Source: Nitzschia sp. pyKryTriq1
Taxonomy: Eukaryota; Bacillariophyta; Bacillariophyceae; Bacillariales; Bacillariaceae
DNA: 64,000 nucleotides
Assembly (NCBI GenBank): GCA_956465555.1
Contig: OY101129.1
Span: forward strand, 930,001 to 994,000
Direction of reading: 5' to 3'
Shown: positions 1 to 64,000 of the stretch, piece after piece
Layout: every line of letters starts with the position of its first letter
Position numbering within the stretch: position 1 is the first letter of the stretch
Made by a program: the position numbers and the translations under genes
Notes under the pieces: model-generated
The model's input: only the letters and a program-made list of their open reading frames with translations
Told to the model about the DNA's origin: nothing
Database searches by the model: none

Positions 1-430
1 GCATCATCCTCACATGCAATCCCCTGGAGGGTTTGGATCACCAGGAATGATGCCGGGGATGGGTTATCCAAGTCCCCAACACGCCCGCAGGGGACCTGGA
101 GGTCCACCCGGAGCCATGGAGACTCCGGGAAGACCTGGTCCCGGCGGAAATATGCCCTACATGCCCCCCTCTCAGTCATATGAGCACCAAGGATCTGGCT
201 CCAGAGTCGAGCAACGCCGCAATGCTGATGGCTCGATGAGCATTTCTATTGGAGGAGGATCCGGGGGCGCCGACAATGAAGGCGGCAACGGCTCGAATAA
301 CGCGGGCGAAGAACAATCTTCCATGAATATTTCGAATGTCGCACACCTGTTGCTCTACGACGAGGAAGAGCAAGGAAAAGGACAAGATTCCGCCAATGCG
401 GAAGAAGAAAACGAAAAAGACGAAGTCTAG
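1..430 (+). CDS. C-terminal part of a Gly/Pro/Met-rich low-complexity protein (5' partial)
   Basis: The reading frame is open from the left edge of the window and ends with TAG at 428-430, so only the last ~143 residues are visible. The first half is rich in Pro, Gly and Met (repeated PG, GM and GG pairs). It is followed by a Gly/Asn/Ser stretch and a strongly acidic tail (EEEQGKGQDS...EKDEV). No catalytic motif can be seen. Pro/Gly/Met-rich C-terminal regions occur in transcription cofactors and RNA-binding proteins, for example SSBP-type proteins, but the visible part does not settle this. The true start lies outside the window. Confidence 0.6.
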   Translation, partial: HHPHMQSPGGFGSPGMMPGMGYPSPQHARRGPGGPPGAMETPGRPGPGGNMPYMPPSQSYEHQGSGSRVEQRRNADGSMSISIGGGSGGADNEGGNGSNNAGEEQSSMNISNVAHLLLYDEEEQGKGQDSANAEEENEKDEV

Positions 431-1300
431 CGAATTAGGACCGAGCGAATGTCGTGGTGCTCCCGCAAACCATTGAATGGAGCGACGGTGACACCACTGC
501 TGTCAGAAATCAACCAAATGCAAGTTGACGACTCGCCATGATTCCGCGTAGATTATTACTTATATCTGTATGTTTGAAAAAGTGCTAGTGAAATACAAAC
601 AACTACTGTGTGAAGAGGGACTTTTACATTCTATTGTATTGTAGTCGAGTATGCTGGCTGTATGGTAGCATCATCTCCTGCACTCCTCCAGTACGTACGA
701 GAGATGAAGTCGGACTCCTACAGTACGCTCTCTCCAGGCGACTCCTCTCTAGTGAGAGAGAGAGACCCCCGAGAGAATAGGGGAAGACTTTGTCACCTTG
801 TCGATCGTTTCGATGATGTCTCTACTAGTCCTCCCCCCTCGTGCATGCATTTGAGACTACGAATACATACTTTTTCTACCCTCAAATATAGTACTCGCTG
901 GACGACGACGACTCCATTACCCAACAGCTAATTGTACAGTAGTATCATATCAGTACCGGTAGTCTCTCAGGTACACTTGTACAGCCATGCCAGCAGATAG
1001 TACCAGTACCCGGTAGTGATAATATTATGTAGCGGTACATACTGTACTGGTGCAGGGCCGGGCGGCGGGCGGTACAGACCCAAGCGACTCACTCGAGTGG
1101 AAAGAAACATTCTTCGTTCCTTCCTTCGTCATCGCGTCTTCTATTATGTACAGGTAGCCTGTCGCGGCATGCTTCCTTTTCCTTTGATCCATCAGATGAT
1201 CTAGCGTATGATGATGGATATCATCCATCATTGGGAACCAACAAACGCTTGATTCGCACATAAGTTCCGTAAAAGCTGCAGTATTGTAGGACTCTTTACC
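431..1300. other. Intergenic region, 0.87 kb
   Basis: It holds the presumed 3' UTR of the first gene and the promoter side of the next. It is rich in short palindromic words (GTACCGGTAG near 955, TACCCGGTAG near 1008). A 9-bp inverted repeat with a 3-nt loop lies at 1211-1231, about 70 nt upstream of the next ATG. No convincing gene was seen; the short open frames here have no recognisable protein character. Confidence 0.5.
1211..1231. repeat. 9-bp inverted repeat (ATGATGGAT-atc-ATCCATCAT)
   Basis: Perfect 9-bp arms with a 3-nt spacer lie 70 nt before the ATG at 1301. This could be a hairpin in the 5' UTR or a dyad protein-binding site. The pairing is seen directly; the function is unknown. 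Confidence 0.5.
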
Positions 1301-2701
1301 ATGGAGGACCACCTCCCGGCTGCCGAGAACCAAGATGCAAATGCGGAGGAAAGCGACAAGGATCGATGGGAAGCCTTTGTCACTCAGACTGATTGGTCGG
1401 GCCCCGTGATGCAGGAGAGCTGGTACGGCCACCGGAATCCTTGCCGTCGAATTGCCCTATTTGTCCACCTTTCTTCCTTTCTCAGCGCCGCCGCGTTGGC
1501 CTTTCACGCCTTTCCGAACTGGCCTATTTTGCATCCCTATTTGTCGCCCCAAAGCTTGAAGCGAATCAAGGAATCTCACGCCGATTGCTTGACCGCGATC
1601 TGCCATACCGTTGAAGACATTCAGCTAGAATGTGAAATGACAACGGACATGTTGGTTGTTATGGATTCCTCCACAATTCCCGAGGATCCGTTGATTGCCT
1701 TGCCAGCCGAGTGCCATGAGGCCATTCGCCTTTCTTTGGGTGACGGGTTTGAACACAAACTGTTGGCACGAACCAACGATGATGATCGCGACGCCGCCTC
1801 CAAAGCAACGGAGAAGGACGACGAACTTCCCCCAAGAGAAATCGATCTCATACACTTTCAAGATTCGACTAAGGGCAACGACAAGGAAAAACCCCACAAT
1901 ATTCCCATCTTCAAAGTGTTACCCGAGCACTGCATCGTGGAAGAGGGTTTACTCGAGGCTCTCTTCCTTGGCGAAATTTTTCGGGGTCCTACTAGTGGCG
2001 CGGCGCTGATTGACTTAGTGGATAGCTTCTCCATGAAGCCGGGGGATCGGGAAATTATTGAACTTCGTTCGTATGCTTGTCCCCAATACATGTCCAGAAG
2101 TATGAGAGAAGAAATTTTACCCAAATCAACGCAGGTCTACGAACTACTCTTGTCCTGGCGACGGAGTGGAGCCATCGCCATCATGTATTGGTTCAGTATG
2201 ATGTACCACTCGGCAATGTGTGCCACTCGGATCTTCTTCTTGACCCTACCGGCATTTTTCTTGCGGCTCATAATCATGCCCAAGAATGAGATTCGAGGGA
2301 AACGGATAACTTTGTTCCACACACTGTCGACACTCCTTCTACTTACGACCTTGGCGGACGAGGGATCAGGCGGACTGGACGAAATGATGCGGACCGGTGT
2401 TGTTGTTTTGAGTGCTTTATCATTTGGGAACCATAAAGCAGCCCTCGAGTGGTCCTTCCTTTTCTTTTTGTCCTACATGGACCTTGATAGTCTTTCTGAA
2501 GTCTGGGATCAAACGGTGGTTCATTATCTCTACCGCCTGGATTCTTCGAAAAGACTTATTCCATGGATCGAAACGTCTGTGTCTTTTCTTGTTCCTGGCT
2601 TTGGGCTGTGGAAAGTAGTGACAGTCTACGTGATTTACATGGCGTTTCCGAGAATACAGCGTCCAAGTCCGCCGCCACGCCAAGATATCAAACGAGATTG
2701 A
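1301..2701 (+). CDS. Hypothetical multi-pass membrane protein, 466 aa
   Basis: A single-exon frame with ATG at 1301 in a good context (acc ATGG). I do not recognise the family. One hydrophobic segment lies near residues 50-70, followed by a long soluble, acidic middle part (about 75-285). A hydrophobic C-terminal half has about four or five helices: near 293-313, 316-330, 342-356, 372-400 and 435-455. The N-terminus is acidic and lacks a signal peptide. The protein ends in a short basic/proline tail. The distribution suggests a large loop between the first helix and a C-terminal membrane bundle. No transporter or enzyme motif was seen. It may be lineage-specific. Confidence 0.7.
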   Translation: MEDHLPAAENQDANAEESDKDRWEAFVTQTDWSGPVMQESWYGHRNPCRRIALFVHLSSFLSAAALAFHAFPNWPILHPYLSPQSLKRIKESHADCLTAICHTVEDIQLECEMTTDMLVVMDSSTIPEDPLIALPAECHEAIRLSLGDGFEHKLLARTNDDDRDAASKATEKDDELPPREIDLIHFQDSTKGNDKEKPHNIPIFKVLPEHCIVEEGLLEALFLGEIFRGPTSGAALIDLVDSFSMKPGDREIIELRSYACPQYMSRSMREEILPKSTQVYELLLSWRRSGAIAIMYWFSMMYHSAMCATRIFFLTLPAFFLRLIIMPKNEIRGKRITLFHTLSTLLLLTTLADEGSGGLDEMMRTGVVVLSALSFGNHKAALEWSFLFFLSYMDLDSLSEVWDQTVVHYLYRLDSSKRLIPWIETSVSFLVPGFGLWKVVTVYVIYMAFPRIQRPSPPPRQDIKRD

Positions 2702-3913
2702 GAGTTTACTCCTACTCCGAGTGCAATGGAGAAGCACTACTTATCGGTGTTTCCTATGGCAAACATTTTGCATGATCACGATTCAGAATTTTTCGCTATC
2801 TACTACTCGTAGAGTGGAAAGCTGCTCGGCATATGTCGTCTTTTGACCACCGAGGCTGAGGAAGCGGTCGTCCGACTTGAACTTTGAACCTTTATGCAGT
2901 AGAACATCTGTAAGAGGGAGACTTAGCAAACAAAGACTCCTCTTTCCATCTTCCTACGGTCAAGTGAATATAGTAAGCTTTTGACAATCGACAAAACTCC
3001 TTCCATCTCACATCATACATCATCGTCATCGTACGAGTACATATTATTATGACAGCAATCCAACAGAATCTAAACGACCAGTATGACTTCAAATCAAAAG
3101 CCAATCCCAGGAATCATCGCATCATGAGGGAGTGGTGTCTGCCCGACTTCCGATAAGAAATTTCTTTTCTCTATCTTTTCGCACGTTTCCCAGATCGCGC
3201 GCGCACGCGTTGAGATGATTCCGTCTGTACTTGTACCGGTACCGCAGGCACTGCTTGTACTGTAGGTACCTGGTACTGTACATACGCCGGTATCTCATAT
3301 CGCGATGACGACGAGAGCGCGAGAGCATCGGTATTGCCGTACGTGTACCGGTACGTAATACCGGTACAGAGAAGTAGGTCGGTGCTTATACGCGGTGCGG
3401 TGCTCGCGTCCAAGCAAAAACTTCTTGTGCATATTGCATTCATTGTTCATGCATTTGAAGAGCGGCTTATTTGGCTGTTGCCTATGTTAACTTCTTTAAA
3501 GAGTCTTCCAACTCTCATACTTACTGTCTCTCTCCCAAGAGTAGAGACTGCCGTCTTGACTTGCTTACACATTCTGTCTCGAATTATTGTCGCTTGAAAG
3601 CCGAGCAATTGACTTTCAGCGACGATAGGTTCTGGTTTTTGTCGGGATCGCAATCGAAGAAGTTTCTTCGCTGGAGTCGTCAGTGGTTTTGGCAGCAAGA
3701 CCTTCATAGTACCCAACATCCAACAATCAAGGTTCAGAATCATCCTGACGTTGCATGTGGCGTATATCTTTGCTACGAGTATTCTGTTATTAGGTACACG
3801 TATCTTTTTCCACCAAGGACCTTGCCAGTCTCACTCGAAAAACACCAACTCTGTGAGGAGTCTAGTACCGGTAGAGATCTTCCCGAGCTTCAGATCATCA
3901 CGTTGCAGCCACG
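2702..3913. other. Intergenic region, 1.2 kb
   Basis: The spacer lies between two plus-strand genes. It contains a cluster of GTAC/ACCGGT palindromes at about 3228-3370, including three copies of TACCGGTA within about 130 nt. The open frames in it (for example 3471-3917 plus) read as random cysteine/histidine-poor sequence and I do not support them as genes. Confidence 0.45.
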
Positions 3914-4669
3914 ATGAACGATCAATCTTCGCCAGAAGTGCCCATATTTTCGGCCTCCATCAGTGCCCCCAATAATAGTAGTACTACTTTCGAGGGTCAA
4001 TCCTCTTTCGATTCCAACAAGCCTCTCCCTCGACGACACCATCACGATATTAATCGCCATCATCGTCATCACAGAAAAAACAGTGGCACAGGCGTCGGCA
4101 GCGGCCGACTGTGGCAACTTCCTCAATCTTCGATTCAAGAATATGCCGCTTGGATTGAACAGAAACCAAAAGAGACACAAACCCCTTCTGAGCAAAGATT
4201 TCTATTGAAGTTCCAACGCCGAATGCTGATTCGGCAGCAAAAGTCACCAATGGAAAGTATGAAATATTATATTGCACGACTCGAAGCCAAAGAGAATGCC
4301 TCGGACGTCGAAATTCAACTGATCGAGCAATATCACAGACGAAAAGCCAACAAGCGGGCACAACGCTTGCGAAGAGAAAGCAATCCTTTTCGGGGAAGTG
4401 GCATACCACCGGCTATATTTTGGAGGCGGGAGAGTTCGCGAAATAAAACGCCACCTGCTGCTGGAGCCTTAGCCTCATCATCATCATCATCATCATCATC
4501 ATCTGTCACACTATTGTGCAACATGGCGAACCTGCAGGAGAGTATGAATCGAATGGGTCTGTCCAGCGACAAGCTTCGAGATATTCCAATGGACCATAAT
4601 AGTTGTGAGAAGAGCAACCACACTGCTCCAACCATGATGCTGTTTCAGTCCAATCCCTTTTCCACATGA
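3914..4669 (+). CDS. Hypothetical basic, Ser/His-rich protein, 251 aa
   Basis: A single-exon frame starting with ATG at 3914. The N-terminus has a His/Arg run (residues ~40-53). The centre (about 70-150) is charged and predicted helical, with many Arg, Lys, Gln and Glu residues. It carries two similar short helices ending in LKFQRRMLIRQQ and IEQYHRRKANKR. A poly-Ser run near residues 189-198 is encoded by a TCA trinucleotide repeat at 4477-4503. No known domain was recognised. The gene is convergent with the zinc-finger gene, with only 174 nt between the stops. It could be a nuclear or RNA-associated protein, but that is a guess from charge only. Confidence 0.6.
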   Translation: MNDQSSPEVPIFSASISAPNNSSTTFEGQSSFDSNKPLPRRHHHDINRHHRHHRKNSGTGVGSGRLWQLPQSSIQEYAAWIEQKPKETQTPSEQRFLLKFQRRMLIRQQKSPMESMKYYIARLEAKENASDVEIQLIEQYHRRKANKRAQRLRRESNPFRGSGIPPAIFWRRESSRNKTPPAAGALASSSSSSSSSSVTLLCNMANLQESMNRMGLSSDKLRDIPMDHNSCEKSNHTAPTMMLFQSNPFST

Positions 4670-4843
4670 ATGTATGAGCTGATCCACTTTAGATATCTCA
4701 ATACTCGTCATGAACACACCCGATGATGGCAGGCAAGACGCGGAATGCATAGCTAATAGTCCTTATTATTGCGGACTTCTACATAATATTGAATACAACG
4801 GCATATTACTATAGAAATAAACACGGTCGTTGAAATTAACAAG

Positions 4844-6475
4844 CTACTCGTACAGTATTAGTTCGCTGGTGGCAAGGCGACCTTCGAGAGAGAAAAGGTC
4901 CTGCACGCGTTCATCCGACATGCCCATCGTTTGGGTCGTGTCCAGAAGAGATCCGAATACCCAGTATACATCACGTTGGCTCCGGGGATGTTTCTTGGTG
5001 ATACCAGTACCCTGTGGCTGTTCTTTATTAGTTGCGAGGAAGGGTGCATCCTCGGGCATGCCAACTTGCTTGAAAATCACAGCAAAACTTTCTTCCACTT
5101 CCAGTGATGTTTGGCACGGCAATCCCAGCAAATCTTGCACATATTTAGGAGACCACTCATCTCGTCCAATCTCCAATAAAGAATCCAAATCCTCGACTGC
5201 TTCCCCTTTACCAAAGCTAACATTGTATTGCTGACATTGGCGATACCTCCAGAGTGCCAGTCCAGGCGCAAGGCAACATCGAGCCAGGATGGGCAGAGCT
5301 TGTTGCTTCGATCTGCGAAGAACGGCAAAATATTCCTCTCGTAATGTACTGGCGGTCAACTGTAGTGCCTCTTGATAGAGTGGGTAATCTTCCCTTCTGG
5401 ATGTTGATGATGATAAAGGTGGCACGTGTTTGGTATAGTCCAAAAGGATGGTTCCCAGCGTACTCGTACTATCGCTGCTGCTGGTCGCTCCCGACGATGA
5501 TTCCATACTTTGCGACAATCGGGACAAGGCCGCATAACACAGCATTTCATCATCCAATTTTGTATCAACTTTCGTCGTTTCCGATGAAAATGATGATGAT
5601 GATCTTTCCACTGCTATTGTAGACCAATAATGATCCATGGCCGTCGACAGCATGGTGTTTAACGTTTGTATCATGAACTTGTCCGGTTGTCTCCACGATG
5701 GCGGCATCCAATACCGCACCCAAATCACAATACGAGCCATTTGGACGTGCCACGTCGACGGAAGTATTCTTTGCAGTAATGATGAATTATGTTGTTTCTG
5801 TCCAAATAGTCGTGTAGCATCGGCTTGACAGGCCCGTAATCGATCCACCAAGAATTCCGACCACGGTCCTACCCAATCATCGGTAATGGTTATACCAGGA
5901 TGATGTGGAACAGGCCTTCGCGTGGCAGCAATGACCGATAAGTGTTTCAAGAGAGACTCTAGTGTTTCTCTGGATTGAGCTTGGTGGACGGTTCCTGCTG
6001 CCGATCTTCGATATTTGGCAATCGCTAGAGAGGGGTCCAATTTACGTTGATGTTGTGGCAACATGCATGTTTCGGCGGTGGCTTCCAAGATGGATACCTG
6101 TCCCAGTTCCTGCCTTTCCTCGTATTCCTTTTTAGAGCAGAATTGATACGGCAATACCATAGATTTGTTATCATCCTTGCTCAATGATGACGATGCTGCT
6201 GTAGCTGACGTTGATGATGAGATAGGTGCGCCAATCTCAAATGAAGTGACGGTCGTCGTCGTGGTGGTGACGCTGGATACCGTTTTCTTTTGGAGACGAG
6301 GAGGATGATCAAACCAGCAACCAGATCGGGTACATTGTTCCCCAAATTTACAAGGCCCACGAGATTTCTTAATATTATTCGGTGTTGCCATCGATGCTGC
6401 TGGATGGTCGAATCGACAAGTAGCGGCATTGCGACACTTGGCTCCGAAACGACAAGGTTTCCTGAGGTTCATCAT
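4844..6475 (-). CDS. CCCH zinc-finger protein (two Nab2/ZC3H14-type fingers), 543 aa
   Basis: The frame is open further upstream (to 6727), but the tandem ATG at 6475/6472 directly before the first finger is the likely start. Two CCCH fingers occupy residues ~5-60: C-x5-C-x5-C-x3-H (PCRFGAKC...CRFDH) and C-x5-C-x4-C-x3-H (PCKFGEQC...CWFDH). These short spacings are those of Nab2/ZC3H14-type fingers, which are known to bind RNA, often poly(A). The rest (about 70-543) is a Ser/Thr-rich linker and a long helical region that I cannot assign. The gene is divergent from the CWF19L1-like gene, with 568 nt between ATGs, so a shared promoter is likely. A role in mRNA processing is inferred. Confidence 0.8.
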   Translation of the reverse strand: MMNLRKPCRFGAKCRNAATCRFDHPAASMATPNNIKKSRGPCKFGEQCTRSGCWFDHPPRLQKKTVSSVTTTTTTVTSFEIGAPISSSTSATAASSSLSKDDNKSMVLPYQFCSKKEYEERQELGQVSILEATAETCMLPQHQRKLDPSLAIAKYRRSAAGTVHQAQSRETLESLLKHLSVIAATRRPVPHHPGITITDDWVGPWSEFLVDRLRACQADATRLFGQKQHNSSLLQRILPSTWHVQMARIVIWVRYWMPPSWRQPDKFMIQTLNTMLSTAMDHYWSTIAVERSSSSFSSETTKVDTKLDDEMLCYAALSRLSQSMESSSGATSSSDSTSTLGTILLDYTKHVPPLSSSTSRREDYPLYQEALQLTASTLREEYFAVLRRSKQQALPILARCCLAPGLALWRYRQCQQYNVSFGKGEAVEDLDSLLEIGRDEWSPKYVQDLLGLPCQTSLEVEESFAVIFKQVGMPEDAPFLATNKEQPQGTGITKKHPRSQRDVYWVFGSLLDTTQTMGMSDERVQDLFSLEGRLATSELILYE

Positions 6476-7043
6476 GTCTTCATAAATAAAAATAGTACCG
6501 TCAGCCACTCTGTATGCGTGTTGATTTAGGCTAAGAGTACCGGGTACTGAGTTTGCACAAAGATGTGAAGTGTGAGCAAGCAAGCAAGCAAGAAAGGGAA
6601 TGTCAATCGGCCGCCATGGTCGAACAGCGAAAGTGTATAACCAATGCGAAAAGAAGCACAAAATCCCAAAAGAGGGCACCCAACATTTCCCCCGCCGCCA
6701 CATATGCCCCCCCCAGCGCCCCCCCAAGTAAATGTATACATACCGTACGTATGATACCTACATAAAAGTCTGTCCGTCGCCACAGATAATCAATCCGCCG
6801 GATTTCCTCGCGATGATTTCATTCATTGGTTGTGCGGAGATTGGGACCATGATGGTGTACTGTTCTCGTAGCCGCACTTCAAACCTCAAACTTCAAACAC
6901 AACAACACAACAACACTAAGATTCAAACACGTTGTGTACCCCGGAGGACGACGATTCCTCTGTTATCAGATCATCCCGCTCGAGAGTCTGTCAGAGTTTT
7001 CTTCTCCCGGTATCTCCAATCAATCATTGAGAGATTCACCAAA
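6476..7043. promoter_or_regulatory. Divergent intergenic region between the CCCH gene and the CWF19L1-like gene
   Basis: This is the probable shared promoter region of two genes read away from each other. It contains a CAAG tetranucleotide repeat (about 6577-6593) and a C-rich run (about 6706-6726). Upstream in-frame ATGs of the plus gene (6732, 6810) precede sequence with no conserved character, so 7044 is preferred as the start. Confidence 0.5.
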
Positions 7044-9518
7044 ATGTCCAATAAGGCCAAGATTTTGCTCGTAGGATCCGTCGGAGAGCACGTCGAGGTC
7101 TTGCAAAAGAAATTAGAATCTCTCCAATCGAGTAAAGCGGGTCCTTTTGATGCTTGCTTTTGCGTGGGAAGCTTTCATCTTCCTCAAATAGAAACAGCAG
7201 CAGCAGCAACAACTACAACAACAACTGAATCCGATCTTTCCTTTCCACTACCAGTGTACCTGCAAGAATTCTCCGGTCCAGCATCCAGTCTCTCATCATA
7301 TCAAGAGAGCAGCAGCAGCAGCAGCAGCGCCATTGTGCCACTGCTGGGTGCTGCTGGAAATTTGTTTTATTTGCAAGGCGACAAAACAAAACGCGACAAG
7401 GCTGTACAAATTATTGAGATCAAATTGCCGAATTCTGAGAACGAACTTGTGGTAGGATGTTGTTCCAAGCACATTCGGTTAGATTCTTCTTCGAGTGCTA
7501 CAGAAGCGCAGGAGCAGCAGCAGTGCGATTTACTATTGTCGTCCGACTGGCCACAGGGAATGGAAGATGTAGTCAATGTGGATACGGAACCCATGTCGTT
7601 TGATATCGCGCAAGTTGCCTTGCACTGTCGGCCTCGATACCATGTAGCGCCCTCTTCGCAGCACTACCACCAGTCGCCGCCGTATGCATTGCCTCGGAGT
7701 GAACATGTGGGACGATTCATCGCTCTGGCCCCTGTCATTCCAGACAAAGCATCCAAAACCACAAAATTCATTCATGCCTTGGGCTTGGTACCACTCTCCG
7801 CAAACCCTCCTCCCACAACGGCACCTTCGACTCTCCCCTGCCCGTTTCTGCCTACCAACAATTCTCTTTCCACCTCTAGGAAAGCTATCCCTGGTTTTGT
7901 GGCAGCCGCCCAGGCCGGGGATAACGGGAGTTATTCTAGATTTGCAACCAATCATCGCAAACGAAATCATCGAGGTGACGATAACAACAACAACAACAAC
8001 AACAACAATCATGAACCTGCCTCTCTCGAACCACCCGACGATCCTACGGTCAAGACACTCTTTTTGTACGGACTTCACAAGGACGTGACAGGAGAACTGC
8101 AGTCCACAACAAATACGGACAATGACAAACACAAGGTATTTCAAGCGTTTGCACAGTATGGTTTGACCCAAGTCCGATACCCTCCCAATGCGACCACTTC
8201 GACGTATTGCTTTTTGGAATTTCCCGATCAAAAGGAGGCCCTCGCATGTTTGTTGGATTGTCAAGGCCGCAAGAAGGTGGAGGGGGTGGACTTGACACTC
8301 AAATGGGCCACACCGAATAGTGGTGGTGGGACCAAACGACCTCGCAACCACGAACCAGCGGAACGCCATTATGTGACACAGGCGGAGGCTCCAGATTCCA
8401 AGACCCTCTACTTTCATCCGCCCAAGGACAAGGAGAACGACGACGATTTCGCCAACTCACTGTGTCAGTATCTACAGCAAACATTGGAAGAAGCCTTGAA
8501 TGAAGGCAACGATGACGAAGCGGAACGAATTACGGCCGAGACAGAGCCGGCGCTCAAAGTTTCCGTGAGACGCAAGGATCAGTATGGATTTCTCGAATTT
8601 GCCTCTCATGCGGCCGCCACCATGGCCTTGGCTGCCGTGACCCAAAGTACCGACGGAGGTTTAGTGAAAGAAGCTGAATCATCATCGTCCACTAAACCAT
8701 CTCAGCCATCTCATCTTGTCGGTGTAACCTTGCGGTGGGCAAAGGGGGAACCACCCAAGACCAAACGTCAAGAACTTTTGGAGGCATTGGGACTCGAACG
8801 CCACTTTTTTGCTGCCGATACTCGTACCGACTGCTGGTTTTGTTTGGCCTCACCCACGTGTGAAACACATCTCATTACGGGTGTTTATAAGGATTGGTAC
8901 GCCACCATGCCCAAGGGACCTGTTCATCCTGGTCATGTTCTTTTGGTTCCTGTCACCCATACGCGAAAAGGAGCTTGGACTCTCAAGTCGCCGGAATGGG
9001 CCGAATTACTGGATCGGATGGCAGAACATGCATCACAAGCCTATGATTGCGACTTACTGGTCTTTGAACGAGCCATGGAAACTAAGGGAGGTTATCACAG
9101 TCATGTCAATTGTGTTCCAATTCCTCGCAAGGACGACACGGCAATGAGTCTACAAACAACCATGATGGCTCACGCCAAGGCAAGCGGATTCGAATTGCGG
9201 CCCATCCAATCGGATTTGGGAATTGAAGCCTTGATGAAAAGTGGCGGTAATACCGATGAAGAAAATCAATACTTTTACGCGGAAATCCGAACGCGGCGAC
9301 AGTCGTATCGATTCTTGTACCAGCATGATGAGGACGATGGGTCCCGCTCCACTGTACCACTGCAATTCGCCCGAGAAGTTTTGGCGGCAGTGCTGAAGAA
9401 CCCCAAGCTTGCTCACTGGAAGTCTTGCGTCGTCGACAAGGAACAAGAAGCACAGTTGGCTGCAGATTTTCGAGAATCGTTTACTTCGAAGGTGATGTCT
9501 ACGAGTAATGAAGGTTAA
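7044..9518 (+). CDS. CWF19L1: CWF19L1-like splicing/lariat-debranching factor with inserted RRM-like domains, 824 aa
   Basis: The ATG at 7044 is chosen because the conserved N-terminus (MSNKAKILLVGSVG) starts there. Residues ~1-250 resemble the metallophosphoesterase-like N-terminal domain of CWF19 proteins (DACFCVGSFH). An RRM-like domain lies at about 335-420 (KTLFLYGL; YCFLEFPD; LTLKWA). A second, partial one lies at about 452-570 (KTLYFHPP; YGFLEFAS; VTLRWA). The C-terminal part carries the CwfJ C-terminal domains 1 and 2: CWFCLAS near 595, GPVHPGHVLLVP near 630 and a histidine cluster GGYHSHVNCVPIP near 683 (HIT-like fold). The family acts in the late spliceosome and in intron lariat turnover, with the debranching enzyme, in the nucleus. 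Poly-Asn and poly-Ser runs are encoded by trinucleotide repeats. Confidence 0.9.
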   Translation: MSNKAKILLVGSVGEHVEVLQKKLESLQSSKAGPFDACFCVGSFHLPQIETAAAATTTTTTESDLSFPLPVYLQEFSGPASSLSSYQESSSSSSSAIVPLLGAAGNLFYLQGDKTKRDKAVQIIEIKLPNSENELVVGCCSKHIRLDSSSSATEAQEQQQCDLLLSSDWPQGMEDVVNVDTEPMSFDIAQVALHCRPRYHVAPSSQHYHQSPPYALPRSEHVGRFIALAPVIPDKASKTTKFIHALGLVPLSANPPPTTAPSTLPCPFLPTNNSLSTSRKAIPGFVAAAQAGDNGSYSRFATNHRKRNHRGDDNNNNNNNNNHEPASLEPPDDPTVKTLFLYGLHKDVTGELQSTTNTDNDKHKVFQAFAQYGLTQVRYPPNATTSTYCFLEFPDQKEALACLLDCQGRKKVEGVDLTLKWATPNSGGGTKRPRNHEPAERHYVTQAEAPDSKTLYFHPPKDKENDDDFANSLCQYLQQTLEEALNEGNDDEAERITAETEPALKVSVRRKDQYGFLEFASHAAATMALAAVTQSTDGGLVKEAESSSSTKPSQPSHLVGVTLRWAKGEPPKTKRQELLEALGLERHFFAADTRTDCWFCLASPTCETHLITGVYKDWYATMPKGPVHPGHVLLVPVTHTRKGAWTLKSPEWAELLDRMAEHASQAYDCDLLVFERAMETKGGYHSHVNCVPIPRKDDTAMSLQTTMMAHAKASGFELRPIQSDLGIEALMKSGGNTDEENQYFYAEIRTRRQSYRFLYQHDEDDGSRSTVPLQFAREVLAAVLKNPKLAHWKSCVVDKEQEAQLAADFRESFTSKVMSTSNEG

Positions 9519-9856
9519 CGAGTATGAGTTCTGGTGGTGCAGGTGGTAGTCTCTCTACTAGCCAGTCATTGGAATTAGTTGGTGGCGGCGGGATTCGCCG
9601 CGTGACTCGAAATGAAGGAGTGGGATAGCGACACCCCACAGTACTAGACTACCACCCGTACTAATAGAAAAGTAAGAATATTCAATTTCTGTTCTCAAAT
9701 GGCGGTAACAGAGACTACGGTACTGTAGAGTCTATTTTTAGAAACGGAAATGTTAGAATATGAAAAATGCTACCACGTGAGGACAATAATTGTGCCCGCC
9801 CGTGAATTGGGGGATCGCCATCGAGGATTCTCTACATACATTTTGGAGATACTCAA
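9519..9856. other. Convergent intergenic region, 0.34 kb
   Basis: The 3' ends of two convergent genes meet here. It is AT-richer than its surroundings. I see no gene or clear signal beyond presumed 3' UTRs. Confidence 0.4.
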
Positions 9857-10952
9857 CTACAAATCAGTATCCTCAAAAGATTGTGAATCGACGACCTGTA
9901 CTGGTTGCCTTCCAGATGACAAGTTTTGAGGAGATTCAGGACTTTCTACCTCGCCATCATAGCCACTATTGGCCTGTTCTTGAACACCGAGATACTCGCG
10001 TATAGATTCGCCCGCCAGGAGGACACTCAAAATAAAGCTGCCCCACGTTGCAAAGTAGAGGTTGCCGATGTTCTGTCCAGGACCAGAGCCAAAGGTGATG
10101 AATCCCAACCCAAAACTCCATATAATAACCATCACCGCCGAGCTACACCAATCGGTCCGATGCGAGAGATTTCCCTTTGCCATATAGAGTGTCGCCACCA
10201 TGGAGAAGATAGTTCCAATCACCCCCGCGGAAATTGCAAATTTTGTTTGGCGACAAGTGGGACTTTTCGCCATGACGTCGGCGCTGCAGGGAAAGGCTCG
10301 AAAGACTCGAACGCTCGAACTCATGACGATCAAGGAGGTTGCTATCAAAGCGTACCACTTCCCACGCCTTGACTTGACATGTGGGGACGCGACTCCTATG
10401 AAGTCCATCCCGTAAAGTTCTTTGGCCAATTCTCCAACGATCCAAATGGCAGCAAAGAAAGCAAACCACGAGGAAAAATATAGATTTGCATTGAAATAGT
10501 CTGTATAGCCGATGGCAATACTGTTGGCAGGATTCATTATCACTGGAAGTGAACCTGCCCAGATAATAATTATGACTGCGGCCTTTACAAAGAGAAATTA
10601 GACATCGCGAATCAAGACTACGAATCGACAATCCACGAATCACCAATTGGATGCGACGACTTACCAGAACCACCTCAGGGAGTTGGCCCATGAACATACC
10701 CCTTGCGAATATGTAACACAAAACGCCCATCACCGCAAAGACGACGGACAGAGTCGTAGCCGAGAGTGCCCACTTTTCGGAACTGTCCATTTGATGTCGT
10801 TGGACTCCACCTATTACGGCAAACCAGGCCACAGTACTGAAGACGGCCAAGGCAATCCATTTTGGGAACCGGCCTGCAGCATATGTTGAGGATTGTTGTT
10901 GCTGCGACGCCGGAGGTGCTTGTTCGGGATCTTCCTCATTGGTTGTCATCAT
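9857..10952 (-). CDS. Hypothetical eight-helix membrane protein with internal duplication, 337 aa (2 exons)
   Basis: Exon 1 is 10952-10665 and exon 2 is 10582-9857. The 82-nt intron (10664-10583) has GTAAGT at the donor and TTTGTAAAG at the acceptor, and the junction falls in phase 0 (PEVVL|AAVIII). Eight hydrophobic segments can be seen, about four in each half. The halves resemble each other. AAVIIIIWAGSLP...YFSSWFAFF...VGELAKELYG in the first half matches AVMVIIWSFGLGF...YFATWGSFI...AGESIREYLG in the second. This suggests a tandem duplication of a four-helix unit. The N-terminus is Gln/Pro-rich and the last ~45 residues are acidic and soluble. The family was not recognised. It is divergent from the thioredoxin-like gene. 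Confidence 0.8.
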
Positions 10953-11557
10953 GTCAATATTGTCTCAGTCAAATTGTTGTTTTTTATGTCGTACGATTTG
11001 TTTCTTGCGTTGTAAGAGTACCGAAGAACAGCTTGAGTCGTCTTGGTGCATGCGATAAAAATGATGTTGACACAGATTGATTGACACAGACTGCTTTACT
11101 TGCCGTTGGGAAAAATGGCGGGAAAGAAAAATAATATGAGAAGCCGTCGTTTCATTCCCGTGGCAATCACGCATCATGTTGAACTGGTGTGTTCGCGATC
11201 AAAGATGATGATTCATTCGACTTTTAGATTTCGAGCTCTCATCTACAATGGCGGGCAAGACCTCTAACACACTTCTAACACCTCTCTCTCCACTCTCCAC
11301 GTGTCATGCGATGTTCATGGGATCCGATGATCCGTTTTGTTGATGAGTGTTGAGAGCTGAGAGCTGTTTATTATGGTGTCTGCTTCTTGTTGTCCTTGTC
11401 CTTGTTGTTGTTGTTGTTGTTGATCACTTTACATCCACACCTACCGTACTGTCTTTTATCTCATCTAGAGAAAAGGATAGCATCAAGCAATATCCATCTT
11501 CATTTCTCCATCTATTGAAAGTGCACGTGGTTCCTCAGCACTCAGAGAAAGCAAAAA
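10953..11557. promoter_or_regulatory. Divergent intergenic region, 0.6 kb
   Basis: Candidate shared promoter of the eight-helix membrane protein and the secreted thioredoxin-like protein. It includes a TTG trinucleotide run (about 11404-11422) and CT-rich stretches. No gene was seen. Confidence 0.45.
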
Positions 11558-12907
11558 ATGAAATCCTTTCTATCGGCACATCTGCTGGGCCTCTCGTTGG
11601 CGATCTCTAGTTGGTTTCACTTGGAGGGGGCTTCCGCTGCCGGGTACATGGATCACAATACATACTCAGCACAGGGACAAGCTCAACGGGTCCGTCGTGA
11701 ACGAAACCTCGATCACTGGGATTCGGATACTTTGGCTTTCTACCTCGACGAGTACCAAGGCTTTGATGTCGCGATCATGTTTTACGCCCAATGGGACTCT
11801 AATTCGCGTGCCTTGGCGCCGTATTGGGACCGCATCGCTGGAACCTTGGATGCTGGGAATGAGCGTTCCAGACTTGTCATGGCCTTGTTTGATTGTGAAC
11901 TGAACGCTGCGCATTCAGAGCTCTGCCATGCAGTGGGCATCACTCACTATCCTACACTAATGTTTGTTGGATCGGGGCCATACCATGACACAGATCCATT
12001 TACGAAAACGATTTTTGGAGCCCAACGATCGGCAGGTATGATGGGGGAAGCTCCTGTTCCTAACACTGTCAAGTTCCAGGGAAATTGGAACTACGTTGAC
12101 TCGATTACCGACTGGATTAGGACAATGCAGGCCTTGTCGAACTGGCACACGTGGACCACCGAGGGCTTTGGCAGGCGATTGCGCAATTTCTTTCTTCCAC
12201 AAAAACCTCACAACGCTCCATTGCCGGTAGGAATACCTGGAACTAAGCGAGCGGCAGTGCCAGGCCCAGCGGGTGGAGACCTGTCGGGCCCAGCAGGCGG
12301 GGCCGACAACTCCTTGAGAGTTAAAACTCTCGTAAGTCAGGTTGAAGAGCTATCAAGTCTGACCGAACAGTATGAAAAAGCGATCGGTCGTTCTTCATCC
12401 TTCTTGGACACTCTTCTCGTTGGTCCTACCCATGATCAAGACATGTTCACCGTTCTGCACCAAGAGAAAGCATGGGAGAAGTCGGACAGGGTAATGGCGG
12501 AAGTCCTCCGCAACTGCGTTGCCGAGCTCTCACTGGACTATTGTCAAAGGACAAGCCAAAAGGCGGCAAATAACCTGGTGGACGACCTTACCAATCAAGG
12601 CATGTCTGTAGAGGAGATGCTTGCTCTTCCTGATCTTGAGCAACAAATCCTTGACCGGGTTGCCCAAGCGGAACCCTATTGTGTGCTCTTGGACGCTTGT
12701 ATCGTTTCAAACTTTACTGGAACCGAATGCCAACCTCAGACTTGCCCATTTCAAAACCCGGCCGCGTGTGCCTACCTTACCTCGTGTCTAGATCCAACGT
12801 TGCAGGAAGAGTACGCCGATGCTCTTGGTCTCTCACTGACGGCGGAACCAGAAGCTTCCAGCACGAAATCAGAAGAACGCGGCAAGAAAAAGAAGTGGGG
12901 ATTTTAG
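11558..12907 (+). CDS. Secreted thioredoxin-fold (PDI-like) protein lacking the CxxC, 449 aa
   Basis: Single exon. The N-terminal ~28 residues form a signal peptide (hydrophobic LLGLSLAISSWF, then GASAAG). Residues ~55-205 read as a thioredoxin fold: beta strand with FDVAIMFYAQWDSNSRALAP, then LVMALFDCE, then the cis-proline strand THYPTLMFVG. In protein disulphide isomerases the motif after the second strand is WCxxC. Here it is WDSNS, so the redox cysteines are absent and a chaperone or binding role is more likely than oxidoreduction. The C-terminal half is helical with a cysteine-rich block (CVLLDAC, CQPQTC, ACAYLTSC) that may form disulphides. The tail is Lys-rich (KKKKWGF). No KDEL-type retention signal was seen. 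Confidence 0.8.
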   Translation: MKSFLSAHLLGLSLAISSWFHLEGASAAGYMDHNTYSAQGQAQRVRRERNLDHWDSDTLAFYLDEYQGFDVAIMFYAQWDSNSRALAPYWDRIAGTLDAGNERSRLVMALFDCELNAAHSELCHAVGITHYPTLMFVGSGPYHDTDPFTKTIFGAQRSAGMMGEAPVPNTVKFQGNWNYVDSITDWIRTMQALSNWHTWTTEGFGRRLRNFFLPQKPHNAPLPVGIPGTKRAAVPGPAGGDLSGPAGGADNSLRVKTLVSQVEELSSLTEQYEKAIGRSSSFLDTLLVGPTHDQDMFTVLHQEKAWEKSDRVMAEVLRNCVAELSLDYCQRTSQKAANNLVDDLTNQGMSVEEMLALPDLEQQILDRVAQAEPYCVLLDACIVSNFTGTECQPQTCPFQNPAACAYLTSCLDPTLQEEYADALGLSLTAEPEASSTKSEERGKKKKWGF

Positions 12908-13269
12908 TGCAGCAGTACATCGCCTCTCTGGCTTAGAATAAAATGTTTTGCTGTATGATATACTGCTATTTCGTGAACACGCTATTCTTCTGCCACCCGT
13001 TATGTAGCATAAACAATTTTTTCGAACAAAATTGCAGGAGCCGACTTGAGTTCATGATCTGATGGTATTGCATACTTCTCTAACTTAAAATATATCACAG
13101 CATACACTCTATTTCATCGTTACGCCCAATCGTTTTGTTTCTGCTACATAGTGAAGATAGACTTTTCTGCACTCATCTGCAGGAGTAGACTTCAATTCCA
13201 CGTGTGATCCTCTCAATAGTATTAAGATTTTATGTGCAGCAAAATACAGTATGCTATATTTACTCATGG
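12908..13269. other. Convergent intergenic region, 0.36 kb
   Basis: AT-rich sequence between the stops of the thioredoxin-like gene and TRAPPC3; presumed 3' UTRs. The near-repeated phrases GCAGGAGCCGACTT (about 13035) and GCAGGAGTAGACTT (about 13180) suggest a small local duplication. No gene was seen. Confidence 0.4.
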
Positions 13270-13836
13270 TTATTCTTCCTGATAGTCTTCACCTGCTCCA
13301 TCCTGAAGTACTTGTTTCAGATCTACCTTGATTTCATGTATGTCATCCCCCCGAAGCGGGGACTTGACAAAGGTACACTCGACCTTGTAGTTCAGCATCT
13401 CGAGTGCTCCCCGAATGACCCCACAATACAGAATATTGTACTCCAGCTCATCCTTGTAATTTTCCGGTAATTCCACGAACATGCTTAGAGGGTTCTCTTG
13501 AAAGAGGACGGAGAATGTCGTTGCTGTGTGCTGCTGCACGTCGGCCGTGATACCCAAGAACATTTTAAAGGCCGTCTTGCCGAGGACTTCGGCGGTTTCC
13601 GCCAAGGTTTTGCAATAGGGCGCATTGGATTTGGCGAGAAATTCATCGACGGATCGGATTCCAATGCTGTATCCAATTTGTTCCAGCTGCTCGTTTACTT
13701 TGGTCAAGTTTTCCTCTTGATCTCGAATGACTTCCGTGACCAATGCGCCGTAGGTCAACGCAAAGAGCTCAGCGTTCACCTTGGGAACCTTGCCCCAAAG
13801 AAATTGGCCGTTGCTGGTAGCAGAAGTCTTGGACAT
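13270..13836 (-). CDS. TRAPPC3: TRAPP complex subunit 3 (Bet3), 188 aa
   Basis: The start at 13836 (MSKTSATS) is preferred; a further upstream ATG adds 8 residues without family support. The family signature is continuous: FALTYGALVTEV near the N-terminus, IGYSIGIRSVDEFLAKS, the cysteine of NAPYC at the position acylated in yeast and human Bet3, then ETAEVLGKTAFKMFLGI, FVELPENYKDELEYNILYCG and IRGALEMLNYKVE. The length matches the family (about 180-195 aa). Bet3 is a core subunit of the TRAPP tethering complex and Rab1 exchange factor on ER-to-Golgi vesicles. Its gene shares a short divergent promoter region with the KICS2-like gene. Confidence 0.95.
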   Translation of the reverse strand: MSKTSATSNGQFLWGKVPKVNAELFALTYGALVTEVIRDQEENLTKVNEQLEQIGYSIGIRSVDEFLAKSNAPYCKTLAETAEVLGKTAFKMFLGITADVQQHTATTFSVLFQENPLSMFVELPENYKDELEYNILYCGVIRGALEMLNYKVECTFVKSPLRGDDIHEIKVDLKQVLQDGAGEDYQEE

Positions 13837-14428
13837 GGTGAGACCTTTAGTATGATGCACGAAAAAGAGACTTTGTGGTGATAGTGTGGGACGTGGAGCA
13901 AAGGCAAATGCATCTCACCATTGCGCTACACCAGGTACCATAGACACCATGGTGGGGCGAGTTTACGCGTTGTTTCCCTCCTACCGGCGGTATACTGCTG
14001 GTTTCCCGTCATACTGTACAAGTACACGTACAATAACCGCTCTGGCGGATAGTAGCCAAAAGATGGGATCGATCGAGTGAGTCTTGCGGCGTCCGGCCTC
14101 GTCCGATTATTTTTTCGTCGGCCAAACCCATCTGCGCGATACAACGTACTGTACGATAACATAATAAGCGAAGCGTGTGCGCGGCTGACGATGCGACGAG
14201 AAAATCTTTTGAGACGCGAGACGCGAGGCGTGAGAGCGATCCTCTATTTTCCTCTTTCCATGATAATAATATACGTCCCCTCTTCTTGTTTCATTCTCGC
14301 CATCGCTCACACCTCTAGTATGAACATATTACTGATGCGGGGGGAAACAACGAACCGTTCGTCCCATGCACTTCTTGATGGGCGTCATCGTCTAGTCTCT
14401 AGTAGTGCTACGAATACACACAGTGTCA
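13837..14428. promoter_or_regulatory. Divergent intergenic region between TRAPPC3 and the KICS2-like gene
   Basis: About 0.59 kb between two ATGs read away from each other; candidate shared promoter. It contains scattered GTAC words and GAGACGCGAGACGCGAGGCG, a short direct repeat near 14212. No gene was seen. Confidence 0.45.
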
Positions 14429-17400
14429 ATGTTGATGCGCACTAAATCCCTCCACCGGCAAGAAGTGCGGTCGGATCGCCGCAGCAATCATAGGCGCAAT
14501 ATCAATGAGAGAAATCGCCACCACCACCGGGTATCTACTACCGGCACGCCCACTATAGGGCGCAACGCAGTCGTCCGATCATCTTGGGGAGGAGTTGGCA
14601 AGTGGCTGGCATCGTCGTCGACGACATCCCCCATCGCTTCCGGCAGTCCGTTGCAGCCCTTTCATGGCGGCGGAAGTTACGGCTTGACGGCAGGCATGTC
14701 CGTCTCACCACCCCTGCAAGAACGACAACTACTGCAGCTGCACAAACAGACTCCGGCAATGACTCTTGTGCTTCGAAAGTTGAGAGAGCTTCTGCCGGAG
14801 TATTGCCAAGCAATGGCGGAATGTCAATTTGTCAAGTGTTGCTCGTTGGTGGATACAGCCGTGTCGTCCTCGGCGGCAGCAGCATCCGCAGCGGCAGCAA
14901 ACTCATCCTCGTCGGCGTCTCCTCCGGGAATCTTTGGAAGTCCCATATTCGGTGGTGGATCTCCCTCATCGAGATCATCCCCAGGCCGAAGTCCCATGCG
15001 GAACTGGTTAACCCGTGGAGGTGTAGGAGGACTGGAATCGTCTCGTAACGACTCGTCTTCTTCCGTGGAGGAGTTCCATGCCGCAGCCGTCCTAGAATCC
15101 AAAATGGATGTCTTGTTTCTTCTCATCGGTGTCGAAAGCATGTACGCCTCGTAAGTAATAGTGGACTAACTGAACTGAACTGAACTGAACTGATTGGAGA
15201 CGTGGCATATGACAATTGGAAATCGTGGCTAACATATATTGTTGCTCTGTGGCGTCTGATGCTCCCTTATAGAATGGCACACGCGGTATCCCCGCAATTT
15301 GGTCGGCTGTTAGCCACTTGCTATGAGCAAACAATCAAAGATCTTCAACTCTTGCGTTTGACTTTTTGCGACGCCTTTTTAATGAATATCGAGGGTGGCA
15401 ATACAATCACGAATACTGCTACTGGGACTGAACAACCACAGGCCCCGCCCAAAAGTGCCAAGAATCTTTCTTCCTCCGAAAGTGTGGCCGCTCTTGTGGC
15501 ATCCCTTTTATTCTTGGTGTCCTTTTGTCAAGCGCGAATTCAGTGCATTCAACTGCAATCGGCCCTGTGGCACCAGCCTCCCGGGTCCACGCCCAACTTT
15601 GCGGAACTCACTGCTCTGTTTAAAAGTATCCTCCCAAATTTGCTGGCGGCCTCGCAAGGCAATAATCCAAACAAATCGTTTTCGTCGTCGACGACGACTC
15701 CTCCCTTGCCAGCGGTAAAAGTCCTGGCCACAGCCACCTTGACAGAAATTGGTGCATGGAGTGGACTGTGTCAGACCGCCTTTGCGGTACAACATTGTCG
15801 GTGAGTACATACTTCTTGATTGATATCACCATGATGATGATCATGATCACTATACTACAATCGCATTTGTACTGCGAGGACCTTGTATTATTGCCTCTAT
15901 AAAAGGTCTCTCTAATCAACAGTGCGAAGAAAAAAGACCTATATGGCGCACACCAAAAGCACTCGCTGTGATTCACTTCCCAGAATCCCGTGAGCCGTCG
16001 TACGTGCAAACAAATCAATCGTTCTCTCGCTAATATTATTGCGTTTCTTCCTTTTTGTTTTGTTTCACTATTTTATTTTGCAACAATACCAATTACGACA
16101 AAGATTTGCCGAGAGTCTCCTGGGAGCACAATCTACCAAACTCAAATTGGTGCAGCTTCAAATGAATCGAAACTATTTGACAGCCGAGAACAACAACAGC
16201 AAAAAGCCACCTATTTTGGAACTCTGGCTTCGAGAGACGCTTAAGGGCATAATCGGAACATTCCCTATCATATTTGATAAAGTTTCGGCCTTTGCCAAAC
16301 CTCTCTATGGATTTGACGAAGACATGGAGGTATCGAATGCGGCGGGAGATGAATCATCCGTGACCACGTTCCGGACCCATTTCATGGCAGATGCGTTCGA
16401 GGCGGAGGTAGTGGATGCTTTGCACAAATACGAAAGAATCGGTGCCGTTTCCGTCGCTGTTGTTGTAGATGCGGTGCGAACATCCAATCCACGAGTGGAA
16501 AGCGGCTTTTGTCCTGTCGATGCTTCTGCTTCTTCTCGTGGTGGTGGCGGTGGCGGCGGCGGCGGTACCGACATTGCTATTGGCTCAGATCTCGAAGCTG
16601 CGACGCGACAAGAATTTCCGGCCGTCTACATGCGCACTCTCTCTGCTCCGATAATATCTTCGTTGCCTGGTTCGCCTCGCAACGTTGCAAGTCCAGCACA
16701 ATCTCCATCTACAGATATTTCCGGAGGCTTACTGCTTGTTGGGCGGGGAATGCGCAGAGATACAAGTAGGAAAGATCGACTGAAGAGAGCGGGAAGTCTA
16801 CAATACGACGACGCTTCGACGTCTTCACCTCAGCTGCTGGCAGGCGCTCGAAAAAGCTGGTCAACTAATAATGAAGATGCAGCAGTGGGGAGTCCTGCTC
16901 CGGGAAGGAAGAAAAAAGCCATGAATACATTGCAGTATGGCTCCGAGGACGGCAATTGGCCACATTCTGAATGGACGTCCCTAGCAGCCGTTCTAGCAGA
17001 CTGTAGCGATGCATCGGTCTCACGTCTGTCCCATACCCACCAGACTTTATACTGCGTTGAAAGCCTCAGTGATTCAATGTGGTTGGTGGCCATGATGAAG
17101 AATTCGGAACATGCGACTAGCGGATGGCATTGGCAATCTGCACGACCAACCACGGAAACGGTTGAGGACGATTTGCGCGACCTAGTCTCCAACCTTGCGC
17201 AAATGGTTCGAATATCGGATCGTTTCCACGCGCCGTCTGCCCAGCTTTTTCGCGACAACTTCTTGGATCGATCGTCGGATGAGATTGGGACAGGCCTTTC
17301 CGAGGAATTGAAGGAACGTGGATTTGAGAAAGGCGAGATTGGAGAAGAAGGAATTTTCCGACTGATAAAGAATCAGCTGAAGGTTCTGGCGCAAGTGAAT

Positions 17401-17556
17401 TCGCCCAACGCCACTCCTGGATCCTCGTCACTTCCTACTAGAAGTCGACTCCTGCGACGGGGCAGGCGAGGGTCGACGCGCAATCGAAATACGGCGCATG
17501 GCGAGAGTGCTGCTGCCTTTTTCTTGGGCAGAGACTTGATGCATACCATAGACTAG
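14429..17556 (+). CDS. KICS2: KICS2 (C12orf66)-like KICSTOR complex subunit, ~900 aa (3 exons)
   Basis: Exons are 14429-15150, 15273-15800 and 16104-17556. Introns of 122 and 303 nt have GTAAGT/TTATAG and GTGAGT/ACAAAG ends, and both junctions are in phase 2 and keep the frame. The joined order resembles human KICS2. It has a helical N-terminal half with SLLFLVSFCQARIQCIQLQ, then VKVLATATLTEIGAWSGL. Next is PPILELWLRETLKGIIG, which lines up with the human PPHLFLWLMKLKN block. Last comes a C-terminal domain with WPHSEW and a strand pair (YCVESLSDSMWLVAMM), similar to the human WPNVIMIM...FTIVIIFE region. KICSTOR anchors GATOR1 at lysosomes and restrains TORC1 under nutrient limitation in animals. 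Large Ser/Gly/Ala-rich inserts make it about twice the human length. A start at 14435 is also possible. Confidence 0.58.
15168..15193. repeat. (ACTGA)n pentanucleotide tandem repeat inside an intron
   Basis: About five copies of the pentamer ACTGA lie in the first intron of the KICS2-like gene, 17 nt after the donor. This is a short microsatellite, possibly length-polymorphic. Confidence 0.8.
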
Positions 17557-17665
17557 CGATTTCCACCATATCATTTAATAGCATGGCTTTCATTTGTCGG
17601 TTAGACCGAGACGCAGGGAAAGCTAGACGATAACATCAGCGCACTAGCTAGCAGAGAGAGCTGTT

Positions 17666-19246
17666 TTATGTGCCTACAATGCTTCGAAGCATTGCTTGAC
17701 TACTGTTCTTGCACGAGTGTCCGTTCGAACATTGGCCACGAAGATTGTCCTCGGCTATCGCAACCATGTGGGTTCTGAAATACTCACGAAGCTCTCGAAT
17801 TCGAATCGGCGATAGTCGAAATACGTGCTCGACAACGTCCCAAAGTTTAGCTTGGTATCGACGTTGTTTGATGGCACCTTGGTGATACTTTTGGTAGAGT
17901 TCGCTTGTTTCGACAGTTTTTTTCTCCCTGTCGCTAGTATTGTTATTGATAGCGGTGGTCGATGTCAGATTATCTGCCGCATTCCAATCCCATAATATAT
18001 TCAACATTCCAGCACTGGTTGGAGTGCGAGCTCGCAGTACCGACGGATTCAACGTCAAAAATGATAGACAATTCGTTTTGCGGGCAGGCATTGTGCCCTT
18101 TGAACCACGACACTTGACAACGGTAGCTGCCAATGACTCGTGGTTTTGGAGGGTGGGAATGGTCTCAGTTTTGTTCACTGGAGGATCAAAATAAGCCATG
18201 CTAAGGCCAGCAGATAAACAACCTTTGAATTGCAAGGAAACCAAGGCACCGACTCCTATTTCACCAGCTTCGTCGCCGTCGCCGTCGCCGTCGTCCTCTT
18301 TATCGTCGTCTGTTTCCTCATCATCGCTTTCATCCTCCTTTTCCTCTTCTTCACCCGTGTTGTCCATGGCACTTGATTTCTCGACACGTAGCTCACTGGT
18401 ACTTTGCTTCTTCGAACTTTCCAGATCCCAAGGCGCCATGTATTGCCACTCCAAATATTTTCCGGCGCACCATATTTTCCAGGAGCCATCACTCGTTATC
18501 CTTTTGGAGTCGTTGTTGGGCTCGTTTGTGTTTCCAGAATGAGAAAGCAGCAGTGCCCTACGAGCTTCATTCTGCAAGATCATCACGTACCCTCCATGCA
18601 GACCATCGTCTGAGTCCAGTCGAGTCTCCAAAATCAATCGACGCGAAGCCGATCCTCCCTGCAGATATGTCCACGACTCCTCCATCGTGCCACTCCAAAG
18701 GCCCTCGCCATCTTTGAGACGTCGCAAAATGTCCTCATATTGATGCGATTTTGGATTTTCGTTGGTCCCGACAACCAAGTATCGGAAATTATGATGTTGT
18801 TCGTGTCCTTTGGTACTAGAAGTTCTGTTTGGAAATAGTTCCAGTAATGGTTGCTTGAGAACTCTGTTCAGCTCTGGATCGGTTCTAATGACGACCAAAA
18901 AGTTATCGGTCGTCTGACCTTGTAGCGATGCGAGAAAGAAATCTTTCAATAATTCGAGTCGAGCCAGGCCCAAAGACACCAAGTCTGGTTGGTGCTGCAT
19001 GAATCGCGTATAAACAATATGAATGATGGGGAAGGGATCTGAAGAATTTTTTGTCGCCACGGCTGATGAAGATGGGATGATATATCTCGGGTGGTCTTTA
19101 GGGCCGGCACCGAAAAGAGGCACGGCCATCATTTTCTGATTGTGCAGTTCGTGCTCGAGTTCATTGTGGGATAGGAAGGTGAGGACCAAAGATAGAAATC
19201 CAAATCCTGCAATGGCGAGGAACCCTCGATATAATTTGAAGGTCAT
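17666..19246 (-). CDS. Type II membrane glycosyltransferase, putative rhamnosyltransferase family, 526 aa
   Basis: Single exon. A signal anchor lies at residues ~8-26 (FLAIAGFGFLSLVLTFL), as in Golgi type II enzymes. The strand IIHIVYTRFM near residue 74 and the metal-binding block LETRLDSDDGLHGGY near 208-222 fit the putative rhamnosyltransferase family (Pfam Rhamno_transf), where the DSDD motif is expected to bind the nucleotide-sugar and metal. An acidic Glu/Asp stretch (about residues 297-325) is a low-complexity insert. The C-terminal part carries several cysteines (CRGSKGTMPARKTNC) and ends with a cysteine pair. A role in glycan or polysaccharide synthesis in the secretory pathway is inferred. 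The gene is convergent with the KICS2-like gene, with 109 nt between stops. Confidence 0.75.
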   Translation of the reverse strand: MTFKLYRGFLAIAGFGFLSLVLTFLSHNELEHELHNQKMMAVPLFGAGPKDHPRYIIPSSSAVATKNSSDPFPIIHIVYTRFMQHQPDLVSLGLARLELLKDFFLASLQGQTTDNFLVVIRTDPELNRVLKQPLLELFPNRTSSTKGHEQHHNFRYLVVGTNENPKSHQYEDILRRLKDGEGLWSGTMEESWTYLQGGSASRRLILETRLDSDDGLHGGYVMILQNEARRALLLSHSGNTNEPNNDSKRITSDGSWKIWCAGKYLEWQYMAPWDLESSKKQSTSELRVEKSSAMDNTGEEEEKEDESDDEETDDDKEDDGDGDGDEAGEIGVGALVSLQFKGCLSAGLSMAYFDPPVNKTETIPTLQNHESLAATVVKCRGSKGTMPARKTNCLSFLTLNPSVLRARTPTSAGMLNILWDWNAADNLTSTTAINNNTSDREKKTVETSELYQKYHQGAIKQRRYQAKLWDVVEHVFRLSPIRIRELREYFRTHMVAIAEDNLRGQCSNGHSCKNSSQAMLRSIVGT

Positions 19247-19764
19247 CGATGATTATACACAACTATTCGTTTCTCATTTGGCATGGGGTTGATGGTAGTA
19301 CTATGATATCTTCAGCAACGAGAAGAAGAAAGGAATAATGACGATCGAGAAAGATGATGATCGATGACGAGGATCGCGAGAACAAGAATAAATCAAAGAA
19401 GTGTTTTTTTTGTGGCGGGAAAAGCAAAAGGGGGACCGTTGAGACTTGGTTGAGACATCGTCGTCGCATCTACCGGTACTGGTATGATACCTGGTACCTG
19501 TACCGTACACACTGCAGTACAGTACCATTACCTTTTACCACTGTTCGTGTACCAGCACCACCGCGCCCGAAGCCATGCCATGCACGCAACGGCACGGGGA
19601 GAAAGATCAAGCGCAACGATTAATCCGACTGACATCTTGTATTTTCCCAACTCGAACTGTTGAGCACGCCTCTTTCAAAGCTACAATCAAAATATTTCAT
19701 GGCGCTCACTACATACGTATGTAGATGGCAATCTAGAGACTAATAGACGTATGAATGAATCATT
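19247..19764. other. Intergenic region between two minus-strand genes, 0.52 kb
   Basis: It holds the promoter side of the glycosyltransferase gene and the 3' side of the renalase-like gene. A dense GTAC cluster (19470-19530: CTACCGGTACTGG, ACCTGGTACC, TGTACCGTAC) is the main feature. No gene was seen. Confidence 0.45.
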
Positions 19765-21174
19765 TTATTGTTGTTGGGCCGCCAACACTGAGGCCATTCG
19801 TTCTCCGGCTTCGAGGCCGCTCAATGCGGCAGCCTCCCACGGCGTCGAATGCACGGACGACTGCCGAATGAAATCTCCACAAATCCCCAGTCGCCAACTC
19901 GCCAAAGTGATGGAGTCTTCTTGTAGTTCCAATCCTTTTCCACACAAGGCGGCGCCCCATCGCTTGAGATGAACCGAAGTAGGAGTAGGAACCTTTTCAT
20001 CACCAAAATAGGGACTGACAAGCTGGGCCAGCTCACCTGTCAAGACGCGTTGTACATGCTCTTCTTTTTCTTTCGGTGTCATATCTTTTGATTCTAGAAC
20101 ATGGGCCGCCAATTGCGAAGTCGAAATGGCGGTCCAAACGTCGCCTTCCCCCTCCTGTGATGGTTGTTGTTTCGTCCCACCAGGTTTCGATGCTTCGCTT
20201 GCCAAAAACTGTAGAAATGGCGACCCTGGAACACTGACGGCATCAAATGGGATTGAGTTGGAAAATCCAGGAGGATACGTAGCTTGTAGTGTATAGAGAG
20301 GCATTCTACCTTCGTCTCGTACTTGTTGCAAATGCCGTGAGAGGGAAGAGAGTCGCTTTAATAAAAGGGGGAGCGTAGCTGTCTTGTCATTACCAGAAGT
20401 CTTTTCGATGGCATCGTCAACCGAATCATACCCCCCTACTTCCACCTCGGCATCGACAATACTCTGAACGATAGTACTCGCCAGAGAGGGATTATGTGTC
20501 GCAAGAACCAACGCGTCGAAATGTTGTTGGACGTGGGTCGGGTGGTCACTGGAGGAGGAGCTTTTTCGTTCTTCTAAATCCAATATCCACCCCCCTTCCG
20601 AGGCCATGGAGGCACCTAAAACGGTGGTCCCTTGCATTGCAGAAATATCCGCCAAGGTGGCAATCTGAGGGCACAAATCGAGATTGGTCGGCACCCCAAC
20701 ATAGGTTGGACTGTTGGAACTCTGCACAAACCGGCAGAAATCTCCCGCATCCGTAGCAGCAGCGGCTCCCGCAGTATCCGATTCGTTGGCAGCCACCGCG
20801 GGATCGGCAGGGGCTAGACCCGCGACGCCTCCGGACCGACTTCCCATACCCGACGTGACAATATTCGCTGGCAAAAATCCTCCCCCCTGACTTCCCAACA
20901 AGCCAAAGCGTCCCCTCCACGGTTGCACCACCTTCGCATTCTCCAACATGCCCATGACTGCTTGCAAGCGAGGATCCGTCGCTCTCAGGAATTGAGCTCC
21001 CACTCCTCGCAGTCGTCCTCCCAAACCTCCTGTCGGTGTATTGGCGCGGTCGCCTCGGCCGACGGCCTGGTCGATGAGGATCGGCGTCAGTCCGCGATTC
21101 TTGAGCACCAGACTGCAGAGCGTTCCGGCGATTCCTCCACCGACTACCGCGACGCGTGATATTGGTTGAGCCAT
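19765..21174 (-). CDS. Renalase-like FAD-dependent oxidoreductase, 469 aa
   Basis: Start at 21174 (MAQPISRVAVVGGGIAG), directly before the dinucleotide-binding motif; an upstream in-frame ATG (21207) adds 11 residues. The GxGxxG-type Rossmann motif VVGGGIAGTLCSLVL is followed by an acidic ribose-binding position (LIDQ) and a glycine-rich GGLGGRLRGVGAQF block, as in renalase-like amine/NAD(P)H oxidases. FDALVLATHNPSLA near residue 235 is the usual strand preceding the C-terminal FAD contact. RLGICGDFI...WEAAALSGLEAGERMAS at the C-terminus is the second FAD-binding signature. Substrate unknown; bacterial and animal renalases oxidise abnormal dihydro-NAD(P) isomers. No clear organelle signal was seen. 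Confidence 0.8.
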   Translation of the reverse strand: MAQPISRVAVVGGGIAGTLCSLVLKNRGLTPILIDQAVGRGDRANTPTGGLGGRLRGVGAQFLRATDPRLQAVMGMLENAKVVQPWRGRFGLLGSQGGGFLPANIVTSGMGSRSGGVAGLAPADPAVAANESDTAGAAAATDAGDFCRFVQSSNSPTYVGVPTNLDLCPQIATLADISAMQGTTVLGASMASEGGWILDLEERKSSSSSDHPTHVQQHFDALVLATHNPSLASTIVQSIVDAEVEVGGYDSVDDAIEKTSGNDKTATLPLLLKRLSSLSRHLQQVRDEGRMPLYTLQATYPPGFSNSIPFDAVSVPGSPFLQFLASEASKPGGTKQQPSQEGEGDVWTAISTSQLAAHVLESKDMTPKEKEEHVQRVLTGELAQLVSPYFGDEKVPTPTSVHLKRWGAALCGKGLELQEDSITLASWRLGICGDFIRQSSVHSTPWEAAALSGLEAGERMASVLAAQQQ

Positions 21175-21207
21175 TCTTCGAATCCCTTTTTGTATAACTT
21201 GGGACAA

Positions 21208-21929
21208 AAGATCAATCCAAAAGGAGTATAATCACTTTCGCAGCGGTCCGAGAGGATAGAGCGGGAGGAGAAGGATGCGACAATATTATTTTATGATGAA
21301 TGGAATGATATGCGGTGGCGACGACGATGAGAGAGAGGGGAAGACTGCGAGAGATATGGCGCGAGAATAATACCAACGACCGCTTCATCGGATGAAGCGG
21401 TCGTTGGTGTCGAATCTGATATCTTCCGACTCACATGATCAGAATCATTTGGTTCGTACGTCGTAACGTACTCGCGCGCTCTCTCTCCCTCTATCTCTCT
21501 CTCTGTATTCTAGAGAGTACGGTAGGCCTACTGTAGAATAGAGAAGAGCCACAGTTTACTTTTTATTCCTGCATGATATGGCGTCTTGATGATTCATCAT
21601 ATTGCTGGATACTTTGTTGTCAGTCATGGTGGATGAAGGTACTACCGGTAGAAAGCCGTCGTGGTACAGTACTTCTATTCCAGTATAATTTTTGTCGAGA
21701 GCACGGATAGTGACCCGAATACCGTAGTCGGAGTCGTCAGTGGCTGCAATCATCAGTGTTCTTGCTATGTCTACTAGCTATGACAAGATGTCATACTCAT
21801 TCATATGTACTACATCGTATCTCTCTACAGTACTACTCGTACTACAGCTAGATGAATACGAAGGTGCAGTCAGTCTTGTCAAGTAGTAACGTTTGCCCAT
21901 TATAGTACATACGGCCCCAGCCAATGTCA
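21208..21929. other. Intergenic region, 0.72 kb, with a 37-nt palindrome
   Basis: The promoter side of the renalase-like gene and the 3' side of the LRR gene. It contains the long palindrome at 21372-21408, CT-rich microsatellite-like sequence (21478-21508) and an imperfect inverted repeat around AGGCCT at about 21506-21540. No gene supported. Confidence 0.5.
21372..21408. repeat. Perfect 18-bp inverted repeat with 1-nt centre
   Basis: ACCAACGACCGCTTCATC, then G, then its exact reverse complement. It lies ~200 nt upstream of the renalase-like ATG. Pairing this long is not expected by chance in a window of this size. It could be a hairpin, a small mobile-element remnant or a dyad binding site. 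Confidence 0.85.
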
Positions 21930-23027
21930 TCATCTTTCAAAAAGTTGAGGTCCTCCTTGTTGCAGGATATGGTAGAGCGTTGTTGGCTCGTTGTTGCTCT
22001 TCTTTGCGAGCAGCAAGGGCCAAAGCGGATTCTGTGCTGCAGTTTCACTTCGCAAAAGACACCGGCCTGCTCGATTGAGCGATAGCCAGTGGAGAATTTG
22101 CGAGTGCTGCGGATGATGACTGTTGTTATGAGTATGAGTATTGGAAGTAGTAGCATTTTCAAAAGTTGTTTGAAGGTGAATGTAATGTAGCGATGTGTTG
22201 TGATCTTCCAGGCACTTTTCGAGCGTTGATAGCCCGTCTAGAGTGATTCTGTGGCATCCAAGCATATTGAGGCGATGGAGGGAGTTGTTTATCCTCAGGC
22301 CGTCGCAAAGTTTCTCAACATCCTTGTCTCCGATCCAGTTGAAACTGATATTCAAGCTTCTAAGGCTGTTCGTCGTCTCTAACAATTCCCGGAGTGAACT
22401 TGCGTCCATGATACAGTTGCAACTTACGTCAAGGTGCTCCAGCGCAAGATCGCAACAGTTGATGGCGCGTACAATGGCCCGGACCCCTTCACTCCCCATT
22501 CGGTTATCGCGGAGGTCTAGCTTTTTCAAGTTTGGGTTCAGGTGTATGCACTTGGCGAGTTCTTCCGCCCCACTGTCGCCGAATAGTCGGATGCTCAAAC
22601 TTACAAGATGACTTTTGTGAAAAAGCAGCGGCATCACCTCAGGAAGAAGGTGGAGGGCGTTGCGTAGATCCAAGTCAAGATGCGTAATTGTAACAGGTAG
22701 CGTTTCAATGGCGGCTAGCACAGTCCTAGAACTCTCAAAGACAGGACCCAACCACAATTCTTCCAACTTTCTTTCCCCAGCTGCCAGCCATTCCACTGTC
22801 TGATCACACACCAGTCGGTGGCGAAAGTTCATGGTCCGGCAGGGCGTTTCATGTTCCAGTAGTGGATCATCCTGCGTCTCGTGACCATCGGCATAAAGGC
22901 TCAGGCACAGTTTACGCTTTTCCCCACGTCGCAATGTTGTATGGCAAGACAGATCGTCCATTGTTGGAACTTCATCTTCAAGGAAATTCAACACCGAGCG
23001 GGGAGACAGATTAGCCGCGGGAGTCAT
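21930..23027 (-). CDS. Leucine-rich repeat (RNI-like) protein, 365 aa
   Basis: Single exon. Residues ~110-280 form ribonuclease-inhibitor-like LRRs of about 28 residues (LKKLDLRDNRMGSEGVRAI; LEHLDVSCNCIMDASSLREL; LRSLNISFNWIGDKDVEKL; LHRLNMLGCHRITLDGL). The C-terminal part (HWLSLNRAGRCLLR...LWPLLLAKKSN...LYHILQQGG) resembles a conserved tail that I associate with a large stramenopile LRR family. There it may act as a small alpha-helical cap. The N-terminal ~100 residues are unassigned. No signal peptide or membrane helix was seen, so it is probably a soluble intracellular protein. Partner unknown. Confidence 0.8.
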   Translation of the reverse strand: MTPAANLSPRSVLNFLEDEVPTMDDLSCHTTLRRGEKRKLCLSLYADGHETQDDPLLEHETPCRTMNFRHRLVCDQTVEWLAAGERKLEELWLGPVFESSRTVLAAIETLPVTITHLDLDLRNALHLLPEVMPLLFHKSHLVSLSIRLFGDSGAEELAKCIHLNPNLKKLDLRDNRMGSEGVRAIVRAINCCDLALEHLDVSCNCIMDASSLRELLETTNSLRSLNISFNWIGDKDVEKLCDGLRINNSLHRLNMLGCHRITLDGLSTLEKCLEDHNTSLHYIHLQTTFENATTSNTHTHNNSHHPQHSQILHWLSLNRAGRCLLRSETAAQNPLWPLLLAKKSNNEPTTLYHILQQGGPQLFER

Positions 23028-24165
23028 GTTGGCTATTGTATTGTATTATAATTCAGGTAGCAGGCTGCTTGCTTCCCTGCCTGCAACGCCGATCGATCAC
23101 TGCAACCTTGACAGTTTTTTATTTGGACAAAAGCTCCAACGAGCAACTGACCTCCAATGCAACCAGTTTGATATGGTTGTTGTCTATTCAGTTTCAAATG
23201 TCCCGGATGCACACACTTCAAACCTCTTTTATCGGTATTGAAATGGATTTGCCTCCGATACATAGGCCCAAACAGCGAAGCGCGCCACATCGAAATTTCA
23301 TGTGTATGACTGCGACCAGAACAGAGGTTTCATGTTAACGCTGGTAGGAAGTTTTGCTTCTCACTATCGTTTATAGAGTCGTAGGAATCGTAGAAACGAT
23401 AACTTGGAGCCTTCTTTTTTGGCGGGTAACAGCCACATTTGTAATTTCCGTTCAGATTACGCGGGAAATCCAACTCCACGAAGCCGACCTCGCCTGCGAC
23501 ATGAACTCACTTAAACAACGGAAGGTTTGCTTGGCCCGTTCAATGCGCAACGTTGTTATCTCAAACACAGCCACACTTCGTACGAATACGTGTACTGTAT
23601 CGAAAAATCGAATTCTCTTGTTGTTATCACTATTTTTCTAGTTATTGAAGATCGGACCCGGGTATTGTTTTAATTAAGAGAGGAGTCAATAATCTTTAAT
23701 TATTTGGCGGACGGAGTAGTCCGGATGACCCTCGAGATACATGAACGGAAAGTCAAAAAGTGATGTGGGTGGTCGGAGAAAGAGGTGAAAGATTTTGTCG
23801 TTCATGTTGCTACTGTACCGGTAAAATACAGATCATGGACGACTCAAACCAAAATTACAGAATCATTCGGAGAGGATGAAGTGTGCTTTGGATAGTAAGG
23901 GCTACTCCAAGCACTTTTGACCTCCCAGGTCCCAGGTCCCAGGACTCAAAGGCGAAGGGTGTGCTATGGCGTATCGATATGGTGTATTCTGCAAACCTAT
24001 GCAAACCATCCAACTACCTGAGTGCAACCTACTGCCCCTTCGACCATGTTGCTATAGTTGCCAATACCATCGGGCGAGGAGCACTGGAAATCCGCCATTT
24101 CTGAAAAATCTGGCACCAAATTTTGAGTCTGGATATGACCATGATTTTTTTGAAGAGCATTATCT
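23028..24165. other. Intergenic region, 1.1 kb
   Basis: It lies between two minus-strand genes. It contains a tandem heptamer CCCAGGT (about 23926-23942, nearly three copies) and several AT-rich stretches. A 95-codon plus-strand frame (23354-23641) is hydrophobic at its start, but it has no family match I can see and no clear partner exon, so I do not call it. Confidence 0.45.
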
Positions 24166-25788
24166 TTATTGTTGCTGGCGGGAACCGTCGGCGGCAAGTC
24201 CAAGTGAGACGCTCAAAGCACGGCAAGCAGTGGACGGACTTTCGATTGGCGAGACGTAGTCAGCGGCGTCTGGCAGAGCACCTTGGTCTTCGTCGGGAGA
24301 TGCGTATTCTTCATCATCTGGGGAGGCGTAAGAACTTTGATCTTCCCTTCCCCAGACATATTCATTTCCTGTCACCACTACGTTCTTTTTGTTTGACGAT
24401 GACGAGGAAGCCGACGATGCATATTCTGTGGAGGAAGACGAAGAAGACGACGAGGAGGAAGAGGAAGACGCGGATAGGCGACTCACTCCATCCTTGACGT
24501 CCTCGCTCTCTTCGTCGGATGAGTCGCTGTCAACTGACTTTCTGCTAGCTCTTGTGGCAGAGTCAATCACCTCACTGTAGGTGCTCATTCCGTATTCACT
24601 GCTTTCGCATATCTCTTTCTCGCTCCTTCCAATGCCCCACGTACTCTGTGATGGTCTACTTCCATGCTCAACTTCCATGCCATCCCCGCTGTGTAATGCT
24701 GCCTTTTTTCTTGAAGACGAAAATGCTCGCCCGAGCGTCTTTCGCACCATCTTGTTCAACCTTGATCGGGTAGTCTTCTTCTTGGAGCTTTCCGCTTCTC
24801 CCAGCACTTCACTGTCTTTGTCGTCACTCTGGTCAATTGAGGCGTTGCGTTTGGGGGCCAAAATGCTCAAGGGCTCCTCGCCCAAGTCAATTGACAGTCT
24901 TGGACTTCTCGGAGATAAAGGCTGAATTGTGTTACTCGAAGTGCGACTGTTGAGATGGTCAGATGATGAGAGGTCGCCGTCTTCATGATGTATCTGCTGC
25001 CCAACCCAGTTGGGGTCGTCGTGGTTGTCGACACGCCCTTCAGTATTCACGATCTTTTGTGTATCGGTAGACTCGCTTTGATTGGATCTGTCACATTCAG
25101 TTATCGTGGGAAGACCATCCTTTTTCGAACGCCGCGATGAATCTTTCGATCGACTTGACTTGTGTTTTCTCCTTTTCTCTTTCCGAGCTTTCTTTTTCTT
25201 TTCCTTGGTGCTACTTCTTTCTCTTCTCTTGGCTCGTTTCTTTTTCCTTTTTTCCTTTGCCAAGTGCATCATCACGAGATTCTCCTTGGCCGTTGAGTTG
25301 GCTCTCTTATGGCGAGACGAATTGTTGGGCCCCTTCAGGTACAAACGGATTTCGAGTAGCTCCATTGATTTGTTAATCTTGGAACTGTCACGATACAACT
25401 GAAACACTTGATGAAAAACTCCTTCCATGTATGCAATGATATCCGGGGGTGGATTCACGGCCACTGTGGCGGATACGTCCTCCTGAACAAAAGCAGTCCT
25501 GGAATGATGTCCTGTGCTACTAGAAGCTCTTCTTTTCTTCTCCTTCTTGGTCGCACCCTTTCTCGAACGCTCGTCTTTGCTGCGTTTGCTGCTCAGTTTA
25601 TTAGGATCTTTGGACGATTGGCGCTCTTCCTTTTTATTTGATTTCTCGCTACCGGTAGTAGATTTGGAACTCTTGCTCCTCTTTGATGATGCTTTGCTGC
25701 TAGCATTACTGCTGTACGATGATCGTGAAGCCTTGCTCCTCTTCGAGGAAGAAGCTAGTGATGCCGCCGAAGCCTGCAGAATATCCAT
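24166..25788 (-). CDS. Ser/Lys/Arg-rich low-complexity protein, 540 aa
   Basis: Single exon. Residues 1-100 are Ser/Lys-rich (repeated SSK and SKRSK). A short ordered segment at about 108-155 (PPPDIIAYMEGVFHQVFQLY...SMELLEIRLYLKG) looks amphipathic and helical. It is followed by a highly basic Lys/Arg region (KEKRKKKRAKRRE...), a middle part with phospho-type Ser-Pro sites, and an acidic poly-Ser C-terminus. The basic tracts would serve as nuclear targeting signals, and the Ser/Arg-type composition recalls nuclear speckle or chromatin proteins. I do not recognise a family. The low complexity explains long antisense frames on the plus strand. Confidence 0.6.
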   Translation of the reverse strand: MDILQASAASLASSSKRSKASRSSYSSNASSKASSKRSKSSKSTTGSEKSNKKEERQSSKDPNKLSSKRSKDERSRKGATKKEKKRRASSSTGHHSRTAFVQEDVSATVAVNPPPDIIAYMEGVFHQVFQLYRDSSKINKSMELLEIRLYLKGPNNSSRHKRANSTAKENLVMMHLAKEKRKKKRAKRRERSSTKEKKKKARKEKRRKHKSSRSKDSSRRSKKDGLPTITECDRSNQSESTDTQKIVNTEGRVDNHDDPNWVGQQIHHEDGDLSSSDHLNSRTSSNTIQPLSPRSPRLSIDLGEEPLSILAPKRNASIDQSDDKDSEVLGEAESSKKKTTRSRLNKMVRKTLGRAFSSSRKKAALHSGDGMEVEHGSRPSQSTWGIGRSEKEICESSEYGMSTYSEVIDSATRASRKSVDSDSSDEESEDVKDGVSRLSASSSSSSSSSSSSSTEYASSASSSSSNKKNVVVTGNEYVWGREDQSSYASPDDEEYASPDEDQGALPDAADYVSPIESPSTACRALSVSLGLAADGSRQQQ

Positions 25789-26256
25789 GTCTAAAAGATG
25801 TTGTTTCCGACAACTTTTGTTGGCCTTCGGCGGTAGATTGTGATAGATATGAAACAGAGTAGGTGGTTGTGCACCGTGATACTGTAGTTTTGTTCCAGAC
25901 CGCCAGCTGGTAGCTCAATATAGCTTCCGAGTTATTATAGTATCCTGGTTCGTACCGATAGATGATGGACCTACCAACAGGGCATATTTCTTTGGGTCGT
26001 TCCGGGTCCGGTCCGCATCATCAGCGCGCCGGCATGCGTTCAGACGAATTGAGAAAGATTTTTTCTTTAATACTCTGATTTTGGGGGTGACCCCGCCCCC
26101 AATTAGCTTCGCCATAACAACCGCGGGCAGAATGCAGCACTGCGATTATCCGAACTCTCTCCTCTGTCTTAATACCTCCGACGTGCATTGCGAAATTATT
26201 CTGATCCCATCGCATCAGAATGGTAGCATTATATCATCTGAATAATCTCTCTGATA
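25789..26256. promoter_or_regulatory. Divergent intergenic region, 0.47 kb
   Basis: Candidate shared promoter of the Ser/Lys-rich gene and the OsmC gene. It contains GGGGGTGACCCCGCCCCC near 26085, a G/C-rich near-palindrome. No gene was seen. Confidence 0.45.
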
Positions 26257-26919
26257 ATGCTTTCGTGTCGATTGGCCGCTCTATTCCATGTTGGTAAACG
26301 GGCGCGAGGGCACAGGAACAATTTCCTCGGTCTTTTTGCTGCGCAAGAACAACAGGCACGTCGTGCATCATCGTCATCATCCAACACTATCGTGACGAGC
26401 GAGAGCAACAGCACTGCTAGTAGTACGGATCCGAATTCCTCTCCATTCCTCGCTAAAATTGTTGTCAATGGAAATCATAGCCTTCAAGCGGACGAGCCAC
26501 TCGATGTCGGAGGGAAAGATTTGGGTCCATCGCCGTACGACCTGCTTCTATCCGCACTGGGATCATGCACTGTCATGACTTTGCGCATGTACGCAGATCG
26601 CAAGAACCTCAATGATAAGTTGACCACCATTTCCGTATCATTGTCACACAACAAGGTCCACAAGAAAGATTGTGAGGAATGTGCTGCAGCGGAACAAGAA
26701 CAAGAAGCAGCAACTGAGGACGAAAGAGCAAGTAGTAGTTCGAAGAAGAAAAGTCCCATTTTCGATCGGATCGAGCGGAAAATCCATCTCGGGGGGGATC
26801 TTACCGACGAGGAGAGGGCTAAGCTATTGGAAATCGCTAACAAGTGTCCAGTCCATCGGACTTTAGAACAAGGCCAAGTGGTTGTTATTTCATCGCTTGT
26901 AGTTGAGCAAGATGACTAG
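26257..26919 (+). CDS. OsmC/Ohr family protein, probably mitochondrial, 220 aa
   Basis: Single exon, ATG at 26257. Residues 1-35 are basic and lack acidic residues ([19 protein letters not shown]), as expected for a mitochondrial presequence. The OsmC core starts near residue 65 ([18 protein letters not shown]) and includes [27 protein letters not shown], with the first catalytic cysteine in GSC. The second is in NKCPVHRTL near residue 200. This CPVH form is typical of YhfA-like OsmC proteins, which act as thiol peroxidases or hydroperoxide reductases. A charged insert (about 133-165) separates the strand after [16 protein letters not shown] role in organic peroxide detoxification is inferred. 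Confidence 0.9.
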
Positions 26920-27504
26920 CACGACTAAGAGACTTGTCGACAAAAAGTCTGCAAAGAACAAGGATTACTACGGTATGTATCATGTGTCTTGGGTGTAGCA
27001 CCAGTTGTGTTCTCGAGCAGAAGAGCAAGAATCCAGCATGATCATCATGTCCATGTTGTAAAGAGGCCAGCGGGGCAGGTACTACTAGTAGTACTTGCCT
27101 GCTAGTAAACCAAAGTCTCTACTTGATATTCTCGGTTGACTCAACTACCCGCTCCACTCTTTCTTATAATCTCTCTCTAGAGTAGAGAGAGGGCAGACGA
27201 GAGCAACCCTACTAGTTAGTACTAGGTATTCGTAAATTCGTACGAATTCGAGTTCGATTTACTCTGGTAACAGTACCCTACCGGTACGAAGTACGTGTAC
27301 GGGTAGACCCGTTGTGGTGGTATCTCTGTACACGAATAATACTGGTATTCTGGGGGGGGGGTTGCGAAATCCCCCGAATGTAAAACCGCGACGACGACGA
27401 ATGTTTGCTAGCTTGCCACATGCAAAAATCATCCATTGTAGTGTGGGTGTGGTCAGAACATTGTATTTTAATGTGATCTGCATGGATGTGTTTGTGATGA
27501 AGTT
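26920..27504. other. Intergenic region, 0.59 kb, palindrome-rich
   Basis: It contains GCAGGTACTACTAGTAGTAC near 27074 (palindromic around ACTAGT), a CTCTCTCTAGAG/AGAGAG hairpin near 27170-27192, TACGAATTCG-type words near 27233-27248 and a G8-9 run near 27353. No gene was seen; the promoter of the UBA-LRR gene presumably lies here. Confidence 0.45.
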
Positions 27505-29439
27505 ATGAACCATACCTTGACAACTTCGTCAGTAGCGAAAGAAGAAGATTCATCATCGAATAATAAGCAGATGGATGAACCATGCCAACAAGCGGGCAAT
27601 GGCGAAGAAAACTCTGTCCCACCTAGCGCTGATGTTGTGGTCAATGCTACGACTACGAGCAATCCCACCGGCGGACACGACACGATGAAATCAAAGGAGG
27701 AGGACAATATGGCTGACGATTCTGGTGGTGATTATGTCGATTTGGAGGTTACATATCATGAAGATTCTGCCTTGATTCTTCCAGAAGAAAAACAGGAACC
27801 TTCTGGAGATGAGGAGGACGCTCTGGATCCGAAGAAGGAACATCAAACGACGCGGACCAATCATCTGGTGGATACTGATAATCTTGCCGACGATGAGGAT
27901 GAGGATGATGACGAGGACGACGACGACGATGCTGCTACTGCGATTAGGGCACCATCATCAGATGATCCCTCCAAATCTTCGATTGAGCGGCTCCTCGCGC
28001 TAGGATATACGGAACGAGAAGCTTTGAAGGCTTTACGAGTTTCCGGCGATGATTTGAATCAGGCGATTGGATTTCTGGTGATGGATGAAGAGTCGAGGGC
28101 GGCCTTTCTCACGGAAAGCACTCGGGCGTCCTCTTCGGACCTTGTTGCTTCTTCTACGGCTGCTGCTGCTGCTACTAGTGAACTAGCGGCCCATCCTTCG
28201 ACGACGACGACTCTGCCAAGAGGAATGACCAAACCACATTCGCCTCGTGCCGCGTCAGGCGAACTAAAGCCGGGATTTGTACAAGTGGATAGTGCCGACA
28301 CGCTTGTGGAGATGGGATACGATCGGCAACAGGCTCGATTGGCACTGGCGGCTGCCGGCGGTAATCTGGATCGAGCGGTAGAAATCCTCACGTCACCCCA
28401 CTCGGCAGTCATTCTTTTGAGAGAAAGTGAACGGCAGGCACTGTCGGCTAGAGTAGAAAGAAGGCAAGAATCGGATGGCGTGGTGGCTGAAGTCATTATA
28501 CCACACAACAGCAGCACCAAGTTATCTCCAGAGGCAAAGCGCAAACTGGGGATCATGTTTGTTTGTGGTATCATTATCCTTGCTGTGATAGTGGTTGTTG
28601 TCATTTTCGTGACCAAGGATGATAATGATTCTCCTCCTCAAGGAGTATCGTCATCTAATAGCCATCCCTTGGAGATTGCTCTGTCATCGTACTTTCCGGA
28701 GGAAGATTATTTTCCTTCATCCACAGAACAGAAAGAAGCATTGGAATGGCTCATAGAAAGAGACCCTATGAATCTTTCGGGCGAGGAAGATGTGAACCTG
28801 ATTCTACAAAGATATGTGCTAGCAATTCTCTTCAACACGACTTTCGAACAGATAAAGGAGGATGAGACGATTGACGAGGCCGATGGTGACTGGCTGTCGG
28901 CATCATCAATATGTTCTTGGCGAGGGATCACATGTGAAGATGGACCCGATCCTTTGTTTGTAACTGGAATGCTCAATAGTGTTGAGGTGGACTCCACCTT
29001 GCGTATTAGCGGTACGATTGCTTCTGAAATTGGGCTTCTGACAGCACTCACGCAGTTGGAACTGACTTCCAGTGGGGCCCTTTCTGGGACGATACCCAGC
29101 GAAGTTGGGCAGCTGACAGCTTTGAAGTTTTTATTACTGAACGACAATCGAATACGGGGCACGATTCCTACAGAATTGGGCAACCTGAGCAAACTCGAGA
29201 TTCTCCTTCTGCATGGCAACCGACTTTCGGGCCAGATCCCGTCGGAACTGGGTCGCCTGACCACCGAGTTAGACTTTGCCTACTTGCAGGATAATGCGCT
29301 CTCTGGCCCGGTCCCATCGGAACTAGGATTGCTCACGGGCCTCCAAGGGCTCGAATTGGGATGCAATAACGGACTTGATCCAGTCTTGCCCCCCGAAGTA
29401 GCCCTTTTGCTGAATATGACCAGCGTCGGATTTTGCTAG
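27505..29439 (+). CDS. UBA-UBA-transmembrane-LRR receptor-like protein, 644 aa
   Basis: Single exon, ATG at 27505. Two UBA-type three-helix domains: residues ~157-195 (IERLLALGYTEREALKAL...LNQAIGFLV) and ~263-300 (DTLVEMGYDRQQARLAL...LDRAVEILT). Each has the usual MGY/LGY loop. A strong membrane helix lies at ~350-371 (GIMFVCGIIILAVIVVVVIF). Beyond it comes an LRR N-terminal cap (ALEWLIERDP; CSWRGITCEDG) and about five plant-type LRRs with the LxxLxxLxLxxNxLxGxIPxELG consensus, ending at residue 644. The N-terminus is acidic. The inferred topology has UBA domains in the cytosol and LRRs outside or in the lumen. UBA domains bind ubiquitin, so the protein may couple an external or luminal ligand to ubiquitin-based sorting. 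No kinase domain is present. Confidence 0.85.
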   Translation: MNHTLTTSSVAKEEDSSSNNKQMDEPCQQAGNGEENSVPPSADVVVNATTTSNPTGGHDTMKSKEEDNMADDSGGDYVDLEVTYHEDSALILPEEKQEPSGDEEDALDPKKEHQTTRTNHLVDTDNLADDEDEDDDEDDDDDAATAIRAPSSDDPSKSSIERLLALGYTEREALKALRVSGDDLNQAIGFLVMDEESRAAFLTESTRASSSDLVASSTAAAAATSELAAHPSTTTTLPRGMTKPHSPRAASGELKPGFVQVDSADTLVEMGYDRQQARLALAAAGGNLDRAVEILTSPHSAVILLRESERQALSARVERRQESDGVVAEVIIPHNSSTKLSPEAKRKLGIMFVCGIIILAVIVVVVIFVTKDDNDSPPQGVSSSNSHPLEIALSSYFPEEDYFPSSTEQKEALEWLIERDPMNLSGEEDVNLILQRYVLAILFNTTFEQIKEDETIDEADGDWLSASSICSWRGITCEDGPDPLFVTGMLNSVEVDSTLRISGTIASEIGLLTALTQLELTSSGALSGTIPSEVGQLTALKFLLLNDNRIRGTIPTELGNLSKLEILLLHGNRLSGQIPSELGRLTTELDFAYLQDNALSGPVPSELGLLTGLQGLELGCNNGLDPVLPPEVALLLNMTSVGFC

Positions 29440-29583
29440 CTACTGGACTATACAGATGAAGCATGACCGTGAAAACGAACTGTCTAACGTCTCTTCATAT
29501 GATTCTTAGCTCAGATAGTCTACTTTTATCGTAAAGCAGTAGTCTGGTCTCTAGTACTCCGGAGTACTCGTACGTCGTCGCAG

Positions 29584-31131
29584 TTAGACATGTTGTTTTT
29601 GTCTGTTTCCCAAAATATGCCCCCCTTCGTAGCATTGGTGAGTACTTGTACTGGTAGAGGCGACGTCGTCGTCAAGCTCTTCATTGACCGGAACATCGTC
29701 TTGACACTCTTGACCGATGGAAGGAGGCAAGAGTTCTTGTACTACAGGAATCGTTGATTCTGGAATTTCCTTGTCGCCCTCTCCCACAATCATATTCTTT
29801 GCTCTTGATGCTGCTGATGATGAAGGTGGCATTATGTTTGTTCCCCGAAAGAAAGTCATCCAGATTAGGAATAGTAGGGCAACGCCGACCACCATTCCTC
29901 CAATCCTTTTGTTTCTGGTTCGTTTCCGTTTCTGGCGTTGAAACGTCGATGACGATGTCACTTTGCGATCGGGTCGCATCTCGGATGGATCCGACTCGAA
30001 ACTTGTTCGTGGAGGTCTCCGTCGCCGCCTCGTGATCGTCGTGGCATTATGATTGCGTGCTCCATCCGTTCGTTCGCGGTCGCTGGCCGACGAACTCTGT
30101 TCGTATTCCAGTACAATATCAGCCATGTACCGAGTCGATTCCAAGAGGTGTTTGACTACCTCATCTTGTTCTTGTGCCACTCTGCTGCTGCTATTGTTAG
30201 AAGAACACTTCGAGGTGCTGTGGTTGTAGTGGTTGCTGTTCTCATCCCCGTGGGATGACATTGGAGATTCCGCCATCATGACTGTACTAGGCGAAGTGGT
30301 CAAGTCTGGCAGACCATCACCGTCATCGTCGCCGTCTACTGTGGAAGCATCGTCGCCGTCGTCAACGCCATTCCCAAACCTTAGCCCTGTAGTGCCAGCT
30401 CCACTACCACCACTCGTCCTCTTGAGCGGAGTATAGGTATTTCCGCTGTTGTATTCCCATCCCTCGTCGCTGTCACTATTTCGTTTGCGGTTGGTTCGTC
30501 GTGGCGTCCGACGTTCATTCTCTTCGTTTTCTTCAACCTCCTCCTCCTCTTCATCATCGTCATCCCAACATGCCATTGGATTATCCGGAAGCGATCGACT
30601 TTGAGTCATGATCATCGTCCTCATACCTGTTCCTCCTTTCTTGGATAATTGAGCATCCTTTTCACTATCTTGTTTCGTCGTGGAATCATACCAATCCACA
30701 ATTTGTTTCATTTCTTCGGCATTCTTTTCAGCAAAGGAAGCTTGGAGTGTCGCCATTTGGATGGCTACCGAAGATAACTTTTTCCGTGGACTACCGGTAC
30801 ACGTAGAAGTACCAGTAATAGAGGAACACTTGGAGCTTAGTTCCGTTTCTTCGGCGGCGGCGGCGGCGGCAGCAGCAGAAATAGAGGAACAACCATCATC
30901 GTCGTGATTATTTGGATTACTCATATGATCCAAAGAAGAAACATCCACGTCCACCACAGCAAGGGAAGTGATGTTCACAATCTTGACACTTTCAGCATTC
31001 ATCTTGCCCACTGGTGCTCGATCAGGCATCATCCTAGGAGTACTGGTGGTAGAAATAGTATAGTCTCCCGATAGTATCCTCTCCAAATAAGCATCATCGT
31101 CATCCTCAGCAGTCGTTATGTTCATGTTCAT
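29584..31131 (-). CDS. Hypothetical single-pass membrane protein with acidic, Ser-rich N-terminal part, 515 aa
   Basis: Single exon, ATG at 31131. Residues 1-400 are low in hydrophobicity and rich in Ser, Asp, Glu and Asn, with poly-Ala (about 83-90) and poly-Glu runs. Basic residues (RRRRRPP; RQKRKRTRNKR) directly precede a membrane helix near 414-432 (GGMVVGVALLFLIWMTFF). By the positive-inside rule the N-terminal part is cytosolic. The short C-terminal ~80 residues carry two cysteines and would be luminal or external. No family was recognised. It is convergent with the UBA-LRR gene, with 144 nt between stops. Confidence 0.6.
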   Translation of the reverse strand: MNMNITTAEDDDDAYLERILSGDYTISTTSTPRMMPDRAPVGKMNAESVKIVNITSLAVVDVDVSSLDHMSNPNNHDDDGCSSISAAAAAAAAEETELSSKCSSITGTSTCTGSPRKKLSSVAIQMATLQASFAEKNAEEMKQIVDWYDSTTKQDSEKDAQLSKKGGTGMRTMIMTQSRSLPDNPMACWDDDDEEEEEVEENEENERRTPRRTNRKRNSDSDEGWEYNSGNTYTPLKRTSGGSGAGTTGLRFGNGVDDGDDASTVDGDDDGDGLPDLTTSPSTVMMAESPMSSHGDENSNHYNHSTSKCSSNNSSSRVAQEQDEVVKHLLESTRYMADIVLEYEQSSSASDRERTDGARNHNATTITRRRRRPPRTSFESDPSEMRPDRKVTSSSTFQRQKRKRTRNKRIGGMVVGVALLFLIWMTFFRGTNIMPPSSSAASRAKNMIVGEGDKEIPESTIPVVQELLPPSIGQECQDDVPVNEELDDDVASTSTSTHQCYEGGHILGNRQKQHV

Positions 31132-32067
31132 GTTCTCATCAATGAGTGAGTTTGTGAACTTTGAAATAAAAAATTATCCAGAGGACCTGACCTGCTGTTT
31201 GCTGTTTGCACCCTGCCGAGGAGGAGTCAGTCGCTAGTCTAATTTTTAGAGAATGGATTGTGCCTTCTGCTACCGTACTTGTATGCTTTCTGCCAACGAA
31301 CAGAGAGCGAAATTTAGAAGAGTGTCAAGAACGCTACCGTACCAGGTACAGGTACTGTAGCTCGATCGAGCCGTGCGCTTCTCGTATTTTAGCGCCCCGC
31401 ATCATCGTCGCATCGGTCTTGATCCCGGTCGGTTGGGTTTTCTTGGTCTTGGTGCGGCTTGGCCGGTGCGGGTGTGACATGACTTTCGAAATAAAAATAA
31501 CCGTACAATCTAGATTTGAACGGTAAATAAGCGTTAGACCAACGGATATTCAAAATATCGAATTTTCGACCCCTTCGATCTTATTGTCTCCCCTCTGCGC
31601 GGGCCGCTGCTCCTCACGACGACGAAATAAAGTACGGAGTCAGTCATCAGTCGCGAAGGTTGGTTTCTACTAGACTGCTCTCTGTACTACTATTGTAGTC
31701 TATAGAGGGAGAGCTTCTCTCGTACACAATTCGTTGAACAAGTGCAGCACAAATGGATGATTATGAAGTAGATCTTCAAGGCTGAGGCGAGCGGCCTTTG
31801 CGAGAAGATTTCGCAGCATTATTTGATGATGGTCCTCGTGATGGCCGGCAAACAGCAGAGACTACAGCTAATTTCCTGTACATCGGCTTTAGTACTACTG
31901 TAGAAAATCTATGTACTGTAAAGGTGATTTGATTCTTTTTTTTAAATGGGGAGACGTAATCTTACGTAGTCTGCTAGTAGAAAGGACCCATCGAAACAAG
32001 TCTGCTCTTATACAGATCAGCGCTTCCTCGTTGTTCTTGCGTCTTCACCGTCATCTTCTTCCTTCCT
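31132..32067. other. Intergenic region, 0.94 kb
   Basis: It lies between two minus-strand genes. It contains GTAC-type words (near 31330-31360) and CTCTAGAG-type short hairpins (near 31690). No open frame here has recognisable protein character. Confidence 0.45.
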
Positions 32068-32646
32068 TCACCTGAACCACTGGTTGGCCCCACCCATATA
32101 ATTGATCAGCTTGGTGTAACCATTCGCCGCCGCAAATTGGGCCGCATGGACACTTCGAACTCCGGCGGCACAGGAAAACACCAAGGTTTCGTCGGGGGTT
32201 GGCTTGGGGAAACCACACAGTTCTTCAAAATCATCCTCGTCGAGTGCAAAGACATTTTGTTGGGCCAACATTTGGAGGGGTAGAGTTTGCGTATTGGGAG
32301 ATAACTTTCCAGTATACTCGATTTCGTGCAACTCTCGCACGTCCAACACCAGATATCCGGAATCCTCTCGGCCACCGGCTTCATAATCTTCGATGATTTC
32401 TTCCATTTCTTCCTTGCCCACATTACGCAACTGAACTTGTTCTTGAGATCCACCACCACTGGAAAAGAGTCTCGAAGAGGAAGAAGAATGCCGAACCGTC
32501 GCAACGAGAGAAGGCGACGAGGCAACCGATAAGGATGATCGGGCCATCATCGCACTGGAATGATGATGTTGCTGGCCGACTAGGTTTCTCGATGCCATTT
32601 GCGTGCCGACAAATGCAGCCTTGGAGGCTGCGGCCCAAAGCTTCAT
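32068..32646 (-). CDS. Rhodanese-domain protein, probably mitochondrial, 192 aa
   Basis: The ATG at 32646 (MKLWAAASKAAFVG) is preferred over upstream alternatives because it opens a basic, Ser/Ala-rich presequence without acidic residues (about 75 residues). The single rhodanese domain (about 80-192) shows the YLVLDVRELHEIEYTG strand-loop and the active-site loop FSCAAGVRSVHAAQ, with the catalytic Cys and the Arg of the CxxGxR form. It ends in GGANQWF, close to the usual GGxxxW. It may transfer sulphane sulphur or serve as a sulphide-related carrier in mitochondria. The protein ends directly after the domain. Confidence 0.9.
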   Translation of the reverse strand: MKLWAAASKAAFVGTQMASRNLVGQQHHHSSAMMARSSLSVASSPSLVATVRHSSSSSRLFSSGGGSQEQVQLRNVGKEEMEEIIEDYEAGGREDSGYLVLDVRELHEIEYTGKLSPNTQTLPLQMLAQQNVFALDEDDFEELCGFPKPTPDETLVFSCAAGVRSVHAAQFAAANGYTKLINYMGGANQWFR

Positions 32647-33103
32647 GACTTCTAGACTATAGCTGCAATAATAAATGTATTGTACAGATGATGATTCGTA
32701 CAACACCAATACCAAAACAACGAAACAAACTCAGCACCTTTATTTGTTCATTCAGATGGTATTCTTCATACCGTAATACACCGTACACGGCGTACGACTA
32801 TAATATCATCGTGACGCGACGCTGACGTCATTCCTTTTGAAGTCGTGCATGCGTGAGACGTCTCGTCGTCCGTGTGTCTCTGCTCGCTCTCGCTACAAGT
32901 ATCGCGCATCCGCTATCCGCCGCCATTCCTTCATGACTTTTGGATCTTTAGCTTTTATTGATGGGTCTTTAGCTGCAGTCTTGCTGCTTGGGTCAAACAT
33001 AGCATCTTTCTCAAAGTTCACCGCATTTTACCATGACCCATGACCAGCTCTCTCCAATATCACAATTTCTTCTCCTTCACATTTTAAAATAAAGGAATCA
33101 ATA
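32647..33103. promoter_or_regulatory. Divergent intergenic region, 0.46 kb
   Basis: Candidate shared promoter of the rhodanese gene and the neurochondrin-like gene. It contains TACACCGTACACGGCGTACG near 32775, and GAGACGTCTCGTC near 32855, which includes a GAGACGTCTC palindrome. No gene was seen. Confidence 0.45.
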
Positions 33104-35590
33104 ATGCAGCAACAACAGCAATCACCAGTCGTCAACCTACCAGAGGCTTTGAATCTTCTTTGTCCTGCTGTACTAAATAATCATGATGGCGACGTCCAGG
33201 AATCATCATCATCCTCGTCGCCTTCTACCGGTACTGCTGCGAATATCCCCTTTGAGATGGAACGCGCGCTAGCCTGCTGGGTGTTGTTGACTCGACTATC
33301 CGACGACGATGAAGAAGAATTGCAAAAGGCATGGGAACGACATGGAACGATATTACAACGTTTTGCCATTGACATTCTTCTCAAGAAGAACGAGAAGGAC
33401 ATGAAGAATGATGCTGATGCTGATGATCAAGATCAAAGAGACGTGGACATGCTACAGCGCTATTTGCGGTTAGTCTCGCAAGTGACGTCGCGATTGACAC
33501 CCGAACTGTATCCTGTCGACCTGGGAGAAGCGATTCTTCAAGTATGGAATCAACTATGCACCATCATCCCTGGTGCAAACATTCACAATGGTGGTGAGGA
33601 TGCTGATGCTCCGATACGACTTTTATCGGTACATATGGACGTTTGTGCCAGTTTGGAGGTATTCCTACTGGCGGATCCAGTGCGAGCGAATGTAGCCTCG
33701 GTACTACCTATTATTTGGAATCGATTTCTACACTCGTGCAAAGCGGAAGCAGCAGCAGAAGCTACAAATACCAAAAACAACACCACGGCATCCTCATCGG
33801 CGTCTCCACCACCACCACCACCACCACCACCACCAAGTGATGAAGGAGAAGATCCAAGTAAGAAAGGAGTCATGAATGATGATGGCGAAGATAATCGCGA
33901 TTGGAATATGATGAGGGATACACTGGATGGAATTCTGGCTCCTGATAAGAACCCGGACTGTCACTACTACTCTTGGACGGCGTGGAACGAGCTCATTTTG
34001 GGGATATTCACACAAGAGGGTACCGAGGATTTGATCCCCGCCGCCATGGTGCCCTCATTGTTGGAATGGATCACATCCGATCCATCGCAGAAGAGTCTGA
34101 TGGGGGGCAAGAACTTGCGCTCCGCATGGAATGAATGGTGTCTGACATGGATCACCACTCGGAGCATCCTTCAGCATGCTTCGTCGCCCAATAAAAATCC
34201 TGCTAATAGTCTCTTCCACCAAGCCTTGTTGCGCGATCCCGATTCCATCTCGCGATTACAACGAATGTTAATGTCTCACGTCATTTCTCCAGGAGCATCC
34301 AGCAACAACAAGGGCGATGAATCGGTTTCGAGGGCCATGGCATGGCAAGCACTAGTGGCATTGGTGGATGTCAATGGATTCGAATGGATGATATTGAAGG
34401 ACACTGCTACCACTACTGTCACCCCATTGCCGACAACGGCGGCTAAGCTTGGTCGTGCCACACTTTTGTGCACATGGATTCGATTGGCCAGTGGAGAATT
34501 GAGAATACAGTTGCAGCAGCTAGTCGCGGCCAGTACAACTCCTGAAGAACAACAAAAGCATCAACCAAAGCTCTCGGCGTCATCTGTACACTCGACCGGC
34601 GCTCGACAGGCAACGGGTCTTCCGATTGGACTGGCATGTGGTCGACTTCTCCAGAGCGTGGTCCAATACTTGATTGCACTTGCCGATCAACCCCATATTC
34701 AAATGCCCTTGTCGGGGGATGCCCTATTACATTTACGCCAATCTCTGGAACAAACCCTTTGGACAGCGGTCGAATACCTGTCTCTGACTACTAATACAAA
34801 CACCACCACCATGTCTACATCGTCGTTGTTGCCGTCAATGATGGATACGACTTTACATGACGACCGGGCATCCTTGTTCCACTCCATGCTTCGACTGCTT
34901 GGCACCTTGCTCATGGAAGTGGACATTTTCGATTTACTGGAAAAGAATCATCCCCCGTTGATGCTGGAAAATGACGATGATGGAAATTGGGATCATGTCA
35001 CATCGTCATCGTCACCATCATCCTCACCCGTCGTCATTTTGACATGTCTCCAAGGAATGCTGCCTATCGCGGAAGATCCATCCTTACTTCCAGGGTTGGT
35101 GCATATTTTGGGAGATGCTGAAGGCGATCAAGACAAGGAGGTACTCCTGCTGGAGTATTTGTACGATCCCCTCTTGGAGTATCTTGAATGGTATTGGCAA
35201 CGAGGCTCGACCACAATGACGAGTACTACTGGCAGGAACAATCCGACTATAAGTCTGCTGTTGTTGGACGATACTGTGGCTTGGGCGTGCAGCAGTACCG
35301 AACTCTGGGTCCAACTCTCCGTGACGGCCGAACAACACAACTACAAGGGACGAAGGGCTGGTACCACAAATAATTCTGCTGCTCAACCGCAACAACAACG
35401 CCGCCGCCTGTGCTTAGCTTTGCTGACATGGATCCAGCAAATCCTGCAAACCAGCAATCCCGCGTCTCGCAACTATCTGGCACTTGCACTTGGGTGCTAC
35501 ATGACTCTCTCGAAAGATCGAATGGAACCTCCCAAAGAGCATGAAAACCGAGTCATCCTGCGAGCCTTACAGTGGTGTGAAATTGGCTAA
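33104..35590 (+). CDS. Neurochondrin-like all-helical (armadillo-type) protein, 828 aa
   Basis: Single exon, ATG at 33104. The protein is almost entirely helical, with low-complexity inserts (poly-Gln start, poly-Pro near 228-243, Ser/Thr runs). The order of short blocks resembles neurochondrin. FEMERALACWVLLTRL comes near the N-terminus, and an internal WQALVALVDVNGFEWM block is followed by LCTWIRLASGELRIQLQQL. Then come IGLACGRLLQSVVQYLIALAD and LFHSMLRLLGTLLMEV, which match the human blocks LVNLACVEVRLALEE, AIGAVIHYLLQV and VRILGAWLAEE in order. Sequence identity is low, so the name is tentative. Neurochondrins are cytosolic scaffold proteins of ill-defined role. A generic HEAT/ARM protein is the alternative. 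Confidence 0.5.
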   Translation: MQQQQQSPVVNLPEALNLLCPAVLNNHDGDVQESSSSSSPSTGTAANIPFEMERALACWVLLTRLSDDDEEELQKAWERHGTILQRFAIDILLKKNEKDMKNDADADDQDQRDVDMLQRYLRLVSQVTSRLTPELYPVDLGEAILQVWNQLCTIIPGANIHNGGEDADAPIRLLSVHMDVCASLEVFLLADPVRANVASVLPIIWNRFLHSCKAEAAAEATNTKNNTTASSSASPPPPPPPPPPSDEGEDPSKKGVMNDDGEDNRDWNMMRDTLDGILAPDKNPDCHYYSWTAWNELILGIFTQEGTEDLIPAAMVPSLLEWITSDPSQKSLMGGKNLRSAWNEWCLTWITTRSILQHASSPNKNPANSLFHQALLRDPDSISRLQRMLMSHVISPGASSNNKGDESVSRAMAWQALVALVDVNGFEWMILKDTATTTVTPLPTTAAKLGRATLLCTWIRLASGELRIQLQQLVAASTTPEEQQKHQPKLSASSVHSTGARQATGLPIGLACGRLLQSVVQYLIALADQPHIQMPLSGDALLHLRQSLEQTLWTAVEYLSLTTNTNTTTMSTSSLLPSMMDTTLHDDRASLFHSMLRLLGTLLMEVDIFDLLEKNHPPLMLENDDDGNWDHVTSSSSPSSSPVVILTCLQGMLPIAEDPSLLPGLVHILGDAEGDQDKEVLLLEYLYDPLLEYLEWYWQRGSTTMTSTTGRNNPTISLLLLDDTVAWACSSTELWVQLSVTAEQHNYKGRRAGTTNNSAAQPQQQRRRLCLALLTWIQQILQTSNPASRNYLALALGCYMTLSKDRMEPPKEHENRVILRALQWCEIG

Positions 35591-35891
35591 TGCTATTGTA
35601 TGGCAACGTCGTCAAGTACTCTTAGTTAGCAGTAATCTAATTGGATATCCCGCAAAACAGCGGTGTTTTCAAGTTTGTCAAATGTTGTAGCTATGCAGCT
35701 TTTTTCGCATTTATACTACTAAACGACACACGATGTCGTTTCTTTTATAGCATCGAAATGAGCAATTCAGCCTCTTTGCCAATGCCATCCCATCTCCCAA
35801 GTGGAGATGAGTGCGTGCTAAAGTCGTTCCGGTATAGCACGTCATACGCGTGCAATTGATTCATTTTAGTCATCACAAAATCGAAAAGAGA
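35591..35891. other. Convergent intergenic region, 0.3 kb
   Basis: 3' sides of two convergent genes; AT-rich, no gene or distinct signal seen. Confidence 0.4.
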
Positions 35892-38660
35892 TTATTCTTC
35901 AGTCTGTTGGTCCGCATTGCTGGAATCTTCGTCGTTAGCGATGGGCTCCTCCACATCCTCGTTGGGATTCTCCTCGTCAGCAGTGATGCGCTCCTCCGCA
36001 TCATCGTTGATATCCACCTCGTCAGTGATGGGCGGCTCTTCATCATTGCGTTCCTCCTCGTCGTTGCGCTGCTGCTGCTGCTGCTGATCGTCGTCGGCCT
36101 GGTGATCGTCTCTTTCCTGATTATCGTCCCTGGCCTGATCTTCCTCTGTAGTCATCATAATGTCGGCGTCGGCATCGGCATCGGTGTCAGCGTCCTGCTC
36201 GTCCTGAGCCATATTGGTTTGGGGCGCCAATCGTTCGGCTCTCGCTTTTTTCAATTCCGTCAGTCGGGCCTGAAAGGCGTCCAGACTCTTTTTCTGCTTG
36301 TCGGGGTCCGCATACAGGGATATGTTGCGGTTTGTCGTACCAGATAAACGACTATTTTTGACGGCTTGGACCAATTCTTCCACCCTTGTGCGATTCTGTA
36401 TGCCATTGCGTCTGTTGCTGTTCTGTGACAACTGCGATAACCACGGAGCCAGGCGCTCGTGGGCTTGAAGGTTCATCTTTTGATACATGACATGGGACTC
36501 CTCGCCACCTCGGAGGGCGCTATTGGCCACCATTTCGTAGACTTTTTGCGGACACGCCTTGAGATCAAATGGGAAGACCATTCGTAGTTTCAATACCTTG
36601 CGGCAGCGACGTTCCACTTGCCACAACAAGTGGCCACCAATCATGATACTCCATTTTTCTGGAACTTTCATCCACGCGTCAAACTTGGGATTCTCCTTGA
36701 ACTTGTTGACCATTTCAAAGCCGCTTTCTTTGTGTGTGGTGGTATTCTTGTGGATTTGGCGCGTGTCTTCGTGCGAGGAGGACACGGGGACTAAATAACA
36801 GCTGGGTCGATTGGGGTCCCATTCCCTGGCGGCAGAACACCACACGAGATCGGGTCCCCATGCGCTCGTTTGGTTCACAAATTCGGGTGTCAAAATCATA
36901 TCAAAAAAGTAATTGGCGAATTTGGCGTCAAACAGCACAAAATACATTTCCAGGAGGGGAACGTCCGTGGGTACCACATCGGAAAATAATTGAGAGCTCC
37001 ATTTGGTATTCCAGTCTTCGGTCCAGGCTTCGGCAGCGTGAAATTGGAACCATTGTCGTTTGGGATACGAATGTCGATACAACAGCGCCTCTTCAGTATT
37101 TTGTCGCAGAGGACCCGAGACGACGGCATTTTCCTTTTGTTTCACAAAGGTCCGCCACGGAAATCCATTTATGCGTTGGTCATTATCTTTAAAGAGGACC
37201 AAATCGTATTCGAGCATTCTATCCACAAAGTCTCGCATGTAGGCAAACTTATTGAAAGGATCCGAGCTCACTTCAGTATGAAAGTGTATATTTTTCGGAA
37301 AGTTTTCGGTGGCTAGTTGAAAGACTTCCATCAAGACGGGATCAGTCACAACGAGATGAATTTCCCATTCACAATTGTCATGAATTTGCGAAATGGCATG
37401 ATTGTCTTCCCGAATCCGTTCTATTTCTTTGGTGAGCTCCTCCAGGTCTCGGGCCCGTACGTTCATGAGAATCAGCAAGGATTCGGAACGCTTTTCATCG
37501 GCGTAGCTCATAATGTTAAGTCGGGATGCGTCCCCAATGAGACTGGTGAGATTCGAGTGGGCGTTTTTGGATTGAATGGTCGATCCGAAACTGAGCGAGT
37601 CCACCCAGAGTCTTGTGGAAGTGTAGGCTTCTCCAATCATATAATACAAAACTTCATCCGCCACCACCATGGGCACCTCTTCGATCCGCCAAATGTCGGA
37701 TCCATCATCGGGCGACAAGGAATGCACTCGATCCATCAGGGTCTGCATCCCTGCTCGATTGATCACATATGCTCGTGTCGACCAGTGGTAGGGTTGCCAG
37801 GTAATGAAATAATCGACCAAATTCACTCCCTGCTTGACCACGTTGGGGTTGTTGGTGGCAAATTGAAGGATCTTCCAATGCAGCGGCGCCCGATCGACAT
37901 AGGGCTTCCACTGCTTGAGAAAGTTGTGCGACAGTAACGCGTCGTCTTCCAAAATTAACACTTGCGAATGGCCATCCAGGTAGGCTTGCCGGATCGCCTT
38001 GAGATGAGACATTAAACATGCCGCCTCTTGATATTCATAAATGTTTTCAACGTGCTTCTTGTTGGAGGGACGTCCGTCTTGTTCATCCAATGTCACATTG
38101 GTATGGAATATCAATTGATCTCGACTCCACAAGTCTAACGTACTATTGACGTCCATGGCCGACACGCGATGTGCAATGTCCCCCAGACCGAGCGAGGCAA
38201 ACATGTCTCGCATGGCGTGTCGTCGAGCGACACTCGAATCGAGGTTGATCCAATAAATGGGTGGTAACTTTTCAATGATCGTCGGCTGATCCATCAAAGC
38301 TTCATACGTCAAGTCTATCATTCCACTCTTGCTGCCCGCCAAGGCCATCATGGCGACCACTTGTTGTTCGCCCTGAGTGTAAATTTCTCGCAAATAGCGA
38401 GAATTTAAATGTATCACATTGAGGTAGACAAGCAAGAATATTGTCGACACAAAGAAGAGTCGGAAACAAGAACACGGGGTCCATGATCTCCTGCTGATGA
38501 AACGTCTAGCATTTGTGTTCGTATTCGTATTTGTATTTGTATTTGTATTTGTATTGGACTTGTTGGAAGTGGACTTGTTGGACTTATTGGAAATGTTGGA
38601 ATTGGACCGTCGCAATGGCTCAAGGTGTTGTGACGATCCTTGCCGTTGGAAGGGACCCAT
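35892..38660 (-). CDS. Two-domain type II glycosyltransferase: GT25 plus second GT-like domain, 922 aa
   Basis: Single exon. After an Asn/Thr repeat (residues ~35-48, from an AATACA hexamer repeat) a signal anchor lies near 64-82 (LFFVSTIFLLVYLNVIHL). The first domain (about 130-370) matches glycosyltransferase family 25: PPIYWINLDSSVARRHAM, HRVSAMD, SHLKAIRQAYLDGHSQVLILEDDALL, with the EDD motif expected to bind metal and donor. The second domain (about 385-720) has LVLFKDNDQRINGFPWRTFV, a DxD-type motif, and a later WGPDLVWCSAA block, similar in style to DUF707-type glycosyltransferases. The C-terminal ~120 residues are Asp/Glu/Gln-rich low complexity. Such fusions make bifunctional Golgi enzymes in other families. 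Substrate unknown; perhaps cell-wall or frustule glycoprotein glycans. Confidence 0.8.
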   Translation of the reverse strand: MGPFQRQGSSQHLEPLRRSNSNISNKSNKSTSNKSNTNTNTNTNTNTNTNARRFISRRSWTPCSCFRLFFVSTIFLLVYLNVIHLNSRYLREIYTQGEQQVVAMMALAGSKSGMIDLTYEALMDQPTIIEKLPPIYWINLDSSVARRHAMRDMFASLGLGDIAHRVSAMDVNSTLDLWSRDQLIFHTNVTLDEQDGRPSNKKHVENIYEYQEAACLMSHLKAIRQAYLDGHSQVLILEDDALLSHNFLKQWKPYVDRAPLHWKILQFATNNPNVVKQGVNLVDYFITWQPYHWSTRAYVINRAGMQTLMDRVHSLSPDDGSDIWRIEEVPMVVADEVLYYMIGEAYTSTRLWVDSLSFGSTIQSKNAHSNLTSLIGDASRLNIMSYADEKRSESLLILMNVRARDLEELTKEIERIREDNHAISQIHDNCEWEIHLVVTDPVLMEVFQLATENFPKNIHFHTEVSSDPFNKFAYMRDFVDRMLEYDLVLFKDNDQRINGFPWRTFVKQKENAVVSGPLRQNTEEALLYRHSYPKRQWFQFHAAEAWTEDWNTKWSSQLFSDVVPTDVPLLEMYFVLFDAKFANYFFDMILTPEFVNQTSAWGPDLVWCSAAREWDPNRPSCYLVPVSSSHEDTRQIHKNTTTHKESGFEMVNKFKENPKFDAWMKVPEKWSIMIGGHLLWQVERRCRKVLKLRMVFPFDLKACPQKVYEMVANSALRGGEESHVMYQKMNLQAHERLAPWLSQLSQNSNRRNGIQNRTRVEELVQAVKNSRLSGTTNRNISLYADPDKQKKSLDAFQARLTELKKARAERLAPQTNMAQDEQDADTDADADADIMMTTEEDQARDDNQERDDHQADDDQQQQQQRNDEEERNDEEPPITDEVDINDDAEERITADEENPNEDVEEPIANDEDSSNADQQTEE
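38504..38560. repeat. Hexanucleotide tandem repeat coding for (Asn-Thr)n
   Basis: Repeated GTATTT/GTATTC units on the plus strand (AAATAC on the coding strand) encode the Asn-Thr run before the membrane anchor of the GT25 protein. This is a microsatellite inside a coding sequence and may vary in length between strains. Confidence 0.75.
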
Positions 38661-39506
38661 GATGAGCTCTCGGCTACCGTTCGAGATGCGTTTTAAAAAT
38701 GTGTATTATAGCTGGCGGTAGCAATAATGTAGCTGGTAGCAGGGTGAGCAGGGACGCTTGCTGTTAACTTGTGGCGATGCTCCTACTCGTAGCGATGCTC
38801 GCTACCTGGTACTCTGTCGTTTGAACACAAGAGGTGCTCCGCGCCTCTGTCCCTACAAGTACCGACTATGGTTCCGAATATAAAAAATGCGCATACATAA
38901 TACGATTGATCGATGCACTTTTTTCTTGGTTCGCCCTCGTCGTCATTCCCTCTCCTCTCCAACAAAACGACGCAACTTTGGTGGTCTTGCTAGCTTGGTG
39001 CGGTGCGGTGTACTCGTACAGTAGTATGTGGTTGCTTGGCGCGCTCGGTGCATTTCGTGCCATGGTCGCGATGTGGCGTCGTTTCAGTACAACAAATACC
39101 GTACCAGGTACCGGTGCTACTGTCGTTGTACAGCACTGGTTTACAGTACATTCAATACTCGTACTTGTTACACTGTAGGCGCCGCCAGCCAGCCGTGCGT
39201 GCGCGTTGGCGGCGAGATGGGCGTTCTGGTGCGCAGCGCCACAAAACCCGGAGTTCATCAACGCTCGAAGTGGTTGCGTCAGTGGGACCGGGTGCTGGAC
39301 GGACGGACGGACGGTCGTCGGACGGATCGGATGGATGGCCGGCCGGCTGTACCGTACCAGGTATGTACCGATACAAGTACGGTTGCGTCCGAGTGCGTCC
39401 GATAAAACCGACCGTCGTCACACGCGATGAGTGCGGGCAAAAATGGAAGGATTTTTTCAGATCTTTTATTCTTTTGGCTTGAAACTTCAATTCCTTTTTT
39501 CACTTC
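38661..39506. promoter_or_regulatory. Divergent intergenic region, 0.85 kb
   Basis: Promoter region between the GT25 gene and the oxygenase gene. It has a GTAC/GGTACC cluster (39095-39170) and a GGAC tetranucleotide repeat (39296-39318) running into GGATCGGATGGATGGCCGGCC. Open frames of 100-160 codons across this part overlap on both strands and are Arg-rich. They look like by-products of GC-rich sequence, not genes. Confidence 0.5.
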
Positions 39507-40622
39507 ATGCGACGATGGTGGATTGATACGTCAAGTACTGAAGGCAAACATATAGGTATGGTTACCATGTTGTTGTCAAGGAAGAATTGGTGTTTCTTCT
39601 TGGCGATTGTTTTCCAGCTGAACGTCGGTGGCGATTACGATTCTTTGGTCGTCGTCGTCGTCGACGCGTTGGCACTGTCATCCTCTTCCTCGTCGTCGGC
39701 TTCCCGCCCTCCTCGATCTACCTTCTCTTCTTCTGGTTCTTATTCTTGGACGCCACCCCCCAATGCCCAAATTCTCAGCAACGATCCCTTGATCTACACA
39801 ATACCCAATTTGCTTTCCCTCGAAGAATGTCAAGCCTATCAAGACTATGTGGAAGTGCTCCAAGAACAAGGTGCTCGTGCCATGACACGCTCCAATCCAC
39901 CCGAAGTGTCGATTGATAAATCGAAGCTGTGGCCACTTCCTCTACTGTCACTCGCTGCAGGGATTCCTTCGATTCTCAAATCTAGCGATACCACTGGACA
40001 TTGGAGCTCGTCGATCATGAGCATGGATATCATTGGTGCGGCGCTTCTTCCTGTTGGAATCGCGTTCACTCTTTCCACCACCTTGGTGATCGCCGCCCAA
40101 CCCGTAGTACAAGCGATTTCCAATGCCCAAGACCGCCGCACCAGTGTCGCCATGGCGTTGAATCAAAAGGAAGACATTTCGTTTACTAGGTCTTTTGTGG
40201 ATCGGATTGTCCAATGTAGTACGGGGCAGTATGTGGATTGGGATTGCTGGGAAGCTCCTGTCGTGACCCGCTACGATCCGGGTGCCATTTTTGCCAAACA
40301 CGGGGATGCGTCACCGACGTTGGGCTCGGAATGGGAAATGGAGGGAGGACAACGAGTTATTACCTGTATTTGTTATTTGAATGACTGTCCTGGAGGAGGT
40401 GGAGAAACCTATTTTGATCGACTCGACTTGACAGTCACACCCGAGCCGGGCAAAGCGTTGGTATTTTTCCCGGCCGACTACGACTCGCGTCGAGCGGACG
40501 ACCGTACTACTCATGAATCGTTACCGCCTCTGCAAGATGAAAAGTGGATTGTACAGTTGTTTGGAAGGGTAGGACCTCGAGTCCCGCCACCACTGGGTTT
40601 GCCGGATGAATTCGGATTATAG
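39507..40622 (+). CDS. Prolyl 4-hydroxylase-like 2OG-Fe(II) oxygenase, 371 aa
   Basis: Single exon; ATG at 39507, with possible inner starts at residues 18 and 21 (MLLSRKNWCFFLAIVF) that would open a signal sequence. Residues ~85-371 follow the P4H alpha pattern. The first block is LIYTIPNLLSLEECQAYQDYV. The iron ligands HGD (an HxD) lie near 265 in YDPGAIFAKHGD, followed by LNDCPGGGGETYF and PGKALVFFP. The distal His is in DRTTHESLPP near 335 and the 2-oxoglutarate-binding Lys in KWIVQLF. An unusual hydrophobic stretch (about 173-202, IIGAALLPVGIAFTLSTTLVIAA) sits inside the region before the iron site, where the family usually has a hydrophilic loop. It may anchor the enzyme to the ER membrane. 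Substrate is probably a secreted or ER protein prolyl residue; this is inferred. Confidence 0.85.
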   Translation: MRRWWIDTSSTEGKHIGMVTMLLSRKNWCFFLAIVFQLNVGGDYDSLVVVVVDALALSSSSSSSASRPPRSTFSSSGSYSWTPPPNAQILSNDPLIYTIPNLLSLEECQAYQDYVEVLQEQGARAMTRSNPPEVSIDKSKLWPLPLLSLAAGIPSILKSSDTTGHWSSSIMSMDIIGAALLPVGIAFTLSTTLVIAAQPVVQAISNAQDRRTSVAMALNQKEDISFTRSFVDRIVQCSTGQYVDWDCWEAPVVTRYDPGAIFAKHGDASPTLGSEWEMEGGQRVITCICYLNDCPGGGGETYFDRLDLTVTPEPGKALVFFPADYDSRRADDRTTHESLPPLQDEKWIVQLFGRVGPRVPPPLGLPDEFGL

Positions 40623-40836
40623 TATTAGAGTTGCTGGACGAGCAGGAGCAGAAGGGGGCATCCAGATAGTAATAAAAGTAGCAGCGTCCGTCTTTCAGGA
40701 AAGCTATCAAGAAGAAAATAGCGAGGAAAAAAATAATGAGACCTTTATTGATTGATTCGCGAACAAATAGTACTCTAGTAGGTGTAAGAAGGGAATATTA
40801 GCTATTTTTTCTAAACAGACTACTACAGTATACAGT

Positions 40837-42207
40837 CTAAACCCAAAAGTGCGCGTCTACGCCATTTTCACGCATGTCTGAAAAAAGCTTCATCGACGCC
40901 AAGACACTGCCTTGCATCGATTTTTTCCAATTGCTTGCAAGTTCACTCAAAAGGACGTGATGCTCAAAGTAGAACACATCCACTAATTTCAAAAGCTCTG
41001 GAGACTCCCTTAGTTGCTGAGCAAGAGGGACTTCAATAAATGGGGTGTCAATGTCTAGCTTGACAACCACTGTTAGTATGGTCATAAGTTTCGAACAGTA
41101 GCAATACGAAGAGGACAATAAGCATGATGAGAAAAGAATCACATGAAAACGAAGACGATAGGAGACGCAAAAAAAACAACTACACCATATGATAAAGTAC
41201 TTACCAAAATCATCTTCTGTGTATTCCCGACGAAGCATGTTCCAAGGGTTCATCTTTGACTTCTTGTCCGAGTCCACACCGACATTGATCCAATGATAAG
41301 CATGGCCAAGCTCCTCGGGGACCTGTTGAAAGACGTGGGCGGGATCTTTCTTCTTGATCTCGTAGGCATAAACATGATCCCAATGAAACCCAAACCGCTG
41401 ATAGATTTGCGTCAAGAATATAGCAGGCATTTCTCCACCATGAAAATCTAGGGATGCCCCCATGTCGATGAGCACGACACGCGATGTGGGCTTGAGTTTC
41501 CGACAATATGCTGCAAAATCATGCACGAGGTAGTCCAACGACATGAGGGCACGCCGATCAAAACAAAACTCCGGACTGCGCATGGGCGGAAACAGAGGCT
41601 CGAGAAACCCGTTGGATGTTTGCGAGAGACTTCCGTCGGTAGGAAACACTCCCCTCAAACCTTCCGGATGTAGCTTCAACGAGTCACATATCGTGCGGTC
41701 ATGTGTGATGTGGTGTCGCAAATCCTTTACTGTGCCATTGAATGCCGACATCTTTTCTTGATACGCCTTCATTTCCGATCGAAATGCGGCCAGTTCGGGG
41801 GCAATTGGCGAGTTATCATCCTTCCATGCTTTGCATCCCGGCGCCGGCTTTACTTCGTTATCAAGTCCAAGTTCTCGAGCATGATCCAGAAAATAAGATT
41901 CTATCTTTGATGGAATGTAAGGTTGGTCATTGTGTTGTTTTGCAACGTGTTTCTCGTCCTGCTTGTTGTTGTACACAGCATCAATTCCTTCTGATGTCGC
42001 TGGCGTTAAGGATGGCAACAACACAACCGAATGGTTAAAAGTAACGGCGCCAGAAACGATAATTAACAAAATCATGCCTACAGCCACCATGGTGCGTGCA
42101 CTGTACAAGTCGGGCAATATCCGTGCTGTCCCGCCGGTTTTGGGGTGTCCTGGTGCTGCTCCTCCCTCATTTGTCCGACTCGTAGGAGAACTAATATTAA
42201 CAACCAT
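40837..42207 (-). CDS. FkbM-like SAM-dependent methyltransferase, membrane-anchored, 411 aa (2 exons)
   Basis: Exon 1 is 42207-41205 and exon 2 is 41069-40837. The 135-nt intron (41204-41070) has GTAAGT at the donor and CTAACAG at the acceptor. The intron is a multiple of three and contains no stop, so an unspliced reading also stays open. A membrane anchor lies near residues 38-58 (TMVAVGMILLIIVSGAVTF). The SAM-binding start is VVLIDMGASLDFHGGE, followed by HVYAYEIKKKDP, with the acidic residue at the end of the second strand. After the splice comes VVVKLDIDTPFIEVPL and VDVFYFEHHV, fitting the FkbM-type fold seen in many diatom proteins. Function is probably sugar or small-molecule O-methylation; unknown. 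The start at 42207 is the first ATG; an upstream open stretch has only a TTG. Confidence 0.78.
   Translation of the reverse strand: MVVNISSPTSRTNEGGAAPGHPKTGGTARILPDLYSARTMVAVGMILLIIVSGAVTFNHSVVLLPSLTPATSEGIDAVYNNKQDEKHVAKQHNDQPYIPSKIESYFLDHARELGLDNEVKPAPGCKAWKDDNSPIAPELAAFRSEMKAYQEKMSAFNGTVKDLRHHITHDRTICDSLKLHPEGLRGVFPTDGSLSQTSNGFLEPLFPPMRSPEFCFDRRALMSLDYLVHDFAAYCRKLKPTSRVVLIDMGASLDFHGGEMPAIFLTQIYQRFGFHWDHVYAYEIKKKDPAHVFQQVPEELGHAYHWINVGVDSDKKSKMNPWNMLRREYTEDDFGKYFIIWCSCFFCVSYRLRFHVILFSSCLLSSSYCYCSKLMTILTVVVKLDIDTPFIEVPLAQQLRESPELLKLVDVFYFEHHVLLSELASNWKKSMQGSVLASMKLFSDMRENGVDAHFWV
41070..41204 (-). other. Stop-free intron of 135 nt (3n) in the methyltransferase gene
   Basis: Canonical splice signals and the better protein continuity after removal (EDDF-VVVKLDIDTPF) support it as an intron. 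If retained, it would insert about 45 hydrophobic, Cys/Ser-rich residues into the catalytic domain without breaking the frame. Confidence 0.75.
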
Positions 42208-42435
42208 AGCAACAAGAACAACAAGAAGTCGTCTCAAACAAGCGGAACGTTAGTTATAGTTGACGATAATGGACAACATGACGTCTTTATCTCGACAACT
42301 AGCTACTTTGACGCAGGACGCTGTTCAGAGCTGAGCTCGAGTAATACTACGGTACTTGTACGGAACGGGGATCTGAACATCTTCCTGCGTCAAAACGCTT
42401 GTTTTCCCCCTTTACATTTTACTATCTCTTTATGG

Positions 42436-42462
42436 GATGTGAATCAGACCCTGATTCACATC
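42436..42462. repeat. 12-bp inverted repeat GATGTGAATCAG-acc-CTGATTCACATC
   Basis: Perfect 12-bp arms with a 3-nt loop. It shares its core with the dyad at 43203-43225. Position is about 230 nt upstream of the methyltransferase ATG. Confidence 0.85.
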
Positions 42463-43202
42463 AGTCTATCTTCGGCACATAGCTAGCCACCAATCAAAAA
42501 TAGTCATCTCTAAACCAATCACATCATCCGATGCGGAATATTCGAAAGTTTACGAAGACGCCGCTTGGAATTTTCTTCCGACGACTTTTCCCCCCACTAA
42601 GGTAGTAAGAGTGCGGGCAAAATGCGCGCGCAAGGCACCCCTGATTCACATTTCACTCAAACTGAACAAGACCCGTCATCGCATACCATCACTACTTTCA
42701 AAGCCACCGATGCAGCAGTATCCTTCCTCGGACAGTACTCCAGCAATCCGAAAGGATGTCTGGTGGCTAACCTCCATTTGATGATGAAAAGTAGTCTCAT
42801 TCGGAACATTGATTGACTCATATGACTCCAATCTTGCCTAGTAGAAATGCAGTCGAAAAGGAAATATTGTTATTGAATAACAAAAGGCCTGCTTTCAGAC
42901 TCCTTGCGCCTCATCATATGCGACCCTTCACTCCTGGACCCGGTCGAAGTGGAATTTCAGTAGTGGCTTTGATTTTACATGAAATACATCTCTGGTAGTT
43001 TTGGGTAGATTTTGTGTCAAAATGCGCGTTGACTGCGTGACCTGCTCTCTTCAGTGGCCCAGTAGTAAGCCAAAAGGGGGGTTACACCCTCCAAACCACT
43101 TCGCCCGTCTGCCCCAACGTTTCCGAAAGCAATGTTGCCAGCTGCCATGACCTGATTGGTTGTTTTTTGCATTGGTGACGGATATTGAGCCAAGTAGCAA
43201 AA

Positions 43203-43225
43203 TGTGAATCATACCGTGATTCACA
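43203..43225. repeat. 9-bp inverted repeat TGTGAATCA-taccg-TGATTCACA
   Basis: A perfect 9-bp dyad with a 5-nt spacer and the same arm sequence as at 42436-42462. A half copy (CTGATTCACAT) stands at 42641-42651 between them. Confidence 0.85.
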
Positions 43226-44189
43226 AATTAATCCCGTAAGGAGATAGAGGCATACATAAGACTGTGGACGACTCCGAGAAATCTGCGCGGACCTCATGGA
43301 TTGAGACGCGTTGGGCCGAGCCAGCCTGCGTGTCTGTCGAAAAGTGATTATATCATTCCCTTAAGTAATGATCGACAGGCGCGCAAAAGCCGGCCGACAC
43401 CTCAAAGGCCAGTAGTATTGTGTGAACGATATTTCGACTCCAACTCTAGTAAAAAAGGTCGCGGGCAGAAAAGACGGAGCGTTATTTTGCTCGACGACGC
43501 ATCGATCGCAAAAAAGACCTTGTCTCAAGTCCGCAGGACTTGGAAGTGTTGCATATGTACTGTACTTCGTACTCGTATTACCGTACGGTACTGTAAGTGT
43601 ACTGGTAATACTACCTGCACATCGTACTGTACGAGTACGGTTGCTACCAGGCACTGCGGGCGCCGGGGGGTCGGTGTCTCTCCCGCTCCCCGCCCGCCCG
43701 CGCTCGGGACTTTTACAGTGCCGGTACGACTACTATATCATACCCTAGTACCGTACTGTACGCCAAGATTAAGTACAGTAGGAAGTGGCAGCGCGTGATT
43801 GATTCATTCGACCGAAATTCTAAACAATGCCCCATTTCTGTTAAGTAATTTCTTGGTTGAACCGATGGGAGAACGGACGTCTTGGCCCTCTGGGCCTTTT
43901 AGCTTTGAGGAGGGTCACAATAAAGACCGAGCAGGCCACGCCTCCCCCTTCTTCTTTTTTCCTTTTTCGCAAGATCGACGATGATGATGACTCTCCCGCG
44001 TGCGATGCGTGCGATGATGATGATGATGATGTCCGATGATACGAGGAGTCGTAGCAAAAAGCGCAATCTCATAAAAAGACACTTTGCGTAATAAAAAAAT
44101 TGAACACGACACATATCTATCTTTCTCAACATCAAAACAACTTTTCGCCGTCGTATCATCATCATCGTCATCAGCATCATCATAGCATC

Positions 44190-44779
44190 ATGTGGTCGAA
44201 TACTCATAATATGTTCAAGTTGCTCTTGGCACTTTCCGCCCTTGTGTCCCTGTCGTCAAGTCAACAATTTCGAGAGGACAACTTTGAAATCTCGGATTCC
44301 AACGCCAACAGTTGCGAGACGATTGTGGAGGCTTCCAGATTTGATGGGGATTGCTGCTCTCTCAACTCGACTGATGCTGGTGGATGTGTTTTGAATATTG
44401 TGAATGGACGCTGCAAGGTATGTGAAGAATCATGCTGTTTTTCTATGTTCGGAGTCGTGTTCCGTGTTGTTGTTGTTGTTATTGGCTTCTTCCTTTCTTC
44501 CAATACACCTATTCGATACTCACAACTCAGTCTATTAATACTGCTGCACTACTTTTGTAGATCACGGGACAATATTGGACTATTGATTGGACCTCTACCT
44601 ACAAGCAAGGGGGTGCCACATGTCCACCCTCGGAATATCCCGAGCTCGCTTCTGCCGCCTACGCGACGGATGCTCCGGCGGCCGATGACACTCCTGAGGA
44701 TGGCGCTACTGGTATGGGGGTGTCTGCGGCTCTGATTCTTTCTTCCATTGCGGCTGGGTTTATGGCCATTGCTTTGTAA
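44190..44779 (+). CDS. Small secreted Cys-rich protein with GPI-anchor-like C-terminus, 148 aa (2 exons)
   Basis: Exon 1 is 44190-44417 and exon 2 is 44561-44779. The 143-nt intron has GTATGT at the donor and TTTTGTAG at the acceptor, phase 0 (NGRCK|ITGQYW). The unspliced frame runs on to 44735, but its intron part is hydrophobic nonsense. After splicing the protein has an N-terminal signal peptide (MFKLLLALSALVSLSSS, with an upstream ATG at 44190). A compact mature part contains six cysteines (SCETIV, GDCCSLN, GGCVLN, GRCK, ATCPP) and an aromatic YWTIDWTS block. Next is a Thr/Ala/Asp-rich stalk, and the protein ends in a hydrophobic tail (SAALILSSIAAGFMAIAL). That arrangement fits GPI anchoring at the cell surface. 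I do not recognise the family. Confidence 0.78.
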
Positions 44780-45686
44780 ATCGATCAAATGACGATTTGG
44801 TGACATTTATTATATGTTTGTGTATTGTAAACGAAATTCGGCGCCTGGTGGTGGCAGATCTTTAATAAGACTACTTTCAACAACTTGGACTTTTCATAAT
44901 CCTAAGACTTTTTGTTGGATCGACGTTGAGCACTGTATTATCTACGAGTATGTAGCCGCACGAGCAGATATCTTTATGGTTCTCTTTAGCTACGTACTGA
45001 TGCCAATACGTTCGCTGATGTGTTGGCTTGTGACTACAGTAGACTGATAATTCTTGTTTTAATCCGCAGGCAAACGAAAGGAGTGGATCGCTGTCAGCGT
45101 CACAACGTGGGCGAGTGATCCTTGATCATGAATGGTGTGTAGAAGGAAAAAGTCTAGACTTCACGACCAGTCTCTCGCACTACTGTACCATGATTCTTCT
45201 CACTCCTACCGATCGAATTCCCCTGTGTTTGTAGACCTAGTATTGGACGACGCCATGGATTCGGTTCAATGGGAGTTGTAGCCGACGACGATCTGGTTTA
45301 TTTGTAGTAGTCTTTATGCCTGCAGGCGATCCACTCTTTTTCAAAGTCCCCGCATCGCTCCGAACTACAGACAGGTTTCGAGAATCCACGTCTTTCTCAT
45401 CCAGGCGAGGTCATGGTCGAAAAAGTGGGTCGAAGAGTGCAGCTGCCATGCAACTCTAGTACGAGTACAGATAGGAGGATACGTACAGTGATATCAAGGT
45501 TTGGTTGCAGCATGACGACTCACTCTCTAGAGTAGATGATGCCCCTGCTTCGTCCTGCTTTGAGAGGAATCAGTCAAATATTAGGGACGACTAGCTGCAC
45601 TGCTTCCTGTTGGTGGTGGTGGTTCGATTGATTCACTTGGTCCAACGAAGATTCGATATTCTTCCCATCACTACTACGAACTGTAC
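44780..45686. other. Convergent intergenic region, 0.9 kb
   Basis: It lies between the small GPI-type gene and the cyclotransferase-like gene. An open frame on the minus strand (45574-45864) partly overlaps the latter in another frame and is a shadow. Short hairpins of the CTCTAGAG type lie near 45525. No gene was seen. Confidence 0.45.
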
Positions 45687-46214
45687 TCACTCGTCTTCCT
45701 TGTTGTTGTTGGTTGTGGTGGTCGTTGTCATTCCGAGCCTTTCCATTTCCTCCCGGCAAGGCCGGACAGTGGTCGCTAAATAGGACTCCAAGTGATCTTT
45801 CGTAAACACTTCCAGTGACCACTCTCGATCTAGCTCGAGTTCTCCGATGAGATGTTCCTTCCAAATGTAGACCTCTGCTGGAACAATACTCGTATCATCC
45901 TCTCGTTCAACTTGGACGATCCTTCGCTCGTATTCGTCGCCTTCGAACCAATCCAACATGTTTCGTTCCAATGGTGTCAATGGCTCGTCTTCCGGTAGTA
46001 ACAAGAATCCGTGGACTACATTCCCGGGTTGATCCGGAGTCGGAATGGTACCGGGATAGAAGAAGTTTCGGACCGGATATCGAGCGTATCCTACGAGTCG
46101 GGCGGGAACAAAGCTGCTGCTGCCGGTCGTCAAAGTTGTGGTTGTTCGACCCAAAAGGACTTGCACCACTTGCGGGCTGCACAACGTTCCGTAGACAAAG
46201 ATGGGGGGCTTCAT
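45687..46214 (-). CDS. Gamma-glutamylcyclotransferase-like (AIG2 family) protein, 175 aa
   Basis: Single exon, ATG at 46214. The AIG2/GGCT fold is recognisable from the start: PIFVYGTLCSPQVV (the YGTL loop binds substrate), ARLVGYARYPVRN, then the GNVVHGFLLLP strand. The catalytic acid is expected in the LDWFEGDEYERR block near residue 90. The C-terminal VPAEVYIWKEHLIGEL continues the family pattern, and the last 15 residues are a Thr/Asn tail. The family includes gamma-glutamylamine cyclotransferases and plant AIG2 proteins; the substrate here is not clear. Divergent from the VHL/PUB gene with 476 nt between ATGs. Confidence 0.9.
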   Translation of the reverse strand: MKPPIFVYGTLCSPQVVQVLLGRTTTTLTTGSSSFVPARLVGYARYPVRNFFYPGTIPTPDQPGNVVHGFLLLPEDEPLTPLERNMLDWFEGDEYERRIVQVEREDDTSIVPAEVYIWKEHLIGELELDREWSLEVFTKDHLESYLATTVRPCREEMERLGMTTTTTTNNNKEDE

Positions 46215-46690
46215 CTTTTGGTATTGTGTCTATTGCCTCTGACTTTCTTCTGCGTATTGGGGAAAATAATGTCCGTGCTCATCTGCTCTCGATCCGCTTC
46301 ATTGCCATCTTTTCGTCAATCTTCGCAAGATGCGATAAGTATTACGCGGTACTCGTACCGGTACCGGTAGGCTGGTATGATACCGATAGTGACCGCATAA
46401 GGACAGACGGAAGTCGCGTGAGTCGAGTCGTCGCACTAACCCGCGATTTAAAGCTTTTGACAATGGGATCGATGGCCCGACTCTATTTTTTACTCTACTA
46501 CTCTACTACTACTACTAGTAATAGAGAGTAGAGAGAGGACGGGGATAGAAGGCAGCAGCAGCACTTACTACGTGTATAACACCGCAAGCACATTATCATC
46601 ACTAACACTACTTGTACACAAGAGACGCTTGTTCGTGCAGTCAGTCCAAACCGTACTTGTACAGAATTCGTATAGCACATACCGGTATCA
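46215..46690. promoter_or_regulatory. Divergent intergenic region, 0.48 kb
   Basis: Candidate shared promoter of the cyclotransferase-like and VHL/PUB genes. GTACCGGTACCGGTAG lies at 46349-46364 and TACCGGTATC 10 nt before the plus-strand ATG. CTACT/ACTAC repeats occur at 46490-46515. No gene was seen. Confidence 0.5.
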
Positions 46691-48151
46691 ATGATGAGCG
46701 GCAGTTTCTTTTCGTTCCCGGCCTTCAACCTGGAAAAACTTTGGGAAGTTTGGTCCACTCGGATCCTCGTAGCGTTGGTCATCATGGCGGTCTTCGATTA
46801 CTGGCAACGGAAGGATCGGCATCAGCATCAGCAGCAGCAGCAGCAGCAGCAACATCCCCGTCAGCGATCAAACCCTGACGTCGCTCCAGTGCTGAGCTAC
46901 GAGCCCATGGACGCCGAAACTACGCCCACGCCCACGACGACAAAGAAGAATCCTCTCCTGGATCAACTAGATCAACAGCGCAAAAATATAAAGCAAGAGC
47001 AAAGCCAGCAAGAGGATCACCCTTCAGTCAACGATGATGATGATTCAGATGGAAACAAAAATTCAAAGAACTCGGAATTGTCGTCCAAACCGAAGCCGAC
47101 TTCACAGACAGCACGAACGGCAGCACCTTCCTCCACCACTGCCAATACTACTGCAATAACTGCCACCCACAATCCACCGCCTATATCCGCCAAAACCAAT
47201 CACCATCCAGGCATGCAAGGATTTGGACACTGGTATGAAACCGAAACTAGTCTCTATCGTATTTATACGCTGGGTCGTCATGACGGAGTCCAAGTCGTTC
47301 CGCCATATGTTCCTCATTCCTATCGAGGAAAGGTTCCGATAAATCTACATGTGACCAACCAGACCAATTCGGTCCTGAGTGTGTACTGGGTCGACTTCAA
47401 GGGCAAACATGTACTCAAGGGGACGATGAAACCGAATCACGTATGGACGCAACAAACCTGGATCGATCATCCGTGGGTGTTTGAAGGGCCGGACATCAAC
47501 GACAACCCCACACCCTATCTCTACTACGTTCCTTATCGAGTCATCCCGACCCTTCCCGAATGTCCTACAGTATATCCTGACGATCCACAAACGGGTCTTC
47601 ATAAATTTGCCATCATTCCTCCTGCAAATAACAAAGTTAATAATAGTCCGTTCCATGTCGGAGTGAGAGACGATGTCCTTCCCTTTCCAGCCGTGGTCCA
47701 CTTTACGACACCCGTTCAAGGAATTACATGGACGCTCCAGCACATGTCCCGTCTCAACTTTTCCTGGAACGACCCTGCCATTGACTTGCTCCAAAAGTAC
47801 TTGACCAATATTGTGGAATCTCCCGAAACGACGAAATATCGTCAATTACGGATAGGAGGAGGACGATCCAAATTTGGGTCTGCCATTTGGAACTACAATT
47901 CGCCGCTGCAGGGACTGTTACTGTCCGTGGGATTTGTGGAACATCAAGGCTATGCCGAGTTGGGGTGTTCGGACAAACCCCTGTCGAGGGATCGGATTCA
48001 AGATTTGGCACTCTTATCCTATCTCATTGCACAATGGCAACGAAAGGAACAACAACAAATCAGTAATTTGACAGCAGCAGTTGAACAACCGGAAGGTGCC
48101 GATGGGTTCGGTAGAGCGGGGTTTGGACGAGTTGGGGGGATGAACTACTAG
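46691..48151 (+). CDS. Membrane-anchored protein with VHL-beta-like and PUB-like domains, 486 aa
   Basis: Single exon, ATG at 46691. A membrane helix lies near residues 23-39 (TRILVALVIMAVFDYW), then a poly-Gln and Ser/Thr-rich linker to about 165. Residues ~215-280 resemble the von Hippel-Lindau beta domain: INLHVTNQTNSVLSVYW, then VDFKGKHVL, then TWIDHPWVF. From the Trp of VYW onward the alignment to human VHL 88-119 needs no gap. It keeps the equivalents of W88, H115 and W117 of the hydroxyproline pocket, with Thr for S111 and Lys for Y98. Residues ~362-450 resemble a PUB domain (LTNIVESPETTKYRQLRIGG; LLLSVGFVEHQGY), a p97/VCP-binding fold. No elongin-binding alpha domain was seen. It ends in a Gly/Phe/Arg tail. 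A role in membrane-linked, p97-assisted protein quality control is inferred. Confidence 0.78.
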   Translation: MMSGSFFSFPAFNLEKLWEVWSTRILVALVIMAVFDYWQRKDRHQHQQQQQQQQHPRQRSNPDVAPVLSYEPMDAETTPTPTTTKKNPLLDQLDQQRKNIKQEQSQQEDHPSVNDDDDSDGNKNSKNSELSSKPKPTSQTARTAAPSSTTANTTAITATHNPPPISAKTNHHPGMQGFGHWYETETSLYRIYTLGRHDGVQVVPPYVPHSYRGKVPINLHVTNQTNSVLSVYWVDFKGKHVLKGTMKPNHVWTQQTWIDHPWVFEGPDINDNPTPYLYYVPYRVIPTLPECPTVYPDDPQTGLHKFAIIPPANNKVNNSPFHVGVRDDVLPFPAVVHFTTPVQGITWTLQHMSRLNFSWNDPAIDLLQKYLTNIVESPETTKYRQLRIGGGRSKFGSAIWNYNSPLQGLLLSVGFVEHQGYAELGCSDKPLSRDRIQDLALLSYLIAQWQRKEQQQISNLTAAVEQPEGADGFGRAGFGRVGGMNY

Positions 48152-48426
48152 TAGTACCGGTAGCAGCTAGGAGGATTGGTAAAAAGTGGCAAGATAGGTA
48201 GTATGGTACTGTATCATCTAAAAGTAATAGTACTTACTTATGTACTCTGACCGTAGGTTCACTGACTTTCCATTCGTTTGTTTCTACCACCCAACACCCG
48301 GACTATAGTCTACTACAAATTTATTTCGTTTCCTCCCTTCCTGCCACATTTGATTGTGATGATCCTCCGACTCACCATCACTAACATGTAACGAATCTTT
48401 CTGTCTGTCTTCTTCTTGACTCTTGA

Positions 48427-48927
48427 TTAACAACTCCATTGAATATCAATGTCACTGTAGGCGGTGATTGTCTTAGTCTCGTCATTGGGATCCTCGTATT
48501 CCGTTACTTCCAGTTTGACCAAGAGGGAAGTTCCAATAGATTCATCCGAGTCAGTCGTACGAGCCGTCAGCTTGGTCATGAAGATGTGGACCTTGGTCTT
48601 GTCGCCATGCTCATCATCATTCAATGTGACCAAAAGATCTTCCATGGGTTCGGCAAAGAGTTTCGGATTGATACGTGCATCCTGGTCGAACCCATCGATG
48701 GTGCATTTGTCAAAGACATCTTCCACCTGATTTTTGCCACTTCCTCCAAGAGCACGCAAGTTCCTTTGTTGACGGCGACGATTTGGGTCTGCATCAAAGC
48801 TGCATGTCACAGTCAATACTTTGTCATTGCAAAGGCGAGCATCTTGGAAGGATCCCTCAACACTTGATGCAGAGACAGTGCTGCTTATTGCGAGCAGCAG
48901 GAGAAGATTGACCCAGATGAGTTTCAT
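48427..48927 (-). CDS. Small secreted protein of unknown function, 166 aa
   Basis: Single exon, ATG at 48927. A clear signal peptide spans residues 1-20 (LIWVNLLLLLAISSTVSA, cleavage after ASA or SAS). The mature part has four cysteines (ARLCND, TVTCSF, DKCTID and the terminal WSC). The C-terminus is probably a beta-rich domain (KVHIFMTKLTARTT; SLLVKLEVTEYED; AYSDIDIQWSC). The last residue is the fourth cysteine, suggesting two disulphides. A basic RRRQQRNLR site near residues 50-58 could be a processing site. No family was recognised. It is convergent with the VHL/PUB gene (275 nt between stops). Confidence 0.75.
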   Translation of the reverse strand: MKLIWVNLLLLLAISSTVSASSVEGSFQDARLCNDKVLTVTCSFDADPNRRRQQRNLRALGGSGKNQVEDVFDKCTIDGFDQDARINPKLFAEPMEDLLVTLNDDEHGDKTKVHIFMTKLTARTTDSDESIGTSLLVKLEVTEYEDPNDETKTITAYSDIDIQWSC

Positions 48928-50518
48928 GGTGGTGAGATGTATGGATGTTCTTGCTTGGATTTGTTGTTGTTGCGATGCGGGGTTGTTCTTTTCGTTGATG
49001 AATTGATTTTTATGAGATGTTGCCTCTCGTCTCTCTCACAGAAAGAGAAAATGCCATACAATAATGCATGGATGTCTGCGTTCTCTTTTCACTTTGATAG
49101 ACGAAAAAATAATCCGAAAGAGTTCCCATAACAATTGTCTGTTAGGAGTAGTAACCAACGACATCATAGCATATCGATCGATCGATCGATCGTTCGTTTT
49201 GGGTGGAATCGTGCCTACATGCCAAAGCAAAAAGCGAAATGATTATCTGTGCTCGAGCGAGCAAGCTTTTTCGATTCCCACTTCCCACGGCCAAGAATGA
49301 GAATGAGTTTCCATGGAACGCGTAGAGACATAAATCAACTCGCCGCTAGCGGTTGTTCCCATCGGAAAGGACGAATCATGAATCACCATCACCAGCATCA
49401 TCATCATCATTATCGATGCGACAAACGCAATAGAATACACGGAATAAATGCATAATGAGAATGGCCTCTGTTCGGGTTGGAAGCACTAATGTTGTGACAC
49501 CCACATAAAAATAAATAAACAGTCATTCAGAAGCAGTAGAAGCGAAGCAGTTTTATGCCGTCTCATTTATCGTGTCGTGATGCAGAAGGCGTCGCAGCAA
49601 TCTTGCTTGCTTGCTTATTGGCCGGGCAATCGTGACAATTTATTCCTAATAACCAACAACACCCTCACTATCCCGTTGGAAGTTTGAAACCCGAAGGATA
49701 TGAGAGAGCAACAACAAAACTAAACAACAACAACAACAACAACTTATTATTTGCTTGAAACTATTTTTTTACGCGCCTCGCGCCTCTTTTCCCTCGTGCA
49801 TCACGTTGGCACATACCCGGTAGTGAAGTTTCCGGTAGTACCTTGGTTCGTATTATTACTCCGCGGTACTGGTAGTACCGTACTCCGTACTCCGTACACG
49901 AGAGGACCACCTCGACTGCAACTTTCGTGAGAAGTCGTTTCGGTCGACTATGCATGGAGCAGTTCAGATTTTTCTTCTTTGCGTTCTGATTCTTTCGTTC
50001 CATCAACCCACCGCAGGCAGAATAGCAAGTTTCTCCTTTCCTCCTTTTCGCCCTCAGTCTGAAGTACACGCCGGTACTCGTAGAGAATTGTAGCGGTAGT
50101 AGTAGCTCTACTAGTACTCTCGAGAGTCAAGCAACGAAACATCGAGGAGGAGACTGGCAAATCGATTCAAATAATTGTGAACGAGCGTACTACCATACCA
50201 TTCCATATTTTTGCCAAGAAAAGCAAATCTACTGGAAGTTTGTGCTGCCAGAGTACTGTAGTCTAGATACACATCGTTCTATCGCACTACTGCATGTACT
50301 ACATCTCTGAAAAATCAAAACTACTACTCGTATTGGTCCATATTTTAAAAAATACACCGTCGTCCAACATCATGATGGACATTCTTCTGCCATCACTCTC
50401 TCTGCGAGTCGTTCGTTGAGAGCGACCGTGCTGGTGGAAGGAAAACCATTATCGCTCGTCCCATGCTGCTTCCTTACTTTGAGCGTAATAGCTAGACTCG
50501 ACTCGACTCGACGCCACT
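48928..50518. other. Intergenic region, 1.6 kb
   Basis: It lies between two minus-strand genes. A (CGAT)n microsatellite at 49174-49192, CAT repeats near 49386-49412 and a CAA run at 49727-49742. GTAC and TACCGGTAG-like words cluster at 49815-49905 and 50065-50130. The pentamer ACTCG is repeated at about 50494-50511. Open frames of 60-100 codons are scattered but have no family character. Confidence 0.45.
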
Positions 50519-51979
50519 CTAACTAGCTTCTGCCGTCGCAAGTATTGGGTATCCTGCTCGTGCCAGCAGCAAATCGAAATCGATGTGGGGTTCGTAGTGT
50601 TCAATCGCCTTGTTGGCTCGGTGCGCATCCTCGTAGTTGAGCTTGGGCGTGTGCCGATGGATCATATCCATGACCTTGTTGGTAGGATGGGGCGCCAAAA
50701 TGACGGGAGGTGAGGAAGCGGCCTCCTCCTCGGACATGGAATTGATGCGCTCCAAGACTTTTTCCGACAAGGGATACTCGTCCGTGCCGGTCACAACCAA
50801 AGCGGCTTGACTAGCAGCATCACTGCTATTGTCCAGGAAGGAAAGCAAAATCTCCGTGCGAGAGGAATGGGCGACATACAAAGTCCGAGCCGGATTTTTC
50901 TGCAAGGTTTTCAAAAAGACTTTCTGCGACGCGGCGACCAAATTCAAGTCTTTGATTTGATAGTGCCGCAGGCGATGTTCGTTTCCAGTGAGAAGCTTTG
51001 TTCCGAACAAACCCTCCAAGTCCGACAAGGCTGGACAACCCAAGAACGGTCGATCGGGGATGCACCCCAGCAGCGGAACATCACCCCAGTGCATATCCAT
51101 GGCTTTTTGAATGTATTCTTGTGTCTGATCGAGCTTGTCAGGCTGAACCTTGTTGATAATAACTCCAGCAATGCCGACGCCTTCCTTGTCGCAGAGCACC
51201 TTATTGAGTGTGAGCTCATCGAAGGTATTCCCCAGTCCCCCATTGGCGACCAATACCATTTTAGCATCAAGCCAGCTGGCAACTTGAGCATTGGAAGCAT
51301 GGACAATGCTTCCGACCGCACAGTGCCCCGTACCTTCACACAAGACGACATCCGAAATGGCTCGAGTGGCCAGATAGGCCTGCTGCACCAAAGCTTCTTG
51401 ATCTTCCAGTCGAATTTTCCCATCCAAATAATCACGAGTATATCCTTTGGGAATCAGAACCGGACTCATGTACCGATAGTCCAAGTGATCGAGACCGAAA
51501 TGCTCCTTGACCAGCACGGCGTCCTTATCGATGTTGACCCACTCACCGGCCGCATTCTGCACGGTCAGAGATTGCTGTCCGACGGGCTTCATAAAGCCGA
51601 CTTTGTTGAATCGCTTCTGTAAGCCACTCAGCAGGGCCAAAGAAGTCGACGTCTTTCCAACGTGCTGTCTCGTGGCAGCTACATAGAGAGGAGAGGGATC
51701 CACAGGAGCAGCCGCAGCCGAGGTTTTGGTTCCTGTGGTTTGCTCGACGATAAAGTCGTAGTCGTCCTGTCGAGCGGCAGCCGCCGCTGACTGTAAACGG
51801 CGCGTATGTTGAAAGGGAGACGTGAATTTAGGCGAAACGCCGCTACTGAAACAACGCTGTCCTCCCGATGGCGATTGTAGACGACGACAAGAAGTATATT
51901 GATGATGATTCGTCGACGCGGCGATCCACCTTCTCGCTTGGGAGTAGGTAATAGTGCTCGGAGCAGACATTTTCGTCAT
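50519..51979 (-). CDS. BioD-like P-loop / DRTGG-domain protein (phosphotransacetylase N-terminal type), 486 aa
   Basis: Start at 51979 (MTKMSAPS); upstream codons only offer a TTG. Residues ~1-45 are basic and Ser/Arg-rich, fitting a mitochondrial presequence. The dethiobiotin-synthetase-like P-loop domain (about 95-320) has PLYVAATRQHVGKTSTSL, VGFMKPVGQQS, VVLCEGTGHCAVG, DAKMVLVANGGLGNTFDEL and GVIINKV. A DRTGG-like domain follows (about 325-450: LLTGNEHRLRHYQIKDLNLVA; LYVAHSSRTEILLSFL; ALVVTGTDEYPLS). This is the arrangement of the N-terminal regulatory part of long bacterial phosphotransacetylases, but the transacetylase domain is missing. It could act as a regulator or as an unrelated ATP-dependent amidoligase. 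Enzymatic role unknown. Confidence 0.82.
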   Translation of the reverse strand: MTKMSAPSTITYSQARRWIAASTNHHQYTSCRRLQSPSGGQRCFSSGVSPKFTSPFQHTRRLQSAAAAARQDDYDFIVEQTTGTKTSAAAAPVDPSPLYVAATRQHVGKTSTSLALLSGLQKRFNKVGFMKPVGQQSLTVQNAAGEWVNIDKDAVLVKEHFGLDHLDYRYMSPVLIPKGYTRDYLDGKIRLEDQEALVQQAYLATRAISDVVLCEGTGHCAVGSIVHASNAQVASWLDAKMVLVANGGLGNTFDELTLNKVLCDKEGVGIAGVIINKVQPDKLDQTQEYIQKAMDMHWGDVPLLGCIPDRPFLGCPALSDLEGLFGTKLLTGNEHRLRHYQIKDLNLVAASQKVFLKTLQKNPARTLYVAHSSRTEILLSFLDNSSDAASQAALVVTGTDEYPLSEKVLERINSMSEEEAASSPPVILAPHPTNKVMDMIHRHTPKLNYEDAHRANKAIEHYEPHIDFDLLLARAGYPILATAEAS

Positions 51980-52012
51980 TTTCGAATAGGGGTACTTGTA
52001 GTTGTTTAACAA

Positions 52013-53098
52013 GTGTCCTTGGAGGGATTGTCGTTGTCTTGGTTACTCTTTCTGTTGTCGAGTTTTGTCAAGAATACTATCCAAAGAACGGTACGAGTAC
52101 GAAACACAAATCGGTTGGGAGTGGCCCAAGAGGATAGCAGGAAAATAATGCTGAACATCGAACTTTCCTTTGATGTTGGGACGAAGAGGAGAAGTCGACG
52201 ACTCCGTGAGAACGCGACCCGAACGACGAGCGGTGGTTGGCCGGTCGGTGCCGTTAGCTTCGAAAAAGTGACGCGTAGTCTAGAGTAGCACTTTACTCGT
52301 ACGAACAGTATATACTACCGGTACCAGTACGGGTAGGATGGCATTTCTTGAGATGACGTGGTCAACCCTTTTAAATAAAGCTTGTCGTCTACGACACCAT
52401 GAACATATCAAACGTATCCACGCTTGAATATGCAACATTTTCTCTACGCTAGCTACCATTGATTTTGCTTTCGTGTCGCGGACGGACGGTATCAATCTCG
52501 AAAGAAGAAAAAGCAAGAAAGAGCTGACTACTCATAGTACCGCCACGATATGTAGACGACTCCTCTACTACTATTGTACTCTGCTTTACGATATACTCTA
52601 CTCTAGAGAGAAGTAGTAGTACTATAGGTCCCTCTAGCTACTAGAGAGTAAAGAGCAGCCAGTGGTAGACTGGTTTCAGACGAAAGTAGATTTAGAGTAC
52701 TAGTAGACAGACGAGTAGTGCATTCGTAGCTAGTAGAAAAGAGTCGTCGAGATACTACCCTTGCCTGGAGTAGGCCCCTACAGGAACCACGAAACCACTG
52801 GAGGGCAGCAAATAGGAACAAGAACAAGGAGAAGATTTCTGTCTCTCTACGACTACTACTAGTACTGACAAAAAGCACTACCTTGACTAGTCGAGCTGCA
52901 TCTGGTTTCTAAACACTGGAAACCTACCGGTAGTACCTGTAGTACCTCGAACAACAAAACAAATCCCCACTGGCAACTACCCCGATCCACGTAGCGGGCT
53001 AGTAGTAATACTAGGAGACAAATACTTAGTAATGGCAATGGTAGCAATATTCTTACAGTTCTACTGCTATCATTCTTTTCATTTTTCTCGACTTCAAT
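52013..53098. other. Intergenic region, 1.1 kb, palindrome-rich
   Basis: It lies between the BioD-like gene and the HDAC gene end. Dense short palindromes: CTACCGGTACCAGTACGG at 52315-52332, CTCTACTCTAGAGAGAAGTAG near 52596, CTACCGGTAGTACC near 52925. No convincing open frame. Confidence 0.45.
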
Positions 53099-56000
53099 TT
53101 ACGTTGCGAAACCCTCTTTCTTCATTTGCTCGTACAGTGATCGGTAATCCACTTGGTTTCGTTTTCGCTTGCGGGTTCCCAGCTCATCCTCGCCACCAGC
53201 ATCTCCCGGCGAGGAACCCAACAAGGCTTGTCGCGACTGGACCTCCATGAGGCGCATCTTTTCCAACTTTTGCTGACGCTTCCGCTCGCGCTCCTCAATT
53301 AAGTGTTTTTCAAACTGACTTTCCCATTCACAGTCTTGCATATCGTATAATTCACGAGACCGTCCCCCATCCACCAATGCTCGTACGTGGGAAGCCACGG
53401 AACGTGCAAAGGGACTGACAATACCACCATGGATCTTGTACCCTCCTTCCAAGACACTCACAATCCGGCCGTTACAACACGTGTTGGCAATACGAATTAG
53501 CTGTTCCGTAACCCATTCATAGTCATCTTCCACCATGCCGACGTAGCCAAAGTTCATGCTATCCTTCTTGTGGGCATCAAATCCAGCACTAATGAAGATA
53601 ATGTCAGGATCGAATTCCCGCAAGTAGGGAAGGATCTTTTGGCGGTACGTATCGCGGACCTCGAGGCGCTGCATGCCTGGAATGCTATCGCGACCTGGTA
53701 GACCCAAACCACAATTGATAATCTTGCAGCAATTCGATTTGGTCTCTTCTCCCATGCGAGTCCATGTTTGACTCAGCAAGAAGTCTCCCAGATTTGGGGT
53801 CTCGACCATGGAGGGATTCTTAATCGCGTCCGCCGTCTGCGTCGTACCCGAGGCCGGATAGAACCAGCCTCCCTGAGGCGTATCGGCGAACTCCAATCCA
53901 CGAGGACCGAACCCATGTGCGGAGGCGAAGAAGACATTGTGGACGTCGCTTTCGTCCAACCAAGGGCGATACCGCGGGGTGCCTAGCTCACCGACGGCAA
54001 AGGGAGTCCGCACAACAGCCTTTTCGACAGCAGGGACCAGTTGTCGAATTATTTCTTCGGTACCATTCCCATGATGGACATCAAAATCGATGATGGCAAC
54101 TTTCTTGATCCCTTCGTTTCGATACATGGATCTAGCGTAGGCGGCACCAATCGCCACATTATTCAAGAAACAAAAGCCGTGCGAGCCGCCATCTGGATCG
54201 TTGGCACATCGAACAATACCTCTGGGGCCGGCATGATGACCCGGTGGACGAACAGCGCAGAACGAGTTCCGAAAATCACCCGAAACCACTTTGTCCACTG
54301 CCTCGCACACACTCCCTGCCGCGCGGAGGGCGGCCTCGAAACTCCATCGGGACATTGTTGTATCGGCATCTAGATGGGCGATAGCAGAAGGATGATCGGG
54401 AATGGATGAACACATTTGGCTTATCGTTTCAACATAGTTGTACTCGTGACACTGTTGCAGCCAAAATCAAGAGGGTTAATATGGGCCGTGTATCATGTTA
54501 AGGCCATCCAGCAGAGAGTTGAGCGCTTACCTTGAGAACATCCACCATGGCCGCTCGTCTAGTTTCATTCTCCCAAGCACACGGACTGAATTCTCCAGTT
54601 CTCAAAATCCCCGTCTCATCGTCGACAAGAACAGACAGTCGTCGAACATTTTCTGGGGGCGGATCGGCTTGTGGATCTCGTCGAATTGGAGCACAGGTTC
54701 GATGTAGGCCACACAGTTCATGAGTTACCACTAGGGTATTAGAATCCGGGTCCACAATCAAATCCCTCGGAGGGGCCACGGTACCAGAAGAAGGTGGGCC
54801 ACCAAGCGTCTCTAGCAAATCGTTTGGTATAAGCATTCCTCTCTTGTGCGCTTGTTGTCCGGGGGTATATCCTCTGCGGTCGGCGATATCAACATTTGCT
54901 CCAGCTTGGAGCAGAAGGCGAACGGCTATCCAATTCCCCCGCAAGCATGCCACATGAAGAGGAGTTTGTCCCACCGAGTTGGTTGCATCCACTTCGATGC
55001 CCGGTGTTTTCAGCAGAATCTGAGTGACAAGAGCTTGGCTGCTGGCAGCGATAGTAGCCGGAGAGGGAGGGGCTTGCTTTCCAAGGGATGGTGCTGCGGC
55101 TTCCAGTTTTCCTGGGAATCCGGGTATATGGTGATGTGCGTTAGCCACAGTTCCATCGGGGTGGTGGTGGAGTTGTGGAATTCTTGGGTGTCCCGGGGCG
55201 ACTGCCGTGGTCGGGCCCTTAGTCGCACACACTGAATCAAATTTGGCAGCGGCATGGAGTGCCCGACCTTGTGAACGATCGGCCCGCAAATTTAAGGTTG
55301 CTCCCCCAGCCTCCGTCGATAAAATATATTCGACAATTTTGGGGAGATTGTACATGCAAGCGAGATAAAGTGGCGTGTGCATTGCATCGTCTTTGGCAGC
55401 GAGGTCGGCTCCGTTTTCATTCAAGAAAACCACACAGTCATAAGCAAATTGAGCGTGCTTCGCTATTGATCCGATGCTGATGGCTGCATGGATAGGGGGG
55501 CTACCATCGCTCTTTTTGTGGACCGAAGCACCTGCTTCCACCAGCAACTTAACATGTTCTAGTTTGCGAGCCAGGATGGCGACATGAATCGCTGTGTTCT
55601 CGTCGCTGTCGCGCTCGTTAAGGTTGTGCGGACAGTAGTATCTTGGCGCTTCGTCCTCCTTTTTCGGAGAGGGTAGTTTGTGTCCGGGGGTCGTTTCGAC
55701 GGTTCCGTTCAATCCCGAATCCACTTTCTTCTCTAGTTCGGCGGGAACTTTTGCCTCTCCGTCAACTCCTCCTGGACTGATCGCCATGGGTGTCGCAATA
55801 CTTTTGGAGGCTGCCGCCTCGGGACTTTTCTCGGCCGTTGCGGCACCCGCCACCTCGCTCGTAGCGCCAGCTGTTTTGGACACTATTGGTTGTGGAGAGT
55901 GTCCAATGGCCGCTGCATGAGCCGCCGCAGCTGAATCATTGTCATCCGACGACGACCCAGATTCGTCGGATTCACCTTCTTCATCGTCATCGTCATGTTG

Positions 56001-56494
56001 CGCCGCCTCGTCTTTATTCTCGTCGTCGTCGTCGTCGTCCTCGTCAGATTCGCCCTCCTCGTCCAGCGGCACAAAGATGATTCTCTGTGGCGGTGCAGAA
56101 TGAATAAATGATGATAATGATGATGTGAGATGTGGCCGATGGACATCCAGCATACCGTACGAAGCATCCGATGAAGAAGAGATCTCCAAAATGTGAGCCT
56201 TCCGCCCTGGTATGCGGCAGTCTGTCGTCCGTATATCGCCCGCCGCGCAGCGCCGCGGTGATGGGCGCTCGCTCGTCTGAAACTGCCTCCGCCTCCGCCG
56301 CACCGCAACACCACGTCTCAACGGATGAAGTCAATACCAACAGAGCCGAAAATGGCCGGAAAAACTCGACTTACCCTCAATGTTTCCACATCTTCGTATT
56401 CACAACAATCATGGACTGGATATCTCTTGGATTCGGCCATGTTAGCGTCTCCATAAGCGTAGTCGCCATCGTCCGAGCTGGATGCATCGCTCAT
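53099..56494 (-). CDS. Ankyrin-repeat class II histone deacetylase, ~1008 aa (3 exons)
   Basis: Exons are 56494-56375, 56084-54531 and 54451-53099. Introns of 290 and 79 nt have GTAAGT/CCACAG and GTAAGC/CAACAG ends, and both junctions are in phase 0. The N-terminus is acidic (SSSDDGDYAYGD). Low-complexity acidic and Ala-rich sequence follows, then ankyrin repeats at about 190-460 (NTAIHVAILARKLEHVKLLVEAG; GQTPLHVACLRGNWIAVRLLL). The deacetylase domain runs from about 550 to 900. The junction VDVLK|CHEYNYVETIS restores the typical start of the domain. Zinc and charge-relay motifs are intact: RPPGHHAGP, GFCFLNNVAIGA, IIDFDVHHGNGTE, FISAGFDAH. The C-terminus is basic and helical. The protein probably deacetylates histones in the nucleus, with ankyrins as partner-binding module. 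It is divergent from the kinesin gene. Confidence 0.9.
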
Positions 56495-57172
56495 GGTCGA
56501 TCGAGGAGGGGTGCGGTCTTAGCGTTTGTAAGGCGAAATTTATCGACGGCCTTAATTGCCAGGTGCGCCGAACCAACCCCAAATCCAACTGCAGGCTACG
56601 GACAAAAAATGATCTTGTGGACCGACGATGATGATGATTGGCTTTGTTTTTTTAATCGTTTGTGCGGCGAAAGATCTCTTCCACGCGGCATACGCGCGCT
56701 ATCATCTCTGACGTTGCCCTTTTGGTACTGAAAATGTGTAGAACAGCCGTTTATAAGACACGAGCCGAAACGGACCCCCTCCGGAGAAGGGTCTGCGTCT
56801 GTAAATGGTGTGTACTTGTACTGCATCCTACGCAGCGGTACGTACCGGACCAGGTATTTTACTGACTGTGCTGTGCAGGTACTACCGGTAGAGAATCCTA
56901 CAGTACCTGGTACCGCCGGCCGGGCTGGCCCCGACTACAGTAGTACACGTGTACGCCGTCAACGCGCGTGCGTGCTGACGTTGGGGAAACCGTTAGAGTC
57001 TCATCCTCTTTTTTCCGCGCCAAGAATTGGAACGGCTAGTTGATGGATTTTTCTTCTTTCTGATGCTCCCATCACATCATCATCTATTTCTACCGTACAA
57101 GTACTTGCATACCGTTCACTTTTGTTTCTGCTGTGAGCATTCCAACATATATTGGCAGATTGTTTGTTGACC
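56495..57172. promoter_or_regulatory. Divergent intergenic region between HDAC and kinesin genes, 0.68 kb
   Basis: Candidate shared promoter. GTAC-type words cluster at 56810-56950 (CTACCGGTAG, CCTGGTACCG, GTACACGTGTAC). The last is a palindrome with a CACGTG E-box core at 56944-56955. No gene was seen. Confidence 0.5.
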
Positions 57173-60100
57173 ATGGCATCTCATTCGGATATCATGATGG
57201 ATACCGATAAAGAAAATGCATCCTCCCAAGAAGGGATCACCGGTAAGTTTGGGCAAGCAAGCTAGAGTAGAGACATTGGCATCAGCCCCGACTCACAAAA
57301 CCTTATTTTCTCTTATATGTCGTGTTAGTGGCAATTCGTATGCGACCGCTCAATAAGGCGGAAGGGGACAAGCAACGAATCTGGAAGGTGCTTAAAAAGT
57401 ATAACTCGGTAGCCCAGACAACCAAAGGAGGCAAGCCTCTCAGTGAAAGAGCAACGGGCAGGAATTTCTTTACCTTCGATAAAACTTTCGGAGAGGAGGA
57501 CGATACACTTCAGGTATACGAAAGCGTGGCAAAGGGCATCGTTTCCTCGGCTGTCAATGGATTGAATGGAACCATTTTCGCTTACGGCCAAACCTCGAGC
57601 GGAAAGACTTACACGATGCAAGGATCTGGCAGCATTGAGGAGGGAGCCTCGTCAACCGGTGGTGGTGTAGTTCACATGGCAGCGAGGGATATCTTCTCCC
57701 ATATTCAGTCGCAACCAAATCGCATGTTCCTTGTTCGAGCGAGCTTTTTGGAGATTTACAATGAGGAGGTCCGTGATTTGCTGTCCAGTACCGGTAATAA
57801 TCTACAGGTCCGAGAGGATCCTCGTCGCGGCGTCTTTGTTCAATCTCAGGAGGAGATTGTTACCGATTTTCAGAGTTTGTTGAAGATTCTGTTTCATGGA
57901 GAAAAGTCTAGAGCCGTTGCCTCTACTGGAATGAACGAGAGGTCTTCGCGCAGTCACACGATTTTCCGGATCACCATTGAAAGTCGCGAAAAGGAAGAGA
58001 ATGAAGGGAACGACGATGAGTACTCGGAGTCGGGAGGATGCGGTGCTGTTCGAGTATCCACCCTGAATCTTGTTGATCTGGCGGGGTCTGAAAGTGTTCG
58101 CCATACCGGAGCGACCGGAGATCGTCAAAAAGAGGGAGGGATGATCAATCAGAGGTAAGAATGCCCCATCGACGAAAGTTCTCTGTAAGTTCCTACTGGT
58201 AATCTCACACTTGTCGCATCCGTAGTCTTTTGACACTTTCCCGAGTCATCGTCGCACTTGGGCAGCCCAATCAGATGCATATCAACTTTCGTGATTCCAA
58301 GCTGACTAGAATCTTGCAACCATCCCTGTCTGGTAACGCCAGGATGGCCGTCATCTGCTGTGCTACGCCGTCGGAATTGTACCTAGAAGAGACTCGATCC
58401 ACACTTCAATTTGCCTCGAGAGCCAAACTTGTGAAAACAAATGCTCAAGTGAACGAGGTACTTGATGATAGATCTATCATTCGGAAACTCCAGAGGGAGT
58501 TGGCCGAAGCACGTGGGGACAAAACAGGACCCGGAACGGAACACCTACGGGCTCTGGAGAACAAGGCCGCCTCCGCCGGTACGGCAGCCATGGAAGCACA
58601 TGAAAAACTGAATCGTCTCAAAGCATCCATTTTGAACGCGAGTGTTTTGTTCGGTGGGAACGGTGTTGCAGTTGGAAGCGATATCGCAGTTGGCGAGGAG
58701 ATTCAACAGCCCTACCAGAATCTTCGATCGCGCAAGCGCCGGCAATCTGACGGTGGCGCTCTGCATTCTTCTCGTTCCACTCCTCTCAAAGCCAATGGAA
58801 ACTTGGTGAGCTCTCCAAAGACCGCCCCGCGAAAAAAGAAAGAGAAAACATACCACCCGGTACTTTCGCCAAGTGCTGAAATGACGATCCTGCGACAAGC
58901 TCTGTCGACCCGAAATGCGTTATCGCGATCGCTCAAGGAAACGCTCGAGAAGAATTCTAAAATCATTGACGCGAAGGAAGATGAACTGAAAAATCTGATT
59001 TCAGAGAACGATGGCCTTGCCGAAGAGAAGGAGCATGCCTATACCGAGCTTTCCAAGGTACAAGATACCCTTACTTCAGTTCAAGCAAATCTTGATGCTA
59101 CCATCTCGGAATACGATACTCTACTCATGGAGAAGGAAAATGTGATTCTAGAAGCTTTTCAAAAGGTCGAAGCAGAGAATATGAAGGTAACTGGCTTGGA
59201 GGATAACAACGCCAAACTTTTGGAGCAACTCGACGCCTTGCAGCAGAAATTCGACTCCTTGCAGGAAGAACGAGTGAGAAGTGCTTTTGAACTTGCACAA
59301 AGCACTGAAGAGAAAGAGAAACTTCAAGCTGAGCGGGACAAAGACCAACAAGCGCTTCATGAAATGAATCAAAGGATGGGAGTCTTGACAACGGCTTCAA
59401 ATGACGCCGAAAAGGCCCTCCACAAGTCGGAAGAGACAATTCGTGACCTACAAGAACAGCTTTCGACCATGCACGAAGAGAAGAATGCCGCTGTGGAGCG
59501 AGCCACAGTCTTGGAGACAGACCTTCTCAAACTCAGAGAGGATTCGGAGGAGGAGCAACGGGTCTCACAAATGTTCAAGGAGGAGATCGAAGCAGATCTA
59601 GAATCGGTCGTCGAAGAAAGGAATGCGGCCCAAGCCCGCACTTCAGAACTGGAAGAGACGTTACAGAAAACTGAAGAGGAACTTGCAAGTATGCAACAAA
59701 AATCCTCCGAGCTGTCCTCGAAGCAAGAACAAGAGTGTGAAGTCTTGCAAGCGGCGATTTCGGATCTTGAAGACAAGCTCGAAACTACCGTGGCGGAAAA
59801 GAATGACGTCCTTGAGCGAGCGTCAGCACTTGAAGACGATCTTCGCGATTATGAGGAAAAGCTCGAATGTGCCAACAAGACAGTGTCAGAAATTGAAACC
59901 GCTGCCTCAACAGAGCGCGACCGGGTTGACAAGATGGTCGAGGATTTTCAAGAAAAGTTGGAAGCTACGGCCACTGAGAAAGCTCAGGCTCTTGCTCGTA
60001 TCGAAGAACTTGAAAGTGACTTGCAGCAAGTAAAAGCTGATTTAGCCGCGGCAATTGAGAAGGAGTCTTCAACTTGGGAAAAGGCCCAAGTGGAAAGCAA

Positions 60101-63100
60101 AAATCACGAGGTCACCATTCAAGAACTTCGGGGACAACTTGACACCATTGCGGCGGAAAAGAGCGAGGCACTCAACCAAAGTTCGGACTTGAGAAAACAG
60201 TTTGCCGAATCTGAAGTCGCTATTCTAGATCTGCGGGAACAACTCGAAACAACCGTAACTGAGAAGGCTGATACATTGACGCTGCTATCATCGCTGAAAA
60301 ACGAACTCGAAGCATCCCATGCAAGCGCGTGCGATTTGTGCGAGACGGTGCGAGAGCTAGAGCACAAAGTCCGCCAAGGTGAAATGGATCTTTCTCATTC
60401 ACAATCTACAGAAAGTTCTCTCGCCGCACAATGCGAGGCTCTCCAACTTGAGCATGCAAATCTTTATCAAGAGGTCGAACAAATTGTACAAGAGAATACT
60501 GAATTGGAGACTTTCTTGAGTCAATCGCAAGAACAAAATGACCGACGGGTTTCAGAAATTCAAGAACAATTGGAATTAACGATCTCTGAGAAGGCCGAGG
60601 CTCTGGATCGCCTCGAAGCGCTTGAAGTTCGTCTACAGGAAGTGCACGCTGATTTAGATGCTGCACTAGCCAGGGCGTCGACAGCATTGGAAATAGCCGA
60701 AGAGGGAAGCAAGACACAAGAGGGTACTATCCAAGAGCTCAGGGAACAACTTGACGCTATTGCGGCGGAAAAGAGTGATGCGCTAGAACGCGCCTCGGAC
60801 TTAGAAAATCAATATGCCGAAGCTGAAATTGCTATTCAGAGTCTTCGGGAACAGCTCGAAACCACAAGTGTCGAGAAAGGTGAGGCCCTGATTCAACTAT
60901 CATCGCTACAGGATGAACTCGAAGAGGAAAATGACCACCGAATATTGGAACTCCAAGAACAACTGGATATTACCACCGCGGAAAAAGCAGATATGCTCGA
61001 TCGCCTCGAATCGCTTCAAGCTGATTTTGATGCCGCGCTGGTGAAGGAGGCCACCGCCACCGAAATGGCGGAAGCGGAAAGCGAAAAAAACGCGAGCACT
61101 ATTCAAGTACTGAGGGAACAGCTCGACGTAATTTCAGCGGAGAAGAGTGATGCGCTAGAACGTGGCTCGGACCTGGCAAAACAAGTGATAGAGGCTGAAA
61201 TCGCACTTCAGCGCTTGAAGCAACAGCTTGAAACTATCACCTCTGAGAAATCAGACGCGTTGAGCCAGCTATCTTCTCAGAAGGATGAATTCGAAGCGGA
61301 ATACCACCGCCAAATATCGGAACTTCAAGAACTATTGGAAGCCTCTTCTACGGAGAAATCCGCTGCTCTAGACCGTCTCGAGTCCCTCGAAGCAAAATGT
61401 CGGGAACTAGAAGATGCTTTAGCCTCCGCGCTGGCCAAGGAGTCTGCCACCTTGGAAATGGCCGAGGAAGAAGGCAAGAATCACGAATGTACTGTTCGAG
61501 AGCTGAGAGAACAGCTTGATGCCATTACGGCGGAAAAAAGAGTTGCACTAGAACACAGCTCAGAGTTGGAAAAAGAGTGCGAAGAAGCTGGAATTGCTAT
61601 CCAAGACCTGCAGGAGAAGCTTGAGATCACCACCGCCGAGAAAGCCGACGCCTTGCATCAACTCTCGTCGCTACAGGACAAACTTGAAGCAGTCGAAGCA
61701 AGCGCATGCGAGTTGCGTGAGTCTCAGGCCGTGCTCGAGTGCCGTTACACAGCACTTGAAAAAGCCAACGCCTCAATTACAGCAGAAAGTGACGAGCTTT
61801 TGTCACTCAAGGCAGAATACGACACTAAGGATGAAGACCTACGAACGCGGTTGGAATTAACGACCCAGGAGCTGGAGACATGCGAAGCGAATGTATCTTT
61901 GCTTAAAGCGGAGAAGGAAGCCTTTGAAGAGCTCATCGAGAAGTTGCAGAGTCAATCATCATCACACCAAGCCGCTCTTGAGAAGGAGCTGGGCGACTTG
62001 CAATCTTTGTACGACGATTCTGATCGCACGTTGAAGCAATGCCAGGTTGATCTTGAATCAGCCATCAGCGCACGAGATAGTGCTCTGTCGACTCTTCGTG
62101 ATCGGGAGGAAGAACGCGATGAGGCCGTTTCCGCGTTGGAAGCTTTATATCAGAAGAACCGAGAGCTTTCCCAGAACCATTTGCATTCACTTTCAAATGA
62201 GAAGGAAATCGGCTTTCAAAAGGAAATCTCCGAGCTCAAGCAAACCAACATGGAGCTCACCCAGCTACTTGCATCAAGCACCTGTTCCCTTAATCACCTC
62301 AAAGGAAGAGTTGCTACATTGGAAAGCGAATTAACTGCGAAGAACAGGGAACTCGAAGACTCTCAATATAGATTGTCACAGCTCGAGGAAGAATTGGCCT
62401 ACGAGGAAAAACTTGCTATGAACCCAGCGGAACATGTTGCGAATCAGCATGAAGCGCTCTTGCAAGAGATCGAATCTCTACAAAAGACCATCGATCTGCA
62501 AAAATCAGAACGTCGAGCAGTCGAAGAGAGCCTGAAAAGGCAAATGGGAGAGGAACAACGGATGCTTTTACAAGAAGGAGAGAAGATGATGGAGTCTCTG
62601 CGCTCCAAAGCTATGGAACTCGAGCAACGTCTGTCGGAGAGTGAGCAAGAAGCCTACTTATGTAGGCAGCAGCTAGTGGAGAAGACCAGCGGATCAGACT
62701 CCCTATCCAACGAGGTCATGCAGCTCAAGGCCAAGATCAAGGAGAAAGACCAGCGAATCAAAAAGTTGCAAACGTTCAAATTAACGAAAGAGTTCGCTGA
62801 AGAGCACAAGCAACTCAAGAAGGATAACAAAAGTCTTCGAGAAGAGCTATCGCGGCTGCAAAAGGAGTTAGTCAGGCTTCAATCAGATCTCATGTCATCG
62901 GACTCTGACTCAGGGCTTCGAACAGAAATCAGCGAACTTCGTTTTGACAAGGAAGCGCTCGAGAAGAAGCTACGAAAGTTTGCCGCTCATTGCCAAAGAC
63001 TAGAAGACGACAAGGCTGGAATGGCATCTGCGTTACGTTCATGCAATATTGACCCGTCAGACTTTGACGACGATATCAAGGAAGCTGTCATTTCACTTTG

Positions 63101-63722
63101 CGATAAGATGACGTCCCTCGACGAAAATGGATCAGTGCGTTCTCGACGTAGCTCAAATGGAAGCGAGAAGCCCGAAGCTGAAAATATGGCTCTACGATTG
63201 AAGCTTGAACGCCTTTCGGCATCTGAAGAAAAACTGAACAGCAAGATCGCTAAGTATCAGAAGGAGATCGAGGACCTTCGGAAGGAGTCTACAGGGGAAC
63301 AAGGCGAGACAGGTCGTAAGCTCCGCTACCTTGAGCAAGAAAACTTGCAGCTCATGCTTGATGTGAAAACAACGAAAAAGCAACTTCAAGTAGCACGAGA
63401 AGAAATCGAGGTCCTTCGAATGAATGCAATGGACAACTCGACCCTCGACTTTGGCACTGTGGACCTGGGATCCGATTCAAGTCAGCTATCCAAAGTTGTC
63501 AAGTCCTCTCAACCACAGGAGCAGCCTAAGAAAGTCACGAAGACCCCATTGCAAGACAAGACAAACGGCTCATCAAAGGAGAACAATGGACACGATCGAA
63601 ACGATTTGAAGCGACCCGTTGGAAGATTGCCAAAAGTAGTCGGAAAGAATGGACCGCGCGCCCCGGGGTTGGGAGAAGCTGCGGTGCAAGGGGACGAAAC
63701 TGGTGAATGTAATCAAAGCTAG
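57173..63722 (+). CDS. Kinesin with N-terminal motor and very long coiled coil (CENP-E/kinesin-7 type), 2130 aa (3 exons)
   Basis: Exons are 57173-57242, 57329-58154 and 58226-63722. Introns of 86 and 71 nt have GTAAGT/TGTTAG and GTAAGA/CCGTAG ends, and the frame is kept (GITV-AIRMRPLN; INQ-SLLTLSRV). The motor domain (about 23-380) has all nucleotide motifs: P-loop GQTSSGKTYTMQG near 110, switch I NERSSRSHTIF, switch II NLVDLAGSE near 272, then NFRDSKLTRILQPSLSGNA. The motor start without extension and the very long stalk suggest kinesin-7 (CENP-E-like). The tail (about 560-2000) is almost continuous heptad coiled coil with about four similar ~125-residue units around REQLDAIAAEKSDALE. A basic C-terminus (KVTKTPLQDK...LPKVVGKNG) could bind microtubules. 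A role in chromosome alignment or vesicle transport is inferred. Confidence 0.92.
60116..61600 (+). repeat. Diverged ~125-residue repeats in the kinesin coiled coil
   Basis: Four related units begin near 60117, 60729, 61098 and 61490 with the phrase (T/V)(I/V)xxLRxQLDxIxAEKxxALE. Spacings are about 612, 369 and 392 nt, so the first gap covers more than one unit. In-frame duplication in a coiled coil lengthens the stalk without losing heptad phase. Confidence 0.65.
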
Positions 63723-64000
63723 CGAGAGAGAGAGAGCGCAATAGTCTACTGGTTGAGAATAAGATAGACAGTGCGATTACATTAGCCACGAACTTCTATC
63801 AGTACACAATTTCTGACTATCTCTGTACCATCTCTATCTAGAGTATATTATTTCAATAGCTTCCACGAGTGCACGATTGGTTGACTGCACAGTGCTCATA
63901 CTACAATACACCTCTAGCTATGTAGTGTAAGGAGTTAATATATATCATAACAGAAAGATTCCTTATAGCAGTATTAGCAGACGGCCGACGACTGGTGCGA
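63723..64000. other. 3' flank of the kinesin gene
   Basis: AT-rich sequence with a GAGA run right after the stop codon. No gene was seen up to the window edge. Confidence 0.4.

Follow-up and report, generated by a model that had tools for sequence, protein, structure and literature searches.

The beta domain of the von Hippel-Lindau protein (VHL) is known chiefly as the reader of an oxygen-sensing ligase. In VHL, hydroxyproline is contacted by W88, Y98, H110, S111, H115 and W117, and the hydroxyl group of Y98 is bonded to the hydroxyproline carbonyl, as described in PMC9528729. According to PMC6650433, animal VHL proteins hardly vary at W88, Y98, I109, S111, H115 and W117. The beta domain is transplantable, as exemplified by an engineered VHL-beta/F-box chimera, which reads hydroxylated HIF (PMC13223302). 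A bacterial protein with a VHL beta domain is EMK97_00595 of Litorilituus (PMC9002001), and ORFs of Nostoc and Calothrix encode others.

PUB domains can bind the C-terminal tail of the AAA ATPase p97, also named Cdc48. Their p97-tail pocket is described as the motif YxxN(x)9Y plus K/RxxN, and R55 of PNGase as essential (PMC6995525). K50 is reported to be part of the PNGase pocket as well (PMC8181520), and N58 of PNGase is described as contacting the p97 carboxylate. SPATA2 is given as an example of a PUB domain that does not bind the p97-interacting motif (PIM; PMC6995525). The HbYX tail of Cdc48 is stated to be usually highly conserved among eukaryotes (PMC5070193).

Each of the two domains is known, and their combination is undescribed in the open PMC literature that was searched, in which no paper pairing a VHL beta domain with a PUB domain was found. 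To our knowledge, there is no description of this combination. Here we report an ORF of the diatom Nitzschia sp. pyKryTriq1 that encodes a VHL beta domain, a PUB domain and a membrane-targeting segment in one protein, a combination that is real and unusual. Our preferred explanation, to which we assign a probability of about one half, is a membrane-tethered Cdc48/p97 cofactor, in which the PUB domain would tether Cdc48 and the VHL beta domain would hold a client or partner.

Chain layout and the N-terminal hydrophobic segment

The ORF is located in a 64-kb window, the whole stretch of DNA that was analysed. From the N- to the C-terminus the chain is composed of a hydrophobic segment, a low-complexity linker, the VHL beta domain, the PUB domain and a Gly-Phe tail (Table 1). 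The residues Q, N, S, T, P, H, K, D and E make up 77% of the linker. Residues 284-360, between the VHL and PUB parts, gave no Pfam match at E <= 1, and an NCBIfam scan of the chain yielded no match of weight. The repeat in the C-terminal tail is reminiscent of an SHP box without matching it, and the SHP box pattern [FW]xGxGxx-hydrophobic had no match in the protein. Neither tRNAs nor Rfam families at gathering level were detected within the window. Elsewhere in the window, one ORF encodes a further protein that is likely membrane-bound and has ubiquitin-binding parts. Two ORFs separated by 116 bases, perhaps an intron, encode a kinesin-like motor that continues into a long coiled coil.

Table 1. 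Coordinates of the ORF, its features and other genes within the 64-kb window.
Feature	Residues	Position	Strand	Basis
Whole ORF	486 aa	46691..48151	+	single uninterrupted frame
Hydrophobic core, between R24 and D36	25-35	46763..46795	+	Kyte-Doolittle scan
Low-complexity linker (about 134 residues)	45-178	46823..47224	+	composition
VHL beta domain	about 207-308	47309..47614	+	Pfam match 210-271; outer limits by eye from model
VHL hydroxyproline-pocket equivalents		47387..47476	+	alignment to human VHL
BC-box-like string, F at last position (rejected as elongin box)	348-357	47732..47761	+	motif scan
PUB domain	about 363-455	47777..48055	+	Pfam match 363-420; C-terminal rest by eye
Putative p97-tail (PIM) pocket	Y370, N373, K382, Y383, R387	47798..47860	+	register with PNGase
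Gly-Phe-Arg repeat GFGRAGFGRVGG	close to C-terminus	48104-48139	+	
Two UBA matches, leucine-rich repeats, apparent membrane helix		27505-29439	+	membrane helix by eye
2OG-Fe(II) oxygenase		39507-40622	+	Pfam 2OG-FeII_Oxy_3
Kinesin-like motor, then long coiled coil		57340-63722	+	by eye

The initial annotation had proposed a membrane helix in the chain. A hydrophobic targeting segment is indeed present, but it is weaker than stated and is perhaps a signal peptide. The uncharged core comprises only 11 residues, the best 19-residue Kyte-Doolittle mean is 1.8 (residues 17-35), and a basic stretch (R40, K41, R43) follows the core. As a rule of thumb, a core of 11 residues is compatible with a signal peptide and with a weak signal anchor. 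The segment is plausibly a signal anchor but may be a cleaved signal peptide.

The main rival explanation, which we regard as unlikely, is that the ORF encodes a periplastidal PUB protein that belongs to SELMA, the ERAD-like import machinery derived from the symbiont. The hydrophobic segment would then be the signal peptide of a bipartite signal, the basic stretch would be transit-like, and the PUB domain would bind the symbiont Cdc48 during plastid import. The length of the core equals that of a signal-peptide core, yet the 24 residues ahead of it are long for a signal peptide and, by eye, the residues around positions 31-35 make a poor signal-peptidase site. In favour of this explanation, Table 2 of PMC6610115 includes a PUB protein specific to the symbiont (sPUB) for Phaeodactylum tricornutum. 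Among the open PMC papers, none was found on a PUB domain with SELMA in diatoms or with the periplastid.

The VHL beta domain and its bacterial relatives

The VHL beta domain was detected with the Pfam model PF01847, above its curated cut-off of 21 bits, both in the whole chain (22.5 bits, E 1.2e-4) and in residues 200-285 alone (26.6 bits, E 6e-6), in agreement with the VHL-beta-like domain that had been annotated initially. An HMM built from 13 bacterial VHL beta domains scored 56.0 bits for the Nitzschia domain, 51.7 bits on the whole 486-aa chain and 38.2 bits on human VHL; the best of 5000 shuffles of the domain reached 13.5 bits, and 656 shuffles were reported at all. A search of the PDB with the single sequence of the VHL region retrieved no VHL structure at E <= 10. 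A profile of the region together with 66 bacterial rows (71 fragments minus three of L029, L012 and L032) matched human VHL at E 3e-17, and hhalign of the same alignment against human VHL gave a probability of 98.5%; these two values describe the family, because the Nitzschia domain is only one of 67 rows.

A structure model of residues 195-335, calculated with 63 bacterial rows after three more had been left out, has seven strands that form a beta sandwich. Its mean pLDDT is 72, with block means of 90-96 across residues 215-264. Foldseek returned 75 PDB matches at E <= 0.001, and those among the 50 listed are all VHL complexes. The best E value among these 50 is 1.8e-6, and the query TM-scores are modest (0.41-0.49), with low-confidence ends of the model. 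A second VHL beta domain above the inclusion threshold was not detected in the 64-kb window with an earlier bacterial HMM, of which two of the 13 seeds were mis-cut. In a BFVD search, the model showed weak structural similarity to uncharacterised proteins of giant viruses (Marseillevirus LCMAC102, E 2.2e-4; Pandoravirus macleodensis, E 4.7e-4).

The alignment to human VHL given in the initial annotation, with W88, H115 and W117 kept, Thr for S111 and Lys for Y98, was reproduced. The equivalent residues in the Nitzschia protein are W233 (W88), K243 (Y98), Q255 (H110), T256 (S111), H260 (H115) and W262 (W117); in addition, N223 corresponds to N78, and the equivalent of I109 is also Gln. Four residues of the five-residue hydroxyproline pocket of pVHL (W88, Y98, S111, H115, W117) are thus present, with S111 as Thr, and Y98 is replaced by Lys, which removes the hydroxyl group that bonds the hydroxyproline carbonyl.

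The alpha domain with its elongin C-binding BC box, a feature of pVHL-type CRL2 receptors, was not found. The VHL alpha-domain family is absent from the six Pfam families listed for the whole chain at E <= 10, which accords with the earlier remark that no elongin-binding alpha domain is visible. The protein might bypass cullin-elongin, as had been proposed. A motif scan picked up one BC-box-like string (Table 1), which was rejected as an elongin box. It is at chance level, as each shuffled chain is expected to contain 0.30 strings of this kind, and by eye it coincides with the expected helix 1 of the PUB domain. We take it as chance or as this helix.

Bacterial VHL beta domains were collected from three sources, i.e., three plasmid records found with tblastn, 30 loci found by pattern, and matches of the Pfam model in genomes. 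The model had matches in 42 of 1368 genomes (9/292, 7/398, 3/396 and 23/282), four of which were centre genomes already known as positives. Residues were tallied in 40 of the 46 distinct domains chosen with Pfam, after the removal of six that were centres or identical to pattern-found domains. The search patterns behind the 30 pattern-found loci include some of the tallied residues, and these loci were counted only within the 71-row total. N78 and W88 are kept in 40/40 of the tallied domains, H115 and W117 in 39/40 each, and Ser or Thr is present at position 111 in 37/40, in a sample whose profile-based choice favours conserved positions. Of the five pocket positions counted, that of Y98 varies most, with Tyr in 24 and Lys in one of the 40 domains (Tyr in 30/46 before the six were dropped). 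In the bacterial loci L034-L081 the human hydroxyproline pocket is mostly kept, even though bacteria would not be expected to have HIF and elongin. In three other loci (L023, L026 and L029) the VHL beta domain, present in two copies in L029, follows a region with HEFxHxxH, which by eye is metallopeptidase-like.

The near-invariance of W88, H115 and W117 across bacterial domains makes their conservation a family trait and not a mark of HIF-type reading. Four pocket positions (W88, S/T111, H115 and W117) are near-invariant in bacteria and the fifth is most often Tyr, which argues that the pocket chemistry is not tied to HIF. The proposal of the initial annotation that a hydroxylated client is read is thus not supported, since the residues quoted for it are near-invariant in bacterial domains too and the Y98 hydroxyl is lost to Lys. 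The loss of Y98 alone need not exclude some ligand, because none of the other four positions varies as much. Hydroxyproline reading by the Nitzschia domain is possible, and none of the observations points to it specifically.

In the explanation of the initial annotation, which we consider very unlikely, the VHL beta domain would read a client that carries hydroxyproline, and p97 would receive this client from the PUB domain, in place of a cullin-elongin ligase. The equivalents of W88, S/T111, H115 and W117 would fit such a reader, and the engineered chimera illustrates that the beta domain can serve as a detachable one (PMC13223302). However, these residues are unspecific in view of the bacterial domains, Y98 is Lys, and I109 and H110 are both replaced by Gln. 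A gene for a 2OG-Fe(II) oxygenase, which contains HGD at residue 265 and is prolyl-4-hydroxylase-like by eye, lies about 6 kb upstream of the ORF and could be counted in favour, but such linkage carries little weight in a eukaryote, in which adjacency need not imply a link. Highly improbable in our judgement is the wider proposal of a cullin-free degradation or extraction adaptor, in which the VHL beta domain of a membrane-anchored protein would read a modified, possibly prolyl-hydroxylated client and the PUB domain would deliver it straight to Cdc48/p97. If it were true, the VHL pocket would be older than HIF and elongin and would have been wired to differing degradation machines by lineage.

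The PUB domain and the putative p97-tail pocket

The Pfam model of the PUB domain (PF09409, curated cut-off 34.3 bits) matched residues 344-466 alone with 35.5 bits (E 9.2e-9), above the cut-off, and the whole chain with 32 bits (E 1.2e-7), just below it. The assignment as a PUB-like domain in the initial annotation can thus be retained. When the region was compared with PDB sequences, PNGase PUB structures were the best matches, at a weak E value of 0.12 and with unrelated chaperone chains close behind. A single-sequence structure model of residues 167-486 had a mean pLDDT of only 33, and its PUB part was not usable.

The pocket residues are in register with Y38, N41, K50, Y51 and R55 of PNGase (Y370, N373, K382, Y383 and R387, respectively). 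When the chain was shuffled 20000 times, a YxxN(x)9YxxxR string arose in 53 of the shuffled sequences; the real copy lies inside the independently detected PUB domain and in the PNGase register. At the position of PNGase N58, the Asn of K/RxxN, the Nitzschia domain has Gly, and there is a two-residue insertion nearby. The initial annotation had stated that PUB domains recruit p97. For this domain the YxxN(x)9Y motif and the Arg of PNGase and UBXD1 are in favour of that function and the Gly is not; judged from motif identity with these two proteins, the PUB pocket would likely bind p97/Cdc48.

It would be difficult to account for the same motif if the compartment of the protein did not contain Cdc48, which speaks against an exported or lumenal protein whose two domains are protein-binding modules without relation to Cdc48. 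This explanation, which we hold to be quite improbable, draws on the 64 bacterial VHL beta ORFs examined with a crude rule, by which 37 start in a signal-like manner and 14 contain a lipobox-like string.

Searches for relatives were negative within their respective reach. Single-sequence searches, which reach close relatives only, yielded no confirmed relative of the whole protein in viral contigs and none of residues 174-486 in genome contigs. The bacterial VHL alignment and a PUB pattern likewise retrieved no relative from viral contigs. Using tblastn, matches were at chance level both for the PUB region in plasmids, with a best E value of 0.5, and for residues 167-486 in phages, with a best E value of 1. 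PF09409 had no match in one bacterial genome and 14 controls, by which absence is not shown. Among the open PMC papers, none was found on bacterial von Hippel-Lindau domains and horizontal gene transfer.

A possible membrane-tethered Cdc48 cofactor compared with known systems

In the preferred explanation, the membrane-tethered Cdc48/p97 cofactor, the N-terminal hydrophobic segment would anchor the protein, and the large C-terminal part would face the cytosol, a topology suggested by the basic residues that come after the hydrophobic segment. The flexible linker of about 134 residues would bear the VHL beta domain, with the PUB domain behind it, and the C-terminal tyrosine tail (PIM/HbYX) of Cdc48 would sit in the PUB pocket, as motif identity suggests. 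The VHL beta domain might serve as a binding head at the membrane, where it would hold a client or partner and either present it to Cdc48 or place Cdc48 next to it. Both domain identities, the PUB pocket residues and, at the level of a model, the VHL fold were observed, and we infer the topology and the binding of Cdc48 and client. A VHL beta domain without a detectable elongin-binding part that is joined to a module of the p97-binding type fits an older, portable binding domain.

The Nitzschia domain directly matches bacterial VHL beta proteins in tblastn (best E 2e-5), and its residues Q109, T111 and P116 (human numbering) are the commonest ones in the bacterial domains (22/40, 28/40 and 16/40, respectively). 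In contrast to the Nitzschia protein, many of the bacterial proteins look exported, and a PUB domain was not found in the one such genome that was checked. With human pVHL, the substrate receptor of CRL2-VHL, it has in common the VHL beta fold and the residues N78, W88, H115 and W117, with S111 as Thr, but it differs by Lys at Y98, by an alpha/elongin domain not being detected, and by carrying a PUB domain and, at the N-terminus, a hydrophobic segment. The sPUB of the SELMA machinery of Phaeodactylum tricornutum, described as symbiont-specific (PMC6610115), is by this description similar in being a PUB protein of a diatom. Like the p97 cofactors PNGase, UBXD1, HOIP and plant PUX2, the Nitzschia protein has a PUB domain, and this domain contains the YxxN(x)9Y motif and the Arg that form part of the pocket in PNGase. 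In contrast to these cofactors, the Nitzschia protein has Gly instead of the carboxylate-binding Asn, and transglutaminase, UBX and RBR parts are missing among the Pfam matches of its whole chain; it contains a VHL beta domain instead.
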